From Arcobacter venerupis (lineage in GTDB: Bacteria; Campylobacterota; Campylobacteria; Campylobacterales; Arcobacteraceae), in the NCBI RefSeq assembly GCF_013201665.1, contig NZ_CP053840.1, forward strand, positions 310,001 through 374,000: a stretch of DNA of 64,000 nucleotides, written 5' to 3'. The notes beneath the pieces are model-generated. The model was given only the letters and a program-made list of their open reading frames with translations. It made no database searches and was not told where the DNA came from. Positions 1 to 64,000 of the stretch are shown piece by piece. Numbering within the stretch: the first letter of the stretch is position 1; each line of letters starts with the position of its first letter. Made by a program: the position numbers and the translations under genes.

Positions 1-63
1 AATTACTAAAAACAAAAATGCCGTAAGAGATGTTGCAATATCTCTTTTCATAAATTTATTCAT
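1..63 (-). CDS. Unidentified protein, N-terminal 21 residues only
   Basis: The reverse strand has an ATG at 63-61 after a good AAGGGAAT ribosome binding site and stays open to the window edge. It reads MNKFMKRDIATSLTAFLFLVI, and an internal ATG at codon 5 could also serve as start. The residues after codon 9 look like the beginning of a membrane segment or signal anchor. It is divergent from the dehydrogenase at 155. Too little is visible to name a family. Confidence 0.5.
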   Translation of the reverse strand, partial: MNKFMKRDIATSLTAFLFLVI

Positions 64-121
64 AAATTCCCTTTATTTGCGTAAAACTAATTATATACAA
101 TTAGTTTTAATGAAGTTTTAA

Positions 122-140
122 TATAATGATAAATATCAAT
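122..140. promoter_or_regulatory. Possible Fur-like box
   Basis: The stretch ATAATGATAAATATCAAT (123-140) contains the inverted repeat TGATA-AA-TATCA and matches 13 of 19 positions of the classical GATAATGATAATCATTATC Fur consensus. It lies in the divergent promoter region just ahead of the gene at 155. In so AT-rich a genome a match of this size may be chance. Confidence 0.3.
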
Positions 141-154
141 AAATTGGAGAAGTT

Positions 155-1003
155 ATGAAAATAGGATTTATAGGACTTGGAAATTTAGGACGAGCAATAT
201 GTACAAGATTATCATCATTAGATATTGAATTAAAAGTTTATAATAGAAATAAAGAAAAAATAAAAGATTTAGCATATGACAAAGTAAACTCACCAAAAGA
301 TTTATTAAAAGAGTGTGATGTTATTTTTTTATGTTTATTTGATTCAAATGCAGTTAGAGATATTTTAACTGGTGATAATGGACTATTATGTGAAGATTTA
401 AAAGGTAAAACGATTATTGATTTAACAACAAATCATTATACAGACGTTTTAGAGTTTCATAAAATGGTAAATGATATAGGTGGAAACTATTTAGAAAATC
501 CAGTTTTTGGAAGCGTTGCTCCTGCTTTAAAAGGACAATTAACAGTTGTTAGTTCAGGAAAAGTTGAAGTTTTTGAAAAAGTAAAACCAATTTTAGAAAA
601 AATAGCACTTGAGATTTTCTTCTTAGAAAAACCATCAAGTGCTACAAAAATGAAACTTATAAATAATCTTTGTTTAGGTTCATTTATGGCTACTCTTGCA
701 GAGTGTACAGCATTAGCTGAAAGTTGTGAAATTCCTAAATCAAAAGCCTTAGAGATTTTAGGAGTTGGTGGTGGACAATCACTTATATTAAAAGCAAAAA
801 CTCAAAAACTAATAGATGAAGATTTTTCTGCACATTTTTCAAATAATGCAATAAATAAAGATTTACATCTTTTACAAAATTTAGCATATGAATTAAAAAG
901 ACCACTTTATAGTGCAGCTGTTCCTAAAGAGTTATTTTCAAAAATGAAAATGATGGGAAAAGGTGAAGAAGATTTCTGCTCAATTTATCAACTATTTAAA
1001 TAG
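155..1003 (+). CDS. NAD(P)-dependent beta-hydroxyacid dehydrogenase (3-hydroxyisobutyrate dehydrogenase / GLYR family)
   Basis: The 282-residue length is typical of this cytoplasmic oxidoreductase family. The N-terminus carries the Rossmann dinucleotide motif GFIGLGNLG (residues 4-12). The family signature region GSVAPALKGQLTVVSSG lies near residues 119-135, and the catalytic-lysine helix contains KMKLINNL near 165. Such enzymes reduce or oxidise small beta-hydroxyacids or semialdehydes; the actual substrate cannot be read from the sequence. GGAG precedes the ATG. The gene stands alone, with a palindrome at its stop codon and the siderophore receptor downstream. Confidence 0.85.
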   Translation: MKIGFIGLGNLGRAICTRLSSLDIELKVYNRNKEKIKDLAYDKVNSPKDLLKECDVIFLCLFDSNAVRDILTGDNGLLCEDLKGKTIIDLTTNHYTDVLEFHKMVNDIGGNYLENPVFGSVAPALKGQLTVVSSGKVEVFEKVKPILEKIALEIFFLEKPSSATKMKLINNLCLGSFMATLAECTALAESCEIPKSKALEILGVGGGQSLILKAKTQKLIDEDFSAHFSNNAINKDLHLLQNLAYELKRPLYSAAVPKELFSKMKMMGKGEEDFCSIYQLFK

Positions 1004-1009
1004 TTGATA
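986..1009. terminator. 24-bp perfect palindrome at the end of the dehydrogenase gene
   Basis: TATCAACTATTT is followed directly by its reverse complement, straddling the TAG stop. It could form a hairpin at the 3' end of the transcript. There is no T-run after it, so termination activity is uncertain. Confidence 0.4.
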
Positions 1010-1048
1010 GATTAGACTCTAAAAATACTATACTTTCTATATAATAAC

Positions 1049-1067
1049 AATATTGATAATCTATATT
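1049..1067. promoter_or_regulatory. Possible Fur box ahead of the siderophore receptor
   Basis: AATATTGATAATCTATATT matches 14 of 19 positions of the Fur consensus, including the uninterrupted core TGATAATC. It sits about 85 bp before the start of a TonB-dependent receptor, where iron regulation is expected. This is a consensus comparison by eye; Campylobacterota Fur boxes differ from the E. coli consensus. Confidence 0.4.
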
Positions 1068-1151
1068 AATATTCTATTAACCTTTTTTTGCATATTATTC
1101 CATCTTTAAAACAATTAAAATTTTGTTTTTGGATTTATTACAAGGATTTAT

Positions 1152-3242
1152 ATGAAAAAAAAATTATATTTAGGAATTTCTTTACTTATTTGCAAAAATC
1201 TTGCTTTCGCAGATGATTTAAATGAAATTGTTGTCGAAGGTGCCCAAGAATCTTATTTTGAAGAATATTCTTCAACTAGTATGAAAGGTGAATTCAAAGA
1301 CAAAGAGACACCTTATTCAGTATCAGTTACTAAAGGTACTTTAATAAATGATTTACAAGCTCAAAGAATAGAAGATACATACGATTACACTACAGGTGTA
1401 ACTAAAGTTGGTAAAAATGCGGATGCTATACTTATTCGAGGATTTCAAACTGATTTAGAAAATATCAAAGTAAATGGAATGTCAGGACTAATTAGTAGAA
1501 TGGGTTCACCATCAACTGCAAATGTAGAAAGAATTGAAGTTGTAAAAGGTCCAGCATCTGTATTATATGGAGCGATGGAACCAGGTGGTTTAGTAAACAT
1601 GCAAACAAAACTTCCACAATCTGTACAAAGAACAACACTTGAAACATCACTTCAAACATACATGTCAAATAGTTCAAAATTTGGCGAAGATAATGGTATT
1701 ACAACTACAATTGATACAACAGGACCAATAACAAAAGATTTAATGTATAGATTTATAATTGTTGGAGAAAAACTTAATTCATATAGAGAAAATGTAGATT
1801 TTGAAAATGTTTATATCTATCCTAGTTTATTATGGAACGTAAGTGATCAAACATCTTTATTAGTTGCCATGGAATATGGAAAAGAAAAAGGTAGTGCAGA
1901 TGATGGACTGTTTGTAGCAAACCATGATATTTCAACAGCTGCACCAATTGATACAGTTTATCAAGAATCAGATGATTATGATAATGATGATGGAACAGCA
2001 TTTGATGTAAAATTAGATCATTTTATCAGTGACAATCTTTCTTATAAATTTGATTGGAGAAGTGTTTTTCATACTGATGATAGAAAATTATATGAAAATA
2101 GAAAAGTAAATCAAGCAAGTGAAGTATCTTTAACAACATTAACAAGAAGAAATAGACACCAATATAATGAAAGAGATTGGCACAGCTTTGACACAAACTT
2201 AAGTATTGATACAGATATTGCAAATATGAAAAATAATATTGTTTTAGGATTAGCTGGAAACTATAGAAGAACAGATTATGACAGAATAACTTATGGAAGT
2301 AATGTAACACCAAATATAAATATATATAATCCAATTCATGGTGGAACAGCAACTAATATTGTTGATAATAGAAGAAAAACAGAATATTTTAGTGGTGGAA
2401 CATATCTACAAGATAAAATAAGTCTAACAGATAAACTTACTTTAGTTGGTTCAACAAGAGTTGATAGAACAAAAATTGACTACACTTGTACAAGAGGAAA
2501 TTGTGCAGAAGACAATACTAAATTCTCAACAGATTTTGTAGGTTCTGTAGGAACAATTTATAACATAAATGATGTAGTTTCAGTTTATACAAGTTTTGCA
2601 CAAAGTTATAATCCAAGTACAGCTGAAAGAGTTGATGAATCAGGAAAAGGTTTAGATTCAGAAAAATCAGACCAATTTGAAGTTGGAACAAAACTAAATA
2701 TATCAGAAGAATTAAATACGATATTATCAGCTTATAAAATAAATAAATACAATGTTTCTGAGCAAAATTCTTCAGGTTATTATGAATTAAAAGGTGAAGT
2801 AGAAACAAAAGGAATTGAAGCTGAAATTCAATGGCTACCAACTGCAAATTGGCAGTTTAAAACAGGTTATGCATATAATAAGTCAGAATATCTTGAGGGT
2901 GAAGATGTAGGCAATGAAGCAGCAAATAGCCCAGAATTAACAGGATATTTATTTACAAGATATAACATTCCCACAAAAATCTATAATGGAACAGTAGGTA
3001 TTACAGGAGGAGTTGTATATAAAGATAGTGTATACACAAGTTCAACTTCAACTAAAAGAGTTGAATTACCTTCATATACAAGATATGACACAGGAATTCA
3101 CTACACAATAAAAGATTTAGAAGTTTCTTTAAATGTAGAAAATCTTACTGATAAAAAATATTATGAATCTGGAACTGAAGATTATCGAATCTATTCAGGT
3201 GAACCTAGAAAAATTACATTAAATATCAAAAAAACTTTTTAG
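1152..3242 (+). CDS. TonB-dependent siderophore receptor
   Basis: This 696-residue outer-membrane receptor has a signal peptide (MKKKLYLGISLLICKNLAFA) and an early NEIVVEGA segment like a TonB box. The plug domain follows at roughly 50-155, with RGFQTD and VERIEVVKGPASVLYG. The rest is a long beta-barrel ending in NIKKTF with a terminal phenylalanine, as expected for BAM-dependent barrels. It should import a ferric siderophore using energy from TonB-ExbBD, which is not encoded in this window. ATG follows CAAGGATT. No siderophore synthesis or inner-membrane transport genes are adjacent, so the ligand is unknown. Confidence 0.93.
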   Translation: MKKKLYLGISLLICKNLAFADDLNEIVVEGAQESYFEEYSSTSMKGEFKDKETPYSVSVTKGTLINDLQAQRIEDTYDYTTGVTKVGKNADAILIRGFQTDLENIKVNGMSGLISRMGSPSTANVERIEVVKGPASVLYGAMEPGGLVNMQTKLPQSVQRTTLETSLQTYMSNSSKFGEDNGITTTIDTTGPITKDLMYRFIIVGEKLNSYRENVDFENVYIYPSLLWNVSDQTSLLVAMEYGKEKGSADDGLFVANHDISTAAPIDTVYQESDDYDNDDGTAFDVKLDHFISDNLSYKFDWRSVFHTDDRKLYENRKVNQASEVSLTTLTRRNRHQYNERDWHSFDTNLSIDTDIANMKNNIVLGLAGNYRRTDYDRITYGSNVTPNINIYNPIHGGTATNIVDNRRKTEYFSGGTYLQDKISLTDKLTLVGSTRVDRTKIDYTCTRGNCAEDNTKFSTDFVGSVGTIYNINDVVSVYTSFAQSYNPSTAERVDESGKGLDSEKSDQFEVGTKLNISEELNTILSAYKINKYNVSEQNSSGYYELKGEVETKGIEAEIQWLPTANWQFKTGYAYNKSEYLEGEDVGNEAANSPELTGYLFTRYNIPTKIYNGTVGITGGVVYKDSVYTSSTSTKRVELPSYTRYDTGIHYTIKDLEVSLNVENLTDKKYYESGTEDYRIYSGEPRKITLNIKKTF

Positions 3243-3244
3243 CC

Positions 3245-3272
3245 ATATATCAAGGTAAAAACCTTGATATAT
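3245..3272 (+). terminator. Hairpin after the TonB-dependent receptor
   Basis: ATATATCAAGGT and its exact reverse complement are separated by an AAAA loop, starting 3 bases after the stop. It is a strong 12-bp stem at a gene end, although the tail is A/T mixed rather than a pure T-run. Confidence 0.6.
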
Positions 3273-3303
3273 ATAATAAAATTAACTTGCATTTATTATC
3301 AGA

Positions 3304-3316
3304 TTTAGCATATAAT
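3304..3316 (+). promoter_or_regulatory. Promoter -10 element for the tautomerase gene
   Basis: TTTAGCATATAAT has a perfect TATAAT at 3311-3316 with the TTTAG extension seen at other promoters in this window (54132, 63759). The predicted leader is about 29 bases. Confidence 0.55.
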
Positions 3317-3351
3317 CATAAATTATATGAAAATAGTCTAAAGGATAAATC

Positions 3352-3744
3352 ATGCCTCATCTACAGTTTGAAATAAATAAAAAAGTCTCAGATGAATCTA
3401 AAGAAGAGTTTGTAGAACTAATAAAAAAAACATTTAGTGAGATTATGGATACAGGAACTGATCACATTGCTATTAGTTTAAGAGAGTACGACAAATACTC
3501 TTTAACGATTGGACGAGCTGATGTAAATGATGATATTTGTTTAATGAATCTAGATATTAGGGAAGGGCGAACAATTGAAAAAAGAAGAGAGTTAGCTCTA
3601 AAATATATGGAGATTGTAAAAGAAACTTTTGGAATAAATAGTAAAAACCAATATATTACATTCACTGAACACAAAGGTGAAGATTTTCATCTAGTTGAAA
3701 AATATTTAGCATCTTGGGAAAGTGGGGAAGATCCACTTGCATAA
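3352..3744 (+). CDS. Tautomerase / MIF superfamily protein
   Basis: The 130-residue protein begins MPHLQFEI, so removal of Met exposes Pro-1, the catalytic base of the tautomerase superfamily. A second beta-alpha-beta unit (around HIAISLREYD and the following helix) matches the length of 5-carboxymethyl-2-hydroxymuconate isomerase-type or MIF-like members. The natural substrate cannot be inferred. AAGGAT lies ahead of the ATG. The 3' end overlaps the following acetyltransferase gene, suggesting co-transcription. Confidence 0.75.
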   Translation: MPHLQFEINKKVSDESKEEFVELIKKTFSEIMDTGTDHIAISLREYDKYSLTIGRADVNDDICLMNLDIREGRTIEKRRELALKYMEIVKETFGINSKNQYITFTEHKGEDFHLVEKYLASWESGEDPLA

Positions 3745-4189
3745 TTTAAATTTTAGAATTGCAACACTTGACGATATTCCTATTTTATGTGAACTTTTAA
3801 TTCAACTTTTTTCCCAAGAAGTTGAATTTGTTCCAGATTATGAAAAACATGAAAAAGCTTTGGAAAAAATCATAAAAGATGGAAATATTGGCGATATTTT
3901 TGTAGCAATAAAAGAAAAAAAAGTAATTGCTATGGTAAATGTTTTATATACAATATCAACAGCTTTAGGTGAAAAGGTTGCAATTTTAGAAGATATGGTT
4001 GTTTTTGATTCATTTAGAAATCAAAATATTGGTTCACAACTAATCAAATTTACTATAAATTATTTAAAAGAAAATTCAGTTAAAAGAGTTACTTTATTAA
4101 CTGATGGTGATAATTATAACGCTCATAAATTCTATGAAAAACAAGGTTTTAATAAATCTAGTATGGTTGCTTTTAGAAAATCTCTATAA
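3722..4189 (+). CDS. GNAT family N-acetyltransferase
   Basis: This 155-residue protein has the GNAT fold signature: a beta-strand/helix start (FRIATLDDIPILCELL), the central strand AILEDMVVFDSFRNQNIG that precedes the acetyl-CoA loop RNQNIGSQL, and a C-terminal YEKQGF motif. The acceptor substrate is unknown. The start taken is GTG at 3722, overlapping the tautomerase by 23 bases. TTG at 3737 is also possible, with GGGGAAG about 7 bases ahead of it, and would give MHNLNFRIA. Confidence 0.85.
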   Translation: MGKIHLHNLNFRIATLDDIPILCELLIQLFSQEVEFVPDYEKHEKALEKIIKDGNIGDIFVAIKEKKVIAMVNVLYTISTALGEKVAILEDMVVFDSFRNQNIGSQLIKFTINYLKENSVKRVTLLTDGDNYNAHKFYEKQGFNKSSMVAFRKSL

Positions 4190-4231
4190 TTTTTATTCAA
4201 TTTATTTTATTTTTAAAGAAAGGAAAATACC

Positions 4232-4579
4232 ATGTTAAAAGGTATTATTATTTTATTGTTATTTCAATTCATTGGAGAATGTATAGCAAAATTTTTTGAA
4301 CTTTTAGTTCCAGGTCCTGTAATTGGAATGATTTTATTATTACTATTTTTATTAATTAGAAAAGGAAGTTTTTTAAGTCTTGATAATGCTGTTGCTTTGC
4401 ATTTAAGATATTTACCTTTGCTTTTTATACCAGCAGCTATGGGGATAATTACTCAAATTGATATTATTACAAAAGAGTTTTGGGCAATTACAATTGCTCT
4501 GTTTGTTGGAACTTTAGTAGCTTTAGTATTTGCAGCTAAGTTTATGGATTATCTAACTATTAAAGCAGAAAAAAAATGA
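4232..4579 (+). CDS. lrgA: CidA/LrgA family membrane protein
   Basis: The 115-residue protein has about four membrane segments and the family motif LLVPGPVIGMILLLLFLL. LrgA/CidA proteins are holin-like inner-membrane proteins that work with LrgB/CidB and are linked to murein hydrolase export, cell lysis control and, in some species, pyruvate uptake. AAAGAAAGG precedes the ATG. Its stop overlaps the start of the lrgB-type gene by 4 bases (ATGA), indicating translational coupling. Confidence 0.88.
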   Translation: MLKGIIILLLFQFIGECIAKFFELLVPGPVIGMILLLLFLLIRKGSFLSLDNAVALHLRYLPLLFIPAAMGIITQIDIITKEFWAITIALFVGTLVALVFAAKFMDYLTIKAEKK

Positions 4580-5289
4580 ATTCAGAAGCATTAATAAATT
4601 ATATACATTCAACGCCACTTACTTGGTTGATTGCCACATTAGCAGCTTTTAAATTGGGAATAATTATTTATGAGAAATGTAATAAACACACTTTATTACA
4701 ACCAATTATCATAGCTTATGTGATTCTTTTGAGTCTAATTATTTACACAAATACCTCTTTTGAAGAGTATTTTAAAAGTGTTCAAATTATTCATTTTTTT
4801 CTTGGCCCTGCAACTGTTGCTTTGGCTTTGCCACTTTATAAAAATTTGAAATATATTAAATCACTTTTTCTGCCAATAGTTTTGACACTTTTTATTGCTG
4901 GTGTTTTCTCAATTGTAATTGCAGTCTCATTACTATGGGTTTTTGGAGCTGATTTACCAACAATGTTATCAATGACAACAAAATCAATAACTGCACCAAT
5001 TGCAATTATTACATCTGAACAAATAGGTGGAATTCCATCTTTAGCCGTTGGTTTTGTTCTTATAACTGGAATTATTGGTGCTTTATTTGGAACAATTGTT
5101 TTTAAACTAGTAAATATAAAACATGATACTTCAAAAGGTTTTGCTCTTGGATTAGTTTCTCACGGAATTGGAACAGCAAGAGCTATTGAAATAAGCGAAA
5201 AAGCAGCAGCATTTGGCGCACTTGCAATGGGACTTAGTGGAATATTTACAGCAATCTTTCTTCCTATGATAATCACTTTTTTTAAGTGA
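4576..5289 (+). CDS. lrgB: LrgB/CidB family membrane protein
   Basis: The 237-residue partner of the preceding LrgA has multiple membrane segments and the LrgB signatures FFLGPATVALALPLYKN, MTTKSITAPIA and GLVSHGIGTARAIE followed by FGALAMGLSGIFTA. The pair forms an inner-membrane system whose transported molecule is uncertain (glycolate/pyruvate-type substrates in relatives). The gene ends about 25 bases before the ars operator. Confidence 0.92.
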   Translation: MNSEALINYIHSTPLTWLIATLAAFKLGIIIYEKCNKHTLLQPIIIAYVILLSLIIYTNTSFEEYFKSVQIIHFFLGPATVALALPLYKNLKYIKSLFLPIVLTLFIAGVFSIVIAVSLLWVFGADLPTMLSMTTKSITAPIAIITSEQIGGIPSLAVGFVLITGIIGALFGTIVFKLVNIKHDTSKGFALGLVSHGIGTARAIEISEKAAAFGALAMGLSGIFTAIFLPMIITFFK

Positions 5290-5314
5290 TTATCAGAAAT
5301 TGCATATTTTTTAG

Positions 5315-5346
5315 TTTAATATATCAATATATCTTGATATATTAAA
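5315..5346. promoter_or_regulatory. ArsR operator palindrome
   Basis: Two 13-base arms (TTTAATATATCAA and its exact complement) flank the 6-base spacer TATATC. The pattern ATCAA-N6-TTGAT is of the type bound by ArsR/SmtB repressors. It overlaps the -35 and spacer region of the promoter whose -10 (TATACT) is at 5357-5362, so bound ArsR would block transcription of the whole operon. Confidence 0.8.
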
Positions 5347-5356
5347 TTTATTTGGT

Positions 5357-5362
5357 TATACT
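5357..5362 (+). promoter_or_regulatory. -10 element of the ars operon
   Basis: TATACT lies immediately downstream of the ArsR palindrome. With a start about 7 bases later, the leader to the arsR ATG at 5385 would be about 16 bases and include the AAAAGGAA ribosome binding site. Confidence 0.55.
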
Positions 5363-5384
5363 TCAAAAAAAGAAAAGGAATTTT

Positions 5385-5705
5385 ATGGATATATTTCTAA
5401 AATCCGCAAGTGCTTTAAATGATGAAACAAGAATAAAGATACTTAAATTTATAAATATTTATGGGAAATGTTGTGTTTGTGATTTGGAAAACTCTTTTGA
5501 AATGATTCAATCAAGACTTTCAAGACATCTAAAAATTCTAAAAGAAGCTGGATTTTTAAAACTTGAACGTGAGGGAAGATGGGCTTATTATAGTATTCGA
5601 TTTCCATTGGATGAGTTTAGAACATCTTGTATAAAAGAGATTATGACTTTACAAATAGAGTTACCAAACTTGAAAAAAGCGTGTGAAACAAAGGAAAATG
5701 AGTGA
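5385..5705 (+). CDS. arsR: ArsR family metalloregulatory repressor
   Basis: This is a 106-residue winged-helix repressor. The metal-site motif CCVCDLE lies at the start of helix 3 (about residues 28-34), where As(III) thiol ligands sit in ArsR. The recognition helix follows (SRLSRHLKILKEAGFL). A TTG-started extension from 5352 is open, but ATG at 5385 with AAAGGAA ahead of it fits the family length. The protein should bind the palindrome at 5315-5346 and release it on binding arsenite. It is the first gene of an operon, and its TGA overlaps the next GTG start. Confidence 0.92.
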   Translation: MDIFLKSASALNDETRIKILKFINIYGKCCVCDLENSFEMIQSRLSRHLKILKEAGFLKLEREGRWAYYSIRFPLDEFRTSCIKEIMTLQIELPNLKKACETKENE

Positions 5706-6061
5706 AAGAGACACTTTTTGTATATGGAACTTTAATGCCAAATTGTCCAAATGGACATGTTTTAGAAAACATTGTTGGAAAATTTGTTCCAGCAACCGTA
5801 AAAGGCGTTCTAAAAGATGCAGGTTGGAGTGCAAGTATGGGTTATCCTGGAATCAAACTTGATGAAGATGGTGATACGGTTCATGGATTTTTGTTTTATT
5901 CAGATAATTTAATAAATCATTGGGATAATTTAGATGAGTTCGAGGGAGCTGAATTTCAAAGGGAAGAAGTAACCGTTGAGAGATTTGATGAACTTGAAGT
6001 TGATACATTTATTTATGTATTAAAAGCTGGAGTTGAAGAGTTTAAAGAGGATGTTCTATGA
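5702..6061 (+). CDS. Gamma-glutamylcyclotransferase-like protein
   Basis: The 119-residue protein carries the GGCT/AIG2 signatures: substrate loop VYGTLM near residues 7-12, and the acidic catalytic-type motif LDEFEGAEFQRE near 79-90. Family members cleave gamma-glutamyl amides, including breakdown products of glutathione, to 5-oxoproline. Start is GTG overlapping the arsR stop (GTGA), and its TGA overlaps the arsB ATG, so it is fully embedded in the ars operon. This is an unusual ars operon member; a role in thiol or arsenic-thiol conjugate metabolism is inference. Confidence 0.82.
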   Translation: MKETLFVYGTLMPNCPNGHVLENIVGKFVPATVKGVLKDAGWSASMGYPGIKLDEDGDTVHGFLFYSDNLINHWDNLDEFEGAEFQREEVTVERFDELEVDTFIYVLKAGVEEFKEDVL

Positions 6062-7308
6062 TAGTTGCAAGCCTTATTTTTATAGTTACACTTATTTTTG
6101 TAATTTGGCAACCAAAAAATTTACAAATAGGAACAACTGCTGTAATTGGTTCAATTGTGGCTTTGGTTTTTGGAGTTGTAAGTTTTTCAGATGTTTTGAT
6201 TGTAACAAATATAGTTTGGGATGCAACCTTAGCATTTATTGGAATTATCATTTTATCTATGGTTTTAGATGAGATTGGATTTTTTGAATGGGCTGCCTTG
6301 AAAATGGCAAAGTTTTCAAATGGAAGTGGAATTAAGATGTTTATCTATTCTATTTTGTTGGGGGCTTTTGTTTCAGCACTTTTTGCAAATGATGGAGCAG
6401 CTTTAATATTAACTCCAATCTTACTTGCAAAAATGAGAATTTTAAAATTAAATACAAAAACAATAGTTGCCTTTTTACTGGCAGGTGGATTTATAAGTGA
6501 TAGTGCATCGTTACCTTTTGTATTTTCAAATCTTACAAATATTGTAACGGCTAACTATTTTAGTATTGGTTTTGTGGAGTATTTTTTAAATATGATTATT
6601 CCATTTATTGTAAGTGTTTTAGCTTCAATTGCAATTTTGTGGTTACTTTTACGAAAAGATATACCACAAACAGCCGATATTAGTTTATTAAAAGAGCCAA
6701 AAAGTGTAATAAAAAACATGAAACTATTTTATTTTTCTTGGGTTTTCTTAGGCTTATTATTATGTGCATATTTTATTGGTGATGCTTTTGATTTACCAAT
6801 TTCTATTTTTGCTTTAGGTGGAGCGATTATATTTTTAATCATTGCAACACTTTCAAAAACAGTAAATGCAAAACAGATTATAAAAGAAGCACCTTGGCAA
6901 GTTGTTTGGTTTAGTATAGGACTTTATATTGTAGTTTATGGTTTGAAAAATGCTGGATTAACAGATTATTTAACAATAGTTTTACAAAATTTAGCCCAAA
7001 GAGGTGACACAATTGCAATCCTTGGAACAGGATTTATAGCAGCATTTTTAAGTGCAATTATGAATAATATGCCCACTGTTATGATTATGGATATCGCACT
7101 TCATGATATACCAAATCAAGCATTGGCTTATGCAAATATAATAGGATGTAATCTTGGGCCAAAAATGACACCATTTGGTAGCCTTGCTACGCTATTATGG
7201 CTTCATGTTTTAGCAAAAAAAGGTGTGAAAATATCATTTTGGCAATATAGCAAATTTGGACTTATTATCACGCCACCGGTACTTTTAATAGTACTTTTAG
7301 CAGTTTAA
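6058..7308 (+). CDS. arsB: ArsB-type arsenite efflux permease
   Basis: This 416-residue inner-membrane protein has about 12 membrane segments. Features of the ArsB/NhaD ion transporter family include FANDGAALILTPILLAK, GGFISDSASLPFVFSNLTN and the repeat-related NNMPTVMIMDIAL and IGCNLGPKMTPFGSLATLLW. It extrudes As(OH)3 or antimonite in exchange for protons. No arsA ATPase gene is in the operon, so it should act as a secondary transporter. The ATG overlaps the preceding stop (ATGA). Confidence 0.92.
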   Translation: MIVASLIFIVTLIFVIWQPKNLQIGTTAVIGSIVALVFGVVSFSDVLIVTNIVWDATLAFIGIIILSMVLDEIGFFEWAALKMAKFSNGSGIKMFIYSILLGAFVSALFANDGAALILTPILLAKMRILKLNTKTIVAFLLAGGFISDSASLPFVFSNLTNIVTANYFSIGFVEYFLNMIIPFIVSVLASIAILWLLLRKDIPQTADISLLKEPKSVIKNMKLFYFSWVFLGLLLCAYFIGDAFDLPISIFALGGAIIFLIIATLSKTVNAKQIIKEAPWQVVWFSIGLYIVVYGLKNAGLTDYLTIVLQNLAQRGDTIAILGTGFIAAFLSAIMNNMPTVMIMDIALHDIPNQALAYANIIGCNLGPKMTPFGSLATLLWLHVLAKKGVKISFWQYSKFGLIITPPVLLIVLLAV

Positions 7309-7328
7309 ATTTTATTAGGAGAAAAAGA

Positions 7329-7802
7329 TTGGAAACAAAAGTTTTATTTGTTTGTAGTGGTAATACTACAAGAAGTCAAATGGCTCAGGCATTATTAACA
7401 AAATATGGTAATGGAGATTTTGAAGTAGAAAGCGCAGGAACAAATCCTGGAGTTTTAAATCCAATGGCTGTTGAAGTAATCCGTGAGGATGAAGATATGG
7501 ATATTTCATCTTACACAACAAATGCATTAATGGACTATTTTAAACAAGGAAGACATTATCATTATGTAATAACAGTTTGCGATGAAGCCGCAAAAGAGCC
7601 TTGTCCAATTTTCCCAAGTCTTGAGGGTTTAATTCATTGGAATATTACAAGTCCTGCTTGTGATGGAACAGAAGCAGAAAAAAAAGCGAAAGTTAGACAA
7701 TCAAAAGAAGAGTTGAAAATTAATATTTTAACTTTTATTGAACTAGTTAAAGATGAACATATAAGAGATGGATTCCCTGAATCTTGGCATGTAAATAATT
7801 AA
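7329..7802 (+). CDS. arsC: Arsenate reductase, LMW-PTP type
   Basis: The 157-residue protein has the low-molecular-weight phosphatase P-loop CSGNTTRSQ near residue 9 (CX5R-S). A VCDEAAKEPCP segment holds two further cysteines in the place of the Cys82/Cys89 relay of thioredoxin-coupled ArsC. It reduces arsenate to arsenite for export by ArsB. TTG start follows TTAGGAG. The C-terminus is about 15-20 residues longer than in its neighbour, and it is clearly diverged from that second copy, so this is not a recent duplication. Confidence 0.85.
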   Translation: METKVLFVCSGNTTRSQMAQALLTKYGNGDFEVESAGTNPGVLNPMAVEVIREDEDMDISSYTTNALMDYFKQGRHYHYVITVCDEAAKEPCPIFPSLEGLIHWNITSPACDGTEAEKKAKVRQSKEELKINILTFIELVKDEHIRDGFPESWHVNN

Positions 7803-7811
7803 GGAAAGAAA

Positions 7812-8222
7812 ATGAGTAATTCAACAAAAAAAGTTTTGATTTTATGTACTGGAAATTCTTGCAGAAGTATTATCGCTGAAGCACTTATAAATGCTAAATT
7901 AGAAGGAATCAATGCAGATTCTAGTGGTGTGAAAGCCAGTGGACGAGTAAATCCAAATGCAAAAAAACTTCTTGAAGACAAAGGGATTTGGAGAGAGGAA
8001 TATCACTCAAAAACACTCGATACTGTTATAGAAAATGATTATGATTTAATAGTAACTGTTTGTGACCATGCAAATGAGACTTGCCCAATGTTTCCAAAAC
8101 CAATACCAAAAATCCATGTTGGTTTTGAAGATCCAGATGGAAAAGGTTTTGAAGCATTTGAAGCTACTTATAGAGAGATAGAAGAGATTTTACTTCCAAA
8201 AGTTATTGAGGCTTTGAAATAG
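7812..8222 (+). CDS. arsC: Second LMW-PTP-type arsenate reductase
   Basis: The 136-residue protein has P-loop CTGNSCRS near residue 12 and VTVCDHANETCPMFP near residue 80. This gives the full Cys10/Cys82/Cys89 set of thioredoxin-dependent ArsC (Staphylococcus pI258 type). GGFEDPDG-like VGFEDPDGKGFEAFEATYREI supplies the general-acid aspartate of the family. AAGGAAAG lies ahead of the ATG. It is the more canonical of the two arsC-type genes here. Confidence 0.9.
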   Translation: MSNSTKKVLILCTGNSCRSIIAEALINAKLEGINADSSGVKASGRVNPNAKKLLEDKGIWREEYHSKTLDTVIENDYDLIVTVCDHANETCPMFPKPIPKIHVGFEDPDGKGFEAFEATYREIEEILLPKVIEALK

Positions 8223-9188
8223 ATGTTTGATTGGCTTTCCGACTTAAGTTCTTTATTTGTATTTGACATATTAGGACTTATAAAAGGGACTCACTTAGGT
8301 GATGCTTTACAATTTTTTATATTTGACACTATAAAAATATTTATACTTTTAATTACTATTATTTATATAGTTACATTATTGAGAAGTTATTTTCCAATAG
8401 AAAAAGCCAGAGATTATATAAGCGGAAAACACAAAATCGTAGGACACATCTTAGCAGCAATTTTTGGAGTGATAACTCCCTTTTGTTCTTGTAGTGCTAT
8501 TCCACTTTTTTTAGGATTTTTACAAGCTAGAATTCCTTTAGGAGTTACCTTTTCATATCTAATTTCAGCGCCTCTTAGTGATGCTGTTGTTATTGCTATG
8601 TTATTCTCTTTATTTGGATGGAAAATTGCACTTTTATATGTGGGACTTGGTTTATTAATTGCAATTGTTGCAGGTCTTATAATTGGAGCTATGAACTTAG
8701 AAAAAGAGGTTTTAATTGAAGTAAAACCAACAACTGCTTGTTGTAATGGCTCAGATACTGATGAAACTTTATTTAATCAAAGATTAAAAGAGTCATGGGA
8801 ATATACAGCTGATATTTTCAAAAAAATATATCTTTATGTGATTGTGGGAGTTGGAATTGGAGCATTTATTCATGGATATATTCCAGCTGATTTTATAAGT
8901 AATTATGCTGGAGGTTCTGTTTGGTATGCTCCAATAGTTGCAGTTGTTATGGGAATTCCAATGTATTCAAATGCAGCTGGAATTTTGCCCCTTGTAGAAG
9001 TTTTAACACAAAAAGGTATGTTACTTGGAACTGCTCTTAGTTTCATGATGGCAGTTGTAGCTCTTAGTCTTCCAGAAGCCATGATTTTAAAAAGAGTATT
9101 AAGTATAAAATTAATTTCAATTTTCTTTGGAATAGTTGGATTTTCTATACTTTTAACTGGTTATTTGTTTAATTATTTAATCGGATAA
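8223..9188 (+). CDS. arsP: DUF318-family permease, ArsP-like
   Basis: The 321-residue membrane protein has about eight membrane segments and the family hallmark TPFCSCSAIPLFLGFLQA near residues 80-97, repeated in weaker form as GIPMYSNAAGILPLVEVL in the second half. In Campylobacter, ArsP of this family exports trivalent organoarsenicals. A cytoplasmic loop with a CC pair (TTACCNGSD) separates the halves. ATG starts right after the previous TAG. Function in methylarsenite efflux is inferred from family and operon. Confidence 0.8.
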   Translation: MFDWLSDLSSLFVFDILGLIKGTHLGDALQFFIFDTIKIFILLITIIYIVTLLRSYFPIEKARDYISGKHKIVGHILAAIFGVITPFCSCSAIPLFLGFLQARIPLGVTFSYLISAPLSDAVVIAMLFSLFGWKIALLYVGLGLLIAIVAGLIIGAMNLEKEVLIEVKPTTACCNGSDTDETLFNQRLKESWEYTADIFKKIYLYVIVGVGIGAFIHGYIPADFISNYAGGSVWYAPIVAVVMGIPMYSNAAGILPLVEVLTQKGMLLGTALSFMMAVVALSLPEAMILKRVLSIKLISIFFGIVGFSILLTGYLFNYLIG

Positions 9189-9192
9189 GATT

Positions 9193-9519
9193 TTGATAAA
9201 AGAATTTATAATATATTTTTTAGCAGCCTTTTTTGAAATACTAGGTTGTTATAGTTTTTGGAATTTCTTTAAACTCGAAAAGACTTATATTTGGCTTTTT
9301 ATTGGAATGGTATCTTTGAGTATTTTTGCATATTTATTAACAAAAGTAAATCTTGAGTTTGCTGGTCGTGCTTATGCCATTTATGGTGGGATTTATATAG
9401 TTTCATCACTTCTATGGTTATACTTTATAGAGAAACAAAGTTTTAATAAATGGGATTTAATAGGTGCTGGCATTTGTATTTTAGGTGCAAGTATCATATT
9501 AATTGGAAATCAAAAATAG
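9193..9519 (+). CDS. YnfA family (UPF0060) small membrane protein
   Basis: The 108-residue protein has four predicted membrane segments and the YnfA signatures FFEILGCYSFWNF, GRAYAIYGGIYIVSSLLWL and DLIGAGICILGASIILIG. YnfA proteins belong to the small multidrug resistance-like fold. TTG start lies 4 bases after the ArsP-like gene. Membership of the ars operon suggests a role in metalloid or cation handling, which is inference. Confidence 0.85.
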   Translation: MIKEFIIYFLAAFFEILGCYSFWNFFKLEKTYIWLFIGMVSLSIFAYLLTKVNLEFAGRAYAIYGGIYIVSSLLWLYFIEKQSFNKWDLIGAGICILGASIILIGNQK

Positions 9520-9527
9520 GAGAAAAA

Positions 9528-9758
9528 ATGAAAATAGAAATTTTAGGAACAGGATGTTCAAAGTGTAAAACTTTGGAAGAAAATGCGAAACAAGCACTTG
9601 CAAAAATTGGTGGTTTTCATGAACTTAAAAAAGTTGAAGATGTAGTTGAAATTATGAATTACGGAGTTATGAGTACACCAGCTTTGGTTGTTGATGGAGT
9701 AGTAAAAAGTAGTGGGAAAGTTTTAAGTGCTGATGATATTGTAGAGTTTTTAAAATAG
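9528..9758 (+). CDS. Small thioredoxin-like redox-active disulfide protein
   Basis: This is a 76-residue glutaredoxin-sized protein with active site GCSKCKTLE (CxxC at about 11-14) and the cis-proline segment MSTPALVVDG, typical of the TM0996/MTH895 family. Such proteins are often encoded beside DUF318 permeases. It could reduce arsenic or keep the permease or ArsC thiols reduced. The ATG at 9528 follows AGGAGAAAAA; the longer open frame from 9450 overlaps ynfA and is not needed. Confidence 0.85.
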   Translation: MKIEILGTGCSKCKTLEENAKQALAKIGGFHELKKVEDVVEIMNYGVMSTPALVVDGVVKSSGKVLSADDIVEFLK

Positions 9759-9762
9759 TTAA

Positions 9763-9788
9763 TCAATGAGTTATTAATAACTCATTGA
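9763..9788. terminator. Perfect 26-bp palindrome between convergent genes
   Basis: TCAATGAGTTATT is followed directly by its reverse complement. It lies 4 bases after the ars operon ends and overlaps the stop of the convergent DUF350 gene, so it probably ends transcription from both sides. Confidence 0.6.
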
Positions 9789-10178
9789 CCCTGCATTTAA
9801 AAGTCCAATCGAAATTGATAAAAATGCCATTAAAATTCCAACAGGAATTATACCTTCCGAAATTTTTGTTTTAAAAGAATATTTCCCATTAAGTCTAGTT
9901 ACAATAAATGCAAAAATTAATTGAATAATAATTGCTACAAATCCCCAAATCGCGAAATCTATATAAGATGTAGAGTTAACTAAAGCACTATACATAGGAA
10001 TTGCAACTCCAATAATTGCCCCACCAAAACCAAGAGCGGCGGCTGTATTATTCTCTTCAAAAATTAGTTTATAATCATCATAAGGTGTTACCATTGCATA
10101 TAAATAAAGAAAAACAATAACAAGACCAAGTGCAGTTAAGAAGAAGCTAATAAAGCCTATAAATAATTCAATTTCCAT
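9774..10178 (-). CDS. DUF350 (UPF0719) family membrane protein
   Basis: The 134-residue protein has about four membrane segments and the family motif NTAAALGFGGAIIGVAIPMYSA (split around residue 50), where the small-residue-rich AALGFGGAIIG is characteristic of DUF350/YjfL. The function is unknown in the family. The ATG at 10178 is preceded by AAAAAGGATT; an upstream in-frame extension crosses the promoter and is rejected. Confidence 0.8.
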   Translation of the reverse strand: MEIELFIGFISFFLTALGLVIVFLYLYAMVTPYDDYKLIFEENNTAAALGFGGAIIGVAIPMYSALVNSTSYIDFAIWGFVAIIIQLIFAFIVTRLNGKYSFKTKISEGIIPVGILMAFLSISIGLLNAGSMSY

Positions 10179-10198
10179 TTTAATCCTTTTTTTTCTTG

Positions 10199-10210
10199 AT
10201 TCTAGCCAAA
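10199..10210 (-). promoter_or_regulatory. Promoter of the DUF350 gene
   Basis: On the reverse strand TTTGGCTAGAAT, with TAGAAT as -10, sits about 20 bases ahead of the start codon. The same 12-mer precedes gatC, and TTTGGCTAAAAT precedes serB, which supports it as a real promoter element of this organism. Confidence 0.5.
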
Positions 10211-10264
10211 AGTTGCTATATGCTTTATTATGATAAAATATTTTATAAAATATAGGAGTATTTA

Positions 10265-10882
10265 ATGTATATTTGTCCACTTTGTAATAACAATTCAACA
10301 CCATTTTATAAAGATGAATTTTATAAATGCTCTTGTTGTGGTGGAATATTTAGGCCTATTGAAAAACTACTTGATAATGAAAAAGAGAAAGAGAGATATG
10401 AAAGTCATACTAATGATTCAGATGATTTAGGTTATCAAAACTTTGTATCTCCAATTACAAATTCTATTTTAAAAGAGTTTCCAAAAAATGATATTGGTTT
10501 AGATTTTGGTTGCGGAAAAGACTCTCCAATAGTAAAAATCTTAAGAAACAATGAATATAAAATATTTGAATATGATCCATACTTTTTTGATGATAAAAAT
10601 GCTTTAGAGAAAAAATATGATTACATTGCTTGTTGTGAAGTGATTGAGCATTTTTATAATCCAAAAAAAGAGTTTGAATTACTAAAAAATCTTTTAAAAG
10701 AGGGTGGAGTTTTATATCTAATGACGGGAATTTATAAGGAAAATATAGACTTTTCGAAGTGGTGGTATAAAAATGACTTAACCCATGTTTTTATTTTCCA
10801 AGAGCAAACTTTTGAGTGGATAAAAAAAGAGTTTGAGTTTGAGAATATGCAAATAGAAAAAAATTTTATAAAGCTTTTTTAA
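10265..10882 (+). CDS. Class I SAM-dependent methyltransferase with N-terminal zinc ribbon
   Basis: The 205-residue protein opens with two CxxC pairs (CPLCNN and CSCCGG, residues 4-26), a probable zinc ribbon. A Rossmann methyltransferase core follows: LDFGCGKDSPIV near residue 80, EYDPYF near 100, and CCEVIEHFYNPKKE near 122. The layout is that of Methyltransf_23-type proteins whose substrates are mostly unknown. TAGGAG precedes the ATG. It is divergent from the DUF350 gene and transcribed alone. Confidence 0.82.
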   Translation: MYICPLCNNNSTPFYKDEFYKCSCCGGIFRPIEKLLDNEKEKERYESHTNDSDDLGYQNFVSPITNSILKEFPKNDIGLDFGCGKDSPIVKILRNNEYKIFEYDPYFFDDKNALEKKYDYIACCEVIEHFYNPKKEFELLKNLLKEGGVLYLMTGIYKENIDFSKWWYKNDLTHVFIFQEQTFEWIKKEFEFENMQIEKNFIKLF

Positions 10883-10905
10883 AAAGAGAGAATTTTCTCT
10901 CTTTT
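10882..10905. terminator. Bidirectional hairpin terminator
   Basis: AAAAGAGAGAA-TT-TTCTCTCTTTT lies between the convergent methyltransferase and dctA genes. The purine-rich arm and T-rich ends would serve both strands. Confidence 0.75.
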
Positions 10906-10909
10906 AAAT

Positions 10910-12232
10910 TTATCCAGGAATTACATCCTTAACGCTTTCTGGATGGTCAAGTGAATATTTGAATTTTTCCATATCAATTTGTTTATCCCAAGCACCAACA
11001 ACAACTGAAGCAACAGCATTTCCACATAAGTTACCAACAGCTCTCATCTCACTCATAAATTTATCAACACCTAATAAAACAGCAACTGTAACAACTGGAA
11101 TTACTCCACCAAGCGCTGATAGTGTTCCTGCAAGTACAATAAATCCTGAACCTGTAACTCCAACTGCACCTTTTGATGTAACCATTAAAATAACGATTAT
11201 ACTAAGTTGCTGACCAAGTGTTAATGGGATATTAAAGGCTTGCGATAAAAAGATAACTGAAAGTGACAAATAAATATTTGTACAATCAAGATTAAATGAA
11301 TATCCAGTTGGAATAACTAAACCTGTTGTTCCTCTACTTACTCCTGCTGCTTCTAGTCTTCTCATAAGTGGAGCTAAAGCTGATTCACTTGAAGATGTTG
11401 CAAATACAATTAATACTTCTTTATATATAAATCTCATAAATTTGAAAACATTAATTTTAAAGATAGCTAAGATAAGACCAAGTACTATAAAAATAAATGC
11501 ACAAACAGAAATGAACATAACGCCTAATAAACCAGCCATATTAACTAAAGAAACAAGACCAAATTTACCAATTAAAAATGCCATTGCACTAAAACTTGCA
11601 ATTGGACTTAGCCACATTAAAACAGTTAAGATTTTGAAGAAAAAGTTTTGTGCAGTTTCAAGGGGAGCTAAGATTTTATCTTTATATGCTCCACCAAATG
11701 CAGAGATTAAAATAGCTAATGTTAACGCCATTACTAACACTTGAAGAGTTTGACCATTCAAGAATGGAGTAATAGGATCAGTAGGAATTGCTCCTTTTAA
11801 AATAGACCAAACAGAACCTAAATGTTGATCACCATGTGTGAACTTTTCAACACTTGCTGGGTCTAATGAATCAACAGAAAGATTCATTCCGCTTCCTGGC
11901 GCAAACCAATTTCCAAATAAAACACCAATTGCTAAAGCAAAAGTACTCACGATTTCAAAGTAAATAAATGCTTTAAACCCAATAGTTCCAACTTCTTTAA
12001 GACTTTCTAGTCCAACAATACCTGAAATAATTGTTAAAAATATAATAGGTCCAACTAACCATTTAAGTATTTGAATAAACCAATCAATCCCTGGTTTTGT
12101 CTCTACTGCTAGTTTTGGATTAACAACACCAAAAACTATACCTGCAATAATCGCAACAACAACCCAAAAAGCTAAACTTTTGATTGTATAGTTTGTCCAA
12201 TTCTTTTTCTTTTCATTTAATATTTCTTCCAA
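10910..12232 (-). CDS. dctA: C4-dicarboxylate:cation symporter (DctA/GltP family)
   Basis: The 440-residue inner-membrane protein matches the DAACS family. It has helical hairpin sequences with serine-rich TSSSESALAPLMRRLE near residue 280, GYSFNLDCTNIYLSLSVIF, and the late SKGAVGVTGSGFIVLAGTL. It would import succinate, fumarate or malate with protons or sodium. DctA is the best label, with glutamate transport as the alternative. The start is TTG at 12232, chosen because AAGGA lies 6 bases ahead and no in-frame ATG is near. Confidence 0.88.
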   Translation of the reverse strand: MEEILNEKKKNWTNYTIKSLAFWVVVAIIAGIVFGVVNPKLAVETKPGIDWFIQILKWLVGPIIFLTIISGIVGLESLKEVGTIGFKAFIYFEIVSTFALAIGVLFGNWFAPGSGMNLSVDSLDPASVEKFTHGDQHLGSVWSILKGAIPTDPITPFLNGQTLQVLVMALTLAILISAFGGAYKDKILAPLETAQNFFFKILTVLMWLSPIASFSAMAFLIGKFGLVSLVNMAGLLGVMFISVCAFIFIVLGLILAIFKINVFKFMRFIYKEVLIVFATSSSESALAPLMRRLEAAGVSRGTTGLVIPTGYSFNLDCTNIYLSLSVIFLSQAFNIPLTLGQQLSIIVILMVTSKGAVGVTGSGFIVLAGTLSALGGVIPVVTVAVLLGVDKFMSEMRAVGNLCGNAVASVVVGAWDKQIDMEKFKYSLDHPESVKDVIPG

Positions 12233-12342
12233 GAAACATCCTTAAGTTTTTTTTACAGCAAAGACTATATCCAGAAGTTATGTCTAAGCTATGTAAGTTT
12301 ATGCTTAGATTCTATTTGATGTTACAAAAAGAAATAAAACTT

Positions 12343-13833
12343 TTAATGTCCTCCCATAACTTTTTCTATTTCATCTGGTTTATCATGGATTCCAAATCTA
12401 TCAATGATAGTTTTTGTTGCTTCATTTTGTCCAATTATTTCTACAGTTTTCCCCTCTTTTTTTAGTTTAATAACTGATTTATCTAAGGCATAAACAGCAG
12501 AAATATCCCAAAAGTGAGCTCTTCTTACATCAATAATAATATTTTTTATATCTTCTTTAAAATCTATTGTTTCATAAAATTTATCAGCACTATTAAAAAA
12601 TACTTGCCCTACAAATTGATAGGTTTTAGAACATTTATCTTCACTATATTCAGTATTACAATACATAAAGTGTGAGATTTTATTTGCAAAAAATAGTGAA
12701 GCAAAAAGAACTCCTGTTATTACTCCAATGGCTAAATTATGAGTATAAACTGTAACTGCTACAGTTGATAGCATAACAATATTTGTAGATATTGGAAGAG
12801 TTTTTAGTTTTTTAATTGAAGACCAATCAAAAGTACTAATAGATACCATAATCATAACAGAAACCAATGCTGCCATTGGAATAATTGAGATAATATCAGA
12901 TAAAAAAACAACCATAATCAAAAGGAAAAAACCAGCAATAAATGTTGATAATCTTCCTCGTCCACCTGATTTATAGTTGATAATTGATTGCCCAATCATG
13001 GCACATCCTGCCATTCCTCCAATACATCCAGTTGCAAAGTTTGCAATTCCTTGACCTCTTGCTTCCGTTTGTTTATTACTAATTGTGTCTGTAAAATCAT
13101 CAATAATTGTAGCTGTCATAAATGATTCTAAAAGTCCCACGATTGCTAGTGCAAAAGAGTATGGAAAAATAATCTTTAAAGTTTCAAGATTAAATGGAAT
13201 ATCTGGAAGTAAAAATATTGGTAAAGTATCAGGAAGTGCTCCCATGTCTCCAATATTTCTTACATCCCAACCAACAAAATATACAAAGATTGTTAAAACA
13301 ACAATAGTTACAAGTGGAGATGGAAGAATTTGTCCAATTTTTGGAATATAAGGAAACAGATAAATAATTCCAAGTCCAACAGCAGTTAGAGCATAAACAT
13401 GCCAAGTTACATCTGTTAGTTCTGGAAGTTGAGCCATAAAAATAAGAATTGCCAAAGCATTTACAAATCCCACTACAACAGCTCGTGCCACAAAACTCAT
13501 AAGTTTATGAATTCCAATATATGATAAACATATTTGAATAACACCTGTTAATAAAGTGGCAGCCAGTAAGTATTGAAGTCCATAATCTTTTACAAGAGTT
13601 ACCATTACAAGTGCCATTGCGCCAGTTGCTGCACTTATCATTCCAGGTCGACCTCCAACAAAAGCAATTACAACTGCCATTGAAAATGAAGCATAAAGTC
13701 CAACTTTTGGATCAACTCCTGCAATAATTGAAAAAGCAATAGCTTCAGGAATTAGGGCAAGTGCCACAACTAAACCTGATAAAATATCTGCTCGAATATT
13801 AAAAAACCATTCGTTTTTTATGGTTTGATACAT
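12343..13833 (-). CDS. SulP family inorganic anion transporter with STAS domain
   Basis: The 496-residue protein has the SulP membrane domain (opening [24 protein letters not shown], with [25 protein letters not shown] in the middle, written in two parts here) and a C-terminal STAS domain from about residue 400 ([17 protein letters not shown]). Such transporters carry sulfate, bicarbonate or other anions. The substrate cannot be assigned; the lack of cys genes nearby argues against a dedicated sulfate role. AAGGACTTTT precedes ATG. Confidence 0.88.
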
Positions 13834-13938
13834 AAAAGTCCTTATTTATTTTTGATTGTTTATTTAAGTTAAGATTTTCATTTTATCAAAAAAAACTTAT
13901 ATGCTCTTGACAATAGGTAGAAAAATATATATACTTCA

Positions 13939-13967
13939 AAAAGTAAAGAGCTTAACTCTTTACTTTT
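13939..13967. promoter_or_regulatory. 12-bp inverted repeat just ahead of the MerR-type gene
   Basis: AAAAGTAAAGAG and its exact complement are separated by CTTAA. The element ends 15 bases before the ATG at 13983 and immediately precedes the AGAGG ribosome binding site. It may be an autoregulatory operator or a leader hairpin able to attenuate transcription (the right arm ends in TTTT). Confidence 0.5.
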
Positions 13968-13982
13968 AATAGAGGTTTTTAA

Positions 13983-14621
13983 ATGAAAATAATAGAAGAG
14001 AAAAACTATTACAAAATGTCTGAACTTGTTGAAATTACAAATCTAAGTAATCACACAATCTCTTTTTATGATAAAAAAGGTTTGATTCCAAATAGTGTAA
14101 GCACTTCAATTAATATGAAATATTATCCAGAGATTACAGTTACTGTTTTAAATCTGATTGTATATTTCAAAGAGAATTTAAATTTTTCAATTGATTACAT
14201 AAAAGAACTTTTTGATTATTATAATGTTGATTTTGAAAATAGAAGTGAGTTAATCCTTCAATCAATTGAGATGATTTCAAGTGAGATAAAAAATCCAATT
14301 TCAAAAGAGAAACTAATAAATAAAAATCTACAAGAAGCAATAAATATTGGTTTACTGGAAGATAAAGAGATATATTTTAAAACAGAAATAGAGATTTTAG
14401 AGATTTTTGATGAATTATTAAAATATGATATTTCACTAGAACTTGTGGAAGAGTATATTAATACAAGTAAAAAACTTGCCCTTCTTGAAAAAGAGTTATC
14501 ACAAAAAGTTTTTGATAAAACAGGAACAATTCCTGAAATTTTAGTTTTAAATATTCTAAACTCACTCAAACCATATATTTTTAATAAACAAACAATTCTT
14601 GAACTAAAAAAGGATAAATAA
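13983..14621 (+). CDS. MerR family transcriptional regulator
   Basis: This is a 212-residue regulator. The N-terminal MerR winged helix (residues about 10-75) shows YKMSELVEITNLSNHTISFYD and the wing KKGLIPNSVS. The remaining about 140 residues are helical with an acidic profile and no cysteine, so metal sensing of the classical type is unlikely. The gene ends directly before the lysophospholipid transporter/acyltransferase fusion with no gap, so it probably regulates that gene and itself. The effector is unknown. Confidence 0.8.
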   Translation: MKIIEEKNYYKMSELVEITNLSNHTISFYDKKGLIPNSVSTSINMKYYPEITVTVLNLIVYFKENLNFSIDYIKELFDYYNVDFENRSELILQSIEMISSEIKNPISKEKLINKNLQEAINIGLLEDKEIYFKTEIEILEIFDELLKYDISLELVEEYINTSKKLALLEKELSQKVFDKTGTIPEILVLNILNSLKPYIFNKQTILELKKDK

Positions 14622-17600
14622 ATGAACAAGATAAACAATATTCTAGCAATAAAAATGGCATTTTTATTTGTAGTTTTTTGTAATGTAATCGTGGATGTTG
14701 CACATAAAGTGTTTTTGCAAAATATTGCATTTAAAGTATTTGATGGAAGTAATCAGGTTATTTGGATTTCTATTATAAATGCTTTGATTATTATTCCATT
14801 TTTGCTTTTATTTACTGTTAGTGGATATTTATCTGATAAATATAACAAAAAGAATATCTTGATTTATGGAGCTATATCATCATTTTGTTTATCCATTTTA
14901 ATGGTGATTTCTTATATGAGTGAGAATTTTTATTTTGCAATGTTCTCTTTGGTTTTATTAGCTGTTCAAAGTGCAATTTATTCACCTGCAAAGTTTGGAT
15001 TGATTATTGATATTTATGGTAAGAAAAATCTTTCAAATGGAAATGCAGTTTTACAAGCAACTTCAATTATCGCTATTTTATTTTCAATTGCAACTGCTTC
15101 TTATGTATTTGAAAACTACTATAATCTAAATAATTTAGCTTCACTTGCTACAAAAGAGGAACTTTTAAAAGCAATTTTACCTTTGACATATTATATTTTG
15201 CCAGTTGCATTTTTAGAAATGGTAATTTCATTTTTGTTTTTAAGAAGAATAAATACAACTTACACTAAAAATGAAACTCTAACTTTAGATAAAAATGAGT
15301 TATTTAAAGGGAAACTTCTATCTAAAAATATAGAAGTAATATTTGCAAATAATATCATCTCTTTATCAGTAATTGGATTGTCAGTATTTTGGGGAGTTTC
15401 ACAAGCTTTGATGGCAGTATTTCCTTCTTATGTAAAAGAGTATTTAGGAATAACAGATGTCTTTATGATAAATGGAGTTATTGGAGCTTCTGGCATTGGA
15501 ATTGCCATTGGTTCAATATTGTATTCAAAAATCTCAAAACACTATATAGAAATAGGAACAATTCCCCTTGCAGCTTTGGGAATGGCTTTGATGATTTATA
15601 TATCAACAGTTGTTCAAACTCCATTTCTTTTAGGGATTAGTTTTTTAGTGTTTGGAATTTTTGGAGGATTGTTTGTTGTTCCTTTAAATGCTTTAATCCA
15701 ATTTAATGCTAAAAAGAGAGTTTTAGGAACTATTCTTGCTGGAAATAACTGGTTTAATTCATTAGCTATGTTTTTGATGTTGGCATTAACTACAACAGTT
15801 TCATATTATGAGTTAGACCCATTAAATACGCTTTATTTGATTTTATTAATCACAGTTATCGGAACATTTTATACAATTTATAAACTACCGCAATCTTTGA
15901 TTTTACTTTTCTTAAAAAGAATCGTTGGATTAAAATACAAACTTGAAGTAAATGGTGTAAAAAATATTCCAGCATCTGGTGGAGTTTTACTTTTAGGAAA
16001 TCATATTTCATGGATAGATTGGGCTGTTGTTTTAATGGCAACTCCAAGGGAAGTGCGATTTGTAATGCATAAACCAATTTATGAAAAATGGTATTTAAAT
16101 TGGCTTTTAAAAATTTTCAAAGCAATTCCAATTTCAAATGGTTCAAGTAAAAATACAATTCAAACAATTGCAAAAGAGTTGGATGCTGGAAATGTAGTTG
16201 TTGTTTTCCCTGAGGGTGCAATTACAAGAAATGGTCACTTAGGAGAGTTTAAAAAAGGTTTTGAAAAAATATTAGAACTAACAACTACAGATGTAATCGT
16301 TGTTCCTTTTTATATCAGAGGACTTTGGGAATCAATGTTTTCACGAGCAAGTAAAAAGTTCAAAAAATCAAATAAAACAAATAATGTAACAGTATCATTT
16401 TCAAGAATGATGAGAAAAGAAAAAGCAAATATCATAAGTGTAAAACAAGAGCTAATAAAACTATCTACAAAATCTTGGCAAGAGCATATAAGAGATTTAA
16501 AACCACTAAATGAAACTATCTTTGATAGATTAAAAGAGGTTGGTTCAAATATGATTTTTGCAGATTCAACTGGACTTGAATTAAGTGGAGAGAGATTTTT
16601 AACCGTTTCAATTATATTTAAAAACTTGTTAAAGGCTGAAATTAAAGGGCAAAATATAGGTTTATTACTTCCATCTACTGCTGCTGGAGCATTTATAAAT
16701 TATGCGGTTTTAATGATGGGAAAAACTATAATAAATCTAAACTATACAAGTGAATTAAACTCTTTAAAAACAGCCGTTCAATCAGCTCAAATAAAAACAA
16801 TAATCGCCTCAAAAAAGTTTATAGAAAAACTTGAAAACAAAGGAATAAATATAAAAGAAATCCTTGAAATGGTTGAGGTAATTTATGTGGAAGATTTAAA
16901 AGAGAAAATATCAAGACCAAAAGGAATAGTTACATATTTTAGTGTGAAATTAATTCCAAGTTTTATATTAAAAGCAATTCATTTAACTAAAACTTCAAAG
17001 AGTGATACAGTTTTAATTTTGTTCTCATCAGGAAGTGAGGGAACTCCAAAAGGTGTAGAATTAAGTGGAGATAATATTTTAGGAAATTCTCAACAAATAG
17101 CAAATATTATCAATGCAAATGATGATGATATTATGGTGGGTTCTTTACCATTATTTCATGCTTTTGGAATAGTTGTTACTACCTTTTTACCTTTGATTGA
17201 GGGAATAAAATGTGTTTGTCATCCAGACCCAACAGATGGTTTAGGAATTGGAAAGTTAGTTTCTCAATATAAAGCCACAATAATGACTGGAACTTCAACT
17301 TTCTTTAGACTTTATACGAAAAACTCAAAAGTACATCCTTTGATGTTTGAAAGTCTGCGACTTTGTGTGGCTGGTGCTGAGAAATTAAGAGAAGATGTAA
17401 GATACGATTTTAAAAAGAAATTTGGAAAAGATATTCTTGAAGGTTATGGAACAAGTGAAACTTCACCCGTTGCAGCTTGTAATTTGCCAGATGTTTTAGC
17501 TCCTGATGATTTTAGTGTTCAAGTTGGAAATAAAATAGGAACAGTTGGAATGGCAATTCCTGGAACTACAATAAAAATAGTTGACCCTTTGACTTTTGAA

Positions 17601-18104
17601 GAATTAGCTACAAATGAAGAGGGAATGATTCTAATTTGTGGTATTCAAGTGATGAAAGGTTATTTAAATGATGAGGTAAAAACTTCACAAGTGCTAAAAA
17701 AATTAAAAGGCAAAACCTATTATATTACGGGTGACAAAGGAAGATTGGATGAAGATGGTTTTTTAACTATTGTTGATAGATATTCAAGATTTGCAAAACT
17801 TGCTGGAGAAATGATAAGTTTAGGAGCTGTGGAAGAAAAAATCTCAAAAATAGTAGCTTTAGGTGAAGACTCTTTGGTTGATTTTATTGTAACTTCAATT
17901 GAAGATGAAAAAAAAGGTGAAAAAATAGTTCTTTTAATTTCAAATGTAAGTGAAGAGTTTGTATCAAATCTAAAAGAGAAAATGATAAGCAGTTTTGATA
18001 ATAAACTAATGATTCCCTCAACTATAAAAATAGTAGAAGATATTCCAAAACTAGGAACTGGAAAAAAAGATTTTAAAGGAGCAAAAGAGTTAGCTTTATG
18101 CTAA
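14622..18104 (+). CDS. aas: LplT-Aas fusion: lysophospholipid transporter / acyltransferase / acyl-ACP synthetase
   Basis: This single 1160-residue protein has three parts. Residues about 1-420 form a 12-helix MFS transporter like LplT. Residues about 435-620 form a PlsC-type acyltransferase with the HX4D box GNHISWIDW near 459 and FPEGAITRNG near 528. Residues about 635-1155 form an AMP-binding acyl-ACP synthetase with LFSSGSEGTPKG near 800 and EGYGTSETS near 940. In E. coli LplT and Aas are separate and recycle lysophosphatidylethanolamine at the inner membrane. Here flipping, acyl activation and reacylation would be carried out by one chain. ATG starts directly after the MerR-type gene. 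Confidence 0.9.
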   Translation: MNKINNILAIKMAFLFVVFCNVIVDVAHKVFLQNIAFKVFDGSNQVIWISIINALIIIPFLLLFTVSGYLSDKYNKKNILIYGAISSFCLSILMVISYMSENFYFAMFSLVLLAVQSAIYSPAKFGLIIDIYGKKNLSNGNAVLQATSIIAILFSIATASYVFENYYNLNNLASLATKEELLKAILPLTYYILPVAFLEMVISFLFLRRINTTYTKNETLTLDKNELFKGKLLSKNIEVIFANNIISLSVIGLSVFWGVSQALMAVFPSYVKEYLGITDVFMINGVIGASGIGIAIGSILYSKISKHYIEIGTIPLAALGMALMIYISTVVQTPFLLGISFLVFGIFGGLFVVPLNALIQFNAKKRVLGTILAGNNWFNSLAMFLMLALTTTVSYYELDPLNTLYLILLITVIGTFYTIYKLPQSLILLFLKRIVGLKYKLEVNGVKNIPASGGVLLLGNHISWIDWAVVLMATPREVRFVMHKPIYEKWYLNWLLKIFKAIPISNGSSKNTIQTIAKELDAGNVVVVFPEGAITRNGHLGEFKKGFEKILELTTTDVIVVPFYIRGLWESMFSRASKKFKKSNKTNNVTVSFSRMMRKEKANIISVKQELIKLSTKSWQEHIRDLKPLNETIFDRLKEVGSNMIFADSTGLELSGERFLTVSIIFKNLLKAEIKGQNIGLLLPSTAAGAFINYAVLMMGKTIINLNYTSELNSLKTAVQSAQIKTIIASKKFIEKLENKGINIKEILEMVEVIYVEDLKEKISRPKGIVTYFSVKLIPSFILKAIHLTKTSKSDTVLILFSSGSEGTPKGVELSGDNILGNSQQIANIINANDDDIMVGSLPLFHAFGIVVTTFLPLIEGIKCVCHPDPTDGLGIGKLVSQYKATIMTGTSTFFRLYTKNSKVHPLMFESLRLCVAGAEKLREDVRYDFKKKFGKDILEGYGTSETSPVAACNLPDVLAPDDFSVQVGNKIGTVGMAIPGTTIKIVDPLTFEELATNEEGMILICGIQVMKGYLNDEVKTSQVLKKLKGKTYYITGDKGRLDEDGFLTIVDRYSRFAKLAGEMISLGAVEEKISKIVALGEDSLVDFIVTSIEDEKKGEKIVLLISNVSEEFVSNLKEKMISSFDNKLMIPSTIKIVEDIPKLGTGKKDFKGAKELALC

Positions 18105-18137
18105 TTCTTTGTACATTTTTATTTTACAAGCATTTAC

Positions 18138-18165
18138 AAAGATTAATTTAAAAAAATTAATCTTT
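18138..18165. terminator. Bidirectional terminator between aas and glnD
   Basis: AAAGATTAATTT and its complement are separated by AAAA and followed by TTCTT. It lies between convergent genes and overlaps the glnD stop at 18157-18159. Confidence 0.7.
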
Positions 18166-20697
18166 TTCTTCATTGACACAAATCAAATCTAAAACTTCTT
18201 CTTGTTTTGAACAGAAATTGCCATTTTTTTCTATTAATATTAAATCCCTTGCATAACCATTTAATGTATGAAGTTTTGCACTTTCTATATCTAAGTTAAA
18301 ATCATCAAAAATTCTAGCAATATATGCAAATAAACCTTTTTGATCTTTTGCTATGAGTTGCATAGAAGCTAAATATGAAGAGTGGTTGCAATCAATTTTT
18401 ATACCATCTCTATTTATAATTGGAGTTTTTGTAATGGTTGTTTTACTCATATCAAAAGAGTCTTTTATTATCTCTTCTATAAAAAATAAATCTTCTGTAT
18501 CAATCTTTTCTGAAAAAGATATATCAAAAGCTTTTTTATTGTCATAAAGTTTAAAAATATTCATAGAAGCAATATTTAAAAACTCCAATTTTCCTAGTAA
18601 ATATCCTAAATTTAAAGGTGATTTTCTTATTATTCTTATTGTTAATTGTGAATCATTTATTATTTTATAAATATATGTATCTACATCTTTTGCTTTTATT
18701 GCAATATCCAAAATATCTTCAGCTTTTAATCTTAAGAAAATTTGATTAGAAGCTATGTACATGATTTTCTTTTGTAGTACAACTGGTAATTCTTTATATT
18801 TATCAAGTTTTTTAATTGCATTTTGTTTTGCAATTCTTCTTTTACTTTCATTTAAAAAATCTTCATTTTCAAAAGCAGGAAGTGACTGAAGATAAAGCTG
18901 TTTTAAAAGTGATTCTGTTGAGCTGTTAAAAATATTTTTACCAACAGCTGAAATATCGCTATATGTAATAGCATATAGAAGTTTTAATGCCTCTTTTGTT
19001 TTAATTAAACCAGTAAAATTTAAAATAGTTTTTTCAGAATATATATCTTCATGGGTTGCCATATAAGACATCATATTATGATACCTTACAAGTCTTGCTC
19101 CTAGTTTTATAAACTCTTCACTAAAATCAAATGATTTCATCATACTTTTAAATAATTTCTCTCCAAGTATATGATGATCATCTGTTCTTCCTTTCCCAAT
19201 ATCATGGAAAAAAGAGACTAATCTAACCAGTATTTTTTGTTCACTTGTTAATTCTTCAAATATTGATTTTATATATTCATTTTCAATATTTTGAGAAAAT
19301 TTCAAAGTTTTTAAAGAGTGAATATCAACAGGATGTGTATGATAACCATCAAATTGAGGTTGATCAATGATTTTTTTTGTACTTGGAAGTACTGCTTGAA
19401 ATAAACCTGCATTATAAATTAATTTCATCAAAGGATATAAATTTGGTTTACATAAAATTGTTTTAATATTTTTCTTTAACTCTTTTGTTTGTACATTTGG
19501 AAGTTTTACTTTACTTGCATAATAAATATAAGATCTATCAAATCTTTCAACATTTAAAGGAAGCTCAATTAGCTCTTTTAATAATGAATTTAAAGTTTGC
19601 TCTTTTCTATGGAATGAACAATATAAAGTATTATCTAAAATATAAAGATTTTTTTTGAATCTTAGTTTTTTTAGTTTTATTATATTTGTTGCATCAAAAA
19701 GAGTTTCTCTAGTAAACTTTTTAACCATAGTTGCCGTGAAATTATGAATAATATGTAAACAAGATAAAATCTTAGACATACATTGTCTATCTTTTGTATA
19801 TCTTGGTTTATTTTTAAATCCAAGTTTTAAACTTAAATCAGGCAAAACATCAAGGGTTACTTGGTCTAGTTTTTTTCTTGCAATATTATGTAAAGCATTT
19901 CTTACTTGAAATATAAACTCTAAAGCTTGTCTATATTTTTTATATTCATCTTCTGTATATTGAATACCAATTAACTCTTTTGTATTTGTAGCACCATACA
20001 AAATATTTGCCATCCAATACATCATATTTGATTCTCTAATTCCACCATAACCATCTTTGATATTTGGCTCCATTGTTAGTGGATATTTTAAAAGTCTTTG
20101 TTTATGTTCTTCTAATTTGTCTAATATAAAACCTTTTTGATTTGTTTTTCTAATTTTACTTAAAACATTCTCATATCCATACCATAAGATTTTAGAACCG
20201 TAAATTAATCTTGATTCTAAAATAGAACTTTTTATAGTAATATCTTCTTTTACAGCTTCACTTACTTCTTTTAATTCATGAACTCTTGAACCTAATTTCA
20301 ATCCACAATCCCAAGCTAAAGTTATAAACTCTTCCATAATTGCTTTTAAATTATAACCTTTGATATTTTCATATAAAATCATAATATCAATATCTGAATA
20401 GATACAAAGTTGTTCTCTTCCATAAGATCCAAGTGCAATTAAACTAATAGGAATTGATGTACTCATGGGTTGATGAGAAGCGAAATTTTTTCGTAAAATA
20501 TACTTGTAAAGTAAAATTAAAAATTTATCAGTATGTTTTGTATGTTTTATAAAAAAATCTTTTCCACCTGTAGTTTCAACAGTGGTATCAATTGAGTCTA
20601 AATAATTTTTATAATAAGTTTTGAAAACTTTTGAAATTTGAAAATCAGTAGCGTTATTTGAGATTAACTCTTCAATTTGTATATTTAAATCAATCAT
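18157..20697 (-). CDS. glnD: [Protein-PII] uridylyltransferase / uridylyl-removing enzyme
   Basis: The 846-residue length is normal for GlnD. The nucleotidyltransferase motif GSYGREQLCIYSDIDIMI lies near residue 95. The HD phosphohydrolase motif FHDIGKGRTDDHH lies near 498-510, and there are C-terminal ACT repeats (for example LIAKDQKGLFAYIARIF). It uridylylates PII at low glutamine and removes UMP at high glutamine. Two PII genes with the target Tyr are encoded at 27732 and 29417. The start overlaps the preceding regulator gene by 4 bases, so the two are translationally coupled. Confidence 0.95.
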   Translation of the reverse strand: MIDLNIQIEELISNNATDFQISKVFKTYYKNYLDSIDTTVETTGGKDFFIKHTKHTDKFLILLYKYILRKNFASHQPMSTSIPISLIALGSYGREQLCIYSDIDIMILYENIKGYNLKAIMEEFITLAWDCGLKLGSRVHELKEVSEAVKEDITIKSSILESRLIYGSKILWYGYENVLSKIRKTNQKGFILDKLEEHKQRLLKYPLTMEPNIKDGYGGIRESNMMYWMANILYGATNTKELIGIQYTEDEYKKYRQALEFIFQVRNALHNIARKKLDQVTLDVLPDLSLKLGFKNKPRYTKDRQCMSKILSCLHIIHNFTATMVKKFTRETLFDATNIIKLKKLRFKKNLYILDNTLYCSFHRKEQTLNSLLKELIELPLNVERFDRSYIYYASKVKLPNVQTKELKKNIKTILCKPNLYPLMKLIYNAGLFQAVLPSTKKIIDQPQFDGYHTHPVDIHSLKTLKFSQNIENEYIKSIFEELTSEQKILVRLVSFFHDIGKGRTDDHHILGEKLFKSMMKSFDFSEEFIKLGARLVRYHNMMSYMATHEDIYSEKTILNFTGLIKTKEALKLLYAITYSDISAVGKNIFNSSTESLLKQLYLQSLPAFENEDFLNESKRRIAKQNAIKKLDKYKELPVVLQKKIMYIASNQIFLRLKAEDILDIAIKAKDVDTYIYKIINDSQLTIRIIRKSPLNLGYLLGKLEFLNIASMNIFKLYDNKKAFDISFSEKIDTEDLFFIEEIIKDSFDMSKTTITKTPIINRDGIKIDCNHSSYLASMQLIAKDQKGLFAYIARIFDDFNLDIESAKLHTLNGYARDLILIEKNGNFCSKQEEVLDLICVNEEKD

Positions 20698-21446
20698 AAT
20701 AAATCTTTATAAATTTCCAATTTCTTTCGTAAAGTAATTCTATTTAATCCAAGATGTTTAGCAACTTGAACTTGGGATTTATATTTTTTTGTAGAAGCTT
20801 TTAGTAAAGGAACTTCAAAAATATATGATAAATCTTTATATGAGTTTTCTCCTCTTAAATTTTCACTTAGGTATTTTTCTAAGAACATTAAGATTTCATG
20901 TTCTCCAATTGTTTCAAAAAGATATGAGAAGTAGATGGATTTTCTTAGGCTATGGGTATTATTTGAAATGTTAACTATAAGTTTTGAAGAGGGAATTTTT
21001 GGTAAATCTAAAATAGAACTGGCTTCTTGCGAAAACTTGTTTACTAAAGCTTTGGTATCTTCTTCTCTTTTATTTAGGTTGGGTATTTCAAGATTAATCG
21101 AAAAAATATCTTTTAACTTTTGATTAAGATTTTCTGTATTTGAAATTGCTATTACTCTAATATTGTTATCGTCTAACCACTTTAGAAACAAATCAATATT
21201 AGTAATTTCATTTATTTTATCAATAATAATAGCTTCATTTTGTAAAAGAAGAATATCATCATTAATATCTTTTTGTAAAATTTTAGCTTCATAAATATCA
21301 GAATTAGGCAATATATATTTTGCTAGGGATTTTTTCCCCGTGCCAGCGTTACCTAAAATAAGTGCATTAACTTGAACAGCTTGTAAAAGTTTAGCTGAAT
21401 TTAGTATTTCTTTTGAAATTCCATCTTCTGCAATAAAATCTTGCAT
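20694..21446 (-). CDS. Reduced NtrC-like regulator: AAA+ remnant plus Fis-type HTH
   Basis: The 250-residue protein has no receiver domain. Walker A is GNAGTGKKSLAKYI (residues about 33-45), and a degenerate Walker B reads AIIIDKINEI (about 72-81). Only about 38 residues separate them, against about 66 in NtrC, so the sigma-54 contact loop GAFTGA is missing. IPNLNKREED aligns with the LPPLRERREDI segment of enhancer-binding proteins. The C-terminus is a Fis-type helix-turn-helix (VQVAKHLGLNRITLRKKLEIY). AGAGG precedes ATG. It is co-transcribed with glnD and is the best candidate to bind the 17-bp palindromes of this region; that link is inference. Confidence 0.8.
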   Translation of the reverse strand: MQDFIAEDGISKEILNSAKLLQAVQVNALILGNAGTGKKSLAKYILPNSDIYEAKILQKDINDDILLLQNEAIIIDKINEITNIDLFLKWLDDNNIRVIAISNTENLNQKLKDIFSINLEIPNLNKREEDTKALVNKFSQEASSILDLPKIPSSKLIVNISNNTHSLRKSIYFSYLFETIGEHEILMFLEKYLSENLRGENSYKDLSYIFEVPLLKASTKKYKSQVQVAKHLGLNRITLRKKLEIYKDLL

Positions 21447-21493
21447 AATATACCACCTCTTTTTTTAATCATTACCCTACCAGATTAAAAAAT

Positions 21494-21499
21494 ATTATA
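21494..21499 (-). promoter_or_regulatory. -10 element of the regulator-glnD operon
   Basis: TATAAT on the reverse strand, preceded by TACAG, would give a leader of about 40 bases to the ATG at 21446. It lies 41.5 bp from the centre of the palindrome at 21530-21546. Confidence 0.5.
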
Positions 21500-21529
21500 C
21501 TGTATAAAAATAAAAATTTCCTATATTTC

Positions 21530-21546
21530 TGTATATTAAATAGACA
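21530..21546. promoter_or_regulatory. TGT-N11-ACA element upstream of regulator-glnD
   Basis: TGTATATTAAATAGACA is a 17-bp imperfect palindrome in the divergent region between the regulator-glnD operon and the histidine kinase. It shares TGTATA and ACA with three other sites (24356, 26414, 28102), each centred about 42 bp from a TATAAT. It could act on either divergent gene; on the kinase side no good -10 stands at the same distance. Confidence 0.5.
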
Positions 21547-21625
21547 TTTAAATTAAATTTGTCGAAAATAATTTTTTTAATCTAAATTGTGTAATAATAA
21601 ATACAAATTAATTAAAAGTAGAAAA

Positions 21626-23371
21626 ATGAAAAAAAATAAATATATACTTTTCATAATGGCTTTATCCGTTTTAACTTTATTAATTTCAATATTTATGGGA
21701 ATCTATTTTATCCTTGAAAAAGAGAATCAACTATTTGAAAAAAAATATAGCAATCTTTCAAATAATTTAAAAGAAAAAGTATATGCATTAATTAATACTA
21801 AACGAAATGCCACATTAGCTATGGCTATTACCCTTGCTGAAAATCCAAGAATAAAAGAGGCTTTATTAAATCGTGATAAATATGATTTAGTTGAGTTATC
21901 AGATAAATTAAAAGAATATACAGATTTTAAAAATGTTTGGTTTCATTTAGTAGATAAAGATGGAATCTCTATTTATAGAAGTTGGACTCAAGATAAGTTT
22001 GATAAAATTAAAAATATAAGAATGGATTTACAAATATTATATAAAAATCCTCATATTGAAAGCACAATTAGCATAGGTAAATATGATATTACTTTTAAAT
22101 CAATAGTTCCTATTTATCACAATAAACAATTTTTAGGTATTTTAGAAATTATTACTCACTTTAATTCTATTACAAAATCTTTGGAAGATTCAGATAATTT
22201 AGAATCATTTATAGTTGTTCAAAAAGAATTTACAGATCAGTTAAAAGAAAATAATTTTTCAAAAGTTTTCTTGCAAAACTTATATGTTGCCAATATTTCT
22301 GCAGATAAAGAGACTTTGAAATATTTAGAGAAACAAGATTTAGAAACTATTTTTGATTCAAAAGAGTATTTAATAAAAGATGGAAATTTTATAATAAATG
22401 TTCCTATTTCTCAATCATCAAAAAAATTAGCAAATTTTTTAATTGTCAAAAAATTAAATACTATAGATATTTCAGAAATCGAACTATTTAAAATACATGC
22501 GTTTTGGTATTTGACTTTTTTTGTAGTACTTTTATGTACAACAATTTTTCTAATAGGATATTTCCTTTATTCAAAAAAATTAAAAGAGTTAAATATATTT
22601 TTAGAAAAAACTGTAAGTGATGAGATTTCAAAAAATGATGAGAAAAATTTAGCTTTATTTCAACAAAATAAAATGGCAGCAATGGGAGAAATGATAGGAA
22701 ATATTGCCCATCAATGGAGACAACCTTTATCAGTTATTACAACTATAGCTTCATCCTTAAAATTAAAAAAAGAGTATGGAGTTTTAGATGATAAAGAAAA
22801 TGAAGAATCATTGGTGCATATTATTGATACTGCAACTTATTTATCAAATACTATTGATGATTTTAGATATTATTTTTCTCCAAACAATGAAAAAAATTTA
22901 TTTAACACAAAAGTATTTTCAACTAGATGTATAAATATGGTTAGTATAGATTCTTTTAATAAACATATTGAAATAATTAAAAATATAGAAGAACTGAGTG
23001 TTTATACCTTTGAAAATGAGTTATCACAAGTTGTTATAAATATTTTAAATAATGCAAAAGATGAATTGTGTAAAGTTGAAAATGAAAAAGAACGATTGAT
23101 TTTTATTGACATGTATAAAGAAGACAAATCCTTAATTATCAAAATAAAAGATAGTGCAGGTGGAATAAAAGATGAAATAATAGATAGAATTTTTGAGCCA
23201 TACTTCACAACAAAACATAAAAGTAAAGGCACGGGAATTGGTCTTTATATGTCTCAAGAGATAATTGTAAAACATATAAATGGTACTATTGAAGTTTCCA
23301 ATGAGAAATATACTTATAATGATAAAGAGTTAAAAGGTGCATTATTTAAAATAACTGTTCCAATAGATTAA
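21626..23371 (+). CDS. Membrane sensor histidine kinase, orphan
   Basis: The 581-residue kinase has an N-terminal membrane helix (about 7-28) and a periplasmic cache-like sensor (about 30-290). A second helix follows (about 295-320) with no evident HAMP domain, then the H-box NIAHQWRQPLSVI near 355-367, N-box NILNNAKDEL near 470 and G-boxes DSAGGIKDEI and KGTGIGLYMSQEI near 510-540. HQWRQP kinases of this kind are common in Campylobacterota. No response regulator gene is adjacent. ATG at 21626 is preferred over an upstream TTG at 21587. It is divergent from the NtrC-like regulator, which lacks a receiver. Confidence 0.9.
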   Translation: MKKNKYILFIMALSVLTLLISIFMGIYFILEKENQLFEKKYSNLSNNLKEKVYALINTKRNATLAMAITLAENPRIKEALLNRDKYDLVELSDKLKEYTDFKNVWFHLVDKDGISIYRSWTQDKFDKIKNIRMDLQILYKNPHIESTISIGKYDITFKSIVPIYHNKQFLGILEIITHFNSITKSLEDSDNLESFIVVQKEFTDQLKENNFSKVFLQNLYVANISADKETLKYLEKQDLETIFDSKEYLIKDGNFIINVPISQSSKKLANFLIVKKLNTIDISEIELFKIHAFWYLTFFVVLLCTTIFLIGYFLYSKKLKELNIFLEKTVSDEISKNDEKNLALFQQNKMAAMGEMIGNIAHQWRQPLSVITTIASSLKLKKEYGVLDDKENEESLVHIIDTATYLSNTIDDFRYYFSPNNEKNLFNTKVFSTRCINMVSIDSFNKHIEIIKNIEELSVYTFENELSQVVINILNNAKDELCKVENEKERLIFIDMYKEDKSLIIKIKDSAGGIKDEIIDRIFEPYFTTKHKSKGTGIGLYMSQEIIVKHINGTIEVSNEKYTYNDKELKGALFKITVPID

Positions 23372-23373
23372 TC

Positions 23374-23412
23374 ACTTACAAAATAAAATCAATTAGATAA
23401 TATTTTGTAAGT
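23374..23412. terminator. Hairpin between convergent genes
   Basis: ACTTACAAAAT pairs with ATTTTGTAAGT across a 17-base loop, directly after the kinase stop and just before the convergent PDC gene end. It is a plausible bidirectional terminator. Confidence 0.5.
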
Positions 23413-23419
23413 AGAATAT

Positions 23420-24292
23420 TTATTGAATGTGTTTGTCTTTTTTTGTTGAATAAAAAATAAAAACTGTTAAAGAAATAAGTATTAATGCAATACCAGCAAT
23501 TAAATAAAAGGCATTTATCATTTGGTCATAATCATTAATTGCAATTTTAAATACAACAATTAGGGCTTCTATTGAAAGAGCAATAATAATAGTTGTTAAG
23601 AATTTTGTTAGAATTTTTGTTTCTAATTTTGAATTCTTAGAATAGGATTTAAAAAATACTTCCTGTTCAAGTATAGTTTTTGCCAAGTCAAAAATTGCAA
23701 TACTCAATGTTAAGGCAATAATAGGCTTGAATATCATCTCTAAAGACAAATCATGTATAGAAAATAGATACGCAATAAAATCATATAATGAAAATATTAT
23801 AGTAATTAAAGCTAACACCATCATAGAAAAACCTGCAATTATATAAAATGCTTTTGTAATACTATGGAAAGGTTTATTTAGTTCTATTAGATTTAATTTT
23901 TGTAATAAAATATCAATTTGGAAATCTAAGAAAAATATTTCATCACCTTCTTTTATACTTACAGTTACACAATTACTACTTGTTGCACTACTAATATAAG
24001 GTGGTGAAAAAGCAATGTTAGATTCTTTAAAATGTAACTTTGATATTAAATGAGATCTATCTTTACCCATTGCATTTTCATCTATTTTATATTTATAAAA
24101 ATTATTTGATGTTTGAATTTTGGTATCTTTATTTACTATATAAATCAGCTCTAAATAAGGAAATATTTTATACAGTTGTTTGAAATCTATTTTCTTATGA
24201 TTTGATAAATCACCTGAATTCTTTAGACTCTCTTGCAAAAAGTATTCAATATCTTCTTGATGTTGTATATATGTTTCAAAAAACTCTTTCAT
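23420..24292 (-). CDS. PDC/cache-domain membrane protein of unknown function
   Basis: The 290-residue protein has a soluble first half (about 1-140) that resembles a PDC/cache sensor (IYIVNKDTKIQTSNNFY, then GKDRSHLI and AFSPPYISSATSSNCVTVSI). Four membrane segments follow, near 148-175, 187-210, 228-252 and 260-282. No helix or signal precedes the cache part. AFYIIAG (start of segment 1) recurs as AFYLIAG (segment 4), suggesting an internal duplication. There is no output domain. AGGAT precedes ATG, with a TATAAT and a TGT-N11-ACA site upstream. It probably senses a small ligand; the partner is unknown. Confidence 0.65.
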   Translation of the reverse strand: MKEFFETYIQHQEDIEYFLQESLKNSGDLSNHKKIDFKQLYKIFPYLELIYIVNKDTKIQTSNNFYKYKIDENAMGKDRSHLISKLHFKESNIAFSPPYISSATSSNCVTVSIKEGDEIFFLDFQIDILLQKLNLIELNKPFHSITKAFYIIAGFSMMVLALITIIFSLYDFIAYLFSIHDLSLEMIFKPIIALTLSIAIFDLAKTILEQEVFFKSYSKNSKLETKILTKFLTTIIIALSIEALIVVFKIAINDYDQMINAFYLIAGIALILISLTVFIFYSTKKDKHIQ

Positions 24293-24318
24293 TTTGAATC
24301 CTGTATATTTTTTATCAT

Positions 24319-24324
24319 ATTATA
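24319..24324 (-). promoter_or_regulatory. -10 element of the PDC membrane protein gene
   Basis: TATAAT on the reverse strand would give a leader of about 20 bases that contains the AGGAT ribosome binding site. Its centre is 42.5 bp from the centre of the palindrome at 24356-24372. Confidence 0.5.
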
Positions 24325-24355
24325 TAAAAATAGTTAGAATAGTTTATAATATATC

Positions 24356-24372
24356 TGTATATATTTCATACA
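24356..24372. promoter_or_regulatory. TGTAT-N7-ATACA element upstream of the PDC gene
   Basis: TGTATATATTTCATACA is a clean 17-bp palindrome, extended to C...G at 24355/24373. It is identical at 15 of 19 positions to the amt2 site at 28101-28119. It lies between the end of the ankyrin gene and the PDC promoter. Confidence 0.6.
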
Positions 24373-24386
24373 GTAAAAATACGATA

Positions 24387-26333
24387 CTATTTTTTGATAT
24401 TAAATTCTTTTTGCATATTTTCAGCTAATAATCTTAAATTTACGGAATCAATTTCACTATTTACATTTTTTGTAAGATTTACAATATTTGGATGAAATTT
24501 TTCAAGAAATTGCAACATTTTAGGATCTTTTTTTAAAGGATTATTAACTAATGCTCCAACATCAAGCATCTCAATAACTAAATCTTTTTTTCCCATAAAT
24601 GCTGCATAATTAATAGGTCTAACTCCGTACTTATCGGGAAGATTTACTAAATCTTTATTATAATGGTGAAGTAGTTTAAAGTATTTAGTTGTGTTTTTCC
24701 AAATACAAGTATGAATTATACTTCTTCCTTGTTTATCTGTGATAAAACAATCTGCTCTCAGTTCTAAAAGAAGCCTAATTGTATATTCACACTTTTCACC
24801 AACAGCAACATGAAGAGCAGTTAATCCTTCATTGTTTTTTGCATTTACATCGACACCAGCATTTACAAGACTTTTTATCGTATTTAAATAAAGTTTTTTA
24901 TCTTTGATTAAATTTTTGTTGTTATAGTCCATTAATTTAAAAATGATGTTATTACCATCTTTATCTCTTTGGTTCAAATTAATATTTTTTGTTCTTAATA
25001 ATTTAAATAATTTAAAATTAAAATGAACAATAGAATCAAAAAATAATGGCTCACCTTTTGAATTTAATTTATTTATATCGACACTATAATTTCTTAAAAT
25101 ATTTTCCAAAACATTAGCGTATTCAGCATTTTCATTTAGTAATATTTCATATTCAAAGTCTAAAGGTTTTCTATTTTCTGAATATAAAATTATATCAATT
25201 AATATTTCAATGATTGTTTTTCCTGATGTATTTTCTAAATCGGGATTTGCACCTTTTTCTAAATATAATTTGATTAAATCACTATTTCTTATACCATTTA
25301 ATACAAGAATTAATAAAACAGTATCTCCTTGATTATTTTGATGATTTAAATTTACTTTACAATCTTCTAGGAAACTATTTATTAAATCTCTATCTTCACT
25401 TCTTGTAACTAAGAAAAATGCATTTTCATTGTTATTATCAAGTGCATCAACATTTACACCTAAGTGAATTAACTCTTTTATCATTTCTAAGTGAGCTGAT
25501 TTTAATTCAGTATTATCTTTTGGTGTATTTAAAAAGTAGTTAATTGATTCCATTAAAAGAGTTTTATTTTCTGCACTTCTACTATTAATATCACAACCTA
25601 AATCCACAGCTTTGTGTATAATACTAATATTATTTATACCTTTTGAAATGGCATAAAATAAGAAGTTTTTTCCATTTTTATCAAGAATTGTTGGGTTTGC
25701 ACCTAATTCCATAAGTAATAGCGCTAAATCATTGTTTTTTAAAACAATTTCTTTATGAAGGATTGTATTTCCAGCTAAATTAATTTGATTAATATTAACT
25801 TCTTTTAATGAACCAATTTTTTTTATAATTTCTATATTTCCATTTGCAACAGCATCAAAGATTAGATTATTTCCATGAATATCACAGTTAGCTAAAGCCT
25901 TTGTTACTTGTAATAAATAAGTAACAATTCGATTATTTGCACTAATTACTGCATCTTGAAGTGCAGTTCTATTATGAATGTTTAAATGATTTATATCAAT
26001 TTTATTATCAATTAATGTTTGTAATATTGCACTACTTTTTGAGTGAATTGCATAAAATATAGCAGTTTCTTTTTGTGAATTTTCTGCTTCAGCATTGATT
26101 CCATTTGATATAAGCCAAATTACAGATTGAAATAAATCTTTTTTACAACAATAATGAAGAATTAATTCGTCATTAAAATGAAGATCATTTAAATTTAAAT
26201 CTAGCTCACGATAGATTTTATTCAATTTCTCATTGTTCATATTTGGATTTAATAATTCTTTTAAAAAATCTTCTTCTGTAGTTTTTGACTTATTTAAGAG
26301 CCTTTTGAACATTTTATTAACCAGTACTTTCAT
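24387..26333 (-). CDS. Large ankyrin-repeat protein
   Basis: The 648-residue protein is built almost entirely of ankyrin repeats, each about 33-36 residues. Recurrent TALHVAV/TILHKEI/TALQDAV helices and N-x-D/G-N turns are visible from about residue 50 to 620 (for example NIHNRTALQDAVISANNRIV and NNEGLTALHVAVGEKCEYTI). There is no signal peptide, membrane segment or enzymatic domain, so it is a cytoplasmic protein-binding scaffold. It is divergent from amt1 and upstream of the PDC gene. Partner and function are unknown. Ankyrin proteins near ammonium transport genes invite a search for a PII/Amt link, which is speculation. Confidence 0.85.
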   Translation of the reverse strand: MKVLVNKMFKRLLNKSKTTEEDFLKELLNPNMNNEKLNKIYRELDLNLNDLHFNDELILHYCCKKDLFQSVIWLISNGINAEAENSQKETAIFYAIHSKSSAILQTLIDNKIDINHLNIHNRTALQDAVISANNRIVTYLLQVTKALANCDIHGNNLIFDAVANGNIEIIKKIGSLKEVNINQINLAGNTILHKEIVLKNNDLALLLMELGANPTILDKNGKNFLFYAISKGINNISIIHKAVDLGCDINSRSAENKTLLMESINYFLNTPKDNTELKSAHLEMIKELIHLGVNVDALDNNNENAFFLVTRSEDRDLINSFLEDCKVNLNHQNNQGDTVLLILVLNGIRNSDLIKLYLEKGANPDLENTSGKTIIEILIDIILYSENRKPLDFEYEILLNENAEYANVLENILRNYSVDINKLNSKGEPLFFDSIVHFNFKLFKLLRTKNINLNQRDKDGNNIIFKLMDYNNKNLIKDKKLYLNTIKSLVNAGVDVNAKNNEGLTALHVAVGEKCEYTIRLLLELRADCFITDKQGRSIIHTCIWKNTTKYFKLLHHYNKDLVNLPDKYGVRPINYAAFMGKKDLVIEMLDVGALVNNPLKKDPKMLQFLEKFHPNIVNLTKNVNSEIDSVNLRLLAENMQKEFNIKK

Positions 26334-26413
26334 AATATAATTTATTTGTGATTATATAATAAAAATTTAAGTTCTCGCTTTAAGTATTTAAAGATACATA
26401 AAACACAAATTGA

Positions 26414-26430
26414 TGTATATAAAATGAACA
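26414..26430. promoter_or_regulatory. TGT-N11-ACA element upstream of amt1
   Basis: TGTATATAAAATGAACA keeps the TGTATA and ACA ends of the shared 17-bp motif, with a weak right arm. Its centre is 42.5 bp from the centre of TATAAT at 26462-26467. That is the same spacing as at the PDC and amt2 promoters. Confidence 0.45.
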
Positions 26431-26461
26431 GTGTAATGTTTACAATGTGATATAAAATTTA

Positions 26462-26467
26462 TATAAT
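26462..26467 (+). promoter_or_regulatory. -10 element of amt1-glnK1
   Basis: A perfect TATAAT would give a leader of about 30 bases before the ATG at 26504. An alternative TATAAA lies at 26451-26456. Confidence 0.5.
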
Positions 26468-26503
26468 TTACTCAGATAAATTGACAATTGACAAAGGAGT
26501 CTT

Positions 26504-27718
26504 ATGGAAAATTTTACTGACGTAAAATATATTTTAGATGGTTTTCTGTTTTTATTTGCAGGAATCCTTGTAATGTGGATGGCAGCTGGATTTGCTATGC
26601 TTGAATCTGGTTTAACAAGAACAAAAAATACAGCAACAGTTTTAACTAAAAATATTGCGTTGTTTTCAATCTCTTGCATTGTGTTCTATTTTGTAGGATA
26701 CAACTTTATGTATGGTGAAGGAAATGCAATAATTGGAAGTGGAGCTATGTTATCTGGAAGAACAAGTGAAGCTTTAGGTTATCCTGTAATGGCTGACTTC
26801 TTTTTTCAAGTTGTGTTTGTTGCAACTGCTGCTTCTGTTATTTCAGGAACAATTGCAGAAAGAATGAAATTGTGGCCATTTCTAATTTTTACAGCTGTAT
26901 TATCGGGTGTTATCTATCCAATCCAAGGACATTGGTCATGGGGAGGTTCAGAATTAGGTGGACTAATTACAGGATTCTCTGATTTTGCTGGTTCAACTGT
27001 TGTTCACTCTGTTGGTGGATGGGCTGCGTTGGCAGGTGTTTTAATATTAGGTGCAAGAAAAGGTAAATTTGGGAAAGATGGTCAAGTAAGACCAATTCCA
27101 GGGTCAAACCTTTCTATGGCAACACTTGGAACATTCATTTTATGGATGGGATGGTTTGGATTTAATGGTGGGAGTCAATTAGCTCTTGGTTCAAAAGAAG
27201 ATATTGATGGAATCGCTTCTGTTATTGCAAGTACAAATATGGCTGCTTGTATAGGTGGTATTGTAGCAGCTATTTTAACTCAACTTATTTATAAAAAAGT
27301 TGATTTAACAATGGTTTTAAATGGTACATTAGCAGGGCTTGTTTCTTGTACAGCAGGACCAGATTTAGGAATTAATGTAGCTTTAATAGAAGGTGCAATT
27401 GGTGGAGCATTAGTTGTATTTGCTGTTCCTTTCTTTGATAAAATTAGAATTGATGACCCCGTTGGTGCTTTATCTGTTCACTTAGTTGCAGGTATTTGGG
27501 GAACATTAGCTGTTGGTATCTTTAATCCTGAAGTTACACTTATAACTCAAGTAAAAGGTATTGTTGTAGTTGGTGCATTTGTATTCATATCGTCTTTCAT
27601 TGTATGGAAAATACTAGATTTAATAATGGGATTAAGAGTTGATGAGGAGACAGAAGTTAATGGTCTTGATATTCACGAAACAGGACTTGAAGCATATCCT
27701 GAATTTAAAAGAGCATAG
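26504..27718 (+). CDS. amtB: Ammonium transporter Amt (first copy)
   Basis: The 404-residue protein has about eleven membrane helices. The signature AGFAMLESGLTRTKN lies near 28-42. The pore histidines are in STVVHSVGGWAALAG near 165-180 and DPVGALSVHLVAGIWGTLA near 320. The outer Phe-gate region FFFQVVFVATAASVISG is intact. It conducts NH4+/NH3 and should be blocked by non-uridylylated PII. AAAGGAGTC precedes ATG. The PII gene follows 13 bases later, forming the usual amtB-glnK unit in reversed order. Confidence 0.94.
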   Translation: MENFTDVKYILDGFLFLFAGILVMWMAAGFAMLESGLTRTKNTATVLTKNIALFSISCIVFYFVGYNFMYGEGNAIIGSGAMLSGRTSEALGYPVMADFFFQVVFVATAASVISGTIAERMKLWPFLIFTAVLSGVIYPIQGHWSWGGSELGGLITGFSDFAGSTVVHSVGGWAALAGVLILGARKGKFGKDGQVRPIPGSNLSMATLGTFILWMGWFGFNGGSQLALGSKEDIDGIASVIASTNMAACIGGIVAAILTQLIYKKVDLTMVLNGTLAGLVSCTAGPDLGINVALIEGAIGGALVVFAVPFFDKIRIDDPVGALSVHLVAGIWGTLAVGIFNPEVTLITQVKGIVVVGAFVFISSFIVWKILDLIMGLRVDEETEVNGLDIHETGLEAYPEFKRA

Positions 27719-27722
27719 TTAA

Positions 27723-28070
<348 letters not shown>

Positions 28071-28076
28071 TTTTAT

Positions 28077-28101
28077 ATCAAAGGGATATTTTTCCTTTGA
28101 T
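28077..28101 (+). terminator. Terminator after glnK1
   Basis: ATCAAAGG pairs with CCTTTGAT across GATATTTTT, 7 bases after the glnK stop. Its last two bases overlap the start of the next palindrome (28100-28120), so transcription ends right at the edge of the amt2 control region. Confidence 0.65.
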
Positions 28102-28118
28102 TGTATAAATTTTATACA
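28102..28118. promoter_or_regulatory. TGTAT-N7-ATACA element upstream of amt2
   Basis: TGTATAAATTTTATACA lies inside the longer palindrome ATTGTATA-AATTT-TATACAAT (28100-28120). Its centre is 42.5 bp upstream of the centre of TATAAT at 28150-28155. It is the most symmetrical of the four related sites in this region. Confidence 0.65.
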
Positions 28119-28149
28119 ATAAATTTTTTATATATATTTTCTATACTGT

Positions 28150-28155
28150 TATAAT
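28150..28155 (+). promoter_or_regulatory. -10 element of amt2-glnK2-pyrC
   Basis: A perfect TATAAT would give a leader of about 17 bases containing AAAGGAT before the ATG at 28179. Confidence 0.5.
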
Positions 28156-28178
28156 ATCCAAAAAAATAAAGGATATTT

Positions 28179-29363
28179 ATGGGTATAGAATCTATTTCTT
28201 ACATTATTAACACTTTGTATGCAATTTTTTCGATGACATTGATAATTTTTATGGTACCTGGCTTTGCAATGCTGGAAGCTGGGATTGTTAGAACAAAAAA
28301 TGTTACATCGGTATTAACAATAAATACTCTTATTTACGCAGTTGCATCTTTATCATTTTTATTGTTTGGTTATTCTTTGGCTTTTGGAGAATTTGGAAGC
28401 GAAACTATGAGTAAATGGGCTGCATTTTTATTTCAAATGGCATTTGTTGGAAAAGTAGTAAATATTATGAGTGGTGGAGTTAGTGAAAGAGCTAAAATAA
28501 TACCACTTACTTTATTTACAATATTAATGGCATCAATTCTTTATCCCTTAGTTGTTAATGTTACTTGGGGAATGAATTTTCTTAAAGGTACAATTTTAGA
28601 ATTATCAATGTATGATTTAGCAGGTTCAACAGTTATTCATAGTACTGGTGGATGGGCTTTATTAGCAGCAATTTTGATCATTGGGGCAAGAAAGGGAAGA
28701 TATACAAAAGAAGGTGGTGTGAGAGTATTCCCTGCTTCAAATATTCCCCTTGTAACTTTAGGTGCATTTTTATTATGGATAGGTTGGTTTGGATTTAATG
28801 GTGGAAGTGTAGGTTCAATTGCTAGTAAAGAAAATGCAGATTTAGTTGCACTAACAATTATGAATACAAACACAGCTGGATTAAGTGGTGCTATAATGGT
28901 TGCAATTATAATGCAAATCGTTTATAAAAAACTAGACTTAACAATGATTTTAAATGGTGCTTTAGGTGGATTAGTTGCAATCACGGCAGGACCAAATTTA
29001 TATGATATTTATATGCCAATATTTATTGGTGCATTTGGTGGTTGTTTAGTTGTTTTTGGAGTATCATTTTTTGATAAAGTGAAAATTGATGATCCTGTTG
29101 GTGCATTATCTGTACACCTTTTAAATGGTATATGGGGAACAATAGCTGTTGGTATTTTTGCATCTAATGATAAAATTACATTATTAGGACAATTAAAAGG
29201 TATATTACTTATTGGTTTATTTGCTTTTATTAGTTCATTTATAGTTTTATATATAATAAATAAAATAATGCCATTAAGAGCTGGAAATGATGAAGAAATG
29301 CAAGGATTAGATGTTGAAGAGTGTGGTATTGAAGCTTACCCTGAATTCAAACGAGCATTCTAA
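28179..29363 (+). CDS. amtB: Ammonium transporter Amt (second, diverged copy)
   Basis: This 394-residue Amt protein is colinear with the first copy, with pore histidines in STVIHSTGGWALLAA and DPVGALSVHLLNGIWGTIA. It differs around helix 3: the loop before it is about 15 residues shorter, and the usual ATAAS after the gate Phe is replaced by GKVVN, placing Lys-92 in or at the membrane helix. This may change conductance or make it more sensor-like; that is inference. Its own promoter and a TGT-N11-ACA site lie upstream. Confidence 0.9.
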   Translation: MGIESISYIINTLYAIFSMTLIIFMVPGFAMLEAGIVRTKNVTSVLTINTLIYAVASLSFLLFGYSLAFGEFGSETMSKWAAFLFQMAFVGKVVNIMSGGVSERAKIIPLTLFTILMASILYPLVVNVTWGMNFLKGTILELSMYDLAGSTVIHSTGGWALLAAILIIGARKGRYTKEGGVRVFPASNIPLVTLGAFLLWIGWFGFNGGSVGSIASKENADLVALTIMNTNTAGLSGAIMVAIIMQIVYKKLDLTMILNGALGGLVAITAGPNLYDIYMPIFIGAFGGCLVVFGVSFFDKVKIDDPVGALSVHLLNGIWGTIAVGIFASNDKITLLGQLKGILLIGLFAFISSFIVLYIINKIMPLRAGNDEEMQGLDVEECGIEAYPEFKRAF

Positions 29364-29395
29364 TATTAATTTAAAAAAATTTTGTTAAAATATAA

Positions 29396-29754
<359 letters not shown>

Positions 29755-29755
<1 letters not shown>

Positions 29756-30786
29756 TGGAAGAGATTTCTACTTTTGAAATACATGAGCCTTTGGATATGC
29801 ATCTCCATTTAAGAGATGGAGATATGCTAAGTCTTGTTGGTCCATTAACTTCTCAAACTTTTAGTGGTGCATTAATTATGCCAAACTTGGTGCCACCTAT
29901 TACTACAAAAGAAGCTTTATTAGCCTATAAAGAAAGAATTAATGAAGCCTGCTATAAAGATAAATTCGAACCTCTTGTAACTTTGTTTTTTAAAAATGAT
30001 TATACTTATGAATTTTTAAATGATATAAAAGATCAAATAATAGGAATTAAACTATATCCTGCTGGAGTTACAACAAACTCTGAAACAGGTGTTTCTTCAA
30101 TGGATATTGAAGTTCTAAGACCAACTTTAGAATCAATGAGTAAATTAGGAATTCCTTTATGTATCCATGGTGAAACAAATGGTTTTGTGATGGATAGAGA
30201 AAAAGAATTTATGCCTATTTACGAATCTTTAGCTGTAGCTTTTCCAAAACTTAAAATTATTATGGAACATATAACAACAAAAGATGCTATAGAATTACTT
30301 GATAAATATGATAATTTGTACGCAACAGTTACAATGCACCATTTATTAATTACTCTTGATGATGTTGCAGGTGGTATGTTAAAGCCTCATTTATTTTGTA
30401 AGCCAATTGCAAAAAGACCTGAAGATAGAACAGCTTTATTAAGTGCTGCATTAAAAGCACATCCAAAATTGATGTTTGGAAGTGATTCCGCTCCACATCC
30501 AAAACATAAAAAAGAGTCTTGTGGTTGTGCTGCAGGTGTTTTCACATCACCAATTGCTTTACAAGTATTAACGCAACTTTTTGAAAAACATGGATGTTTA
30601 GATAACTTAAATAAATTTATTTCTTTAAATGCTCAAAAAATTTATAATTTAAATTTAGCAAAAAAAACAATTAAATTAATTAAGAAAGATTTTGTAGTAC
30701 CAACAGCTTATGAATATAAAAATGAGAGTGTAATTCCTATGTATGCAGGAGAAATTATTTCTTGGAGTATTATGAGTATTAATTAA
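29755..30786 (+). CDS. pyrC: Dihydroorotase, type II
   Basis: The 343-residue PyrC catalyses ring closure of carbamoyl-aspartate to dihydroorotate in pyrimidine synthesis. Metal ligands are in [11 protein letters not shown] near 15-25. The carboxylated lysine lies in [17 protein letters not shown] near 97-113, with histidines in CIHGE and MEHITTKDA and the aspartate in [21 protein letters not shown]. It starts on the last base of the glnK2 stop (TAATG). This ties a pyrimidine gene to PII/ammonium control. Confidence 0.94.
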
Positions 30787-30811
30787 GAAAGATAATTTTA
30801 TTTATCTTTCT
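30786..30811. terminator. Bidirectional terminator between pyrC and fliM
   Basis: AGAAAGATAA and its complement are separated by six bases. It lies between convergent genes and overlaps the end of fliM. Confidence 0.7.
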
Positions 30812-31889
30812 GATCTAATAACTTTCTAATGTTTTCTGACATCTCTTTTGCTTTTACTTCTCTTTCTTCTCTCATTGCTCTTAAGTTGTCTAGAGTTTCT
30901 TGTTTTTCTCTATCTAAATTTGCTCTTATTTGAATAGCTTTTCTATTATTTGATATTCCAGAAATTGATGAAAATTTTTCTTTTTTATTTATATAAATTG
31001 TTGCAGATGAAGAAGTTGCATTTTTATTAAATACAATAACATCATCAACCTTTAAATTTATTATGTCTCTTGCTGTTAATTCAGTTTCTGCCATAATTGC
31101 TTCTATTCTCATTCTAGCACCAGATATAAGTGTTTTAATATCTCTTTTTCTACTAGATTTTCTGTTTTTACCTTCACTAAATATTTTTTCAACCACTTTA
31201 TTTAATAAAGGTTCATAATAAGAAATAGGATAACAAATAGATAAAAATCCTGATTCTTCATCAATTGTAATTTCTAAAACTACAAGCAAAACTATCTCAT
31301 GATCAGAAACAATTTGTATTGCATTTGCATTTGTATCTCTTGATTCAATCTTATAGTTAAGAATAGATATATCACTCCATGCTTTATATAGATTTTTTAT
31401 AAACATTTTATAAAAATGTTCAAGAATCTCAACCTCTATTTCTGTTAATTCTCTATCAATATTATCACTTGTATTAACAGCTCCTGAACCTAAAAGTTCA
31501 GCAATAATTTTGTGTGAAATAGCAGGGTTACACTCAATTACAATTCTTCCATCAAGTGGTTTTATTGATAAAGTATTTAATGAAGTAATTTGAGGAATTG
31601 ATAAAATAAATTCCCCATAAGTCATTTGTTCAATTGAATATAACTTAACATCAACAATTTTTCTAAGCATCGAAGATAAATCATTAATAAAATCTCTTAA
31701 CATTTTATCATGCATGGCAGAAAAGGCTTTTAATTGCTCAGCAGAGATTCTATTTGGTTTTTTAAAGTCATAAATAGAATAATTCTTTTCTTTTGAAACA
31801 ATCCTCTCAATAGGTGTTTCAATATCTTCACCTTGTTCTGCAATATCTAAAAGAGCATCAATTTCATCTTGACTTAAAAATTCAGCCAT
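30798..31889 (-). CDS. fliM: Flagellar motor switch protein FliM
   Basis: The 363-residue C-ring protein begins MAEFLSQDEIDALLDIAEQG, the CheY-P binding segment LSQDEIDALL being diagnostic. A CheC-like middle domain and a SpoA domain (LTARDIINLKVDDVIVF near 275) follow. A charged C-terminal tail with REEREVKAKEMSENIRK extends the protein somewhat. It follows flgI by one base on the reverse strand. Confidence 0.95.
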   Translation of the reverse strand: MAEFLSQDEIDALLDIAEQGEDIETPIERIVSKEKNYSIYDFKKPNRISAEQLKAFSAMHDKMLRDFINDLSSMLRKIVDVKLYSIEQMTYGEFILSIPQITSLNTLSIKPLDGRIVIECNPAISHKIIAELLGSGAVNTSDNIDRELTEIEVEILEHFYKMFIKNLYKAWSDISILNYKIESRDTNANAIQIVSDHEIVLLVVLEITIDEESGFLSICYPISYYEPLLNKVVEKIFSEGKNRKSSRKRDIKTLISGARMRIEAIMAETELTARDIINLKVDDVIVFNKNATSSSATIYINKKEKFSSISGISNNRKAIQIRANLDREKQETLDNLRAMREEREVKAKEMSENIRKLLDQKDK

Positions 31890-31890
31890 C

Positions 31891-32943
31891 CTAGCCTCTT
31901 ACTTCAATTTCAACATCAATTGCGCCCATTTCTTTAATCATTTTTAATGTATCAATAATTTCAGTCATAGGTAATTTCATTACTTTCATAGCTCTTACTA
32001 AATCTGATATTGTAGGTGGTGCTTTTGTATTAATCATTGCATTATCAATATTTATAACTGGTTTATCAGCAATTTTAACATTATCTCCAATATCAACACC
32101 TGGATTTTGGGCAGGATCTTTCCATCCTTCATTACTCAATCCACTTTTATCAATTCTAATTGAGAAAGAATCTCTAGCTATTGTTACAGGATCAATTTGA
32201 ATATCTCCACCTGTGATAACTGATTCTCTTGACATATCAATAATAACTTTCTTTTTAAATATTTGAGCATCAAGTTCAATATTTTGTACAACAGAAATAA
32301 ATTTTACTACTGACATATTAGTAGGTTTCACTATTTCAACAGTTCTTGTATCAAGAGCAGTTGCTAATTTTCTCCCAAATTTATCATTTACTTTTGTTTC
32401 AATTAAATCAGCATCTCTAGCTGAGTTTTTATAAAGACTTAATTGAATTGATTTTTCATCTCTTAAATCATAATTAATTTCATTTTCAACAGTTGCACCA
32501 TCATATATAAAACCTGTTGTTTTATTGTTTTCATTAGCAAGAATAGTTCCTTGTGCTAGGGCATATACATTTCCATCAACACCTTTTAATTGTGTAATTA
32601 AAAGTTCTCCATGATCAACAGATTTTGCATCACCAATTGTTGATACTTTAACTTTGATTTTGTCACCTTGTCTTGAAAAAGGTGGTAATTCTGCTGTTAC
32701 CATAACTGCTGCAATATTTTTTGAATTAATTGAACCAGCAGGAATTTTTATATATGAATTCCTAAGAAGATTTTGTAAGGATTGCATTGTAAACTTTGAT
32801 TTATCGCCCGTTCCTGCAAGTCCTACAATTAGTCCATAACCAATTAACTGATTTTCTCTAATTCCAATTACATTTGAAATATCTTTGATTGTTTGTGAGT
32901 ACAAAGATGATAATAAAAATGTTACTAATAAAATATATCTCAA
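31891..32943 (-). CDS. flgI: Flagellar P-ring protein FlgI
   Basis: The roughly 350-residue secreted protein has a signal peptide (RYILLVTFLLSSLYSQ) and conserved FlgI blocks IRENQLIGYGLIVGLAGTGD, PPFSRQGDKIKVKVSTIGDA and the C-terminal PTISDLVRAMKVMKLP. It forms the P ring around the rod in the periplasm. GGAGG touches the ATG at 32949, so the TTG at 32943, 6 bases downstream of GGAGG, is the better start; the two differ by only two residues. Confidence 0.93.
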   Translation of the reverse strand: MRYILLVTFLLSSLYSQTIKDISNVIGIRENQLIGYGLIVGLAGTGDKSKFTMQSLQNLLRNSYIKIPAGSINSKNIAAVMVTAELPPFSRQGDKIKVKVSTIGDAKSVDHGELLITQLKGVDGNVYALAQGTILANENNKTTGFIYDGATVENEINYDLRDEKSIQLSLYKNSARDADLIETKVNDKFGRKLATALDTRTVEIVKPTNMSVVKFISVVQNIELDAQIFKKKVIIDMSRESVITGGDIQIDPVTIARDSFSIRIDKSGLSNEGWKDPAQNPGVDIGDNVKIADKPVINIDNAMINTKAPPTISDLVRAMKVMKLPMTEIIDTLKMIKEMGAIDVEIEVRG

Positions 32944-33038
32944 TATCATCCTCCATTATTAATTGTTTATATTTTATCGAAAATTTAATAAAAAAAGGTA
33001 TAATCAATGGTATTAAAATTATTTTATAGGGTTATAGA

Positions 33039-34232
33039 TTGAAGATTTACATTTATGGTAATCAAAGTTTTAAAAAAGAAATTCACGAAACATTAGAACA
33101 CTCAAATATAAAATTCAAACTTGACAATAATACTGTAATTGAAGAAATAAGTAGTATTACAAAGCTTAAACAGATTATAAAAGATAATCCTAAAGATATT
33201 TATTTAATTGATGATGAAAAAATTATTAAAAAAAATTCTTTAAATAAAAAAATTAAATTTTTTACTCCTAAAGATGGAATAGAAGAAGAGTTTTTACTTG
33301 ATTGTGGAATTGCAGATTTATCAATAGATTCATTAAGTGAATTACCAAAATATATAATTAGAAAATATGAAGAATTAAAAGCACTGGAACCAGATATATT
33401 AGATTTAAATGAAAAAGATGACATCAAACAAAATGAGATAGAGTTGGATGATGAATTATCTATGCTATTAACAAAAGAGGAAGAAAATAATGATTCCGAT
33501 TTTTCTGAAAACTTTGATGATATATTTAATATAGATAAAGATGTAAATCTTGATGATATAGAAGGTTTAGTTGGTAATAATGATGTAAGTATAAAAAATG
33601 ATTCAAATGATATAATTAATTTTAATGATGATTTTGGATTAAATAATATATCATTTGATTATGATGACGATGACATATTGTACAAAGAAGAATCAGATGA
33701 ACCTTTGGAAAATTCTGTATCAACTAAAGTTTCAGATATATTTGCAGACTTAGATTTTTTAGGTGAAGAAGTTACAGAAGAAGAGGAAGATATTACAGAC
33801 TTAGAAAAAATAAATAATGATTTATTTGGTGGGTTTGATTTTCTAAATGAAGAAATTCAAGAAGGAAAGAAAAAAGAAGTTGAAGTTGAAGAATCAAGTG
33901 AATTGGAAGTATTAGAAGAAGATCCTTTTAGTAGTTTTGATTTTTTAGATGAAGAGATATTAGAAAATAAAAAAATTGATAAATCCTTGCAAGGAGATAA
34001 AATGAATGATGAGTTTTTCGAATTAGATTCTTTAAGTGAAAAAGATTTATTGGAAGCACTAAGTTATAAAGTTGAAGAAAATAGTTCTATAAGTGGTAAT
34101 AAACCTGCCGTTTCAGAAAAAAGAGTCGAAACATTGGATATAAATAACTCTAATGTTACAGATCTATCAGCATTAATTTCTAAGTTATTAAATAATAAAA
34201 CTTTAGAGATAACAATAAAAATAAAAGATTAA
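33039..34232 (+). CDS. Acidic protein with receiver-like N-terminus, flagellar cluster
   Basis: This 397-residue protein is of unknown function. Residues 1-115 have the order of a degenerate receiver domain (strands KIYIYG, IYLIDDE, KIKFFTP, then DCGIADLSIDSLSELPKYII) but no phospho-acceptor pattern I can defend. Residues about 120-340 are very acidic and low-complexity and contain three spaced copies of a DFLxEE motif: LDFLGEEV, FDFLNEEI, FDFLDEEI. The C-terminus ends VTDLSALISKLLNNKTLEITIKIKD, after S/N-rich sequence. Start is TTG at 33039. It lies two bases before fliQ, so a flagellar role is inferred from position. Confidence 0.65.
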   Translation: MKIYIYGNQSFKKEIHETLEHSNIKFKLDNNTVIEEISSITKLKQIIKDNPKDIYLIDDEKIIKKNSLNKKIKFFTPKDGIEEEFLLDCGIADLSIDSLSELPKYIIRKYEELKALEPDILDLNEKDDIKQNEIELDDELSMLLTKEEENNDSDFSENFDDIFNIDKDVNLDDIEGLVGNNDVSIKNDSNDIINFNDDFGLNNISFDYDDDDILYKEESDEPLENSVSTKVSDIFADLDFLGEEVTEEEEDITDLEKINNDLFGGFDFLNEEIQEGKKKEVEVEESSELEVLEEDPFSSFDFLDEEILENKKIDKSLQGDKMNDEFFELDSLSEKDLLEALSYKVEENSSISGNKPAVSEKRVETLDINNSNVTDLSALISKLLNNKTLEITIKIKD

Positions 34233-34233
34233 T

Positions 34234-34500
34234 ATGGATTTAATTGCTATTGCTGAAAATACAGTAAAGATTATATTAATACTTGGATTACCATCTTTAA
34301 TTGTAAGTATGATTATTGGACTTATAATTTCTGTTTTTCAAGCAGTAACACAAATTAGTGATGCTTCTTTATCGTTTGTTCCTAAAATGGTTTTTGTTTC
34401 AGCTTTTATATTAATTTCTCTTCCATGGATTGGTGATCATATTGAGGCATATACAAAAGATTTGTGGGATATAATACTTATTTTTGGTAATAATAGTTGA
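34234..34500 (+). CDS. fliQ: Flagellar export apparatus protein FliQ
   Basis: The 88-residue protein has two membrane helices and the FliQ motifs LGLPSLIVSMIIGLIISVFQA and TQISDASLSFVPKM. It belongs to the FliPQR export gate of the type III system. Its TGA overlaps the next TTG start. fliP and fliR are not adjacent, as is common in Campylobacterota, where flagellar genes are scattered. Confidence 0.94.
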   Translation: MDLIAIAENTVKIILILGLPSLIVSMIIGLIISVFQAVTQISDASLSFVPKMVFVSAFILISLPWIGDHIEAYTKDLWDIILIFGNNS

Positions 34501-34916
34501 TTGAAAAATTATATAAATTAAAGAAAAATCAAACTGACCAGAAATTAATGCAAAAGGCTCAACTCTTGTCAAGAATTGAGCAAATTGATATTGAAATATT
34601 ATTAACTCAAAATAGAATTGATACAGCAAGTGTTGAAAAACATGGAGCAATTTCAGATTTTATGATTTTAACAATACATAAAAATACTATGAAAATGCAT
34701 ATTCAAAAACTTAATAAAGAAAAAGTGCTTTTAAATATGGATGTTGAACTTTTGTTAAAAGATATAATTGAACTTCAAAAAGAAGCGGAACAATTTTCAT
34801 ATATTTTGGAAGAAGAAAAAAAAGAAGCTATAAAGAAAATTTTACTTGCAGAAGAAGAAGCTTCTAGTGAATATATTCAAAGTAAATATATCAGTAATAG
34901 AGATAAAAGGATTTAA
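34497..34916 (+). CDS. fliJ: FliJ-like coiled-coil protein
   Basis: The 139-residue, highly charged, almost fully helical protein looks like an antiparallel coiled coil, as in FliJ. FliJ escorts export substrates and chaperones to the FliI ATPase and FlhA. Identification rests on size, helical composition (LYKLKKNQTDQKLMQKAQLL) and position between fliQ and motE/fliL-type genes, not on a sharp motif. TTG start overlaps the fliQ stop. Confidence 0.6.
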   Translation: MIEKLYKLKKNQTDQKLMQKAQLLSRIEQIDIEILLTQNRIDTASVEKHGAISDFMILTIHKNTMKMHIQKLNKEKVLLNMDVELLLKDIIELQKEAEQFSYILEEEKKEAIKKILLAEEEASSEYIQSKYISNRDKRI

Positions 34917-34917
34917 A

Positions 34918-35409
34918 TTGTTTAGATATTTATTATTAATTATTTGTTTTTGTACTTATTTATTTGCCGTAGAAGAGACAAGTAGTTCTTTAACAAAACA
35001 AAGAATAGAAGTAATGGAATTAAAAAAAGAATTAAATAATTTTTATAATGAAAAAGAAACTGAATATCAACAAAGAAAAAAAGAGCTTGAAGGTATTTTG
35101 GCTCAAATTGAAAAAGAAAAAAAAGATATACAAAAATTACATGATGATAATATAGAAACTTTAAAAGATATAAAAAATGAAGTTGTGACAAAAACATCAA
35201 AAATATACAATGGAATGAAACCAAAAAATGCGGCTGATATTTTTAATCAAATGATTGGCGAAGGTAAAATTGAAGATGTTTTTGATATAATACTTAAACT
35301 AAAAGAGAACAATGTTACTCAAATTATGAAATTTTTAAGTGTTTCTAATGCATCAATGATTACTGAAAAACTTGAAAATTATAATAAAAAAGATGAGAAA
35401 AAGGAATAA
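34918..35409 (+). CDS. MotE-like periplasmic flagellar chaperone
   Basis: This is a 163-residue protein if started at TTG 34918, which has AAAAGG about 7 bases ahead; the longer frame from 34846 overlaps the fliJ-like gene. It has a signal peptide (LLLIICFCTYLFA), a coiled coil (about 25-100) and a C-terminal MgtE_N-like domain (TSKIYNGMKPKNAADIFNQM). This architecture is that of MotE, which in rhizobia chaperones a periplasmic motor protein and in Campylobacterota is common beside fliL. Role in motor assembly is inferred. Confidence 0.7.
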   Translation: MFRYLLLIICFCTYLFAVEETSSSLTKQRIEVMELKKELNNFYNEKETEYQQRKKELEGILAQIEKEKKDIQKLHDDNIETLKDIKNEVVTKTSKIYNGMKPKNAADIFNQMIGEGKIEDVFDIILKLKENNVTQIMKFLSVSNASMITEKLENYNKKDEKKE

Positions 35410-35411
35410 TA

Positions 35412-35942
35412 ATGGCAGATGATAACCAAGAATCAAAAAATTCAGGTGGTGGAAAGGGATTAATGATTGTTTTAATCGCCTTAGTAGTGGTTCTAATTGT
35501 AGCTGTTATTGGTGGTGGTTATTTTCTTTATTCTCAAGGTGCACTAGGTAATAGTAATGCTGCTGGGCAAGAAGAAATCAAAAAAGATGAATCATCAGAA
35601 AAACCAGATTCATATAAAGCAGATATTAACGATTTGGTCTTAAATTTGACAGATTCAAAAGGAAAAGAGAAATTAATGAAATTATCTTTTTCTGTTAAAA
35701 GTATAGAACCAACAATCGCAGCTATTACTGAACAATACAAAGCAGAAATTATTGATGTTGTAATTTCTCAAGTAAGTTCTAGAAGTTCTGAAGAACTTTT
35801 AACAGTTGGTGGTAAAAATCTATTAAAAGATGAATTACTACAAGATATTAATACTGTTATTAATGAAGCTACTAAATCAAATTCAGATATAGCAAAAGAT
35901 AGCATTAAACAAATATTATTTACGACTTTTGTAATTAAATAG
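35412..35942 (+). CDS. fliL: Flagellar basal body-associated protein FliL
   Basis: The 176-residue inner-membrane protein has a glycine-rich N-terminus and a single membrane helix (LMIVLIALVVVLIVAVIGG, about 16-34). The periplasmic FliL domain has YKADINDLVLNLTD and ends in ILFTTFVIK. FliL rings surround the MotAB stators. AAGGAATAATA precedes ATG. It lies 2 bases after the MotE-like gene. Confidence 0.93.
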   Translation: MADDNQESKNSGGGKGLMIVLIALVVVLIVAVIGGGYFLYSQGALGNSNAAGQEEIKKDESSEKPDSYKADINDLVLNLTDSKGKEKLMKLSFSVKSIEPTIAAITEQYKAEIIDVVISQVSSRSSEELLTVGGKNLLKDELLQDINTVINEATKSNSDIAKDSIKQILFTTFVIK

Positions 35943-35944
35943 AA

Positions 35945-36373
35945 ATGATAGTTGCAATTAAAAGAAACAAAAGCAAAAAACTAATAAAGATTTTATCTTT
36001 ATTAGCACTTATTGCTATGTTTGCTGGTTATTATTTTTATATGAATATAACCTATGCTGAGCAGTTGCAAAAAGAGACAGAAGTAAAACAAGCAATAAAG
36101 CTTGAAGAAGAAAAAAAAGATAAAGAAAAAAAAGCAGTAGAAAAAGCTATTTTAACTGAAATAGAAAAAGCTATTGATTTAGTTGGACAAGAACATATTC
36201 GACATGTAAAAATAATTGAAGATAAAGTTATAATTATTTGTGAACCAGCAACAAATTTAGATGCTTTAATGGTAAGATATGGTGCAATGGCTCTTATAAA
36301 AAGAACTTTAAATGAGATAATAATAGCTATTGATGTTAATTTTATATTAAAAAGTAGATTAAATGCAAAATAG
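35945..36373 (+). CDS. Unknown single-pass membrane protein, flagellar cluster
   Basis: The 142-residue protein has one N-terminal membrane helix (ILSLLALIAMFAGYYFYM, about 17-34), then a lysine/glutamate-rich coiled stretch (KLEEEKKDKEKKAVEK). A compact C-terminal domain follows (HIRHVKIIEDKVIIICEPAT ... LMVRYGAMALIKRTLNEIIIAIDV). I do not recognise the family. The topology is similar to small periplasmic flagellar or pilus alignment proteins. It overlaps flgH by 11 bases and follows fliL by 2, so it is very likely co-translated with flagellar genes. Confidence 0.65.
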   Translation: MIVAIKRNKSKKLIKILSLLALIAMFAGYYFYMNITYAEQLQKETEVKQAIKLEEEKKDKEKKAVEKAILTEIEKAIDLVGQEHIRHVKIIEDKVIIICEPATNLDALMVRYGAMALIKRTLNEIIIAIDVNFILKSRLNAK

Positions 36374-37070
36374 TTTTATATTAATTTTTATAGTGGTACT
36401 CTTTTCCGCATGTAGTGCCACATCAGAACCAGAATTAGCTTTTGAAAAACCAGAAATACAAATACCTAAAAAAAGCCCAGAACCAAGAAAAAATAAAGGT
36501 TCTTTATATTCTATGCAAGGTACTTCTTTATTCGCAGATAAAAAAGATTTACAAGTAGGAGATATTATTCAAATTGTAATTAGTGAAGATCTAACATCGA
36601 AAAGTAATAATAAAAGAGAATTAACAAGTACTAGAGATAATAGTCTAGGTGGTGGACTAGCAGGTGCAACAGGCACAAACACATTAAGTGGAGTAACATC
36701 AAACGTAGCGAATAAATTAAATGCAAATCTTGGTGTAAATTTTTCAACTAATAGCTCAACTTCTGATAAAGGAAAAGTTAATAGTCAATTAGATGAAACA
36801 TTTGCTACAACAATCTCTGCAATAATAGAAGAAACTTATCAAAATGGTAACTATTATATAAAAGGTAAAAAAGAGATGCTAATTGAAGGGCAACGACAAG
36901 AAATAATTGTAAGTGGTGTAATAAGACCTTATGATATAAGTTCAGATAATTCAATTAATTCTTCACAAATAGCAGATTTAAAACTATTATATGATAAAAA
37001 TGGAACGGAATCAGATATTTTAGAAACACCATGGGGATTAAAATTTATGAGAGCAATCTGGCCATTTTAA
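36363..37070 (+). CDS. flgH: Flagellar L-ring lipoprotein FlgH
   Basis: The 235-residue protein has a lipoprotein signal (LFSAC, Cys at about 17). FlgH blocks include GSLYSMQGTSLFADKKDLQVGD, IIQIVISEDLTSKSNNK and the C-terminal NYYIKGKKEMLIEGQRQEI with VSGVIRPYDIS. It forms the outer-membrane L ring, partner of FlgI. The ATG lies inside the end of the previous gene. Confidence 0.94.
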   Translation: MQNSFILIFIVVLFSACSATSEPELAFEKPEIQIPKKSPEPRKNKGSLYSMQGTSLFADKKDLQVGDIIQIVISEDLTSKSNNKRELTSTRDNSLGGGLAGATGTNTLSGVTSNVANKLNANLGVNFSTNSSTSDKGKVNSQLDETFATTISAIIEETYQNGNYYIKGKKEMLIEGQRQEIIVSGVIRPYDISSDNSINSSQIADLKLLYDKNGTESDILETPWGLKFMRAIWPF

Positions 37071-37098
37071 TCTAATTTTAAGAAATGTAATGTAATAA

Positions 37099-37114
37099 TT
37101 TGTAAAATTATACC
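37099..37114 (+). promoter_or_regulatory. Promoter of flgK, vegetative type
   Basis: TTTGTAAAATTATACC resembles the serB promoter TTTGGCTAAAATTATACC. If TAAAAT (37103-37108) is the -10, the leader is about 13 bases and includes AAAGGAG. No GG-N10-GC sigma-54 or CGATAT-type sigma-28 element is visible here, unlike flgK in Campylobacter and Helicobacter. Confidence 0.45.
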
Positions 37115-37127
37115 TAAAGGAGTTAAA

Positions 37128-39005
37128 ATGCTAAGTACATTGAGCGTATCTCAAAGCGGACTGAATGCTGCAAAAATTGCAGTTGAAAATGTATCAAATA
37201 ACATAGCAAATGCAGATACTCCTGGGTATAAAAAAAGAGTTGTACAGCTTGAAGAATTATCACAAATGGATAATCAATTTACAGGTCGTGGTGTAAATGC
37301 AACTGGTGCATATAGAATTACATCTCAATATATGTATGATAAATTAATTTCTGAAAATACTAAATTAAGTTATTATGATAAATTATCCAATATGACAGGA
37401 AATATTCAGTCTATTTTCAAAGAAACAACTGATAGTGGTTTTTCAGCAGATTTAAATCGATACTATCAAGCTGTTGAAAATTTAAGAACAGATCCAACTT
37501 CTCAAGTTTATAAAACGACTTTACAAACTCAAGGTAATATTTTAGTTGAATCATTACAAAATCTTTATTCAAGTGTAGAACAACAACAAAAAGTTGAAAA
37601 AACTGAACTAAGTGCTAATGTTAATGATGTAAATAGTATCTTAAAAGAGATAGGTCTTTTAAATGAGAAAATGCAAAAATTCGATGGTGTTTCAAATGAT
37701 ATGCTTGATAAAAGAGATCAGTTAGAATTAGAATTATCAAATTATGTTGATATAAATGTAAATAGAACAGATGACAATTATGAGTTAACAATAGCTGGAC
37801 AGCCAGCTGTTACAAATACAAATGTAAGAACACTAAATGTTAAAGAAGAAGAAACATTACAAAAAGATAAATATACTTTAGTTGATAGTAGTGTTTTACC
37901 TCCTGTTTCATATGACTCATTAAAATATAATGAAGATTTTACTGCAAAAACATTTGATGCAAATGATGTAGTTACTTATAAACTAAATAATGAATTTTCT
38001 GTTTCCGTTAAAATGGGTGAATCAATAACTATGGATTGGAATGGTGATGGTACTGAAACAACAGAAACTGTAGATAGTTCTAATTTAACTAGAGCATTAG
38101 TTCATAAAATAAATTCTGATCCAAATATGAAAGGTTCAATCACTGCATATAATGGAGATTATTCTGTTGATGCAAATGGAAATAAAATTACAAAAGATAC
38201 ACAAGATAATTATTTAAGAATTGAGTCAAATCTTGGTGGAAGCCAGAATCAATTTGATGGAAGAATAAGTATTGAGAATATAGACAATACTGATTCCACA
38301 ATTGTAGATAAAAGAGAATCAATATACAGAGGCGATTCTAGTGTAGATCCTGAATCAAAAGTAACTATTACAATTAATGATAAAGAAGTACCAATTAAAA
38401 GTGGTATTTTAAAAGCACAAGTAGATAATTTATCATCAGATTCACCTAATAATAAATATCAAAGCTATCTAGATAAATTAGATTCTTTTGCGCAAACCTT
38501 ATCTGATATTTCTAATGAATTTATTAAAACAAGTTCAGGCGATTATATTTATGGAGAAGCTGGAAGTGATGAATCACTAGGAACAATCAACTCAATGGGA
38601 TTATTTAGTGGTTCGAGTGTTAAGACATTAAAGTTTAATGAAAAGATGGTTAATGATTTAGATCAAAATAAATTGGATTATTTAGCGACTATTCAATGGA
38701 AACAAAATTTATCTTTTGATGGAAAAGCTCAAGATGTAAATTCAACAACTAAATCATCTTTAAGCGAGTTTTTTAGAGACTTAAGAGTTAGTATATCAGC
38801 TGATAAAGAGAATATTGATTTCACAAAAACAACACAGGCAGGCATTAGTAATTCAATTAAGTCTTCATATGATCAGTTAACTAAAGTCGATAAAGATGAA
38901 GAGATGTTAAATTTGATTAAATTTCAAGCAGCATATACTGCAAATGCTAAGATGATTACAGTAATAGATGAAATGTTACAAACTTTACTTGGCTTAAAAA
39001 GATAA
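37128..39005 (+). CDS. flgK: Flagellar hook-associated protein 1 FlgK
   Basis: The 625-residue secreted hook-filament junction protein has the rod/hook N-terminal signature SQSGLNAAKIAVENVSNNIA followed by NADTPGYKK, and C-terminal DEEMLNLIKFQAAYTANAKM. The variable centre (about 230-450) is rich in Asp, Ser and Thr. AAAGGAG precedes ATG. fliD follows 10 bases later. The usual flgM-flgN genes ahead of flgK in other Campylobacterota are absent here. Confidence 0.95.
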   Translation: MLSTLSVSQSGLNAAKIAVENVSNNIANADTPGYKKRVVQLEELSQMDNQFTGRGVNATGAYRITSQYMYDKLISENTKLSYYDKLSNMTGNIQSIFKETTDSGFSADLNRYYQAVENLRTDPTSQVYKTTLQTQGNILVESLQNLYSSVEQQQKVEKTELSANVNDVNSILKEIGLLNEKMQKFDGVSNDMLDKRDQLELELSNYVDINVNRTDDNYELTIAGQPAVTNTNVRTLNVKEEETLQKDKYTLVDSSVLPPVSYDSLKYNEDFTAKTFDANDVVTYKLNNEFSVSVKMGESITMDWNGDGTETTETVDSSNLTRALVHKINSDPNMKGSITAYNGDYSVDANGNKITKDTQDNYLRIESNLGGSQNQFDGRISIENIDNTDSTIVDKRESIYRGDSSVDPESKVTITINDKEVPIKSGILKAQVDNLSSDSPNNKYQSYLDKLDSFAQTLSDISNEFIKTSSGDYIYGEAGSDESLGTINSMGLFSGSSVKTLKFNEKMVNDLDQNKLDYLATIQWKQNLSFDGKAQDVNSTTKSSLSEFFRDLRVSISADKENIDFTKTTQAGISNSIKSSYDQLTKVDKDEEMLNLIKFQAAYTANAKMITVIDEMLQTLLGLKR

Positions 39006-39015
39006 AGGATAAGTT

Positions 39016-40356
39016 ATGGCAACTGGTGTATTAGGATTAGGTACAGGGCAAGCATCAACGTTAAATAGTGAATTAATTGATAAATTAAAAGCTGCAGAGA
39101 GAAAATCTACAGTTGAGCCAATAGAAACTAGAATAACAAGTATTACAACAGAGAAAGAAACATTTGCAAATATTGAATCAAAAGTAAAAGAACTTTTAGA
39201 AGCAATTAAACCTTTTGATTTATTTGTTTCAGGTGGTGTTACAGCTCTTGAACAAAAATCAGCAACTACTTCAGGTGATTCGGTTTCTTTTGATGCTGCT
39301 GATATTAAAGCATTAAGCAAAGGTACAACAAATGTTGATGTAACGCAATTAGCACAAAAAGATGTATATCAATCAAATAGTTTTAGTGCAAAGAATACTC
39401 AAATTAATCAAGGTAGCTTAGTAATTAATGGAGAAACATTTGACACTACTAATAAAACATATGAACAATTAGCAACTGAAATTACTTCAAAGTCTGGAAT
39501 GAATGCAAGTGTTGAACAAGTTGGCTCTAATTCTTACCGATTAGTTATTAAAAGTGAAAACTCAGGTGTTGATAATAAATTAAATATTAGTGGTGCTGCA
39601 AGCCAATCATTAGGGTTTACTACAGATGGTTCTACGATAAATGCAACAAATCATATACTTGAAGCAAAAAATATGATTGCAAAAGTTGATGGAGTAGAAT
39701 ATAATGTTACAACTAACAGTATAACTGTTGATGGACTTAAACTGACAGCGAATAAAATTGGAGCTTCGAGTATTAATATTGTAGAAGATAATACACAAAT
39801 TCAAACTCAAATGCAAAATTTTGTTACAAAATATAATGATTTAGTAGCAATGATAGATACCGAATCTTTCAATGCAGATTCTTCAATACAAGATAAATCT
39901 TCAATAAGAAATATAGTAAGTCAAATAAAAGATAAAATGTTTGGTTCATATGGAACATCACAAGATAAATCAGTATTTAACTATGGATTAGAATTTGATA
40001 AATCAGGTTCATTATCTTTGAATTCTACAAAATTTAGTGCTGCTGTTCAAAATGATTTATCAGGATTAAAAGATTTATTCTTAGGAGTAGCAGAAAATAA
40101 AGGTTTAGGAACAACATTAAAAGAAACTCTTGATAATATGAGTTTTTCAGGTGGAATTTTAAATTTATATTCTTCAGCAATGTCTAAAAGAGAAACTGAT
40201 TTAACTGCTGAAAAAACAAAAGCACAAGATGCATTAGATAAAAAATACGAACAACTTGCTCTTCAGTTTAGCGCATATGGAACACTTATAACACAAATGG
40301 AATCATCATTTTCAGGTCTAAAAATGATGATTGATCAATCAAATTCTAGTAATTAA
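39016..40356 (+). CDS. fliD: Flagellar filament cap protein FliD
   Basis: This 446-residue protein has FliD_N (LGTGQASTLNSELIDKLKAA and later TNVDVTQLAQKDVYQSNSF) and FliD_C (about 210-440, with IQTQMQNFVTKYNDLVAMID and the C-terminal coiled segment). It caps the filament and guides flagellin folding. It is short compared with Campylobacter FliD (about 640 residues), meaning fewer exposed domains. AAAGGATAAGTT precedes ATG, 10 bases after flgK. Confidence 0.94.
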   Translation: MATGVLGLGTGQASTLNSELIDKLKAAERKSTVEPIETRITSITTEKETFANIESKVKELLEAIKPFDLFVSGGVTALEQKSATTSGDSVSFDAADIKALSKGTTNVDVTQLAQKDVYQSNSFSAKNTQINQGSLVINGETFDTTNKTYEQLATEITSKSGMNASVEQVGSNSYRLVIKSENSGVDNKLNISGAASQSLGFTTDGSTINATNHILEAKNMIAKVDGVEYNVTTNSITVDGLKLTANKIGASSINIVEDNTQIQTQMQNFVTKYNDLVAMIDTESFNADSSIQDKSSIRNIVSQIKDKMFGSYGTSQDKSVFNYGLEFDKSGSLSLNSTKFSAAVQNDLSGLKDLFLGVAENKGLGTTLKETLDNMSFSGGILNLYSSAMSKRETDLTAEKTKAQDALDKKYEQLALQFSAYGTLITQMESSFSGLKMMIDQSNSSN

Positions 40357-40361
40357 TTTTT

Positions 40362-40400
40362 AGGAAGAGAATAGTTATTTTCTCTTCCTCCTTTAATTTT
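40362..40400 (+). terminator. Intrinsic terminator after fliD
   Basis: AGGAAGAGAA pairs with TTCTCTTCCT across eight bases (40362-40389), followed by a T-rich tail (CCTTTAATTTTT). Confidence 0.8.
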
Positions 40401-40457
40401 TAAGCTAATATGTAATATACTCATATATCAAATTGATTCTAATAGGAATGTAAAAAT

Positions 40458-40814
40458 ATGGGAATAGAAGTATATAATCAACAAAATGCAATTTCAGATG
40501 ATCCTTATGTTTTAGTATTAAAACTTTATGAGGGAATTATAAAATATTTGTCATTTGTAAAGAATGCAATAAAAGAAAGGGAAATTGAGTTAAAATTTAC
40601 ATATATAAATAAGTCAATAGCAATTTTTGATGAATTAAGAAATGTATTAGATTTTGATGGTGGAGAAGTTGCATATTACTTAGATGGTTTATATTTATAT
40701 CAAATCGAAACTCTATTTAGTGCTGGAATTGATGATAATATCAATGCAGTTAATCAAGTTATGAAAGTTACTCAAGGATTAATCGACGCATGGAAAGAAG
40801 AGACTGGTCTTTAA
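40458..40814 (+). CDS. fliS: Flagellin export chaperone FliS
   Basis: The 118-residue helical protein has the FliS pattern: YNQQNAISDDPYVLVLKLYEG near 6-26, then INKSIAIFDELRNVLDFDGG and LYLYQIETLFSAGID. It binds the flagellin C-terminus before export. AGGAATG lies ahead of the ATG. It has its own promoter region after the fliD terminator. Confidence 0.92.
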   Translation: MGIEVYNQQNAISDDPYVLVLKLYEGIIKYLSFVKNAIKEREIELKFTYINKSIAIFDELRNVLDFDGGEVAYYLDGLYLYQIETLFSAGIDDNINAVNQVMKVTQGLIDAWKEETGL

Positions 40815-41059
40815 AAGCGCTAAATGAATTAACTTATGTTGATTCACTGGAACCTTCAGAAAAAGCTGAGGCTTTAGTACGATGGCATGAAAATTATTTA
40901 ACTACTGACACTATAAAAGATTTTGATTTGGAATTAATAGATTTAAAAAGGCTTCAAGAGCTTTTTTTTAAAAATATTAATTTTCTTAAAATTCATAGAG
41001 AAGAGACAAGATTAGAACTTGTTAAAATGCAAAAAATGAAGAGATTTCTAAAAAATTAA
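40790..41059 (+). CDS. Small helical protein downstream of fliS, FliT-like
   Basis: The 89-residue charged helical protein overlaps fliS by 25 bases; its ATG is the only plausible start and has no good ribosome binding site, so it probably depends on fliS translation. FliT-type chaperones usually sit here and have this size, but no clear motif supports the name. The 3' end overlaps the convergent tilS gene by 12 bases. Confidence 0.55.
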   Translation: MERRDWSLKALNELTYVDSLEPSEKAEALVRWHENYLTTDTIKDFDLELIDLKRLQELFFKNINFLKIHREETRLELVKMQKMKRFLKN

Positions 41060-42028
41060 CTCTTTCAGCTCTACTTTTTCTCTAAAAATATAAGCTCTCA
41101 TATTTTTAGGGATATTATTTATTCTATATTGTTCTTTATGCTTTTTATCAATAACTTCATTATAATTTGGTGCTATCCAAATATTATTTTTCTGAATAGA
41201 TATATTTATTTTATGAGAAATTGTAATCTCTTTTTGTCTTAATATTTCATCTCTTTGAGCAGAACTTAAAAGAATACCTCTTTTTTTAAGTGATAAATCT
41301 ATAGTTCTAATATTTAAATTATCATCTTTTTGATTTAAAAATATCTCTAATTCTTTTATTTTTTTGATTGGATTATTTTGGATATTTAAAGAATTTAAAT
41401 CATTTTGCAAGTACTCAAAAGATTTTCTCACTCCTGAACTAAACTCTTGCAAAAACTTATTTGAAAAATTATGTCTAAAGTAGTTTCTTTTATATTTTTC
41501 ATCAAAATTTGATTGGTCAACAAAATATTTATGATTATTGTTTTTTAAATAGTTTTCAAGTTCATCTTTTGTTATATTTAAAAGTGGTTTATAAATTTGA
41601 TAGTTTTCTTTTTGCTCAAACTCATTAAATCCAATAAGTTCAACTAATCCTGCACCTTTTGATAATTGCATCATAAACCATTCTAATTTGTCGTTTAACT
41701 GATGAGCTATGATTAAGTTAGCATAAGAGTGTTTATCAATAATTGTTTCAAAAAAAGCGTATCTTATGTCTCTAGCTTTTTTTTCAAAATTTGAAGTATC
41801 AGGAAGATTTATTTCATGAATAAAAATCTCTTTTTTATACTGTTTTGCAAGTTCTTTTGCATAAGAGATTTCATCTTTGCTTTGTTCTCTTAAATTATAA
41901 TTTACAATAGCTATATCAAAAGGGATATTTTGTTCAAGGAGTAAAAAAAATAGTGCAGTAGAATCAACACCTGCTGAAAATGCTAGCAGATTTTTTTGAT
42001 TTTTAACTACACTAAAATCTAAGTTCAT
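41048..42028 (-). CDS. tilS: tRNA(Ile)-lysidine synthase
   Basis: The 326-residue enzyme has the PP-loop ATPase motif LLAFSAGVDSTALFFLL near 13-29 (SAGVDS in place of SGGxDS). Other family blocks are NYNLREQSKDEISYAKELA, then IAHQLNDKLEWFMMQL and NYFRHNFSN. It modifies C34 of the AUA-reading tRNA-Ile. It lies two bases after rimO on the reverse strand. Confidence 0.93.
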   Translation of the reverse strand: MNLDFSVVKNQKNLLAFSAGVDSTALFFLLLEQNIPFDIAIVNYNLREQSKDEISYAKELAKQYKKEIFIHEINLPDTSNFEKKARDIRYAFFETIIDKHSYANLIIAHQLNDKLEWFMMQLSKGAGLVELIGFNEFEQKENYQIYKPLLNITKDELENYLKNNNHKYFVDQSNFDEKYKRNYFRHNFSNKFLQEFSSGVRKSFEYLQNDLNSLNIQNNPIKKIKELEIFLNQKDDNLNIRTIDLSLKKRGILLSSAQRDEILRQKEITISHKINISIQKNNIWIAPNYNEVIDKKHKEQYRINNIPKNMRAYIFREKVELKELIF

Positions 42029-42030
42029 AA

Positions 42031-43371
42031 CTATTTAATTACAGTTGCTAATAATTTATCTCCCGCAAGTTCTGTGATTTTTACAGTGTAAATTTGTCCA
42101 AATTTAATTTGTTCACCATCTGGTAATTCATTGTCATTAATATAAATCTCACCATCAATATCAGGAGCCCAAAGTGTTTTTCTTGCACTTAATAAATACT
42201 CATGTTCTTCACTTTCACCATCAACATAAACTTCAAAAGTTTTTCCAATTTCATTTTCTAGTGATTCTTGAGTGGTTTTTGCAATTATTTCACCAATAAT
42301 ATCAGCTCTTTCATCAATAACTTCTTGCTCTATTAAATCTTTTGAAAGGGCAGCTGTTGTTCCTTCTTCTGTTGAATATGAAAAAACATTTGCCCTATCA
42401 AATTTGAACTCTTCGATATATTTGCAAAGTGCTTCGTGGTCTTCAACAGTTTCTCCTGGATGTCCAGCAATAAATGTAGTTCTTACAAAAGAGTTAGGTT
42501 TACTTCTCATATGATTCATAAGTTCATTTAGTTTTTCAACACCTTTTCCTCTTTTCATTATTTTAAGCATTGAGGGAGTTATATGTTGTAGTGGCATATC
42601 AAAGTAGTTTACAAAAACTTGTGAATCTGCAATTTTATCAATCAAAGATAAAGTTGTAGTTGATGGATAAAGGTATAAAATTCTAGCTGTTTTGATTCCT
42701 TCAATTTTTTCAATCTCTTCAATTAAAAGTTCAAGTCCATTATTAATTCCTTGGTCTCTTAAAAAAGATGATGAGTCTTGAGATACAAATGAAAAGTCTA
42801 CATAACCTTTTGCAACTAATGATTTGACCTCTTTTATAAGTGATTCTAGGGTTCTAGAGTGAAGTTTTCCTTTAAATGAAGGAATTGCACAGAATGAACA
42901 AGTTTGATTACATCCTTCGCTTAGTTTTACGTAAGCATGATATGAAGAACCTGTGATTACTCTTTCATTTTCATGACTAGCTAAAAATACTTCATTTGAA
43001 AATGCACTTCTTTTTTCATGTACAAGTAAATCTATTTTGTCATAATCTCCAACACCTGTGAAAACATCAATTTCTGGTAACTCTTTTTGAAGTTCACCTT
43101 GGTATCTTTCACTTAAACATCCAGCCATTACTAAAACTGACTCTTTTTTTCTTTCATCATGTAGGTTAAAAATTGTATTTAAACTCTCTTGTTTTGCACT
43201 ATCTATAAATCCACATGTATTTACGATGATAACATCGGCATTTGCTGCATCATTTGTAATTGTATAATCTTTTAATTTACCTAACATAATCTCTGAATCT
43301 ACAAGATTCTTAGTACAACCAAGGCTTACTAAATGTAGAGTTTTTTTAGGATTTTTTACTGAAAATTTCAT
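42031..43371 (-). CDS. rimO: Ribosomal protein S12 methylthiotransferase
   Basis: This 446-residue radical SAM enzyme has an N-terminal MTTase domain with SLGCTKNLVDSE, NTCGFIDSAKQES and MAGCLSERY holding one iron-sulfur cluster. The radical SAM motif CNQTCSFCAIP lies near 153-163 with RxRxxE-type SRTLESLIKE, and a C-terminal TRAM domain follows. SLGCTKNLVDSE separates RimO from MiaB. It methylthiolates Asp of S12. Confidence 0.94.
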   Translation of the reverse strand: MKFSVKNPKKTLHLVSLGCTKNLVDSEIMLGKLKDYTITNDAANADVIIVNTCGFIDSAKQESLNTIFNLHDERKKESVLVMAGCLSERYQGELQKELPEIDVFTGVGDYDKIDLLVHEKRSAFSNEVFLASHENERVITGSSYHAYVKLSEGCNQTCSFCAIPSFKGKLHSRTLESLIKEVKSLVAKGYVDFSFVSQDSSSFLRDQGINNGLELLIEEIEKIEGIKTARILYLYPSTTTLSLIDKIADSQVFVNYFDMPLQHITPSMLKIMKRGKGVEKLNELMNHMRSKPNSFVRTTFIAGHPGETVEDHEALCKYIEEFKFDRANVFSYSTEEGTTAALSKDLIEQEVIDERADIIGEIIAKTTQESLENEIGKTFEVYVDGESEEHEYLLSARKTLWAPDIDGEIYINDNELPDGEQIKFGQIYTVKITELAGDKLLATVIK

Positions 43372-43435
43372 ATATTTATTCTTTTTATCTTAATTTTTTT
43401 GCAATTTTATCATAAACTCTTTTTAAAACAAAATG

Positions 43436-44254
43436 TTAAAGCCAAATATTATCAAGTAATCTAGTATTACCAAATTTGGCAACTACAAGAATAATTGTAT
43501 TTTTAGGTTCAATATTTTCTAATTCATTAAACTCCCTATCAACGATGGCTACATATTCAACATCTAAAGTTTTCATGATTTCATAAATTTTATTTTTTAC
43601 AGCTTGCACACTTCTTTCACCACTTGAAATAAGAGAACCTGCCATATATAAAGATTTTGAAATTAGTAAAGCATCTTTTCTTTGTGTAACATCTAAATAG
43701 ATATTTCTTGAACTCAAAGCTAATCCATCATCTTCTCTTATTATTTCACAAGGAATGATATTTATTGGTATAAATAGATTTTTTACCATTTGCATAATTA
43801 AAGTTAATTGTTGAGCATCTTTTTTCCCAAAATAAGCATTTGTTGGTTGAGTTAAATTAAACAGTTTTAAAACTACTTGTAAAACTCCATCAAAATGTCC
43901 TGGTCTTGTTTTACCTTCTAAAACATAACTTTTATTTGGAGCTTTAATTAATACTTCTTCTTTTGTGTACATAGTTGAAATTTCAGGCATAAAAACATAA
44001 TCAACTTTGCACATTTGACAGATTTTTTTATCAGCTTCGTCTTTTCTTGGATAAGCATCCAAATCTTCACCTGGCAAAAATTGAGTTGGATTTACAAATA
44101 TTGAAACAATAACTATATCATTTTCATTTCTTGCTTGTTTGATAAGTGAAATATGGCCATTATGTAAAGCACCCATTGTTGGAACAAATCCAACAGTTCC
44201 AGAAATATTTTTTCTAACTTCTTGTAACTCTTCAATTGTTTTTAAAACTTGCAA
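43436..44254 (-). CDS. panC: Pantothenate synthetase
   Basis: The 272-residue enzyme joins pantoate and beta-alanine. Motifs are FVPTMGALHNGHISLI near 22-37, FVNPTQFLPGEDLDAYPR near 54, FGKKDAQQLTLIMQM near 144 and DGLALSSRN near 180. Start is TTG at 44254 with AAGGA 6 bases ahead. panB and panD are not in the window. Confidence 0.95.
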   Translation of the reverse strand: MQVLKTIEELQEVRKNISGTVGFVPTMGALHNGHISLIKQARNENDIVIVSIFVNPTQFLPGEDLDAYPRKDEADKKICQMCKVDYVFMPEISTMYTKEEVLIKAPNKSYVLEGKTRPGHFDGVLQVVLKLFNLTQPTNAYFGKKDAQQLTLIMQMVKNLFIPINIIPCEIIREDDGLALSSRNIYLDVTQRKDALLISKSLYMAGSLISSGERSVQAVKNKIYEIMKTLDVEYVAIVDREFNELENIEPKNTIILVVAKFGNTRLLDNIWL

Positions 44255-44281
44255 TTCTTTTCCTTGTTAAAATTATCTAAT

Positions 44282-45241
44282 CTATTTTTCTTCGTAATTT
44301 GGATTTAGTTTTAATAAAACTAAATCTGCAATCATATTACCAATTAGTGTCAAAAAGGCACCAATTATCAAAATCCCCATGATTACTGGATAATCATGTG
44401 ATAAAGCACTTTGATAAAACAATAATCCCATTCCATCTATTGAAAAAATTGTTTCAAGAATTACTGAACCACCAATAATTCCAGGAAGTGAAAGACCAAG
44501 AAGTGTAATAACTGGCGGATATAAATTTGGCAAAATATAATATCTTAAAATCTGTTTTTGGCTTAAACCTCTGGCCTTTGCAAAAAAGATGTAATCAGAT
44601 TTTAAAATCTCAATAGTCAAAGATCTAATATATAAAATCAAACTTCCAATTCCACCAAAAACCATAATAAATATTGGTAAAACTAAATGCCAAGCATAAT
44701 CTAAATAGTAAGAAAAACTTCCATCATTAGGAACTCCATGAAGTCCAGCAATTGGTAAAATCTCAAAATTAATAGCAAATACTAAAACCAATAAAAGTGC
44801 TAAATAAAATGAAGGCATTGCAAAACTAAGAAGTGATAATTGTCCAGTAAATTTATCAAATAAAGAGTTTTTATTTAAAGCCGATTTTATTCCAAAATAA
44901 AGAGAAATGATGAATATTAAAACCATTGAAATAATATTGATTGTAAGTGTAATTGGAATTCTGCTTAATATTTCATCTTTAACCATTTCACCACTTGCAA
45001 ATGAAATCCCGAAATCAAGATGAATTATTGCACTTACCCATGAAAAAAATTGTACATATAAAGGTCTATCTAAACCATAAATCGCTTTTAATTGCTCGAT
45101 TGATTCAGGTGTGATATTTGGATTTAATTCCCCACTTGCAAAAAAAGAGTTTGGTGCAGCGTTTATTGCGATAAAAGATATAAGGCTAATAATAAAAAGC
45201 ATGGTTATAAGATAAAATATTTTTTTAAACAGTAATTTCAA
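44282..45241 (-). CDS. ABC transporter permease, DppB/OppB family
   Basis: The 319-residue inner-membrane permease has about six helices. The N-terminal pattern is TPESIEQLKAIYGLDRPLYVQF, and the EAA-like loop reads LKSDYIFFAKARGLSQKQIL near 210. Relatives import peptides or nickel together with a DppC-type permease, DppDF ATPases and a binding protein. None of these are adjacent here. Start as TTG at 45241; the AGGAAGG sequence is about 14 bases away, so a later ATG (near codon 15) cannot be excluded. Confidence 0.82.
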   Translation of the reverse strand: MKLLFKKIFYLITMLFIISLISFIAINAAPNSFFASGELNPNITPESIEQLKAIYGLDRPLYVQFFSWVSAIIHLDFGISFASGEMVKDEILSRIPITLTINIISMVLIFIISLYFGIKSALNKNSLFDKFTGQLSLLSFAMPSFYLALLLVLVFAINFEILPIAGLHGVPNDGSFSYYLDYAWHLVLPIFIMVFGGIGSLILYIRSLTIEILKSDYIFFAKARGLSQKQILRYYILPNLYPPVITLLGLSLPGIIGGSVILETIFSIDGMGLLFYQSALSHDYPVIMGILIIGAFLTLIGNMIADLVLLKLNPNYEEK

Positions 45242-45297
45242 ATTTTTTGAGCCTTCCTAATTTGTAAAGGGTATTTTAGCATTTTTTTATTAACTTA

Positions 45298-46185
45298 TTA
45301 TTTGTGTTTCTTTTTTAAGCTATTTATTAATCCTGAAAGAATTACAAAAAATAGTCCAAGAAAATAAATTGGCAGAATTGTCTCATTAAAAAATAAAATT
45401 AGAAAAAATGCCGATAGAATTGGAGTAATAAATATAAATGGTGCAACTTTAGATGCATCAAAAATTTGAAGGCCTTTTATCCAAAATAAATAAGATATTC
45501 CATTAATTAGTGCACCATTTATTAAAATGATAATCCAATCTTTTCCTGATGGAAGAATAAAACTAGAGTAAGTTTCAACGGTTATAGTTGAATAAATAAT
45601 TGCTGAGAAAAAATAAATCATTACAGCATTTGTTGGATTAATTGTAACTTTTTTACTTAGAACTGAAAATAATGCAAAGGCAATTGTTCCTGACATTACA
45701 ACTAATAAAACATCAATCTGTGAAAAATCTAAACTTGCGAAATCACCTTTAGTAATAACTAAACTCACCCCAAAAAATCCAAAGATAATTGAAAAAAGTT
45801 TTCTTTTTGTGAAATCTTCTTTTAAAATTATTAATGATAAAAAAACTATAAATATAGGCCACATATATTGAATTACCAATACTTCAAGTCCATTTGCATG
45901 TTTATAACCAAAATATAAAAATAAATAGAATATAAAATCTAAAAAACCTAATCCAAACAAAATTAAAAATATTTTTTTTGAATATGATAATACTTCTTTT
46001 AAATTTCTCTCAAAAAGTGAAACTATAAATATTGATAAAAAAGAGATAATTGATGAATAAAAAAGATATTGATAATGGTCTAATCCAGATTGTACAAATT
46101 TTGCAAAGCTTGGAATTAAAGCCCATAAAAGAATACATAGAACAATATAGATTATTCCTATGTTTGATTTGAGTAGTTTTTGCAT
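45298..46185 (-). CDS. EamA/DMT family transporter
   Basis: The 295-residue protein has ten predicted membrane helices in two EamA repeats (about 8-140 and 150-290). The second contains SKVAPFIFITPILSAFFLIL, the typical repeat end. Substrates of this family range from amino acids to metabolites and cannot be read off here. It has a short lysine-rich tail. It is transcribed alone, upstream of the orphan permease. Confidence 0.85.
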   Translation of the reverse strand: MQKLLKSNIGIIYIVLCILLWALIPSFAKFVQSGLDHYQYLFYSSIISFLSIFIVSLFERNLKEVLSYSKKIFLILFGLGFLDFIFYLFLYFGYKHANGLEVLVIQYMWPIFIVFLSLIILKEDFTKRKLFSIIFGFFGVSLVITKGDFASLDFSQIDVLLVVMSGTIAFALFSVLSKKVTINPTNAVMIYFFSAIIYSTITVETYSSFILPSGKDWIIILINGALINGISYLFWIKGLQIFDASKVAPFIFITPILSAFFLILFFNETILPIYFLGLFFVILSGLINSLKKKHK

Positions 46186-46309
46186 TAATAGTCTTTTATA
46201 ATATTTATGAGGATTGTACTAATAAGTGAATTAAATGCGGTTAAATTAAAAAAGTCGTATAATCTTGTTTACATAATAGTTAATTTCATTACACAAAAGA
46301 TAGGTTTAC

Positions 46310-46660
46310 ATGATAGGTATAGATATAACATCAATTGATAGAATAAAAAGAATGTATGAAAAGTTTGGAATAAAGGCTTATGAAAAGTTTTTAAATCCAA
46401 AAGAGATTGAGCTTATAAAAAAGCCTGAAACTGCTGCTGGATTTTGGGCAGCAAAAGAAGCAGCTTCAAAAGCTCTTGGTACTGGAATTGGTGCATCTTG
46501 CAGTTTTCATGATATTAAAATATCAAAAAGTGAGCTTGGAGCTCCATTGATAAAATATAGAAAAAAAGTAAGAAAGGCTTTTGGTATAAAAAATTCTCAT
46601 TTATCAATAACACACGATTCAGGTTTTGCGATAGCTGTTGTTGTAAATGTTTTGAAGTGA
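46310..46660 (+). CDS. acpS: Holo-[acyl-carrier-protein] synthase
   Basis: This 116-residue phosphopantetheinyl transferase has IGIDITSIDRIKR near 2-14 (Mg-binding Asp) and FWAAKEAASKALGTGIG near 43-59. The C-terminal region LSITHDSGFAIAVVV is also characteristic. It transfers phosphopantetheine from CoA to ACP. Convergent with ruvX, only six bases apart. Confidence 0.95.
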   Translation: MIGIDITSIDRIKRMYEKFGIKAYEKFLNPKEIELIKKPETAAGFWAAKEAASKALGTGIGASCSFHDIKISKSELGAPLIKYRKKVRKAFGIKNSHLSITHDSGFAIAVVVNVLK

Positions 46661-46666
46661 GTATAA

Positions 46667-47050
46667 TTAGTGCTTTCTAGCTAAAAATCTCTCTAATATA
46701 ATTTTAGCTGCAAGGGAATCAACTCTTCCATCTCTTTTATATTTAATATCACCTTTAATTAAATCTTCAGCTTCAATAGAACTCATGTTTTCTTCTTGAA
46801 ATTCGTAAGGAATATCAAGTTCAAGTAAAGCTACAAAATGTTTTATTCTTTTTTGCATATCTTCACTTGCACTTGGAAATCCAACAATTAGTTTTTCGAT
46901 TTCCCACTCTTTTAAAAAAATATTCACATCTCGTGCAGCTTGGTCTCTATTTTTTCTTAATATTGCACTTTGTGGAGTTACAATATTTGAAGTTAAACAA
47001 ATAGCAACTCCAATTCTTTTTAAACCAACATCAATTGAGGCTAATTTCAA
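46667..47050 (-). CDS. ruvX: Holliday junction resolvase-like protein RuvX (YqgF)
   Basis: The 127-residue RNase H-fold protein begins ASIDVGLKRIGVAIC with the catalytic Asp in strand 1. It also has IVGFPSASEDMQKRI and the late acidic DSLAAKIILERFL. Roles proposed for the family include junction resolution and 16S rRNA 5' processing. Its start overlaps the metF stop by 4 bases. Confidence 0.92.
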   Translation of the reverse strand: MKLASIDVGLKRIGVAICLTSNIVTPQSAILRKNRDQAARDVNIFLKEWEIEKLIVGFPSASEDMQKRIKHFVALLELDIPYEFQEENMSSIEAEDLIKGDIKYKRDGRVDSLAAKIILERFLARKH

Positions 47051-47958
47051 GAAATTATCTCATTTGCAACATCAAATCTATTTGCTGTCATAAGGTGGAT
47101 TTTTGGGTGAAGTTTATTTAAATCTCTAAATAAATCTTGACTTAATTGCATTCCAACTTTGTACTCTTCTTCTTCTGAAATATTATGTGCAGCTTCAAGA
47201 GCATCAATCCAAAATTGAGGAACATGAATTCCTGGAACTTGAGCTGATAAAAATAGGGCAGTTCGAAGTTTCGTAACAGGGAAAAGACCAAATATTAATT
47301 GAGCTTTTTTCTTATCTCCCTCAACTCCTTCTTTAGCTATGTTGAATGATTCTAAAAGTTTTTTTGCATTTTCTATATCAAATATTGGTTGAGATATTAT
47401 TCCCATTGCTCCATTTTGAATTTTTAAGTGCATTTTTTTCTCTAAACTTGAGAAGTTTTTTGCATAAGAGTTTGTAACTGAAAATGGAAAAATTTGTTTA
47501 GGTTCGATTTTAAAAGGATGACCTGACATATCCATTCCGTAGTTAAACGATTTTATGATTTTTAAAAGCATTAAAGAGTTTGCTTCAAAAACTCCTTTTG
47601 CATGGGGTTGATCACTCATTTTTGCAGGATCTCCTGTAAGTGCAAGTATAGCTCTTACATCAAAATCATTTGCACCCATTAAATCAGATTGAAGTGCAAT
47701 TTTATTTCTATCTCTCATTGTCATTGTGGCAATTACAGGTTTTTTAAACTCCATTTGAAGTTTAAGTGATGCAAAAAGTGCATTATATTTTAATTTTGCA
47801 AGAGGATTATCTGTGCACGAAAAACCATCAACTCTATCTTGTAATTTAAATTTTTTAATCCTTTCAATAATATTATGCATAGAAGGTTCATGTTGAGGTG
47901 TAGTTTCAAGTGTTAAGTATTTGTCTTCTTGAAGTTTTTGTATTAGTGTTTCAAACAT
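47047..47958 (-). CDS. metF: Methylenetetrahydrofolate reductase family protein
   Basis: The 303-residue TIM-barrel protein has the MTHFR pattern: an early ETTPQHEPSMHNI (catalytic Glu region), MTMRDRNKIALQSDL near 80, LALTGDPAKMSD near 105, and later GAMGIISQPIFDIENAKKLL. It reduces methylene-THF to methyl-THF for methionine synthesis. GDPAK replaces the common GDPP. It forms a two-gene unit with ruvX. Confidence 0.88.
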   Translation of the reverse strand: MFETLIQKLQEDKYLTLETTPQHEPSMHNIIERIKKFKLQDRVDGFSCTDNPLAKLKYNALFASLKLQMEFKKPVIATMTMRDRNKIALQSDLMGANDFDVRAILALTGDPAKMSDQPHAKGVFEANSLMLLKIIKSFNYGMDMSGHPFKIEPKQIFPFSVTNSYAKNFSSLEKKMHLKIQNGAMGIISQPIFDIENAKKLLESFNIAKEGVEGDKKKAQLIFGLFPVTKLRTALFLSAQVPGIHVPQFWIDALEAAHNISEEEEYKVGMQLSQDLFRDLNKLHPKIHLMTANRFDVANEIIS

Positions 47959-47991
47959 TGGATAAACAATCCTTTAGTATATTTAGTTTTA

Positions 47992-48003
47992 TTTGGCTAA
48001 AAT
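47992..48003 (+). promoter_or_regulatory. Promoter of serB
   Basis: TTTGGCTAAAAT, followed by TATACCC, ends 34 bases before the serB ATG. The 12-mer closely matches elements ahead of gatC, DUF350 and the DAHP synthase gene in this window. Confidence 0.5.
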
Positions 48004-48037
48004 TATACCCTTTAAAGAATAAAACTAGGGAAAATTA

Positions 48038-48661
48038 ATGAAATTAGCTGTTTTCGATTTTGATTCAACACTTATGGATGGGGAGACTATCGACTTTTTA
48101 GCAGAAGAGTTAGGTATAGGTGAACAAGTTACAAAGATTACTGAAGAAGCAATGAGTGGAAGATTAGATTTTTTTGAATCTTTGACTACAAGAGTTGCAC
48201 TTTTAAAAGGTATGGATTACCAAAGAGTTGTAGATATTTGCTCAAATCTTCCTTTAATGCCGGGTGCAATGGAGTTAGTTCCTGCACTTCAAAAAATGGG
48301 TTACAAAGTAGTTTGTTTTTCTGGTGGTTTTAGAATTGGCACAACTCCTGCAAGGGAAAAATTAGGTTTAGATGCTGATTTTTCAAATGTTTTACATGAA
48401 AAAGATGGGAAATTAACAGGTCTAATTGGTGGAGATATGATGTTTGGATATTCAAAAGGTGATATGCTTCAAAGAATTCAAGGTTTAATGGGAATTACAA
48501 GAGCTGAAACTTTAGTTTGTGGTGATGGAGCAAATGATTTATCTATGTTTGCCCACGCTGATACAAGAGTTGCATTTTGTGCAAGAGAAGTTCTTAAAAA
48601 AGAAGCAAATGTAGTTATTGATACAAAAGATTTAACAAAAATTTTAGATTATATTAAATAG
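48038..48661 (+). CDS. serB: Phosphoserine phosphatase
   Basis: The 207-residue HAD phosphatase has motif I AVFDFDSTLMDGETID near 4-19, motif II CFSGGFRIG near 88-96 and motif III/IV CGDGANDLSMFAHAD near 164-178. It makes serine from phosphoserine. It is short because it lacks the ACT domain of enterobacterial SerB. The divergent metF lies on the other side of the promoter. Confidence 0.94.
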   Translation: MKLAVFDFDSTLMDGETIDFLAEELGIGEQVTKITEEAMSGRLDFFESLTTRVALLKGMDYQRVVDICSNLPLMPGAMELVPALQKMGYKVVCFSGGFRIGTTPAREKLGLDADFSNVLHEKDGKLTGLIGGDMMFGYSKGDMLQRIQGLMGITRAETLVCGDGANDLSMFAHADTRVAFCAREVLKKEANVVIDTKDLTKILDYIK

Positions 48662-48678
48662 GCTTTATTCTTAAAGCC
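48661..48678 (+). terminator. Small hairpin at the serB stop
   Basis: GGCTTTA-TTCT-TAAAGCC begins on the last base of the serB stop codon. The tail CCTTTAGAG is not a T-run, so this may be a weak terminator or the first element of the structured leader that follows. Confidence 0.4.
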
Positions 48679-48689
48679 CTTTAGAGTTT

Positions 48690-48771
48690 GCTTCTTTAGA
48701 TGAAATTTATTTTCATCGCTGAAAGAAGTTAAAAATGAATAGGTCCCTTTAAAATGGGACATTTTAAAGGA
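48690..48771 (+). promoter_or_regulatory. Structured leader of transaldolase with ribosome-binding-site hairpin
   Basis: Two structures can be drawn. First, 48691-48728 has an outer stem CTTCTTT/AAAGAAG and an inner stem GATGAAA/TTTCATC, separated by an asymmetric internal loop (A opposite GCTG). Second, CCTTTAAAATG (48746-48756) pairs perfectly with CATTTTAAAGG (48760-48770) across GGA, burying the AAAGGA ribosome binding site. GTCCC (48743-48747) can instead pair with GGGAC (48756-48760), which would disrupt that hairpin and free the site. This is the arrangement of a translational switch. No known riboswitch class was recognised. Confidence 0.5.
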
Positions 48772-48777
48772 ATAATT

Positions 48778-49770
48778 ATGAGTTTAAAAGAAGATATTAA
48801 TTTCTCTTTATGGTGTGATTTTATTGAAAGAGATTTTTTAGAAACAAGATTTAAAGAGATTATCAAAAAAAATATTATTCAAGGTGCTACTTCAAATCCT
48901 GCGATTTTTGAATCATCAATTACAAATTCTCTAGCATACAAACAACAACTTGATATGCTTCAAGCAAATAATGAAAAAACTATTTATGAAGAGTTAGCTC
49001 TAACAGATATTAAAAGAGCAGCTTTTTTATTAAATGAATTACATAAAAATGATGCTGATGATGGTTTTATTTCTATTGAAGTTGACCCACTTTTATGTGA
49101 TGATGCAGCAGGAACTATAGAAGAGGGAGTTCGACTTTATTCTTCAATTAGTGCTGATAATGTTATGATAAAAGTTCCTGCAACACAAGCTGGATATATT
49201 GCAATGAGAGAGTTAACTTCAAAGGGAATAAATGTAAATGCAACTTTGATTTTTTCGCCTGAACAAGCAATAAAATGTACTCAAGCTTTAGATGAGGGAA
49301 TCAAAGATTCAAATAAAGATATTAGAGCAGTTGTTTCTATTTTTGTATCAAGATTTGATAGATTAACTGATAATGATTTTAAATTAAAAGGTTTACAAAC
49401 TTCAAAATTAGGAATCATAAACGCAACTAAATGTTACCATGAAATTAACAAATTTGGAAATCCAAATATTAGAACTCTTTTTGCAAGTACAGGAGTAAAA
49501 GGTGATGAATTAAGTCCTAGTTATTATGTTGATAACTTAATTTATCCAAACTCAATAAATACAGCACCACTTGCTACAATCGAAGATTGGGTTAAAGATG
49601 GTTCAAAAGTTGAAACTGCAATTATGAGTGAAACTGACTGTGATAAATATTTTGCAACTTTAAAATTAAAAGGAATAAATATGGAAAATATTTATTCAAA
49701 ACTTTTAACTGATGGTCTTGAATCTTTTAAAGTTTCATTTAGAGATTTACTTTCAAAATTAATTCACTAA
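48778..49770 (+). CDS. tal: Transaldolase
   Basis: The 330-residue pentose phosphate enzyme has QGATSNPAIFESSI near 40-53, the EVDPLLCDDAAGT block near 99-111, and the Schiff-base lysine in DNVMIKVPATQAG near 130. The ATG at 48778 with AAAGGA ahead is the start; an upstream ATG at 48754 lies inside the hairpin and is rejected. The leader before it is highly structured. Confidence 0.93.
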   Translation: MSLKEDINFSLWCDFIERDFLETRFKEIIKKNIIQGATSNPAIFESSITNSLAYKQQLDMLQANNEKTIYEELALTDIKRAAFLLNELHKNDADDGFISIEVDPLLCDDAAGTIEEGVRLYSSISADNVMIKVPATQAGYIAMRELTSKGINVNATLIFSPEQAIKCTQALDEGIKDSNKDIRAVVSIFVSRFDRLTDNDFKLKGLQTSKLGIINATKCYHEINKFGNPNIRTLFASTGVKGDELSPSYYVDNLIYPNSINTAPLATIEDWVKDGSKVETAIMSETDCDKYFATLKLKGINMENIYSKLLTDGLESFKVSFRDLLSKLIH

Positions 49771-49780
49771 CTATTAAAAA

Positions 49781-49824
49781 ATTATAATGTAGCTTAGAAA
49801 TTATCACTACATTATAGTTTTATC
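49781..49824 (+). terminator. Intrinsic terminator after transaldolase
   Basis: ATTATAATGTAG pairs with CTACATTATAG(T) (one G-T pair) across about 14 bases, followed by TTTTAT. Confidence 0.65.
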
Positions 49825-49876
49825 TCTTAATTAATTACAAATTGATAACTTTTTAGGACTCACTCCTTAAGAAATA

Positions 49877-49888
49877 TTTAGCTAAAAT
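49877..49888 (+). promoter_or_regulatory. Promoter of the DAHP synthase gene
   Basis: TTTAGCTAAAAT with TAAAAT as -10 ends 39 bases before the ATG at 49928. It is a one-base variant of the serB promoter element. Confidence 0.45.
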
Positions 49889-49927
49889 TTATCTTATTAA
49901 ATAAAATATATAAAAGGCAGATTAAAA

Positions 49928-51289
49928 ATGAACAATTGGAATCCTAGTAGCTGGAGAGATTTTCCTATAAAGCAACAACCTACTTATAATGATTTAGAAA
50001 AACTAAAAAAAGTAGAAAATGAATTAGCTTCTTATCCTCCTTTAATTTTTGCTGGTGAGGCCTTAAATTTAAGAAAACAATTAGCTGATGTTGTAAATGG
50101 AAAAGCATTTTTACTTCAAGGTGGAGATTGTGCTGAATCTTTTGCGTCATTTAACGCAACAAATATCAAAGATTTATTTAAAGTTATGATGCAAATGGCT
50201 GTAGTTTTAACATTTTCTGGTGGTTGTCCTGTTGTAAAAGTAGGACGAGTTGCTGGACAATTTGCAAAACCTAGATCTTCAGATTTTGAAGAAATAGATG
50301 GAATATCACTGCCATCATATAGAGGTGATATTATAAATGATATGGAATTTACTGAAAAAGCTAGAAATCCAAGAGCTAAAAAACTTTTAAAAGCATACAA
50401 TCAAAGTGCTGCAACAATGAATCTTTTAAGAGCATTTTCAAGGGGTGGAATGGCTGATTTGAATCAAGTTCATTTATGGAATTTAGATTTTGTTAAAGAT
50501 AATTATTTAGGTGCAAAATATGAAGAACTTGCAAATAAAATATCTGAAAGTTTAACATTTATGAAAGCTTGTGGAATTACAAGTGAAAATACTCCACAAC
50601 TAAATCAAACAACTCTATTTACTTCACATGAAGCGCTATTATTAAATTATGAACAAGCACTGACTAGACGTGATTCAATCACTGGTGATTGGTTTAACTG
50701 TGCTGCTCATATGTTATGGATTGGGGATAGAACAAGAGATTTAAGAGATGCTCATATTGAATATTTTAGAGGAATAAATAATCCAATTGGATGTAAAGTA
50801 GGACCAACTATGAAAGAGGATGAATTAATCCAATTAATTGATACTTTAAATCCAAATAATGAAGCTGGAAGATTAAATTTAATCGTTAGAATGGGAGCAA
50901 ATAAAGTAGGTGATTTCTTACCTAAATTATTAAAAAGAGTAAAAGCTGAGGGTAAAAATGTATTATGGTCAAGTGATCCAATGCATGGTAATACGATTAA
51001 AGCTGATAATGGATACAAAACAAGAGATTTTGAAGCGATTTTAAGTGAAGTAAAACAATTTTTCCAAATACATAGATCTGAGGGTACATATGCAGGTGGA
51101 ATTCACTTAGAAATGACAGGACAAAATGTAACAGAGTGTACAGGAAGTGCCTCTTCTGCTGTTACTCAAGAGAGTTTATCAAATAGATATCACACTCAAT
51201 GTGACCCAAGAATGAATGCTGACCAAGCTTTAGAATTATCATTTATGATAGCTGATACTTTAAAAGATGCAAGAAAAAATTTAGTATAA
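49928..51289 (+). CDS. 3-deoxy-7-phosphoheptulonate synthase, class II
   Basis: The 453-residue plant-like (class II) DAHP synthase begins [18 protein letters not shown]. Metal and substrate motifs include [11 protein letters not shown] near 60, [18 protein letters not shown] near 103, [18 protein letters not shown] near 260 and [17 protein letters not shown] near 392. It makes the first committed shikimate pathway intermediate. A strong terminator follows. Confidence 0.95.
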
Positions 51290-51308
51290 GCTAATTTTTT
51301 TAAGTATT

Positions 51309-51344
51309 AAAAAGGGGAGAGTTTTTGCTTTCTCCTTTTTTTTT
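51309..51344 (+). terminator. Strong intrinsic terminator
   Basis: AAAAAGGGGAGAG pairs continuously (two G-U) with CTTTCTCCTTTTT across TTTTTG, and the right arm runs into nine Ts. It is the clearest terminator of the window. Confidence 0.9.
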
Positions 51345-51365
51345 GAATTAAAACAAGGAAATAAA

Positions 51366-52211
51366 ATGAAAAATCTTATTTTTAAAATAGTTTTATTAAC
51401 TATTTTTTTATTTATTAATGTCTCTGCGAAAGACATTGGTGATATTACAAATTCACAATGGGCTACTTTGCACCTATATAAAGGTGAAAAGCAAAGAGCA
51501 GGACCTTTTGCTTTTGATGATACTTATGCAGAATTTGAATTTGGTGGAAGATATGAATGGCTGGATTTATATGGTTATATAGATTTTATAGATGCCTTAA
51601 ATAGCTCAACTAGTGATAAACATGGAGATAATAATTTCTTTGCAGATATAGAACCTAGAATTTCTCTTGATTATTTATTAGATAAAGATTTATCTTATGG
51701 TGCTTTAAAAGAGTTGTTTTTTGCTTTTGATATATATTATGCAGATCCTAGTCCTGGAAATGATAAGGGTTTAAAAATCCTTTGGATGGGACTAGGAAGT
51801 GATATAGATATTCCTTGGTTAGGTAAAAGTGGAGTAAATCTTTATACTAGATATATTGAAGAAAATTATGGTTCAAGTAATGAAAATAGTTTTGATGGAT
51901 ATGTGGCTCACATAAATTGGTTTAAACCTATTTACAATTTTAGTGAAAGTAAATTTATATCATTTCAAGGTTACTTAGATTATGAATTTGGAAGTGATAT
52001 TCCACAAATAGATTTTGAAAAAACATATAGAACGAGTGATTCTTTACAATCATATTTAGGTTTATGGTTACATGAGAAAAAATGGACAGTTGGATATGGT
52101 TTAAAAGCTTATAAAGATATGACACAATGGAAAGATGGTGAAATATTAAATGGCAAAAAAACTGATACTACAGGTTTCGCACACTATTTTAATGTGGGAT
52201 ATAAATTTTAG
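51366..52211 (+). CDS. OmpK/Tsx-like outer membrane channel protein
   Basis: The 281-residue protein has a signal peptide (IFKIVLLTIFLFINVSAK) and a beta-barrel pattern rich in alternating aromatic and charged residues. It ends HYFNVGYKF with terminal Phe. DTYAEFEFGGRYEWLDLYGYIDF (written here as its core) and the late KWTVGYGLKAYKDM fit the nucleoside-specific channel Tsx / OmpK family. The transported solute is unproven. AACAAGGAAAT precedes ATG. Single-gene unit between two terminators. Confidence 0.78.
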   Translation: MKNLIFKIVLLTIFLFINVSAKDIGDITNSQWATLHLYKGEKQRAGPFAFDDTYAEFEFGGRYEWLDLYGYIDFIDALNSSTSDKHGDNNFFADIEPRISLDYLLDKDLSYGALKELFFAFDIYYADPSPGNDKGLKILWMGLGSDIDIPWLGKSGVNLYTRYIEENYGSSNENSFDGYVAHINWFKPIYNFSESKFISFQGYLDYEFGSDIPQIDFEKTYRTSDSLQSYLGLWLHEKKWTVGYGLKAYKDMTQWKDGEILNGKKTDTTGFAHYFNVGYKF

Positions 52212-52230
52212 AGTAGAAAATTCTACTCTA
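52209..52230. terminator. Bidirectional terminator after the Tsx-like gene
   Basis: TAGAGTAGAA-AA-TTCTACTCTA overlaps the stop codon and ends directly at the stop of the convergent ArsC-family gene. Confidence 0.7.
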
Positions 52231-52572
52231 TTATAAAAAAGTATTCTTATAAACTTCTTCATCCCAAGCTACAAGAACTTTATCATCAAATTCAATAACT
52301 GGACGTTTAAAAAGTAATGGTTCTTTACAAAGCCATTCATATTTTCCATTATTATCAAGGTTTAACTCTTTTAAATTTAATGTTTTATATTTTGTTCCTT
52401 TATTATTAAAAAGCACATTTATATCAGCTTTTGTAGTCCAATCTTTGATTTTATCACTTGATGGATTCTCTTTTTTAAAATCAAAAAAATCAACTTCTAT
52501 ATTGTTGTCTTTGAAGAATTTAAGAGCGTTTCTTACACTTCCACAAGTTTTTATACCGTAAACTGTAATCAT
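52231..52572 (-). CDS. ArsC/Spx/YffB family protein
   Basis: The 113-residue thioredoxin-fold protein has ITVYGIKTCGSVRNALKF near 2-19 with a single N-terminal Cys (CGSV, not CxxC) and KRPVIEFDDKVLVAWDE near 88. This matches YffB/Spx-type rather than true arsenate reductases. It is far from the ars operon and next to gatC, 3 bases downstream of it. The activity is unknown. Confidence 0.82.
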   Translation of the reverse strand: MITVYGIKTCGSVRNALKFFKDNNIEVDFFDFKKENPSSDKIKDWTTKADINVLFNNKGTKYKTLNLKELNLDNNGKYEWLCKEPLLFKRPVIEFDDKVLVAWDEEVYKNTFL

Positions 52573-52575
52573 CTT

Positions 52576-52866
52576 TTACTCAATAATTTTTGGAACTATA
52601 AAATAACCATCTTCAGATTTCGGAGCATGTTTTAAAATATGGCTTGCTAGTTCTAGATTTTGCTCTGCAACATCTTCTCTAAAAGGTGTTCCTCCCTCGA
52701 TTGTACTAAATGTTGCTTCAATTCCTGAAACATCAATTTCATTTAAATTTTCAACAAAGTTTATAATATCACCCAATTCTGATTTTAATTTTTCTTTTCT
52801 TGAATCATCAATTTCTAAACTTGAAAGTTTTGCTAATTTTGCTATTAAGTTATCATCAACAGTCAT
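52576..52866 (-). CDS. gatC: Aspartyl/glutamyl-tRNA amidotransferase subunit C
   Basis: This 96-residue GatC has LIAKLAKLSSLEIDDSRKEKL near 6-26 and the conserved FREDVAEQNLELASHILKHA, ending with the GYFIVPKIIE tail. It stabilises GatA/GatB, which convert Glu-tRNA(Gln) and Asp-tRNA(Asn). gatA and gatB are not adjacent. It has its own promoter in the gap after tgt. Confidence 0.93.
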   Translation of the reverse strand: MTVDDNLIAKLAKLSSLEIDDSRKEKLKSELGDIINFVENLNEIDVSGIEATFSTIEGGTPFREDVAEQNLELASHILKHAPKSEDGYFIVPKIIE

Positions 52867-52896
52867 AATAAATTGTCCTTATTTTATATATTTTTA

Positions 52897-52908
52897 ATTC
52901 TAGCCAAA
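52897..52908 (-). promoter_or_regulatory. Promoter of gatC
   Basis: The reverse-strand TTTGGCTAGAAT is identical to the DUF350 gene element at 10199-10210. The predicted leader is about 24 bases. Confidence 0.5.
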
Positions 52909-52914
52909 AAGAGT

Positions 52915-54066
<1,152 letters not shown>

Positions 54067-54131
54067 TTATTATATCTAAAGTAAGATTATAGCTCTTAAT
54101 TGATACAAATATAAAATCTACAATTAATTTT

Positions 54132-54144
54132 TTTAGGATATAAT
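54132..54144 (+). promoter_or_regulatory. Promoter giving a near-leaderless transcript
   Basis: TTTAGGATATAAT contains a perfect TATAAT (54139-54144). Only TGCCCTC separates it from the ATG at 54152, so transcription should begin at or within a base of the start codon. Confidence 0.55.
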
Positions 54145-54151
54145 TGCCCTC

Positions 54152-55579
54152 ATGAAAAAAATATTAATTATCCTAGATGGTATTGTTGCAAAAAAATTAA
54201 TGCAAAGAATTATTGAAGCAAATACAGGTGACAATAGTTACGATGTAATATATATGAGTGACTTAATTTTACCTGTTCAAAAACCCTCAAACTTCACATT
54301 TTATAAGTTCGATCCGACTTCAAAATCAAAACTAGCAATGGTTTTAGATAAAAATATTCACACAGAAGTTTTAATAGCTCAAAATTCAAAAGACGAAATG
54401 CTCAATGTTATAAAAAATATTAGAGAACATACAAAAAATATTCAAATGACTATTTTAGATTATTGGGGAATGAAAATAAATGATCCTTTAGTAAATATTT
54501 ACAGAGGAATTGAAGTTCTAGCAAATGGAATGGTTGAAAAACTTCCAAATGTTCCAGTACTTGCCCAAAATATTGGTCTAAAACAGGGTGAAATTATGGA
54601 AATTAGAATCCCATTTGGAAGCTCTTATGCTTATAGATATATAGGTTCAATTGAGCAAAAAGAGTGGAAAATCTTTGCATTATATAGAAATCAGAAAATG
54701 ATTACTGTTAAACCATCTTTAGTTTTAAAACCAAATGATGTGATTTTAGTTATTGGAAAACCTGATGTTTTAATGCAAGTTTATAATGTAATTGGAAAAA
54801 CACAAGGGCAATTTCCTATGCCTTTTGGAACAAACATTTATCTATATTTAGATTTATATTTACAAAATGATGAAAGTGTTAAAAAAGCAATAGATGAAGC
54901 AAAATATCTAAATCAAAAATTAAAAAATAATTTATTAATTGTAAGAATCACAAGACCAACCTCTGTTTCAATTATGCAATATATAAAAGATGAGTTGAAG
55001 TATTTCCCAACTATTGTTTTAGTTATTGATTATGGAAATAAAGGTTTTAGCAAAATTATAAAAGAGGATTTCAGAAAAAATAACATTGGAATGATAATGT
55101 TAACAACTGAGATGTTTAAGTATAAAGAAAATATAAGAAGTGTATTAGATTTGAAAATTCCAATTTTTAAATTTGGTAAAGAGAATTTAAAAGCTGTAAA
55201 AAGAACAGTAATCATTTTAAATGATACAAACTCTTATGAACAAATATCACCAATTGTATTTGATATTTCAAGTCAGTTAAAAATAAAAACAAAGATTTTT
55301 GATTTAGATCCAATTGGAGAAAAAGATGGAAAAACTAATCTTTTAGACCATTTTGAGAATTTAGCAAAAATATTTAATGAAAAAGTTGAAGTTGTTTCAA
55401 GTGCACAAAATCCAATAAGAGAACTTAAAAAACAAAAAGAGATGCTTCAACTCTTACCTTTAAAAGAAAATATGTTTAAAAAGAGATTTTTCTTTAAGTT
55501 TTTCTATACAAATAGCGATTTTATAGCATTTGATTTAAATAAATTTAATCAATTATTGATTCCAATAGTTGAAGAGTAA
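54152..55579 (+). CDS. TrkA-like NAD-binding/RCK protein (COG3400 type)
   Basis: This 475-residue cytoplasmic protein has an N-terminal nucleotide-binding fold (KKILIILDGIVAKKLMQRI near 2-20) and a RCK_C/TrkA_C-like domain near 130-210 (GLKQGEIMEIRIPFGSSYAY with KPNDVILVIGKPDVL). A second Rossmann-like half follows. Such proteins regulate potassium transport, but no Trk or Ktr channel subunit is adjacent. No ribosome binding site is visible, and the promoter abuts the ATG. Confidence 0.75.
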   Translation: MKKILIILDGIVAKKLMQRIIEANTGDNSYDVIYMSDLILPVQKPSNFTFYKFDPTSKSKLAMVLDKNIHTEVLIAQNSKDEMLNVIKNIREHTKNIQMTILDYWGMKINDPLVNIYRGIEVLANGMVEKLPNVPVLAQNIGLKQGEIMEIRIPFGSSYAYRYIGSIEQKEWKIFALYRNQKMITVKPSLVLKPNDVILVIGKPDVLMQVYNVIGKTQGQFPMPFGTNIYLYLDLYLQNDESVKKAIDEAKYLNQKLKNNLLIVRITRPTSVSIMQYIKDELKYFPTIVLVIDYGNKGFSKIIKEDFRKNNIGMIMLTTEMFKYKENIRSVLDLKIPIFKFGKENLKAVKRTVIILNDTNSYEQISPIVFDISSQLKIKTKIFDLDPIGEKDGKTNLLDHFENLAKIFNEKVEVVSSAQNPIRELKKQKEMLQLLPLKENMFKKRFFFKFFYTNSDFIAFDLNKFNQLLIPIVEE

Positions 55580-55593
55580 AAGGAATAAATTAT

Positions 55594-56724
55594 ATGAATT
55601 TTGAAAAATATCCATTTGAAAAATTAAATGAATTATTAGAAGGGATTATCCCAAATGAAGAGTATGCATTATCAGTTTTAACAATTGGTGAGCCAAAATT
55701 TGAAACACCTCAATTTATACAGGATAAATTAAAAGAAACTACTTCAAGTTTGCAAAAATATCCATCAACAATAGGGGAGCCATTTTTAAGAGAATCAATG
55801 ATAAATTTTGTAAAAGCAAGATTTGATATAACTTTACATATGAGTCAAATTGTACCATCTTTTGGTACAAGAGAAGTTTTATTTAATTTCCCACAATTTG
55901 CTCTATTTGATAAAAAAAATCCAGTTATAGCATTTACAAATCCATTTTATCAAATCTATGAGGGTGCTGCAATTGCTTCAAGAGCTGAGGTTATTCACAT
56001 TGATTTAACAAAAGAGAATGGTTTTAAAGCAAACTTAAGTGATGAAGATTTAAAAAGATGTGATTTAGTAATTTTAAATTTCCCAAATAATCCAACATCA
56101 GCTTCAATGAGTAAAGCAGATTTAGGTGAATGGGTTAAAAAAGCTTTAGAGTTTGATTTTATTTTAGTAAATGATGAGTGTTATTCTGAGATTTATTTTG
56201 ATGAAGCTACAAAACCAGCTTCACTTCTAGAAGCTTCAATTTTTGTTGGAAATAACAGTTTTAAAAATGTTTTAGTAATGAACTCTATTTCAAAAAGAAG
56301 TAGTGCACCAGGGCTACGAAGTGGATTTATTGCAGGTGATGCAGATATTTTAAAAGAGTATTTACAGTACAGAACTTATGTAGGTTGTGCAAGTCCAGTT
56401 CCTCTTCAAGAAGCAGCTGCAGTTGCGTGGAATGACCAAGAACATGTAGCAGGTTTTAGAAAAATTTATAAAAAGAATTTTGAAATAGCAAATGAAATTT
56501 TAGGAACTCCAATTCCAGAAGCGACTTTTTATATTTGGTTAGAAGTAAAAGATGAATTAGAATTTACAAAAAACTTGTATAAAGAAAAAAATGTAAAAGT
56601 ACTACCTGGAAGTTTTTTAGGTAGAAATGGTTTAGGAAAAGGTTATATTAGAATTGCTCTTGTTGAAAATGAAGAGAAAACAAGAGAAGTTCTTACAAGA
56701 TTAAAGGATTTTATAAATGGATAA
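55594..56724 (+). CDS. dapC: PLP aminotransferase, succinyldiaminopimelate-type
   Basis: This 376-residue fold-type I aminotransferase has LNFPNNPTSASMSKADL near 166, VNDECYSEIYFDE near 192 and the PLP lysine in NSISKRSSAPGLRSGFIAGD near 231. N-terminal LTIGEPKFETPQFI is typical of the Campylobacterota DapC-like group, which acts in lysine/peptidoglycan diaminopimelate synthesis. Substrate is inferred. It lies upstream of murC, which uses diaminopimelate-containing precursors downstream in the pathway. AAAGGAATAAATT precedes ATG. Confidence 0.8.
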   Translation: MNFEKYPFEKLNELLEGIIPNEEYALSVLTIGEPKFETPQFIQDKLKETTSSLQKYPSTIGEPFLRESMINFVKARFDITLHMSQIVPSFGTREVLFNFPQFALFDKKNPVIAFTNPFYQIYEGAAIASRAEVIHIDLTKENGFKANLSDEDLKRCDLVILNFPNNPTSASMSKADLGEWVKKALEFDFILVNDECYSEIYFDEATKPASLLEASIFVGNNSFKNVLVMNSISKRSSAPGLRSGFIAGDADILKEYLQYRTYVGCASPVPLQEAAAVAWNDQEHVAGFRKIYKKNFEIANEILGTPIPEATFYIWLEVKDELEFTKNLYKEKNVKVLPGSFLGRNGLGKGYIRIALVENEEKTREVLTRLKDFING

Positions 56725-57298
56725 AGAAGCGCTATTTCAAGCAAGAACAAACCCTGATTTTTTAAAATATTTAGAAGAAGCAAGGGTTAATTCTATGAAA
56801 GCTGAAGATATAGGTTTAATGTATGAAACATTGGATTCTATGTTAGTTTTAGATTTAGATGAAGAAAATGTTAATAAATTGTACGAGCAAATTTTAAAAA
56901 CATCATTTTCAAATGTTGAAAAAATATTAAACAAACATGAAAAATTAAATCTTGAAGGTGACAATTTACTTTATGTAAGAGCTTTATATGAACATGCAAT
57001 TGAAAAATGGTCTTATGATAATTTTGATGGAGCAAAAGAGTTGATTTTTGTTTTAGCAAATATAATTGAAGATGAAACATTAGAAAAAGCATTAAATATC
57101 TTGATTATATTTTTAGCTTCAAAAATTCAATTAGATGATTTTTATGATACAAGAGTTGATTTAGAAGCTGATGTTGAAGATGAAAAATATGGATATTTTA
57201 TTATGAATTTCAGATTTAAAAATGAAGAATTTTTAGATGAAAATAAAGATATTTTAGCACAAGAGTACAAAAATTTAAAACATTTATTAGGAAATTAA
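56717..57298 (+). CDS. Unknown acidic helical protein between dapC-like and murC
   Basis: The 193-residue protein is rich in Glu, Asp, Leu and Lys, predicted helical, with no signal or membrane segment. Repeating LYEQILKTSFSNVEKILNKH and LYEHAIEKWSYDNFDGAKEL segments recall TPR-like helix pairs. It overlaps the aminotransferase by 8 bases and ends exactly before murC, so it is co-translated with cell wall genes. I do not recognise the family. Confidence 0.65.
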   Translation: MDKEALFQARTNPDFLKYLEEARVNSMKAEDIGLMYETLDSMLVLDLDEENVNKLYEQILKTSFSNVEKILNKHEKLNLEGDNLLYVRALYEHAIEKWSYDNFDGAKELIFVLANIIEDETLEKALNILIIFLASKIQLDDFYDTRVDLEADVEDEKYGYFIMNFRFKNEEFLDENKDILAQEYKNLKHLLGN

Positions 57299-58606
57299 TT
57301 GAAAGTACATTTTATAGGAATTGGTGGAATTGGCCTTTCTGCCTTAGCTAGATTTTTAAATTTTGATGGACACGAAGTTAGTGGTTCTGATATGAAAAGC
57401 TCTTTAATTACAAAAGCTTTAGAAGATGAGGGAATAAAAGTTTCTTGTCCTCAAAGTGCTTCTAACATGAAAGATGATTTTGATTTAGTTATATATTCAG
57501 CTGCTGTTACCGATGAGAATCCTGAGTTAATAGAAGCAAGATTAAAACAAATTAGAACTCTTTCAAGAAAAGAAGCTTTGCCAATTATTTTAGGTGATAA
57601 GAAAAACTATTGTGTTGCAGGTGCTCATGGAAAATCTACAACAACGGCAATGCTAGCTTCAATTTTACAAAGTAGCGCATTAATCGGAGCAATTTCAAAA
57701 GATTTTGGTTCAAATTTCAGATATGTAAATGATTTAATAGCCTTTGAAGCAGACGAATCAGATGCCTCTTTTTTATTATCAAATCCTTATTGTGCAATAG
57801 TTACAAATGCTGAACCTGAACACATGGAATATTATCACTATGATTATGATAAATTTTATGAGTCTTATGAAAGATTTATTTCCCTTGCTAAAAAAAGAGT
57901 TTTAAATGGTGAAGATAAAGATATTAAAAAATTAAAAGTTGAAGATGCAACTTATCTTTATCCAAGTGTTGATATTAAAAATCTTTGTTATACATTGAAA
58001 GATAATCAACCTTGCACTAAATTTGATTTAAAAGATTTAGGTACATTTGAAGTTTGGGGCTTTGGTTTTCATATGGCTACAAATGCTTCTTTAGCAATAC
58101 TTGCAGCACTTAATGAACTTGATGTTGAAACAATTAGAAAAAACCTTTTAAACTACAAAGGTATTAAAAAAAGATTTGATATTGTTCAAGCAAATAATAA
58201 ATTTGTAGTAATTGATGATTATGCACACCATCCAACAGAGATTGAAGCTACAATGAAATCTATTGAGTTATACGATAATCTTACAAATATAAATAATAGA
58301 ATAGTTCTTTGGCAACCTCATAAATATTCAAGAACAAGTGATAATCTTGAAGGATTTAAAAAATGTTTTAGAAGATGTGATGAATTAATTATTTTACCAC
58401 TTTGGACAATTCCTGGTGAGAAAAAAATTGATATAGATTTCCAAAAAGAGTTTGCATCTTATAATCCAATTTTTGCAGATAGAGTAGTTTCTACAAATGG
58501 CAAAATAGAATTAATAAAAGATGAAAAAATTATCAAAACTTATGATGAAGGAATTTTCTTAGGTGTTGGTGCTGGAGATATTACTTATCAATTAAGATAT
58601 AAATAA
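57299..58606 (+). CDS. murC: UDP-N-acetylmuramate--L-alanine ligase
   Basis: The 435-residue Mur ligase has HFIGIGGIGLSALARFL near 4-20, the ATP loop CVAGAHGKSTTTAMLAS near 104-120, AFEADESDASFL near 153 and VVIDDYAHHPTEIEATM near 302. It adds the first L-Ala to the muropeptide. Start is TTG right after the preceding stop; the only upstream pairing sequence is GGAAATTAA. Confidence 0.95.
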   Translation: MKVHFIGIGGIGLSALARFLNFDGHEVSGSDMKSSLITKALEDEGIKVSCPQSASNMKDDFDLVIYSAAVTDENPELIEARLKQIRTLSRKEALPIILGDKKNYCVAGAHGKSTTTAMLASILQSSALIGAISKDFGSNFRYVNDLIAFEADESDASFLLSNPYCAIVTNAEPEHMEYYHYDYDKFYESYERFISLAKKRVLNGEDKDIKKLKVEDATYLYPSVDIKNLCYTLKDNQPCTKFDLKDLGTFEVWGFGFHMATNASLAILAALNELDVETIRKNLLNYKGIKKRFDIVQANNKFVVIDDYAHHPTEIEATMKSIELYDNLTNINNRIVLWQPHKYSRTSDNLEGFKKCFRRCDELIILPLWTIPGEKKIDIDFQKEFASYNPIFADRVVSTNGKIELIKDEKIIKTYDEGIFLGVGAGDITYQLRYK

Positions 58607-58613
58607 ATTTAAA

Positions 58614-58646
58614 AATAATTATCTAAAATAACTTTAGATAATTATT
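58614..58646. terminator. Bidirectional terminator between murC and dprA
   Basis: AATAATTATCTAAA pairs perfectly over 14 bp with TTTAGATAATTATT across ATAAC, between convergent genes. Confidence 0.75.
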
Positions 58647-59407
58647 ACTTTTCCATTTTCTATTTTTATTTTCCCCTCTAATTCATACTCAAAAATTTTA
58701 TTCGGATATTTAGCAATTGCACTTTCATAGGTAGGATTTTTTTTACAAAAAAATAAAACTTCATCTTCTAAATTTATATTTATTAAACCACTAAAATTGT
58801 AAATAAATTCATCAATATCATAAATAACTTCAACTAAGCCTTTTTTAATTAGTTCTTGTGTCCCTAAACTTTCATTCATTCTATGAGGAAGTGTATAAAC
58901 TTTTTTGCCCATTTTTAGAGCATAATTAACTGAAGTTAAAGAACCAGAATTCAAATCAGCTTCTGTAACAATCAAAAAATCACTTAAAGCAACTACAATT
59001 TCATTTCTTAATACAAAAGTATAGTTTCTAGCTTTTTCTTTCTCTTTGTAAGCAGAAATAATCAAACCATTCTTCTCTATATCAATAATTAAATTCCTAT
59101 TAACACTTGGGTAACGAATATCTAAGCCATTAGCTACGACAGCTATTGTATTATTTGATTTTGCACCTTGATGAGCAATAGAATCAACACCCATTGCAGC
59201 ACCACTAACTATACAAATATTTGCATCAGAGAATTTAGAAGATAATTTGTATGTAAACTCTTTTGTATAAGAAATTGGTCTTCTGGTTCCAATTATAGAA
59301 ATCTTTTTTCTTTTTAAAAGTTCAAGATTACCAATATAAAAAAGTTCATCAGGATATTTTTTCATTGATGATAGTTCATCAATTTTAAAGTCGATTTTTG
59401 AAATCAT
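58634..59407 (-). CDS. dprA: DNA-processing protein DprA
   Basis: This 257-residue DprA/Smf protein has the Rossmann-like core: LFYIGNLELLKRKKISIIGT near 22, CIVSGAAMGVDSIAHQGAKS near 66 and VTEADLNSGSLTSVNYAL near 146. It loads RecA on incoming single-stranded DNA in natural transformation. It is short, without the N-terminal SAM domain, and a small C-terminal winged-helix-like end (PNKIFEYELEGKIKI) remains. Confidence 0.9.
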   Translation of the reverse strand: MISKIDFKIDELSSMKKYPDELFYIGNLELLKRKKISIIGTRRPISYTKEFTYKLSSKFSDANICIVSGAAMGVDSIAHQGAKSNNTIAVVANGLDIRYPSVNRNLIIDIEKNGLIISAYKEKEKARNYTFVLRNEIVVALSDFLIVTEADLNSGSLTSVNYALKMGKKVYTLPHRMNESLGTQELIKKGLVEVIYDIDEFIYNFSGLININLEDEVLFFCKKNPTYESAIAKYPNKIFEYELEGKIKIENGKVIII

Positions 59408-59418
59408 AAAAGCTCTTT

Positions 59419-59450
59419 AAAAATAAGTTAAATTATTATAACTTATTTTT
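59419..59450 (-). terminator. Terminator after the polysaccharide deacetylase-like gene
   Basis: AAAAATAAGTTA pairs with TAACTTATTTTT. On the reverse strand the hairpin directly follows the stop of the gene at 59450-60688 and continues into T-rich sequence. Confidence 0.65.
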
Positions 59451-60688
59451 TAAAGATATGGAAGTTGATAGATAAATATAGGTTCAACATCTTTTAAAAG
59501 AGATTTAGACTCTTTTAATACTTCAAGAGTTATATTATGAGGATGTCCAATTGCAATTGCATAACCTTGCTTTTTGGCTATTTCTATGGCTTTTTTTAAT
59601 TGATTTTGAATTGCACTAAAATTTCTATCATTATCAATAAAAGTATTTCTTACAATATAAGGCATATTATATTTTTTTGCATATTTTTTAACAACAGATT
59701 TTGCACTTGTTCTACTATCTACAAATATGAAATTATATTTTTTTAATGCTCGAAATAGCTTATCTACAGCTTCATCATTTTCAGTAAATACTGAACCAGT
59801 ATGATTATTTGTATAAATAGCATTTGGATACCAAGCTCTTAACTGTTTAACTCTTTTTTCAATAGTTTCATAAGAATCATTAACGTTAAGAGTATTAATT
59901 TCTGGTCCTTTAAAAGCACTTGAAGCCTGCATTGGAAAGTGAATCATATAAAAAGATAAGTTTTGGGCAATTTTTGCAGAATCAGGATGCACATTTGTTG
60001 GTGGAAGAAATGACATATTTGTTTTATAACCTAATGCCAAAATCTTATCTTTTTGAGCTTGTGTAGTTACATCATCAATCACTATAGCAATTTTTGGTTT
60101 AGATTTTTTGTCATATGTAAAAGTATCTTTTTTTGTAATAATACTTTTATCATCAATTTTATCAGAAGTTTTTGTTGAATCTTTAGACTCTTTTTTAATA
60201 GAATTAGAATCTTTAATATTTTTATCTTCTAGTTTTTCTTTATCTTTTAATTTTTCATCTTTAATTTCTTGAACTTTTTTCTGAATAATTTCATTCTCTT
60301 TATTTATTGATTCTTCTGATTCTATTTTATCTTCAATTACTTTTTCGAGTTCTTTTGTATATTCTTCAAATTTATGTTCTTCACTAATATCAAATTTTTC
60401 TTCAAAAAAATCTTCAGGTTTTTGTTCTTTGAAATCTTTTATATCATTTATCTTAGGAAGTAAAACTTCTTTTTTTTCTTCTTGGTTTTTTTTATCAATC
60501 TCTTGAGTCTTAGCGTTTATTTCTTCAGGAATATTTTTAATTGTATCTTTATTCTTTATTGTAAAGTAACTAGCAATGCTTGCTAAAAATGCAATTAAAA
60601 ATATTACTAAAAAAATATTTAATAGTTTTTTATTTGAGAAATTATTAGTTTTTTTTTGTGATTTTTTTCGTGGTTTTTTCTGATTCAT
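59450..60688 (-). CDS. Divergent polysaccharide deacetylase family protein (YibQ-like)
   Basis: The 412-residue protein has a basic start (NQKKPRKKSQKK) and one membrane helix (about 24-43). A long charged Lys/Glu linker follows (about 45-195), then a C-terminal deacetylase-like domain from PKIAIVIDDVTTQAQKDKIL near 201, through FYMIHFPMQA near 246 and NNHTGSVFTEN near 290, to YAIAIGHPHNITLEVL near 385. The topology places the catalytic domain in the periplasm. The linker would let it cross the periplasm toward peptidoglycan or septal machinery; the substrate is unknown. Confidence 0.85.
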   Translation of the reverse strand: MNQKKPRKKSQKKTNNFSNKKLLNIFLVIFLIAFLASIASYFTIKNKDTIKNIPEEINAKTQEIDKKNQEEKKEVLLPKINDIKDFKEQKPEDFFEEKFDISEEHKFEEYTKELEKVIEDKIESEESINKENEIIQKKVQEIKDEKLKDKEKLEDKNIKDSNSIKKESKDSTKTSDKIDDKSIITKKDTFTYDKKSKPKIAIVIDDVTTQAQKDKILALGYKTNMSFLPPTNVHPDSAKIAQNLSFYMIHFPMQASSAFKGPEINTLNVNDSYETIEKRVKQLRAWYPNAIYTNNHTGSVFTENDEAVDKLFRALKKYNFIFVDSRTSAKSVVKKYAKKYNMPYIVRNTFIDNDRNFSAIQNQLKKAIEIAKKQGYAIAIGHPHNITLEVLKESKSLLKDVEPIFIYQLPYL

Positions 60689-60706
60689 ATATCTCTTGAG
60701 TTTTCA

Positions 60707-60732
60707 TTTAAGGAAGAAAAATCTTCCTTAAA
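60707..60732 (-). terminator. Terminator after ilvC
   Basis: TTTAAGGAAGA pairs with TCTTCCTTAAA across AAAA, 5 bases beyond the ilvC stop on the reverse strand. Confidence 0.65.
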
Positions 60733-60737
60733 ATAAA

Positions 60738-61778
<1,041 letters not shown>

Positions 61779-61791
61779 TTAAATTTTTGAG

Positions 61792-61797
61792 ATTATA
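61792..61797 (-). promoter_or_regulatory. -10 element of ilvC
   Basis: TATAAT on the reverse strand, preceded by TTTTTTG, predicts a leader of about 25 bases carrying AGAGGG ahead of the ATG. Confidence 0.55.
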
Positions 61798-61805
61798 CAA
61801 AAAAC

Positions 61806-61822
61806 TATCTAAATCTTAGATA
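61806..61822. promoter_or_regulatory. 17-bp palindrome overlapping the ilvC -35 region
   Basis: TATCTAA-ATC-TTAGATA is centred 19.5 bp upstream of the centre of the ilvC -10, so a bound protein would cover the spacer and -35. This is a repressor-type position. The regulator is unknown. Confidence 0.5.
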
Positions 61823-61892
61823 ACTTAAGAATTTTAAAGGGAAGAATACTTTAGTTTTGCTACTATTAGATGATTATTCAAAAGGATTAAAA

Positions 61893-63743
61893 TTGCTAAA
61901 AGAACTATTTGTAAAAATTCAAACAAACTGTAAAGACTACTCAAAAGAGGAATTAATTGAGATAGAAAAGTTTTTAAAAGATGAAATAGTAATAAAAAAT
62001 GATGATTCTTTTGAACTAAACTCAAAATATAAAATTGCTCTTGTAAAAGTTGGAAAAAACTTAGTAATACTTGAAGATTTAATAAGCGAACATAAAAACA
62101 TAAAAATAGAGTTTGATGATTTAAATGGGGCTTACGATGGAGATTTAGTTTTAGCAAAAAGAGTTTTTAATCCAAGAAGTAGAACCAAAGCAAAAATTGT
62201 ACAAATTCTTGATGGCAAAAAAAATGATGTTTTAGTTTACATAAAAGATAAAGCTTTTTATACGGTAAAAGAAAATATAAAATTAGAGAATAATAATGCT
62301 TTAAAATACAATGAAGGAGACGTTTTATTAGTTGATAATAAATCTTTAGAACTAATAAAAAATCTAGGGAATATAAAAGACCCTGAAATTGATGAACTTA
62401 TTTCATTAAATCTTTATAATGAAACATACAGACTAGAAAAACATTTAGAAGTTATTGCAAATATGGATGACCCAAAACAAAGGGTTGATTTAAGAGATTT
62501 ATACTTTTGTACAATTGACCCAAATAGTGCAAAAGACCACGATGATGCAATCTATTTTGATAAGAAAGAGAATATTTTATATGTAGCAATTGCAGATGTT
62601 TCATATTTTGTAAAAGAGGGCAGTGAACTTGATTTATTAGCATTTAAAAAATCAACTTCTGTTTATCTTCCAACAAAAGTTTTACCAATGTTACCACCAA
62701 TATTAAGTGAAGAGATGTGTTCACTTAAAGAGGGAGTTGATAGATACTCTTATGTATTTAAACTACATTTAGATTTAGAAAATTTAAGTGTAAAAAAAGC
62801 TGAACTTTTTGAAGCGATTATAAATTCACATAAAAACTTCTCTTATGGAAGAATTGATAGGGTAATTGAGGGACATTTAGACCAATACTCAAAAACTGAA
62901 AAAACAATATTTGATTATTTAATTCCTTTGTATGAACTCACTAAAAAATTTAGAAAAAGAAGATTATTAAAAGGTTATGATTTTAGAACTACTGAAAATA
63001 GATTAAAACTAAAAAATGATAATTTAGAATCAATAGAAGTTGAAACTTCAACAGCTTCACACCAACTTGTAGAAGAGTGTATGCTTTTAGCCAACATAGA
63101 AGCAAGTAAAAAAGTAAATACAGTGGGAATTTATAGAATTCATGAAGAACCACCTTTTAAAGCTATTTCAAAACTTGTTGATGATGTGAATATTTTAGGA
63201 GTTAATGTAAAACTTCAAAGTGATGTTCATGATACAATTGTTCATATTCAAGAAAAAGCAAAAGTTTCTATGATGGGTGCTGAAATTGATGAACTTATTA
63301 TTCAAGCCCAAACTCAAGCAAAATATTCTTCAAAAAATTTAGGGCATTTTGGTTTAGGATTTTCTTCATATTCTCACTTTACAAGTCCAATTAGAAGATA
63401 TTCAGATTTAGTTTTACACCGAATTTTAAAAACAAAACAAACACCAAAAAATATAGAAGATATTTGTGAACATATTTCATTAAATGAAAGAAAAATAGAT
63501 CAACTTGTCTGGGATTTTGAAGACAGAAAATATGCAAGATGGGCAAGTTTAAATATTGATGAAGAGATAAAAGTAAAAATAGTTGATACGGAAAAAGCAA
63601 AAGCTGTTTGTTATGAAAAAATGTTTGGAATGAAAGTAATTATAGAAAATTACAAAGGTCAAAAACTCTTTACAAAGCTAAGAGTAAGAATAAAATCAGC
63701 GGATATAGTAACAAAAGTAATTGTTGCCACTATAAAATATTAA
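61893..63743 (+). CDS. rnr: Ribonuclease R family exoribonuclease
   Basis: The 616-residue RNB-family 3'-5' exonuclease has a cold-shock-like N-terminal part (about 60-150) and the catalytic motif CTIDPNSAKDHDDAIYF near 200-216 with its Asp cluster. Later blocks are LYVAIADVSYFVKEGSELD and FSSYSHFTSPIRRYSDLVLH near 490. The S1 domain at the C-terminus is short. Start is TTG at 61893 because AAAGGA lies 7 bases ahead; the frame is open back to a TTG at 61857. Confidence 0.92.
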   Translation: MLKELFVKIQTNCKDYSKEELIEIEKFLKDEIVIKNDDSFELNSKYKIALVKVGKNLVILEDLISEHKNIKIEFDDLNGAYDGDLVLAKRVFNPRSRTKAKIVQILDGKKNDVLVYIKDKAFYTVKENIKLENNNALKYNEGDVLLVDNKSLELIKNLGNIKDPEIDELISLNLYNETYRLEKHLEVIANMDDPKQRVDLRDLYFCTIDPNSAKDHDDAIYFDKKENILYVAIADVSYFVKEGSELDLLAFKKSTSVYLPTKVLPMLPPILSEEMCSLKEGVDRYSYVFKLHLDLENLSVKKAELFEAIINSHKNFSYGRIDRVIEGHLDQYSKTEKTIFDYLIPLYELTKKFRKRRLLKGYDFRTTENRLKLKNDNLESIEVETSTASHQLVEECMLLANIEASKKVNTVGIYRIHEEPPFKAISKLVDDVNILGVNVKLQSDVHDTIVHIQEKAKVSMMGAEIDELIIQAQTQAKYSSKNLGHFGLGFSSYSHFTSPIRRYSDLVLHRILKTKQTPKNIEDICEHISLNERKIDQLVWDFEDRKYARWASLNIDEEIKVKIVDTEKAKAVCYEKMFGMKVIIENYKGQKLFTKLRVRIKSADIVTKVIVATIKY

Positions 63744-63758
63744 AATTTATAAAAGAGT

Positions 63759-63771
63759 TTAGGATAAAATT
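63759..63771 (+). promoter_or_regulatory. Promoter giving a near-leaderless holA transcript
   Basis: TTTAGGATAAAAT with TAAAAT at 63766-63771 is followed by TTCAAC and then the ATG at 63778. The TTTAGGATA sequence and the spacing match the promoter at 54132. Confidence 0.45.
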
Positions 63772-63777
63772 TCAACA

Positions 63778-64000
63778 TGTATAAAAATGAATTTGATAAC
63801 TATTTAAAACAAAATAAAAAATTTAAAGCTTATTTATTTTATGGACAATCTATTTTTTTAATAGAACAATATGCTTTAGTAATTGCCCAGTCTTTAGGAA
63901 ATAATGATGAAATAGAAAAATTATATTTTGAAGATTATGATTTTAAATATGTTAAAGATAAACTCTTACAATCTTCACTATTTTCAAGTAATAATATTGT
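63778..64000 (+). CDS. holA: DNA polymerase III delta subunit, N-terminal part
   Basis: The ATG at 63778 opens a frame to the window edge of about 74 residues, including KFKAYLFYGQSIFLIEQYA near 16-34. That matches the start of HolA (YLFYGE-x-FLI), the clamp-loader delta subunit. Placement directly after rnr is common in Campylobacterota. The rest lies outside the window. Confidence 0.82.

Follow-up and report, generated by a model that had tools for sequence, protein, structure and literature searches.

In the stretch of 64,000 nucleotides of the Arcobacter venerupis genome analysed here (the window; positions refer to it unless the host contig C1 is named), the gene of the P-II uridylyltransferase GlnD (18157..20697, minus strand) overlaps by 4 bp with a reading frame that resembles NtrC deprived of its receiver and of its sigma-54 loop. 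What is the origin of this protein, and how could it still control genes? We consider it probable that this 'stripped NtrC', called A1 in the following, is the DNA-binding half of a phosphorelay-free NtrB-NtrC version which acts at sigma-70 promoters and works with GlnD and P-II. Its companion would be an NtrB-like protein, C7, encoded elsewhere in the genome.

The A1 gene was called as an open reading frame on the minus strand (20694..21446, ATG at 21446) and encodes 250 amino acids. Pfam, the alignment of homologues and the predicted structure delimit a P-loop AAA+ core (about residues 1-190) and a Fis-type helix-turn-helix (about 221-246). The protein contains the P-loop GNAGTGKKS, the degenerate Walker B motif IIIDKI, the segment IPNLNKREED and the Fis-type helix-turn-helix. 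Pfam recognises the first 52 residues of Sigma54_activat together with HTH_50/HTH_8 and nothing more; in particular, it finds no receiver domain with a phosphorylatable Asp, and the AAA+ core forms the start of the protein. The best NCBIfam match is ntrC (TIGR01818) with 32.6 bits, compared to a cut-off of 558.6. Among 71 A1 homologues the GAFTGA loop is absent throughout, and all family members inspected at full length are short and devoid of it. The Walker A motif is well preserved (G32 and G37 in 71/71, K38 in 68/71). At the Walker B positions an Asp is found at 76 in 14 and a Glu at 77 in only 2 of the 71 sequences, and no conserved Arg that could serve as arginine finger occurs at positions 106-121. 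The core of the helix-turn-helix, NRxTLxKK, is invariant in the same set. An earlier sequence-only reading of this DNA had described the length of the frame, its overlap with glnD, the four motifs and the lack of receiver and GAFTGA, and in all these points we come to the same result.

Profile and structure comparisons agree on the ancestry of A1. The structure model has a mean pLDDT of 76, with values of about 90-95 in the AAA+ core up to residue 130 and below 50 at the helix-turn-helix end. Foldseek returned AAA+ domains of sigma-54 activators as top matches (E about 1e-7), and the VIA comparison of the model with NtrC4 gave a Z score of 16.5 over 180 residues at 2.5 Å. The predicted fold is thus that of a sigma-54 activator and not an unrelated one, as the proposed kinship with NtrC had implied. 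HHalign aligned A1 with NtrC over 251 columns with a score of 172.6 and a probability of 99.6, the maximum for shuffled columns being 19. This alignment runs end to end through the AAA+ and DNA-binding parts of NtrC and includes the NtrC-type linker before the helix-turn-helix. Single-sequence comparisons yielded 85 for AtoC, 74 for ZraR and 74 for NifA. The C-terminal part alone scored up to 65 with NtrC, as against 25 with AtoC, 22 with ZraR and 12 with NifA. A1 is an NtrC-derived AAA+/Fis-HTH protein. FlgR was considered as parent as well and is unlikely: its alignments with the NtrC model end, in most cases, before the DNA-binding part.

The sequence-only reading had explained the stripping by a loss of rpoN in Arcobacter, after which an enhancer-binding protein turned into a conventional regulator of nitrogen genes. 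A profile built from 11 Arcobacteraceae members and run on 397 Campylobacteria genomes detected the A1 family in 166 of them and in 49 of the 68 sampled genera; with this conservation A1 is not a chance reading frame. Of the 166 carriers 119 possess rpoN. The host genome (3.21 Mb, one contig) likewise has a complete rpoN with all three Pfam domains (C1:43.2-44.4 kb), located in a nif island that also encodes, at about 15 kb, an activator similar to NifA. Genes near rpoN are presumably nifHDK, as judged by eye from the N-terminal ends of their products. The proposed cause consequently fails for the host as well as for the distribution of the family, whereas the proposed change into a conventional regulator of nitrogen genes is supported by the results given below. 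The same reading had taken an intact rpoN together with a canonical NtrC elsewhere in the genome as speaking against it; rpoN is there, and no protein of 130 class genomes exceeds the TIGR01818 cut-off for NtrC. Canonical NtrB, judged by the NF008293 cut-off, is likewise found in none of the 130.

A loss of RpoN, FlgRS and FliA in Arcobacter has been reported for the flagellar system (PMC9321776), and rpoN is missing from a good part of the A1-bearing Arcobacteraceae genomes. Both observations would suit a recent origin of A1 within Arcobacter, as the remnant of a sigma-54 activator falling into decay once rpoN had gone. The identical stripped form is present, however, in many families with rpoN, so that the stripping must be older than the Arcobacteraceae or unrelated to rpoN. 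We therefore hold a recent remnant to be highly improbable, and rpoN in the host and in the 119 carriers refutes Arcobacter-specific rpoN loss as the cause. The nitrogen regulon may have given up its sigma-54 dependence long ago, in the ancestor of the class.

Some observations were made in passing on the sigma-54 genes of the host. The nif island (C1:14.7-44.4 kb) comprises NifA, molybdate transport, the nifHDK-like genes and rpoN; in Arcobacteraceae rpoN seems to be tied to nif and not to flagella. The loop of the NifA encoded there reads GAFTDA, not GAFTGA. In addition, a 378-aa protein (C1:2386480-2386917; 1231-2367 of locus L009) unites two oddly paired domains, a match to the sigma-54 DNA-binding domain (E 2.9e-6) and, behind it, a GIY-YIG nuclease domain (E 7.7e-5).

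Upstream of amt genes a 17-bp palindrome, TGTATA-N5-TATACA, recurs. All 41 amt upstream regions of A1-bearing Arcobacteraceae contain a site with a score of at least 10/12, 24 of them perfect; in A1-less relatives, for which there are only three regions, the scores are 9, 7 and 9.

In the window the palindrome occurs three times with one mismatch or none, namely before amt2, A1 and a gene for a 290-aa membrane protein. The putative site before A1, TGTATATTAAATAGACA, has one mismatch (21530..21546) and is followed after 30 nt by the -10 element TATAAT of the A1-glnD promoter (21494..21499, minus strand); A1 may thus be autoregulated through it. A second putative site with one mismatch (24356..24372) precedes the gene of the 290-aa protein (23420-24292, minus strand), with TATAAT 31 nt downstream. 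This protein has no Pfam or NCBIfam match; judging from its upstream site with the well-placed -10 box, it may be an addition to the nitrogen regulon. The putative site before amt1 (26414..26430) has two mismatches and again TATAAT 31 nt downstream. The ammonium transporter gene amt1 (26504..27718, plus strand; open reading frame with homology to amt2) is followed by the P-II gene glnK1 (27732..28070, plus strand; open reading frame, P-II search). The putative site before amt2, TGTATAAATTTTATACA, is perfect (28102..28118, TATAAT at 28150-28155), and behind it lie the ammonium transporter gene amt2 (28179..29363, plus strand; open reading frame) and the second P-II gene, glnK2 (29411..29755, plus strand; open reading frame, P-II search). 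Divergent from amt1, the minus strand encodes a 648-aa ankyrin-repeat protein (24387-26333).

In 864 kb of the host genome the palindrome matches 14 times with at most one mismatch. This count by itself is unexceptional, as control palindromes match 7-68 times. Intergenic DNA makes up only 6.8% of the sequence but contains ten of the 14 sites, and at eight of these ten a -10 box lies 30-32 nt downstream, compared to 15.8% of random intergenic positions and 3/27 for 14 control palindromes. The putative targets behind the intergenic sites are A1, amt2, gdhA, urtA, ureD, qhpA, coding for a quinohemoprotein amine dehydrogenase, and a pair of genes for an amino-acid SBP and a GntR protein. Others stand before the 290-aa gene, a porin/prs pair and the gene of a dCache-CheW protein; three of the ten intergenic sites precede genes without an obvious nitrogen role. 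The case for the palindrome is therefore made by its intergenic placement, the spacing to the -10 box and the target genes, and not by the number of matches.

The same spacing is found across species. In each of the 38 amt promoters the best-fitting -10 box follows the site at a distance of 31 or 32 nt (ties being decided in favour of 31), and in other lineages the distance is mostly 30-32 nt as well. A -24/-12 element was seen at none of the 38 amt promoters. The fixed distance of 31-32 nt places the centre of the site near -52 of a sigma-70 promoter. Such a position could also be used by a repressor, or in both ways: the Caulobacter NtrC, which lacks GAFTGA too, represses and activates sigma-70 genes (PMC10274813). 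On the other hand, a fixed spacing, a location upstream of -35 and -35 sequences that are poorly conserved at the amt promoters are typical of activators and not of an operator overlapping the promoter. We therefore regard a mainly repressing or dual role at these sites as unlikely and presume that A1 activates.

It remains to be asked whether A1 itself reads the palindrome. All 256 half-sites of the form TGNNNN were scored with no prior choice and compared with the residue at position 237 in the recognition helix of A1; for three regions, which come from the L209 and L212 genomes, another member of the genus supplied the residue. With Ile, Val, Ala, Thr or Met at this position TGTATA is found in 37 of 43 regions (background 2%) and TGATTA in none, whereas with Asn237 TGATTA is found in 15 of 22 regions (background 2.3%) and TGTATA in none. 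Even at 11/12, the half-site of the other group occurs in neither set (22 and 43 regions). On the tree there are at least two switches of residue 237 on the starred branches, and three in the simplest account. The locus L100, which has Asn237 and is nested among non-Asn rows, carries a TGATTA-like site, TGATTAAATTTTAGGCA, before its A1-C7 operon. No other result points as strongly as this covariation of residue and site to A1 as the reader of the palindromes, and we strongly infer direct DNA binding.

Another regulator, such as NifA or an unknown factor, could be the reader instead. The host has NifA, the upstream activating sequence of which is TGT-N10-ACA (PMC4999443) and resembles the palindrome. 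In the palindrome, however, TGT and ACA are separated by N11, no -24/-12 element follows, the palindrome occurs in rpoN-less genomes too (G314, G261, G031 and G036) and its half-site tracks residue 237 of A1. On the first three grounds we rejected NifA as reader, and any reader other than A1 appears quite improbable. No clear palindrome of either type was seen before A1-C7 in family f6, nor before amt in G116, G061 and one genome of family f5. Families f5 and f6 possess both A1 and C7, yet the regions seen (six loci) show neither form of the palindrome clearly, and their site may differ.

If A1 is the DNA-binding half, where does its signal come from? C7 is an NtrB-like protein of about 230 aa with a PAS-like N-terminus. 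Where NtrB has its dimerisation/histidine domain and ATP boxes, C7 continues with a stretch resembling NtrB around YDPSLPE and GERYRL. In the host it is encoded on the complementary strand (C1:1360375-1361055), 4 bp after rpoD and 1 Mb away from A1. HHalign of C7 with NtrB gave a score of 51.3 (P 2.4e-6), compared to a maximum of 23.2 in 100 column shuffles, 23.8 for AtoS and 17.5 for ZraS; by this comparison C7 is homologous to the catalytic region of NtrB. The H-, N- and G1-boxes are absent from all 49 C7 sequences but present in 9/9 NtrB. PAS matches were weak and limited to 4-5 of 15 C7 members, and a search of solved structures with C7 gave nothing convincing.

Among the 397 genomes the C7 profile matches exactly those that have A1 (166/166); the two lists were copied by hand for this comparison, and the tallies and the first unlisted genomes agree. 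The glnD set nearly coincides with them (161 genomes shared, 5 and 8 exceptions), and as the rows are related by descent, Fisher values for these co-occurrences overstate the independence. The presence of P-II alone does not predict A1. Seven relatives from the same genus have kept glnD and lack both A1 and C7; no A1 remnant is found upstream of their glnD, which is directly abutted by the ankyrin gene. Outside most Arcobacteraceae, A1 lies either in the order slyD-A1-fabD or directly before C7, then often with amt and glnK behind. In many genomes A1 and C7 are unlinked (slyD-A1-fabD and rpoD-C7), and in several families they are adjacent and overlap. Where they are separated, C7 mostly stands directly behind the sigma-70 gene rpoD, an arrangement conserved without obvious reason (C1:1360375-1362946; 7376-9947 of L148).

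The unlinked genes, together with the P-loop that A1 has retained, would also fit a scheme without a partnership of A1 and C7, where each of them depends separately on GlnD and P-II and A1 alone senses a nucleotide or metabolite. Against this stand the identical distribution over 397 genomes, the overlapping neighbours in several families, the relatives that have glnD but are devoid of both, and the descent of the two proteins from a known partner pair. Separate action is therefore rather doubtful to us, and we prefer a partnership of A1 and C7. The target of P-II in E. coli is the catalytic region of NtrB, for which reason C7 is a candidate P-II relay. With this biochemistry and the gene neighbourhood as a guide, an input from C7 and P-II to A1 may be suggested, though weakly.

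We propose the following mechanism. A1 is a descendant of NtrC from which the receiver, the loop that contacts sigma-54 and the parts needed for hydrolysis have disappeared; the P-loop fold that it has kept would serve for dimerisation and perhaps for nucleotide sensing. As a dimer it would bind the 17-bp palindrome, TGTATA-N5-TATACA in the host and TGATTA-N5-TAATCA in Asn237 lineages. The centre of this site would lie near -52, immediately before the -35 region, in the sigma-70 promoters of genes for nitrogen acquisition. Upon nitrogen shortage A1 most likely activates transcription by sigma-70 RNA polymerase, and the signal most likely passes from GlnD and P-II via C7. C7, a remnant of NtrB with a PAS-like domain and part of the surface of the catalytic domain, lacks the phosphorylatable histidine and would convey the P-II status to A1 by protein-protein contact and not by phosphotransfer. 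Contacts of C7 with P-II and with A1 and nucleotide binding by A1 are thus presumed, as is activation.

In the literature searched, the coverage of which is incomplete, we found no description of A1, of C7 or of such a nitrogen regulator in Campylobacterota. If our proposal is true, it supplies the missing nitrogen regulator of this phylum together with its site, its targets and a probable signal route. A phosphorelay and an enhancer-binding machine would have been dismantled while their logic was kept, with GlnD and P-II as input and nitrogen genes as output, and the specificity residue and the site would change together. Nitrogen control could then be tested with a simple set of promoters in bacteria that rank among the main primary producers of vents and sulfidic sediments. 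We slightly favour the wider claim that a whole NtrB-NtrC system, with all phosphotransfer and sigma-54 parts gone from both partners, has survived across much of Campylobacterota as an activator pair that is gated by P-II, needs no phosphorylation and serves nitrogen promoters of the sigma-70 type.

AAA+ regulators that have no functional GAFTGA loop and act at sigma-70 promoters are known, namely TyrR and those of the VpsR/VspR/FleQ type. These keep N-terminal sensory or receiver-like domains, whereas A1 begins at the AAA+ core; VspR is covered in PMC10274813. Also close are the NtrC proteins of Rhodobacter capsulatus and Caulobacter, GAFTGA-less regulators at sigma-70 promoters (PMC10274813), which share with A1 the deleted L1/GAFTGA loop and, as predicted for A1 from its sites, the control of nitrogen assimilation at sigma-70 promoters. 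They have, however, a receiver with the phosphorylated Asp needed for activation and a working histidine kinase NtrB, whereas A1 lacks the receiver, the Walker B glutamate and the arginine finger, and C7 lacks the histidine. FlgR belongs to the superfamily of A1 and occurs in the same organisms, but in most genomes its similarity to the NtrC model extends over receiver and AAA+ domain and not to the DNA-binding end, the reverse of A1. With regard to the canonical pair GlnL-GlnG (NtrB-NtrC) of E. coli, A1 covers the AAA+ and DNA-binding parts of NtrC with the linker, C7 matches NtrB from YDPSLPE to GERYRL, and both systems are linked to GlnD, P-II and Amt. Both have 17-bp palindromic sites of 6-5-6 layout with TG...CA ends, the glnA sites of E. 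coli being TGCACC-N5-GGTGCA-like. A1 and C7 differ from the E. coli pair in the half-site sequence and in having neither phosphotransfer parts nor sigma-54 contact; and while the canonical NtrC site is a remote enhancer, the A1 site is fixed beside a sigma-70 promoter.

Follow-up and report, generated by a model that had tools for sequence, protein, structure and literature searches.

What does the leader of the transaldolase gene do in Arcobacter venerupis? In the window, by which we mean the whole stretch of 64,000 nucleotides that was analyzed, a serB-like gene is followed by tal, and the junction between them can be drawn as a series of hairpins. A first-pass annotation proposed that mutually exclusive stems over the ribosome-binding site (RBS) made this leader a riboswitch, a thermosensor, or a protein-binding leader controlling a pentose phosphate enzyme. 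Here, we argue that the leader probably represents a mobile-like intergenic element that is dispersed among the Arcobacteraceae, brings an RBS of its own, and modulates translation of whichever gene comes next.

The hairpins are present as described. The perfect 11-bp stem with a GGA loop that buries AAAGGA (P4) was confirmed base for base, and both the GTCCC/GGGAC pairing that overlaps its two arms (P3) and the 38-base compound hairpin with an A opposite GCTG (P2) were found in the sequence (Table 1). Two parts of the leader had not been pointed out, the P1 hairpin and a CTTTAG box, and P1 starts with the final G of the serB stop codon TAG (48659-48661). The P1-CUUUAG-P2 core is very conserved, and the asymmetric internal loop of P2 is kept. 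Among 152 retained copies, the box reads CTTTAG in 141 and TTTTAG in 11, a count made with a search pattern that permits little else. The 3' foot of P2 alternates between GTAG, GAAG, and GGAG and is base-paired and covarying. The plus strand from 48661 to 48746 contains no sigma-70-like site matching at 9 of 12 positions. We note that at three loci of a kdsA-like gene (L205, L238, and L159), P4 appears by eye to be a longer stem of about 16 perfect pairs that keeps its register with P3.

Table 1. Features of the serB-tal junction, in window positions
Feature	Position	Strand	Basis or remark
serB-like gene (phosphoserine phosphatase), co-directional upstream gene	48038..48661	+	ORF; name presumed from the family
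Whole element, match to covariance model R1	48655..48771	+	serB end to RBS; 114 bits, for a sequence also among the R1 training sequences; C1:358655-358771 in the window genome (G000)
P1 hairpin GGCTTTA-TTCT-TAAAGCC	48661..48678	+	Sequence; double changes at all 7 pairs in both alignments
CUUUAG box	48679..48684	+	Nearly invariant; complementary to RBS
P2 compound hairpin	48691..48728 (38 nt)	+	Sequence and covariation
P2 lower stem	48691-48697/48722-48728
P2 upper stem	48699-48705/48711-48717
P2 internal loop	A48698/48718-48721		Asymmetric; A opposite GCTG
P3 GTCCC/GGGAC, 8-nt loop	48743..48760	+	Sequence and covariation; RBS left unpaired locally
P3 arms	48743-48747/48756-48760		GTCCC and GGGAC; overlap both P4 arms
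P4 CCTTTAAAATG/CATTTTAAAGG, GGA loop	48746..48770	+	Buries RBS; excludes P3; weakly conserved within orthologues
P4 arms	48746-48756/48760-48770		CCTTTAAAATG and CATTTTAAAGG; perfect 11-bp stem
RBS AAAGGA	48766..48771	+	6 nt before ATG 48778
tal (transaldolase), downstream gene	48778..49770	+	ORF; name taken from the first-pass annotation and our own call

How the leader holds its RBS differs from what the 11-bp stem alone suggests. The region from 48640 to 48800 folds at -36.6 kcal/mol (z of -3.23), and none of 200 shuffled sequences folded as well. At 37 C, the favored fold of the full leader pairs the RBS with the upstream CUUUAG side and forms P3, not P4. The RBS is predicted to be 92% paired in the whole leader, with RBS G pairing mostly to the CUUUAG side (76%) and to P4 at 17%. 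Thus, the predicted default is a closed RBS shared among three competing states, and the proposed burial of the RBS holds up as such, but the preferred partner appears to be the CUUUAG side instead of P4. Complementarity between the CUUUAG box and the RBS tail is strong (-5.1 kcal/mol versus -2.1 kcal/mol with shuffled letters). It exceeds that of swapped pairs (-4.9 kcal/mol) by little, both partners being nearly invariant.

P3 and P4 were also compared in isolated 3' modules, for which 159 of the 172 copies could be parsed into 124 distinct modules. The two stems are near iso-energetic, with a median difference at 37 C of 0.45 kcal/mol (interquartile range, -1.60 to 2.50 kcal/mol), and over the 124 modules, the median of P4 minus P3 was -0.48 kcal/mol at 4 C and +0.57 kcal/mol at 42 C. 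The suggestion of a thermosensor fares poorly, as the energies of P3 and P4 stay close to each other at every temperature tried, and the RBS pairing predicted for the tal leader, 0.97 at 4 C, is still 0.91 at 42 C, which is not the melting over the physiological range that defines an RNA thermometer. Two other structures were considered and set aside. A leader peptide or upstream ORF is not conserved, as the linker between P2 and P3 has an ATG in 55 of 145 copies and a GTG or TTG in another 23, and the remaining 67 have no start codon there. An H-type pseudoknot of P3 and P4 was ruled out by reasoning, given linkers of 0 to 2 nt.

The element is found far beyond tal. A DNA search with positions 48655 to 48800 found matches in all 31 genomes of the genus, including five in the window genome, and these five and the other genus matches precede different genes. 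Covariance model R1, built from 25 copies (alignment A1) and giving E-values that are rough, matched all 31 genomes of the genus (E up to 0.1), 82 of 104 family genomes (E up to 0.01; 1 to 26 copies each, 556 matches summed), and 21 of 199 genomes in a sample of the order, 7 of the 21 lying outside the family. A census was taken of 172 of 175 R1 matches after removal of two same-place repeats and one identical copy. A start codon lies 1 to 14 nt past the element in 167 of the 172 distinct copies, and the spacing from the end of AAGG to the start is 6 to 9 nt in 147 of the 159 parsed copies. The upstream gene is co-directional in 148 of the 172, and its stop ends at a median of -2 nt from the element. 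Since R1 itself contains the RBS, the association was cross-checked with R2, a core model without the RBS. R2 found 25 family loci, of which 17 were followed by an RBS, a start codon, and an ORF by script, and the other 8 lay upstream of a start codon by eye. In the family, the element has one orientation to its downstream gene.

The genes that follow are diverse. Proteins encoded downstream of the 167 copies fall into 81 families by N-terminal similarity and, judging from their N termini, presumably include threonine synthase, CysK, CysD, homoserine dehydrogenase, MetE, HypA, HisA, HisH, IspH, KdsA, IlvD, adenylate kinase, and UreG. Thus, the claim of a structured leader with competing stems over the start signal stands, but control specific to transaldolase or the pentose phosphate pathway does not. 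A tal-specific riboswitch or thermosensor would account for an RBS covered by stems, yet we consider it very improbable, given the 81 families, the many relatives that lack the element before tal, and a P3/P4 balance that is almost independent of temperature. A riboswitch for any single metabolite would not easily be reconciled with such varied genes. The leader may bind a protein or answer to another global factor. Because the element precedes dozens of unrelated genes and nearly always encloses the start signal, it resembles a spreading piece of translation control instead of a sensor for one enzyme.

That the element forms a folded structure is indicated by compensatory change. Alignment A1 was made from 47 extracted copies, of which 13 odd or partial ones were excluded, 34 were trimmed, and 25 were aligned; 91.1% of its cells were paired, and its covariation score was 0.510, versus 0.183 when shuffled. 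Model-guided alignments of 83 and 71 copies, which are biased towards the model, had 96.3% and 95.2% of cells paired, covariation scores of 0.574 and 0.568 (0.171 and 0.181 when shuffled), and double changes at 23 of 28 pairs in each. Alignments A4 and A5 were restricted to matches with E up to 1e-8. The first-pass annotation had held that the structure exceeded chance and had offered covariation among leaders as a check; none of the shuffles was as good, the same arrangement of stems, with compensatory changes, is seen in 154 aligned copies, and covariation is strong in P1, P2, and P3 and weaker in P4.

P4 is absent from the covariance model and hence was examined by an alignment-free swap of arms in the 124 distinct modules, in which the mean Watson-Crick run was 7.6 for native arms and 5.7 for swapped ones. 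Between orthologues (70 pairs of copies), P1, P2, and P3 together had 134 compensated double, 60 wobble, and 85 broken cells, and P4 had 8 double, 10 wobble, and 32 broken cells, all being counts of sequence pairs and not of events. P4 is mostly broken between orthologues and is therefore the least secure part of the structure. Wobbles were scarce, with 90 G-U versus 39 A-C among 4,143 cells and with 30 of the 90 G-U cells coming from one loosely aligned pair. Such scarcity is unusual for an RNA structure and is compatible with a role as a DNA hairpin.

Relatives differ in whether they carry the element at a given gene. Eighty loci related to tal were kept, the nearer ones titled Aliarcobacter, Arcobacter, Poseidonibacter, and Halarcobacter. 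By eye, the element is present between serB and tal in close relatives (L001, L002, L005, and L007), absent from a compact junction in others (L004, L006, L008 to L012, and L014 to L016), and represented by other subtypes in L018, L024, and L046; apparent remnants lack P2 (L020) or consist of P3 and P4 only (L022). The expectation that the stems would be found in close relatives was thus borne out at tal in some, but many Aliarcobacter and Poseidonibacter relatives are without them. Of 30 thrC loci, 4 had the element, 18 did not, and 8 were not read; the window genome and G021 carry it there, and G022 lacks it despite 96% protein identity. Of 30 hisA loci, 3 had the element, 1 had only a P3/P4-like piece, 22 had none, and 4 were not read. 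Tandem copies occur in two genomes, three at a period of 112 (L181) and two (L182). We conclude from absence at tal, thrC, or hisA in relatives and from the tandem copies that the element is gained and lost. We note separately that two genome records titled Helicobacter pylori and Desulfosporosinus (loci L030 and L037) contain an Arcobacter-like transaldolase at 64 to 65% identity, and the titles look wrong.

Some copies contain further inserts or lie beside other repeats. An insert of about 30 nt that comprises a CTC/GAGAG hairpin, then a small hairpin and CAAG or similar, lies inside 10 copies (L126, L195, L222, L229, L238, L241, L242, L252, L259, and L260), mostly between the CUUUAG stretch and P2 and, in the single case of L222, in the P2 loop. 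It is also found reversed, by eye, in the P1 loop of L406, and its appearance suggests a nested mobile repeat of smaller size. A hairpin insert of about 40 nt occupies the P3 loop of L298, L301, L306, and L317, and the P3 arms and RBS are kept in at least L301 and L306. Other P2 inserts, in L085, L086, and L197, resemble each other by eye and have many inverted repeats. Two loci of G145 (L183 and L184) have P1-P2 core copies next to flagellin-like genes, and a further repeat common to both loci, with a long hairpin of its own, comes after the core. Finally, cores are closely repeated at L291 (G409) and L294 (G399), and at L291 the next start codon comes 6 bases after the last core.

Might the copies form a family-wide regulon? 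A global ligand or protein could bind the P1-CUUUAG-P2 core and shift the competition among P3, P4, and the CUUUAG side, making the element a translational switch regulated in trans. The conserved core with its asymmetric loop, the near-equal energies of P3 and P4, and an RBS downstream of nearly all family copies would each suit such a switch. Set against them are the 81 unrelated downstream families, a copy number of 1 to 26 with gain and loss between near relatives, and variants at tal itself that lack P2 or both P1 and P2. Moreover, R2 finds related cores outside the family, in genomes that we take to be relatives of Campylobacteraceae and Sulfurospirillum, and these copies retain the CUUUAG box but lack the RBS module. 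Most of the inspected out-family copies lie away from any RBS, and one adjoins what we take to be 23S rRNA sequence. On balance, we regard the trans-regulated switch as quite unlikely.

How the element might move was approached through its flanks and through candidate transposases. AAGG is found at the left end of 62 of 172 copies (36%) versus 1.5% of control windows, in keeping with a copy of the RBS flanking both sides of the element; P1 also includes the left AAGG, however, which therefore need not be a target copy. There was no general excess of target-site duplication, as the longest string shared by left and right flanks was 5.55 for native and 5.36 for swapped pairs, with some excess over swapped pairs at 9 to 10 nt only. 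No terminal inverted repeats were seen by eye in the alignments. Y1 (RAYT) transposases were rejected as a partner: 31 of 104 family genomes have them, the window genome and copy-rich G009, G028, G045, G058, G145, and G158 have none, and ten Y1 loci that were scanned had no R1 match at E of 1e-4. Nonetheless, we infer mobility, and the element may have spread by duplication and recombination.

A purely selfish repeat of the REP or MITE kind would explain the same dispersal, the tandem copies, and the nested smaller inserts; its hairpins would form in single-stranded DNA for transposition, its targets would be chosen on the coding strand, and its effect on expression would be small. The near absence of wobble pairs and a P2 foot (GTAG, GAAG, or GGAG) that resembles REP tags also fit. 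We nevertheless hold a purely selfish repeat to be unlikely, as orthologous copies in different species show compensated pairing, G-U is more frequent than A-C on the sense strand, and no associated transposase was found. A bolder proposal combines mobility with control: the CUUUAG and CCUUU segments of the element might pair with AAAGG sites, so that the element homes to Shine-Dalgarno sequences, inserts, rebuilds the RBS at its 3' end, and installs a bistable switch before any gene. We offer it tentatively, as doubtful. If true, a bacterial family could rewire translation inside its operons by transposition.

We favor an element that settles at, and then supplies, a translation start signal. 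It would settle at a Shine-Dalgarno site, usually between the stop and start codons of co-directional genes, with its 3' end providing the RBS for the downstream gene. Once transcribed, it would form P1, P2, and a 3' module with three options for the RBS, which may be paired with CUUUAG while P3 forms, buried in P4, or free while P3 forms. The balance of these states could result in reduced, tunable translation of whichever gene follows. The element would also separate that gene from its upstream neighbor, and a ribosome finishing the upstream gene would meet P1 first; any coupling would be putative. Structure, covariation, position, dispersal, tandem copies, and differences in presence between relatives are observed, and action at the RNA level and the direction of the effect on translation are inferred along with mobility.

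Discussion of mobile intergenic repeats usually centers on the terminators, promoters, or RNase sites that they carry. A repeat that encloses the RBS of nearly every next gene would be a portable module of translational control, spread through a family (82 of 104 genomes) and acting on core metabolism. Because relatives naturally differ in carrying the element at tal, thrC, and hisA, its effect is open to direct test. We also caution that a single structured leader may be misread as a gene-specific riboswitch.

Translational riboswitches work by competition between RBS and anti-RBS pairing, with mutually exclusive helices over the RBS. The element likewise has such helices and a conserved core with covarying stems, but it is associated with a mixed gene set and not with one pathway, no ligand is indicated, and the proposed Rfam check gave no family match. 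Families of Rfam 15 had 0 matches at the gathering threshold in the 64-kb window, and at eight loci with E up to 1, there were only two subthreshold miRNA matches, neither at the element. An attC recombination site was also rejected, as the box sequences do not fit. Searches of open-access papers, including passages of PMC2147049 and PMC3847290 and also PMC2267715, gave no description of the element. Stav 2019 (PMC6429828) examined Arcobacter sp. L and left Arcobacter-confined regions unnamed, and the element may overlap with what that study covers. ERIC and similar MITEs in operons also lie between cotranscribed genes and fold as RNA; they are mentioned in PMC3049150. The element differs from ERIC and MITEs, however, in having no general or fixed target duplication, as would be made by a DDE transposase, and no terminal inverted repeats seen by eye. 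GTAG-type REPs, as described in PMC3733652, are like the element palindromic and dispersed, with stop codon contact and alternative complementary stem residues, and their GTAG tag resembles the P2 foot. They are, however, 20 to 40 bp long and tied to RAYT transposases, whereas the element is about 117 nt with three hairpin modules, has its GTAG side base-paired, and showed no link to RAYT transposases. Similar in habit are the BOX, RUP, and SPRITE repeats of Streptococcus pneumoniae, which, as described in PMC3049150, are likewise small, dispersed, structured, and intergenic, are cotranscribed with and thought to affect neighboring genes, and include the modular BOX, whose modules may be missing. 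The Arcobacteraceae element differs from those repeats in sequence and structure and in ending, in one orientation, with the RBS of the next gene. Like BOX and ERIC in the broad sense, it occupies many unrelated sites and varies between relatives, and we class it as a dispersed structured intergenic repeat distinguished from the others by the RBS that it carries.
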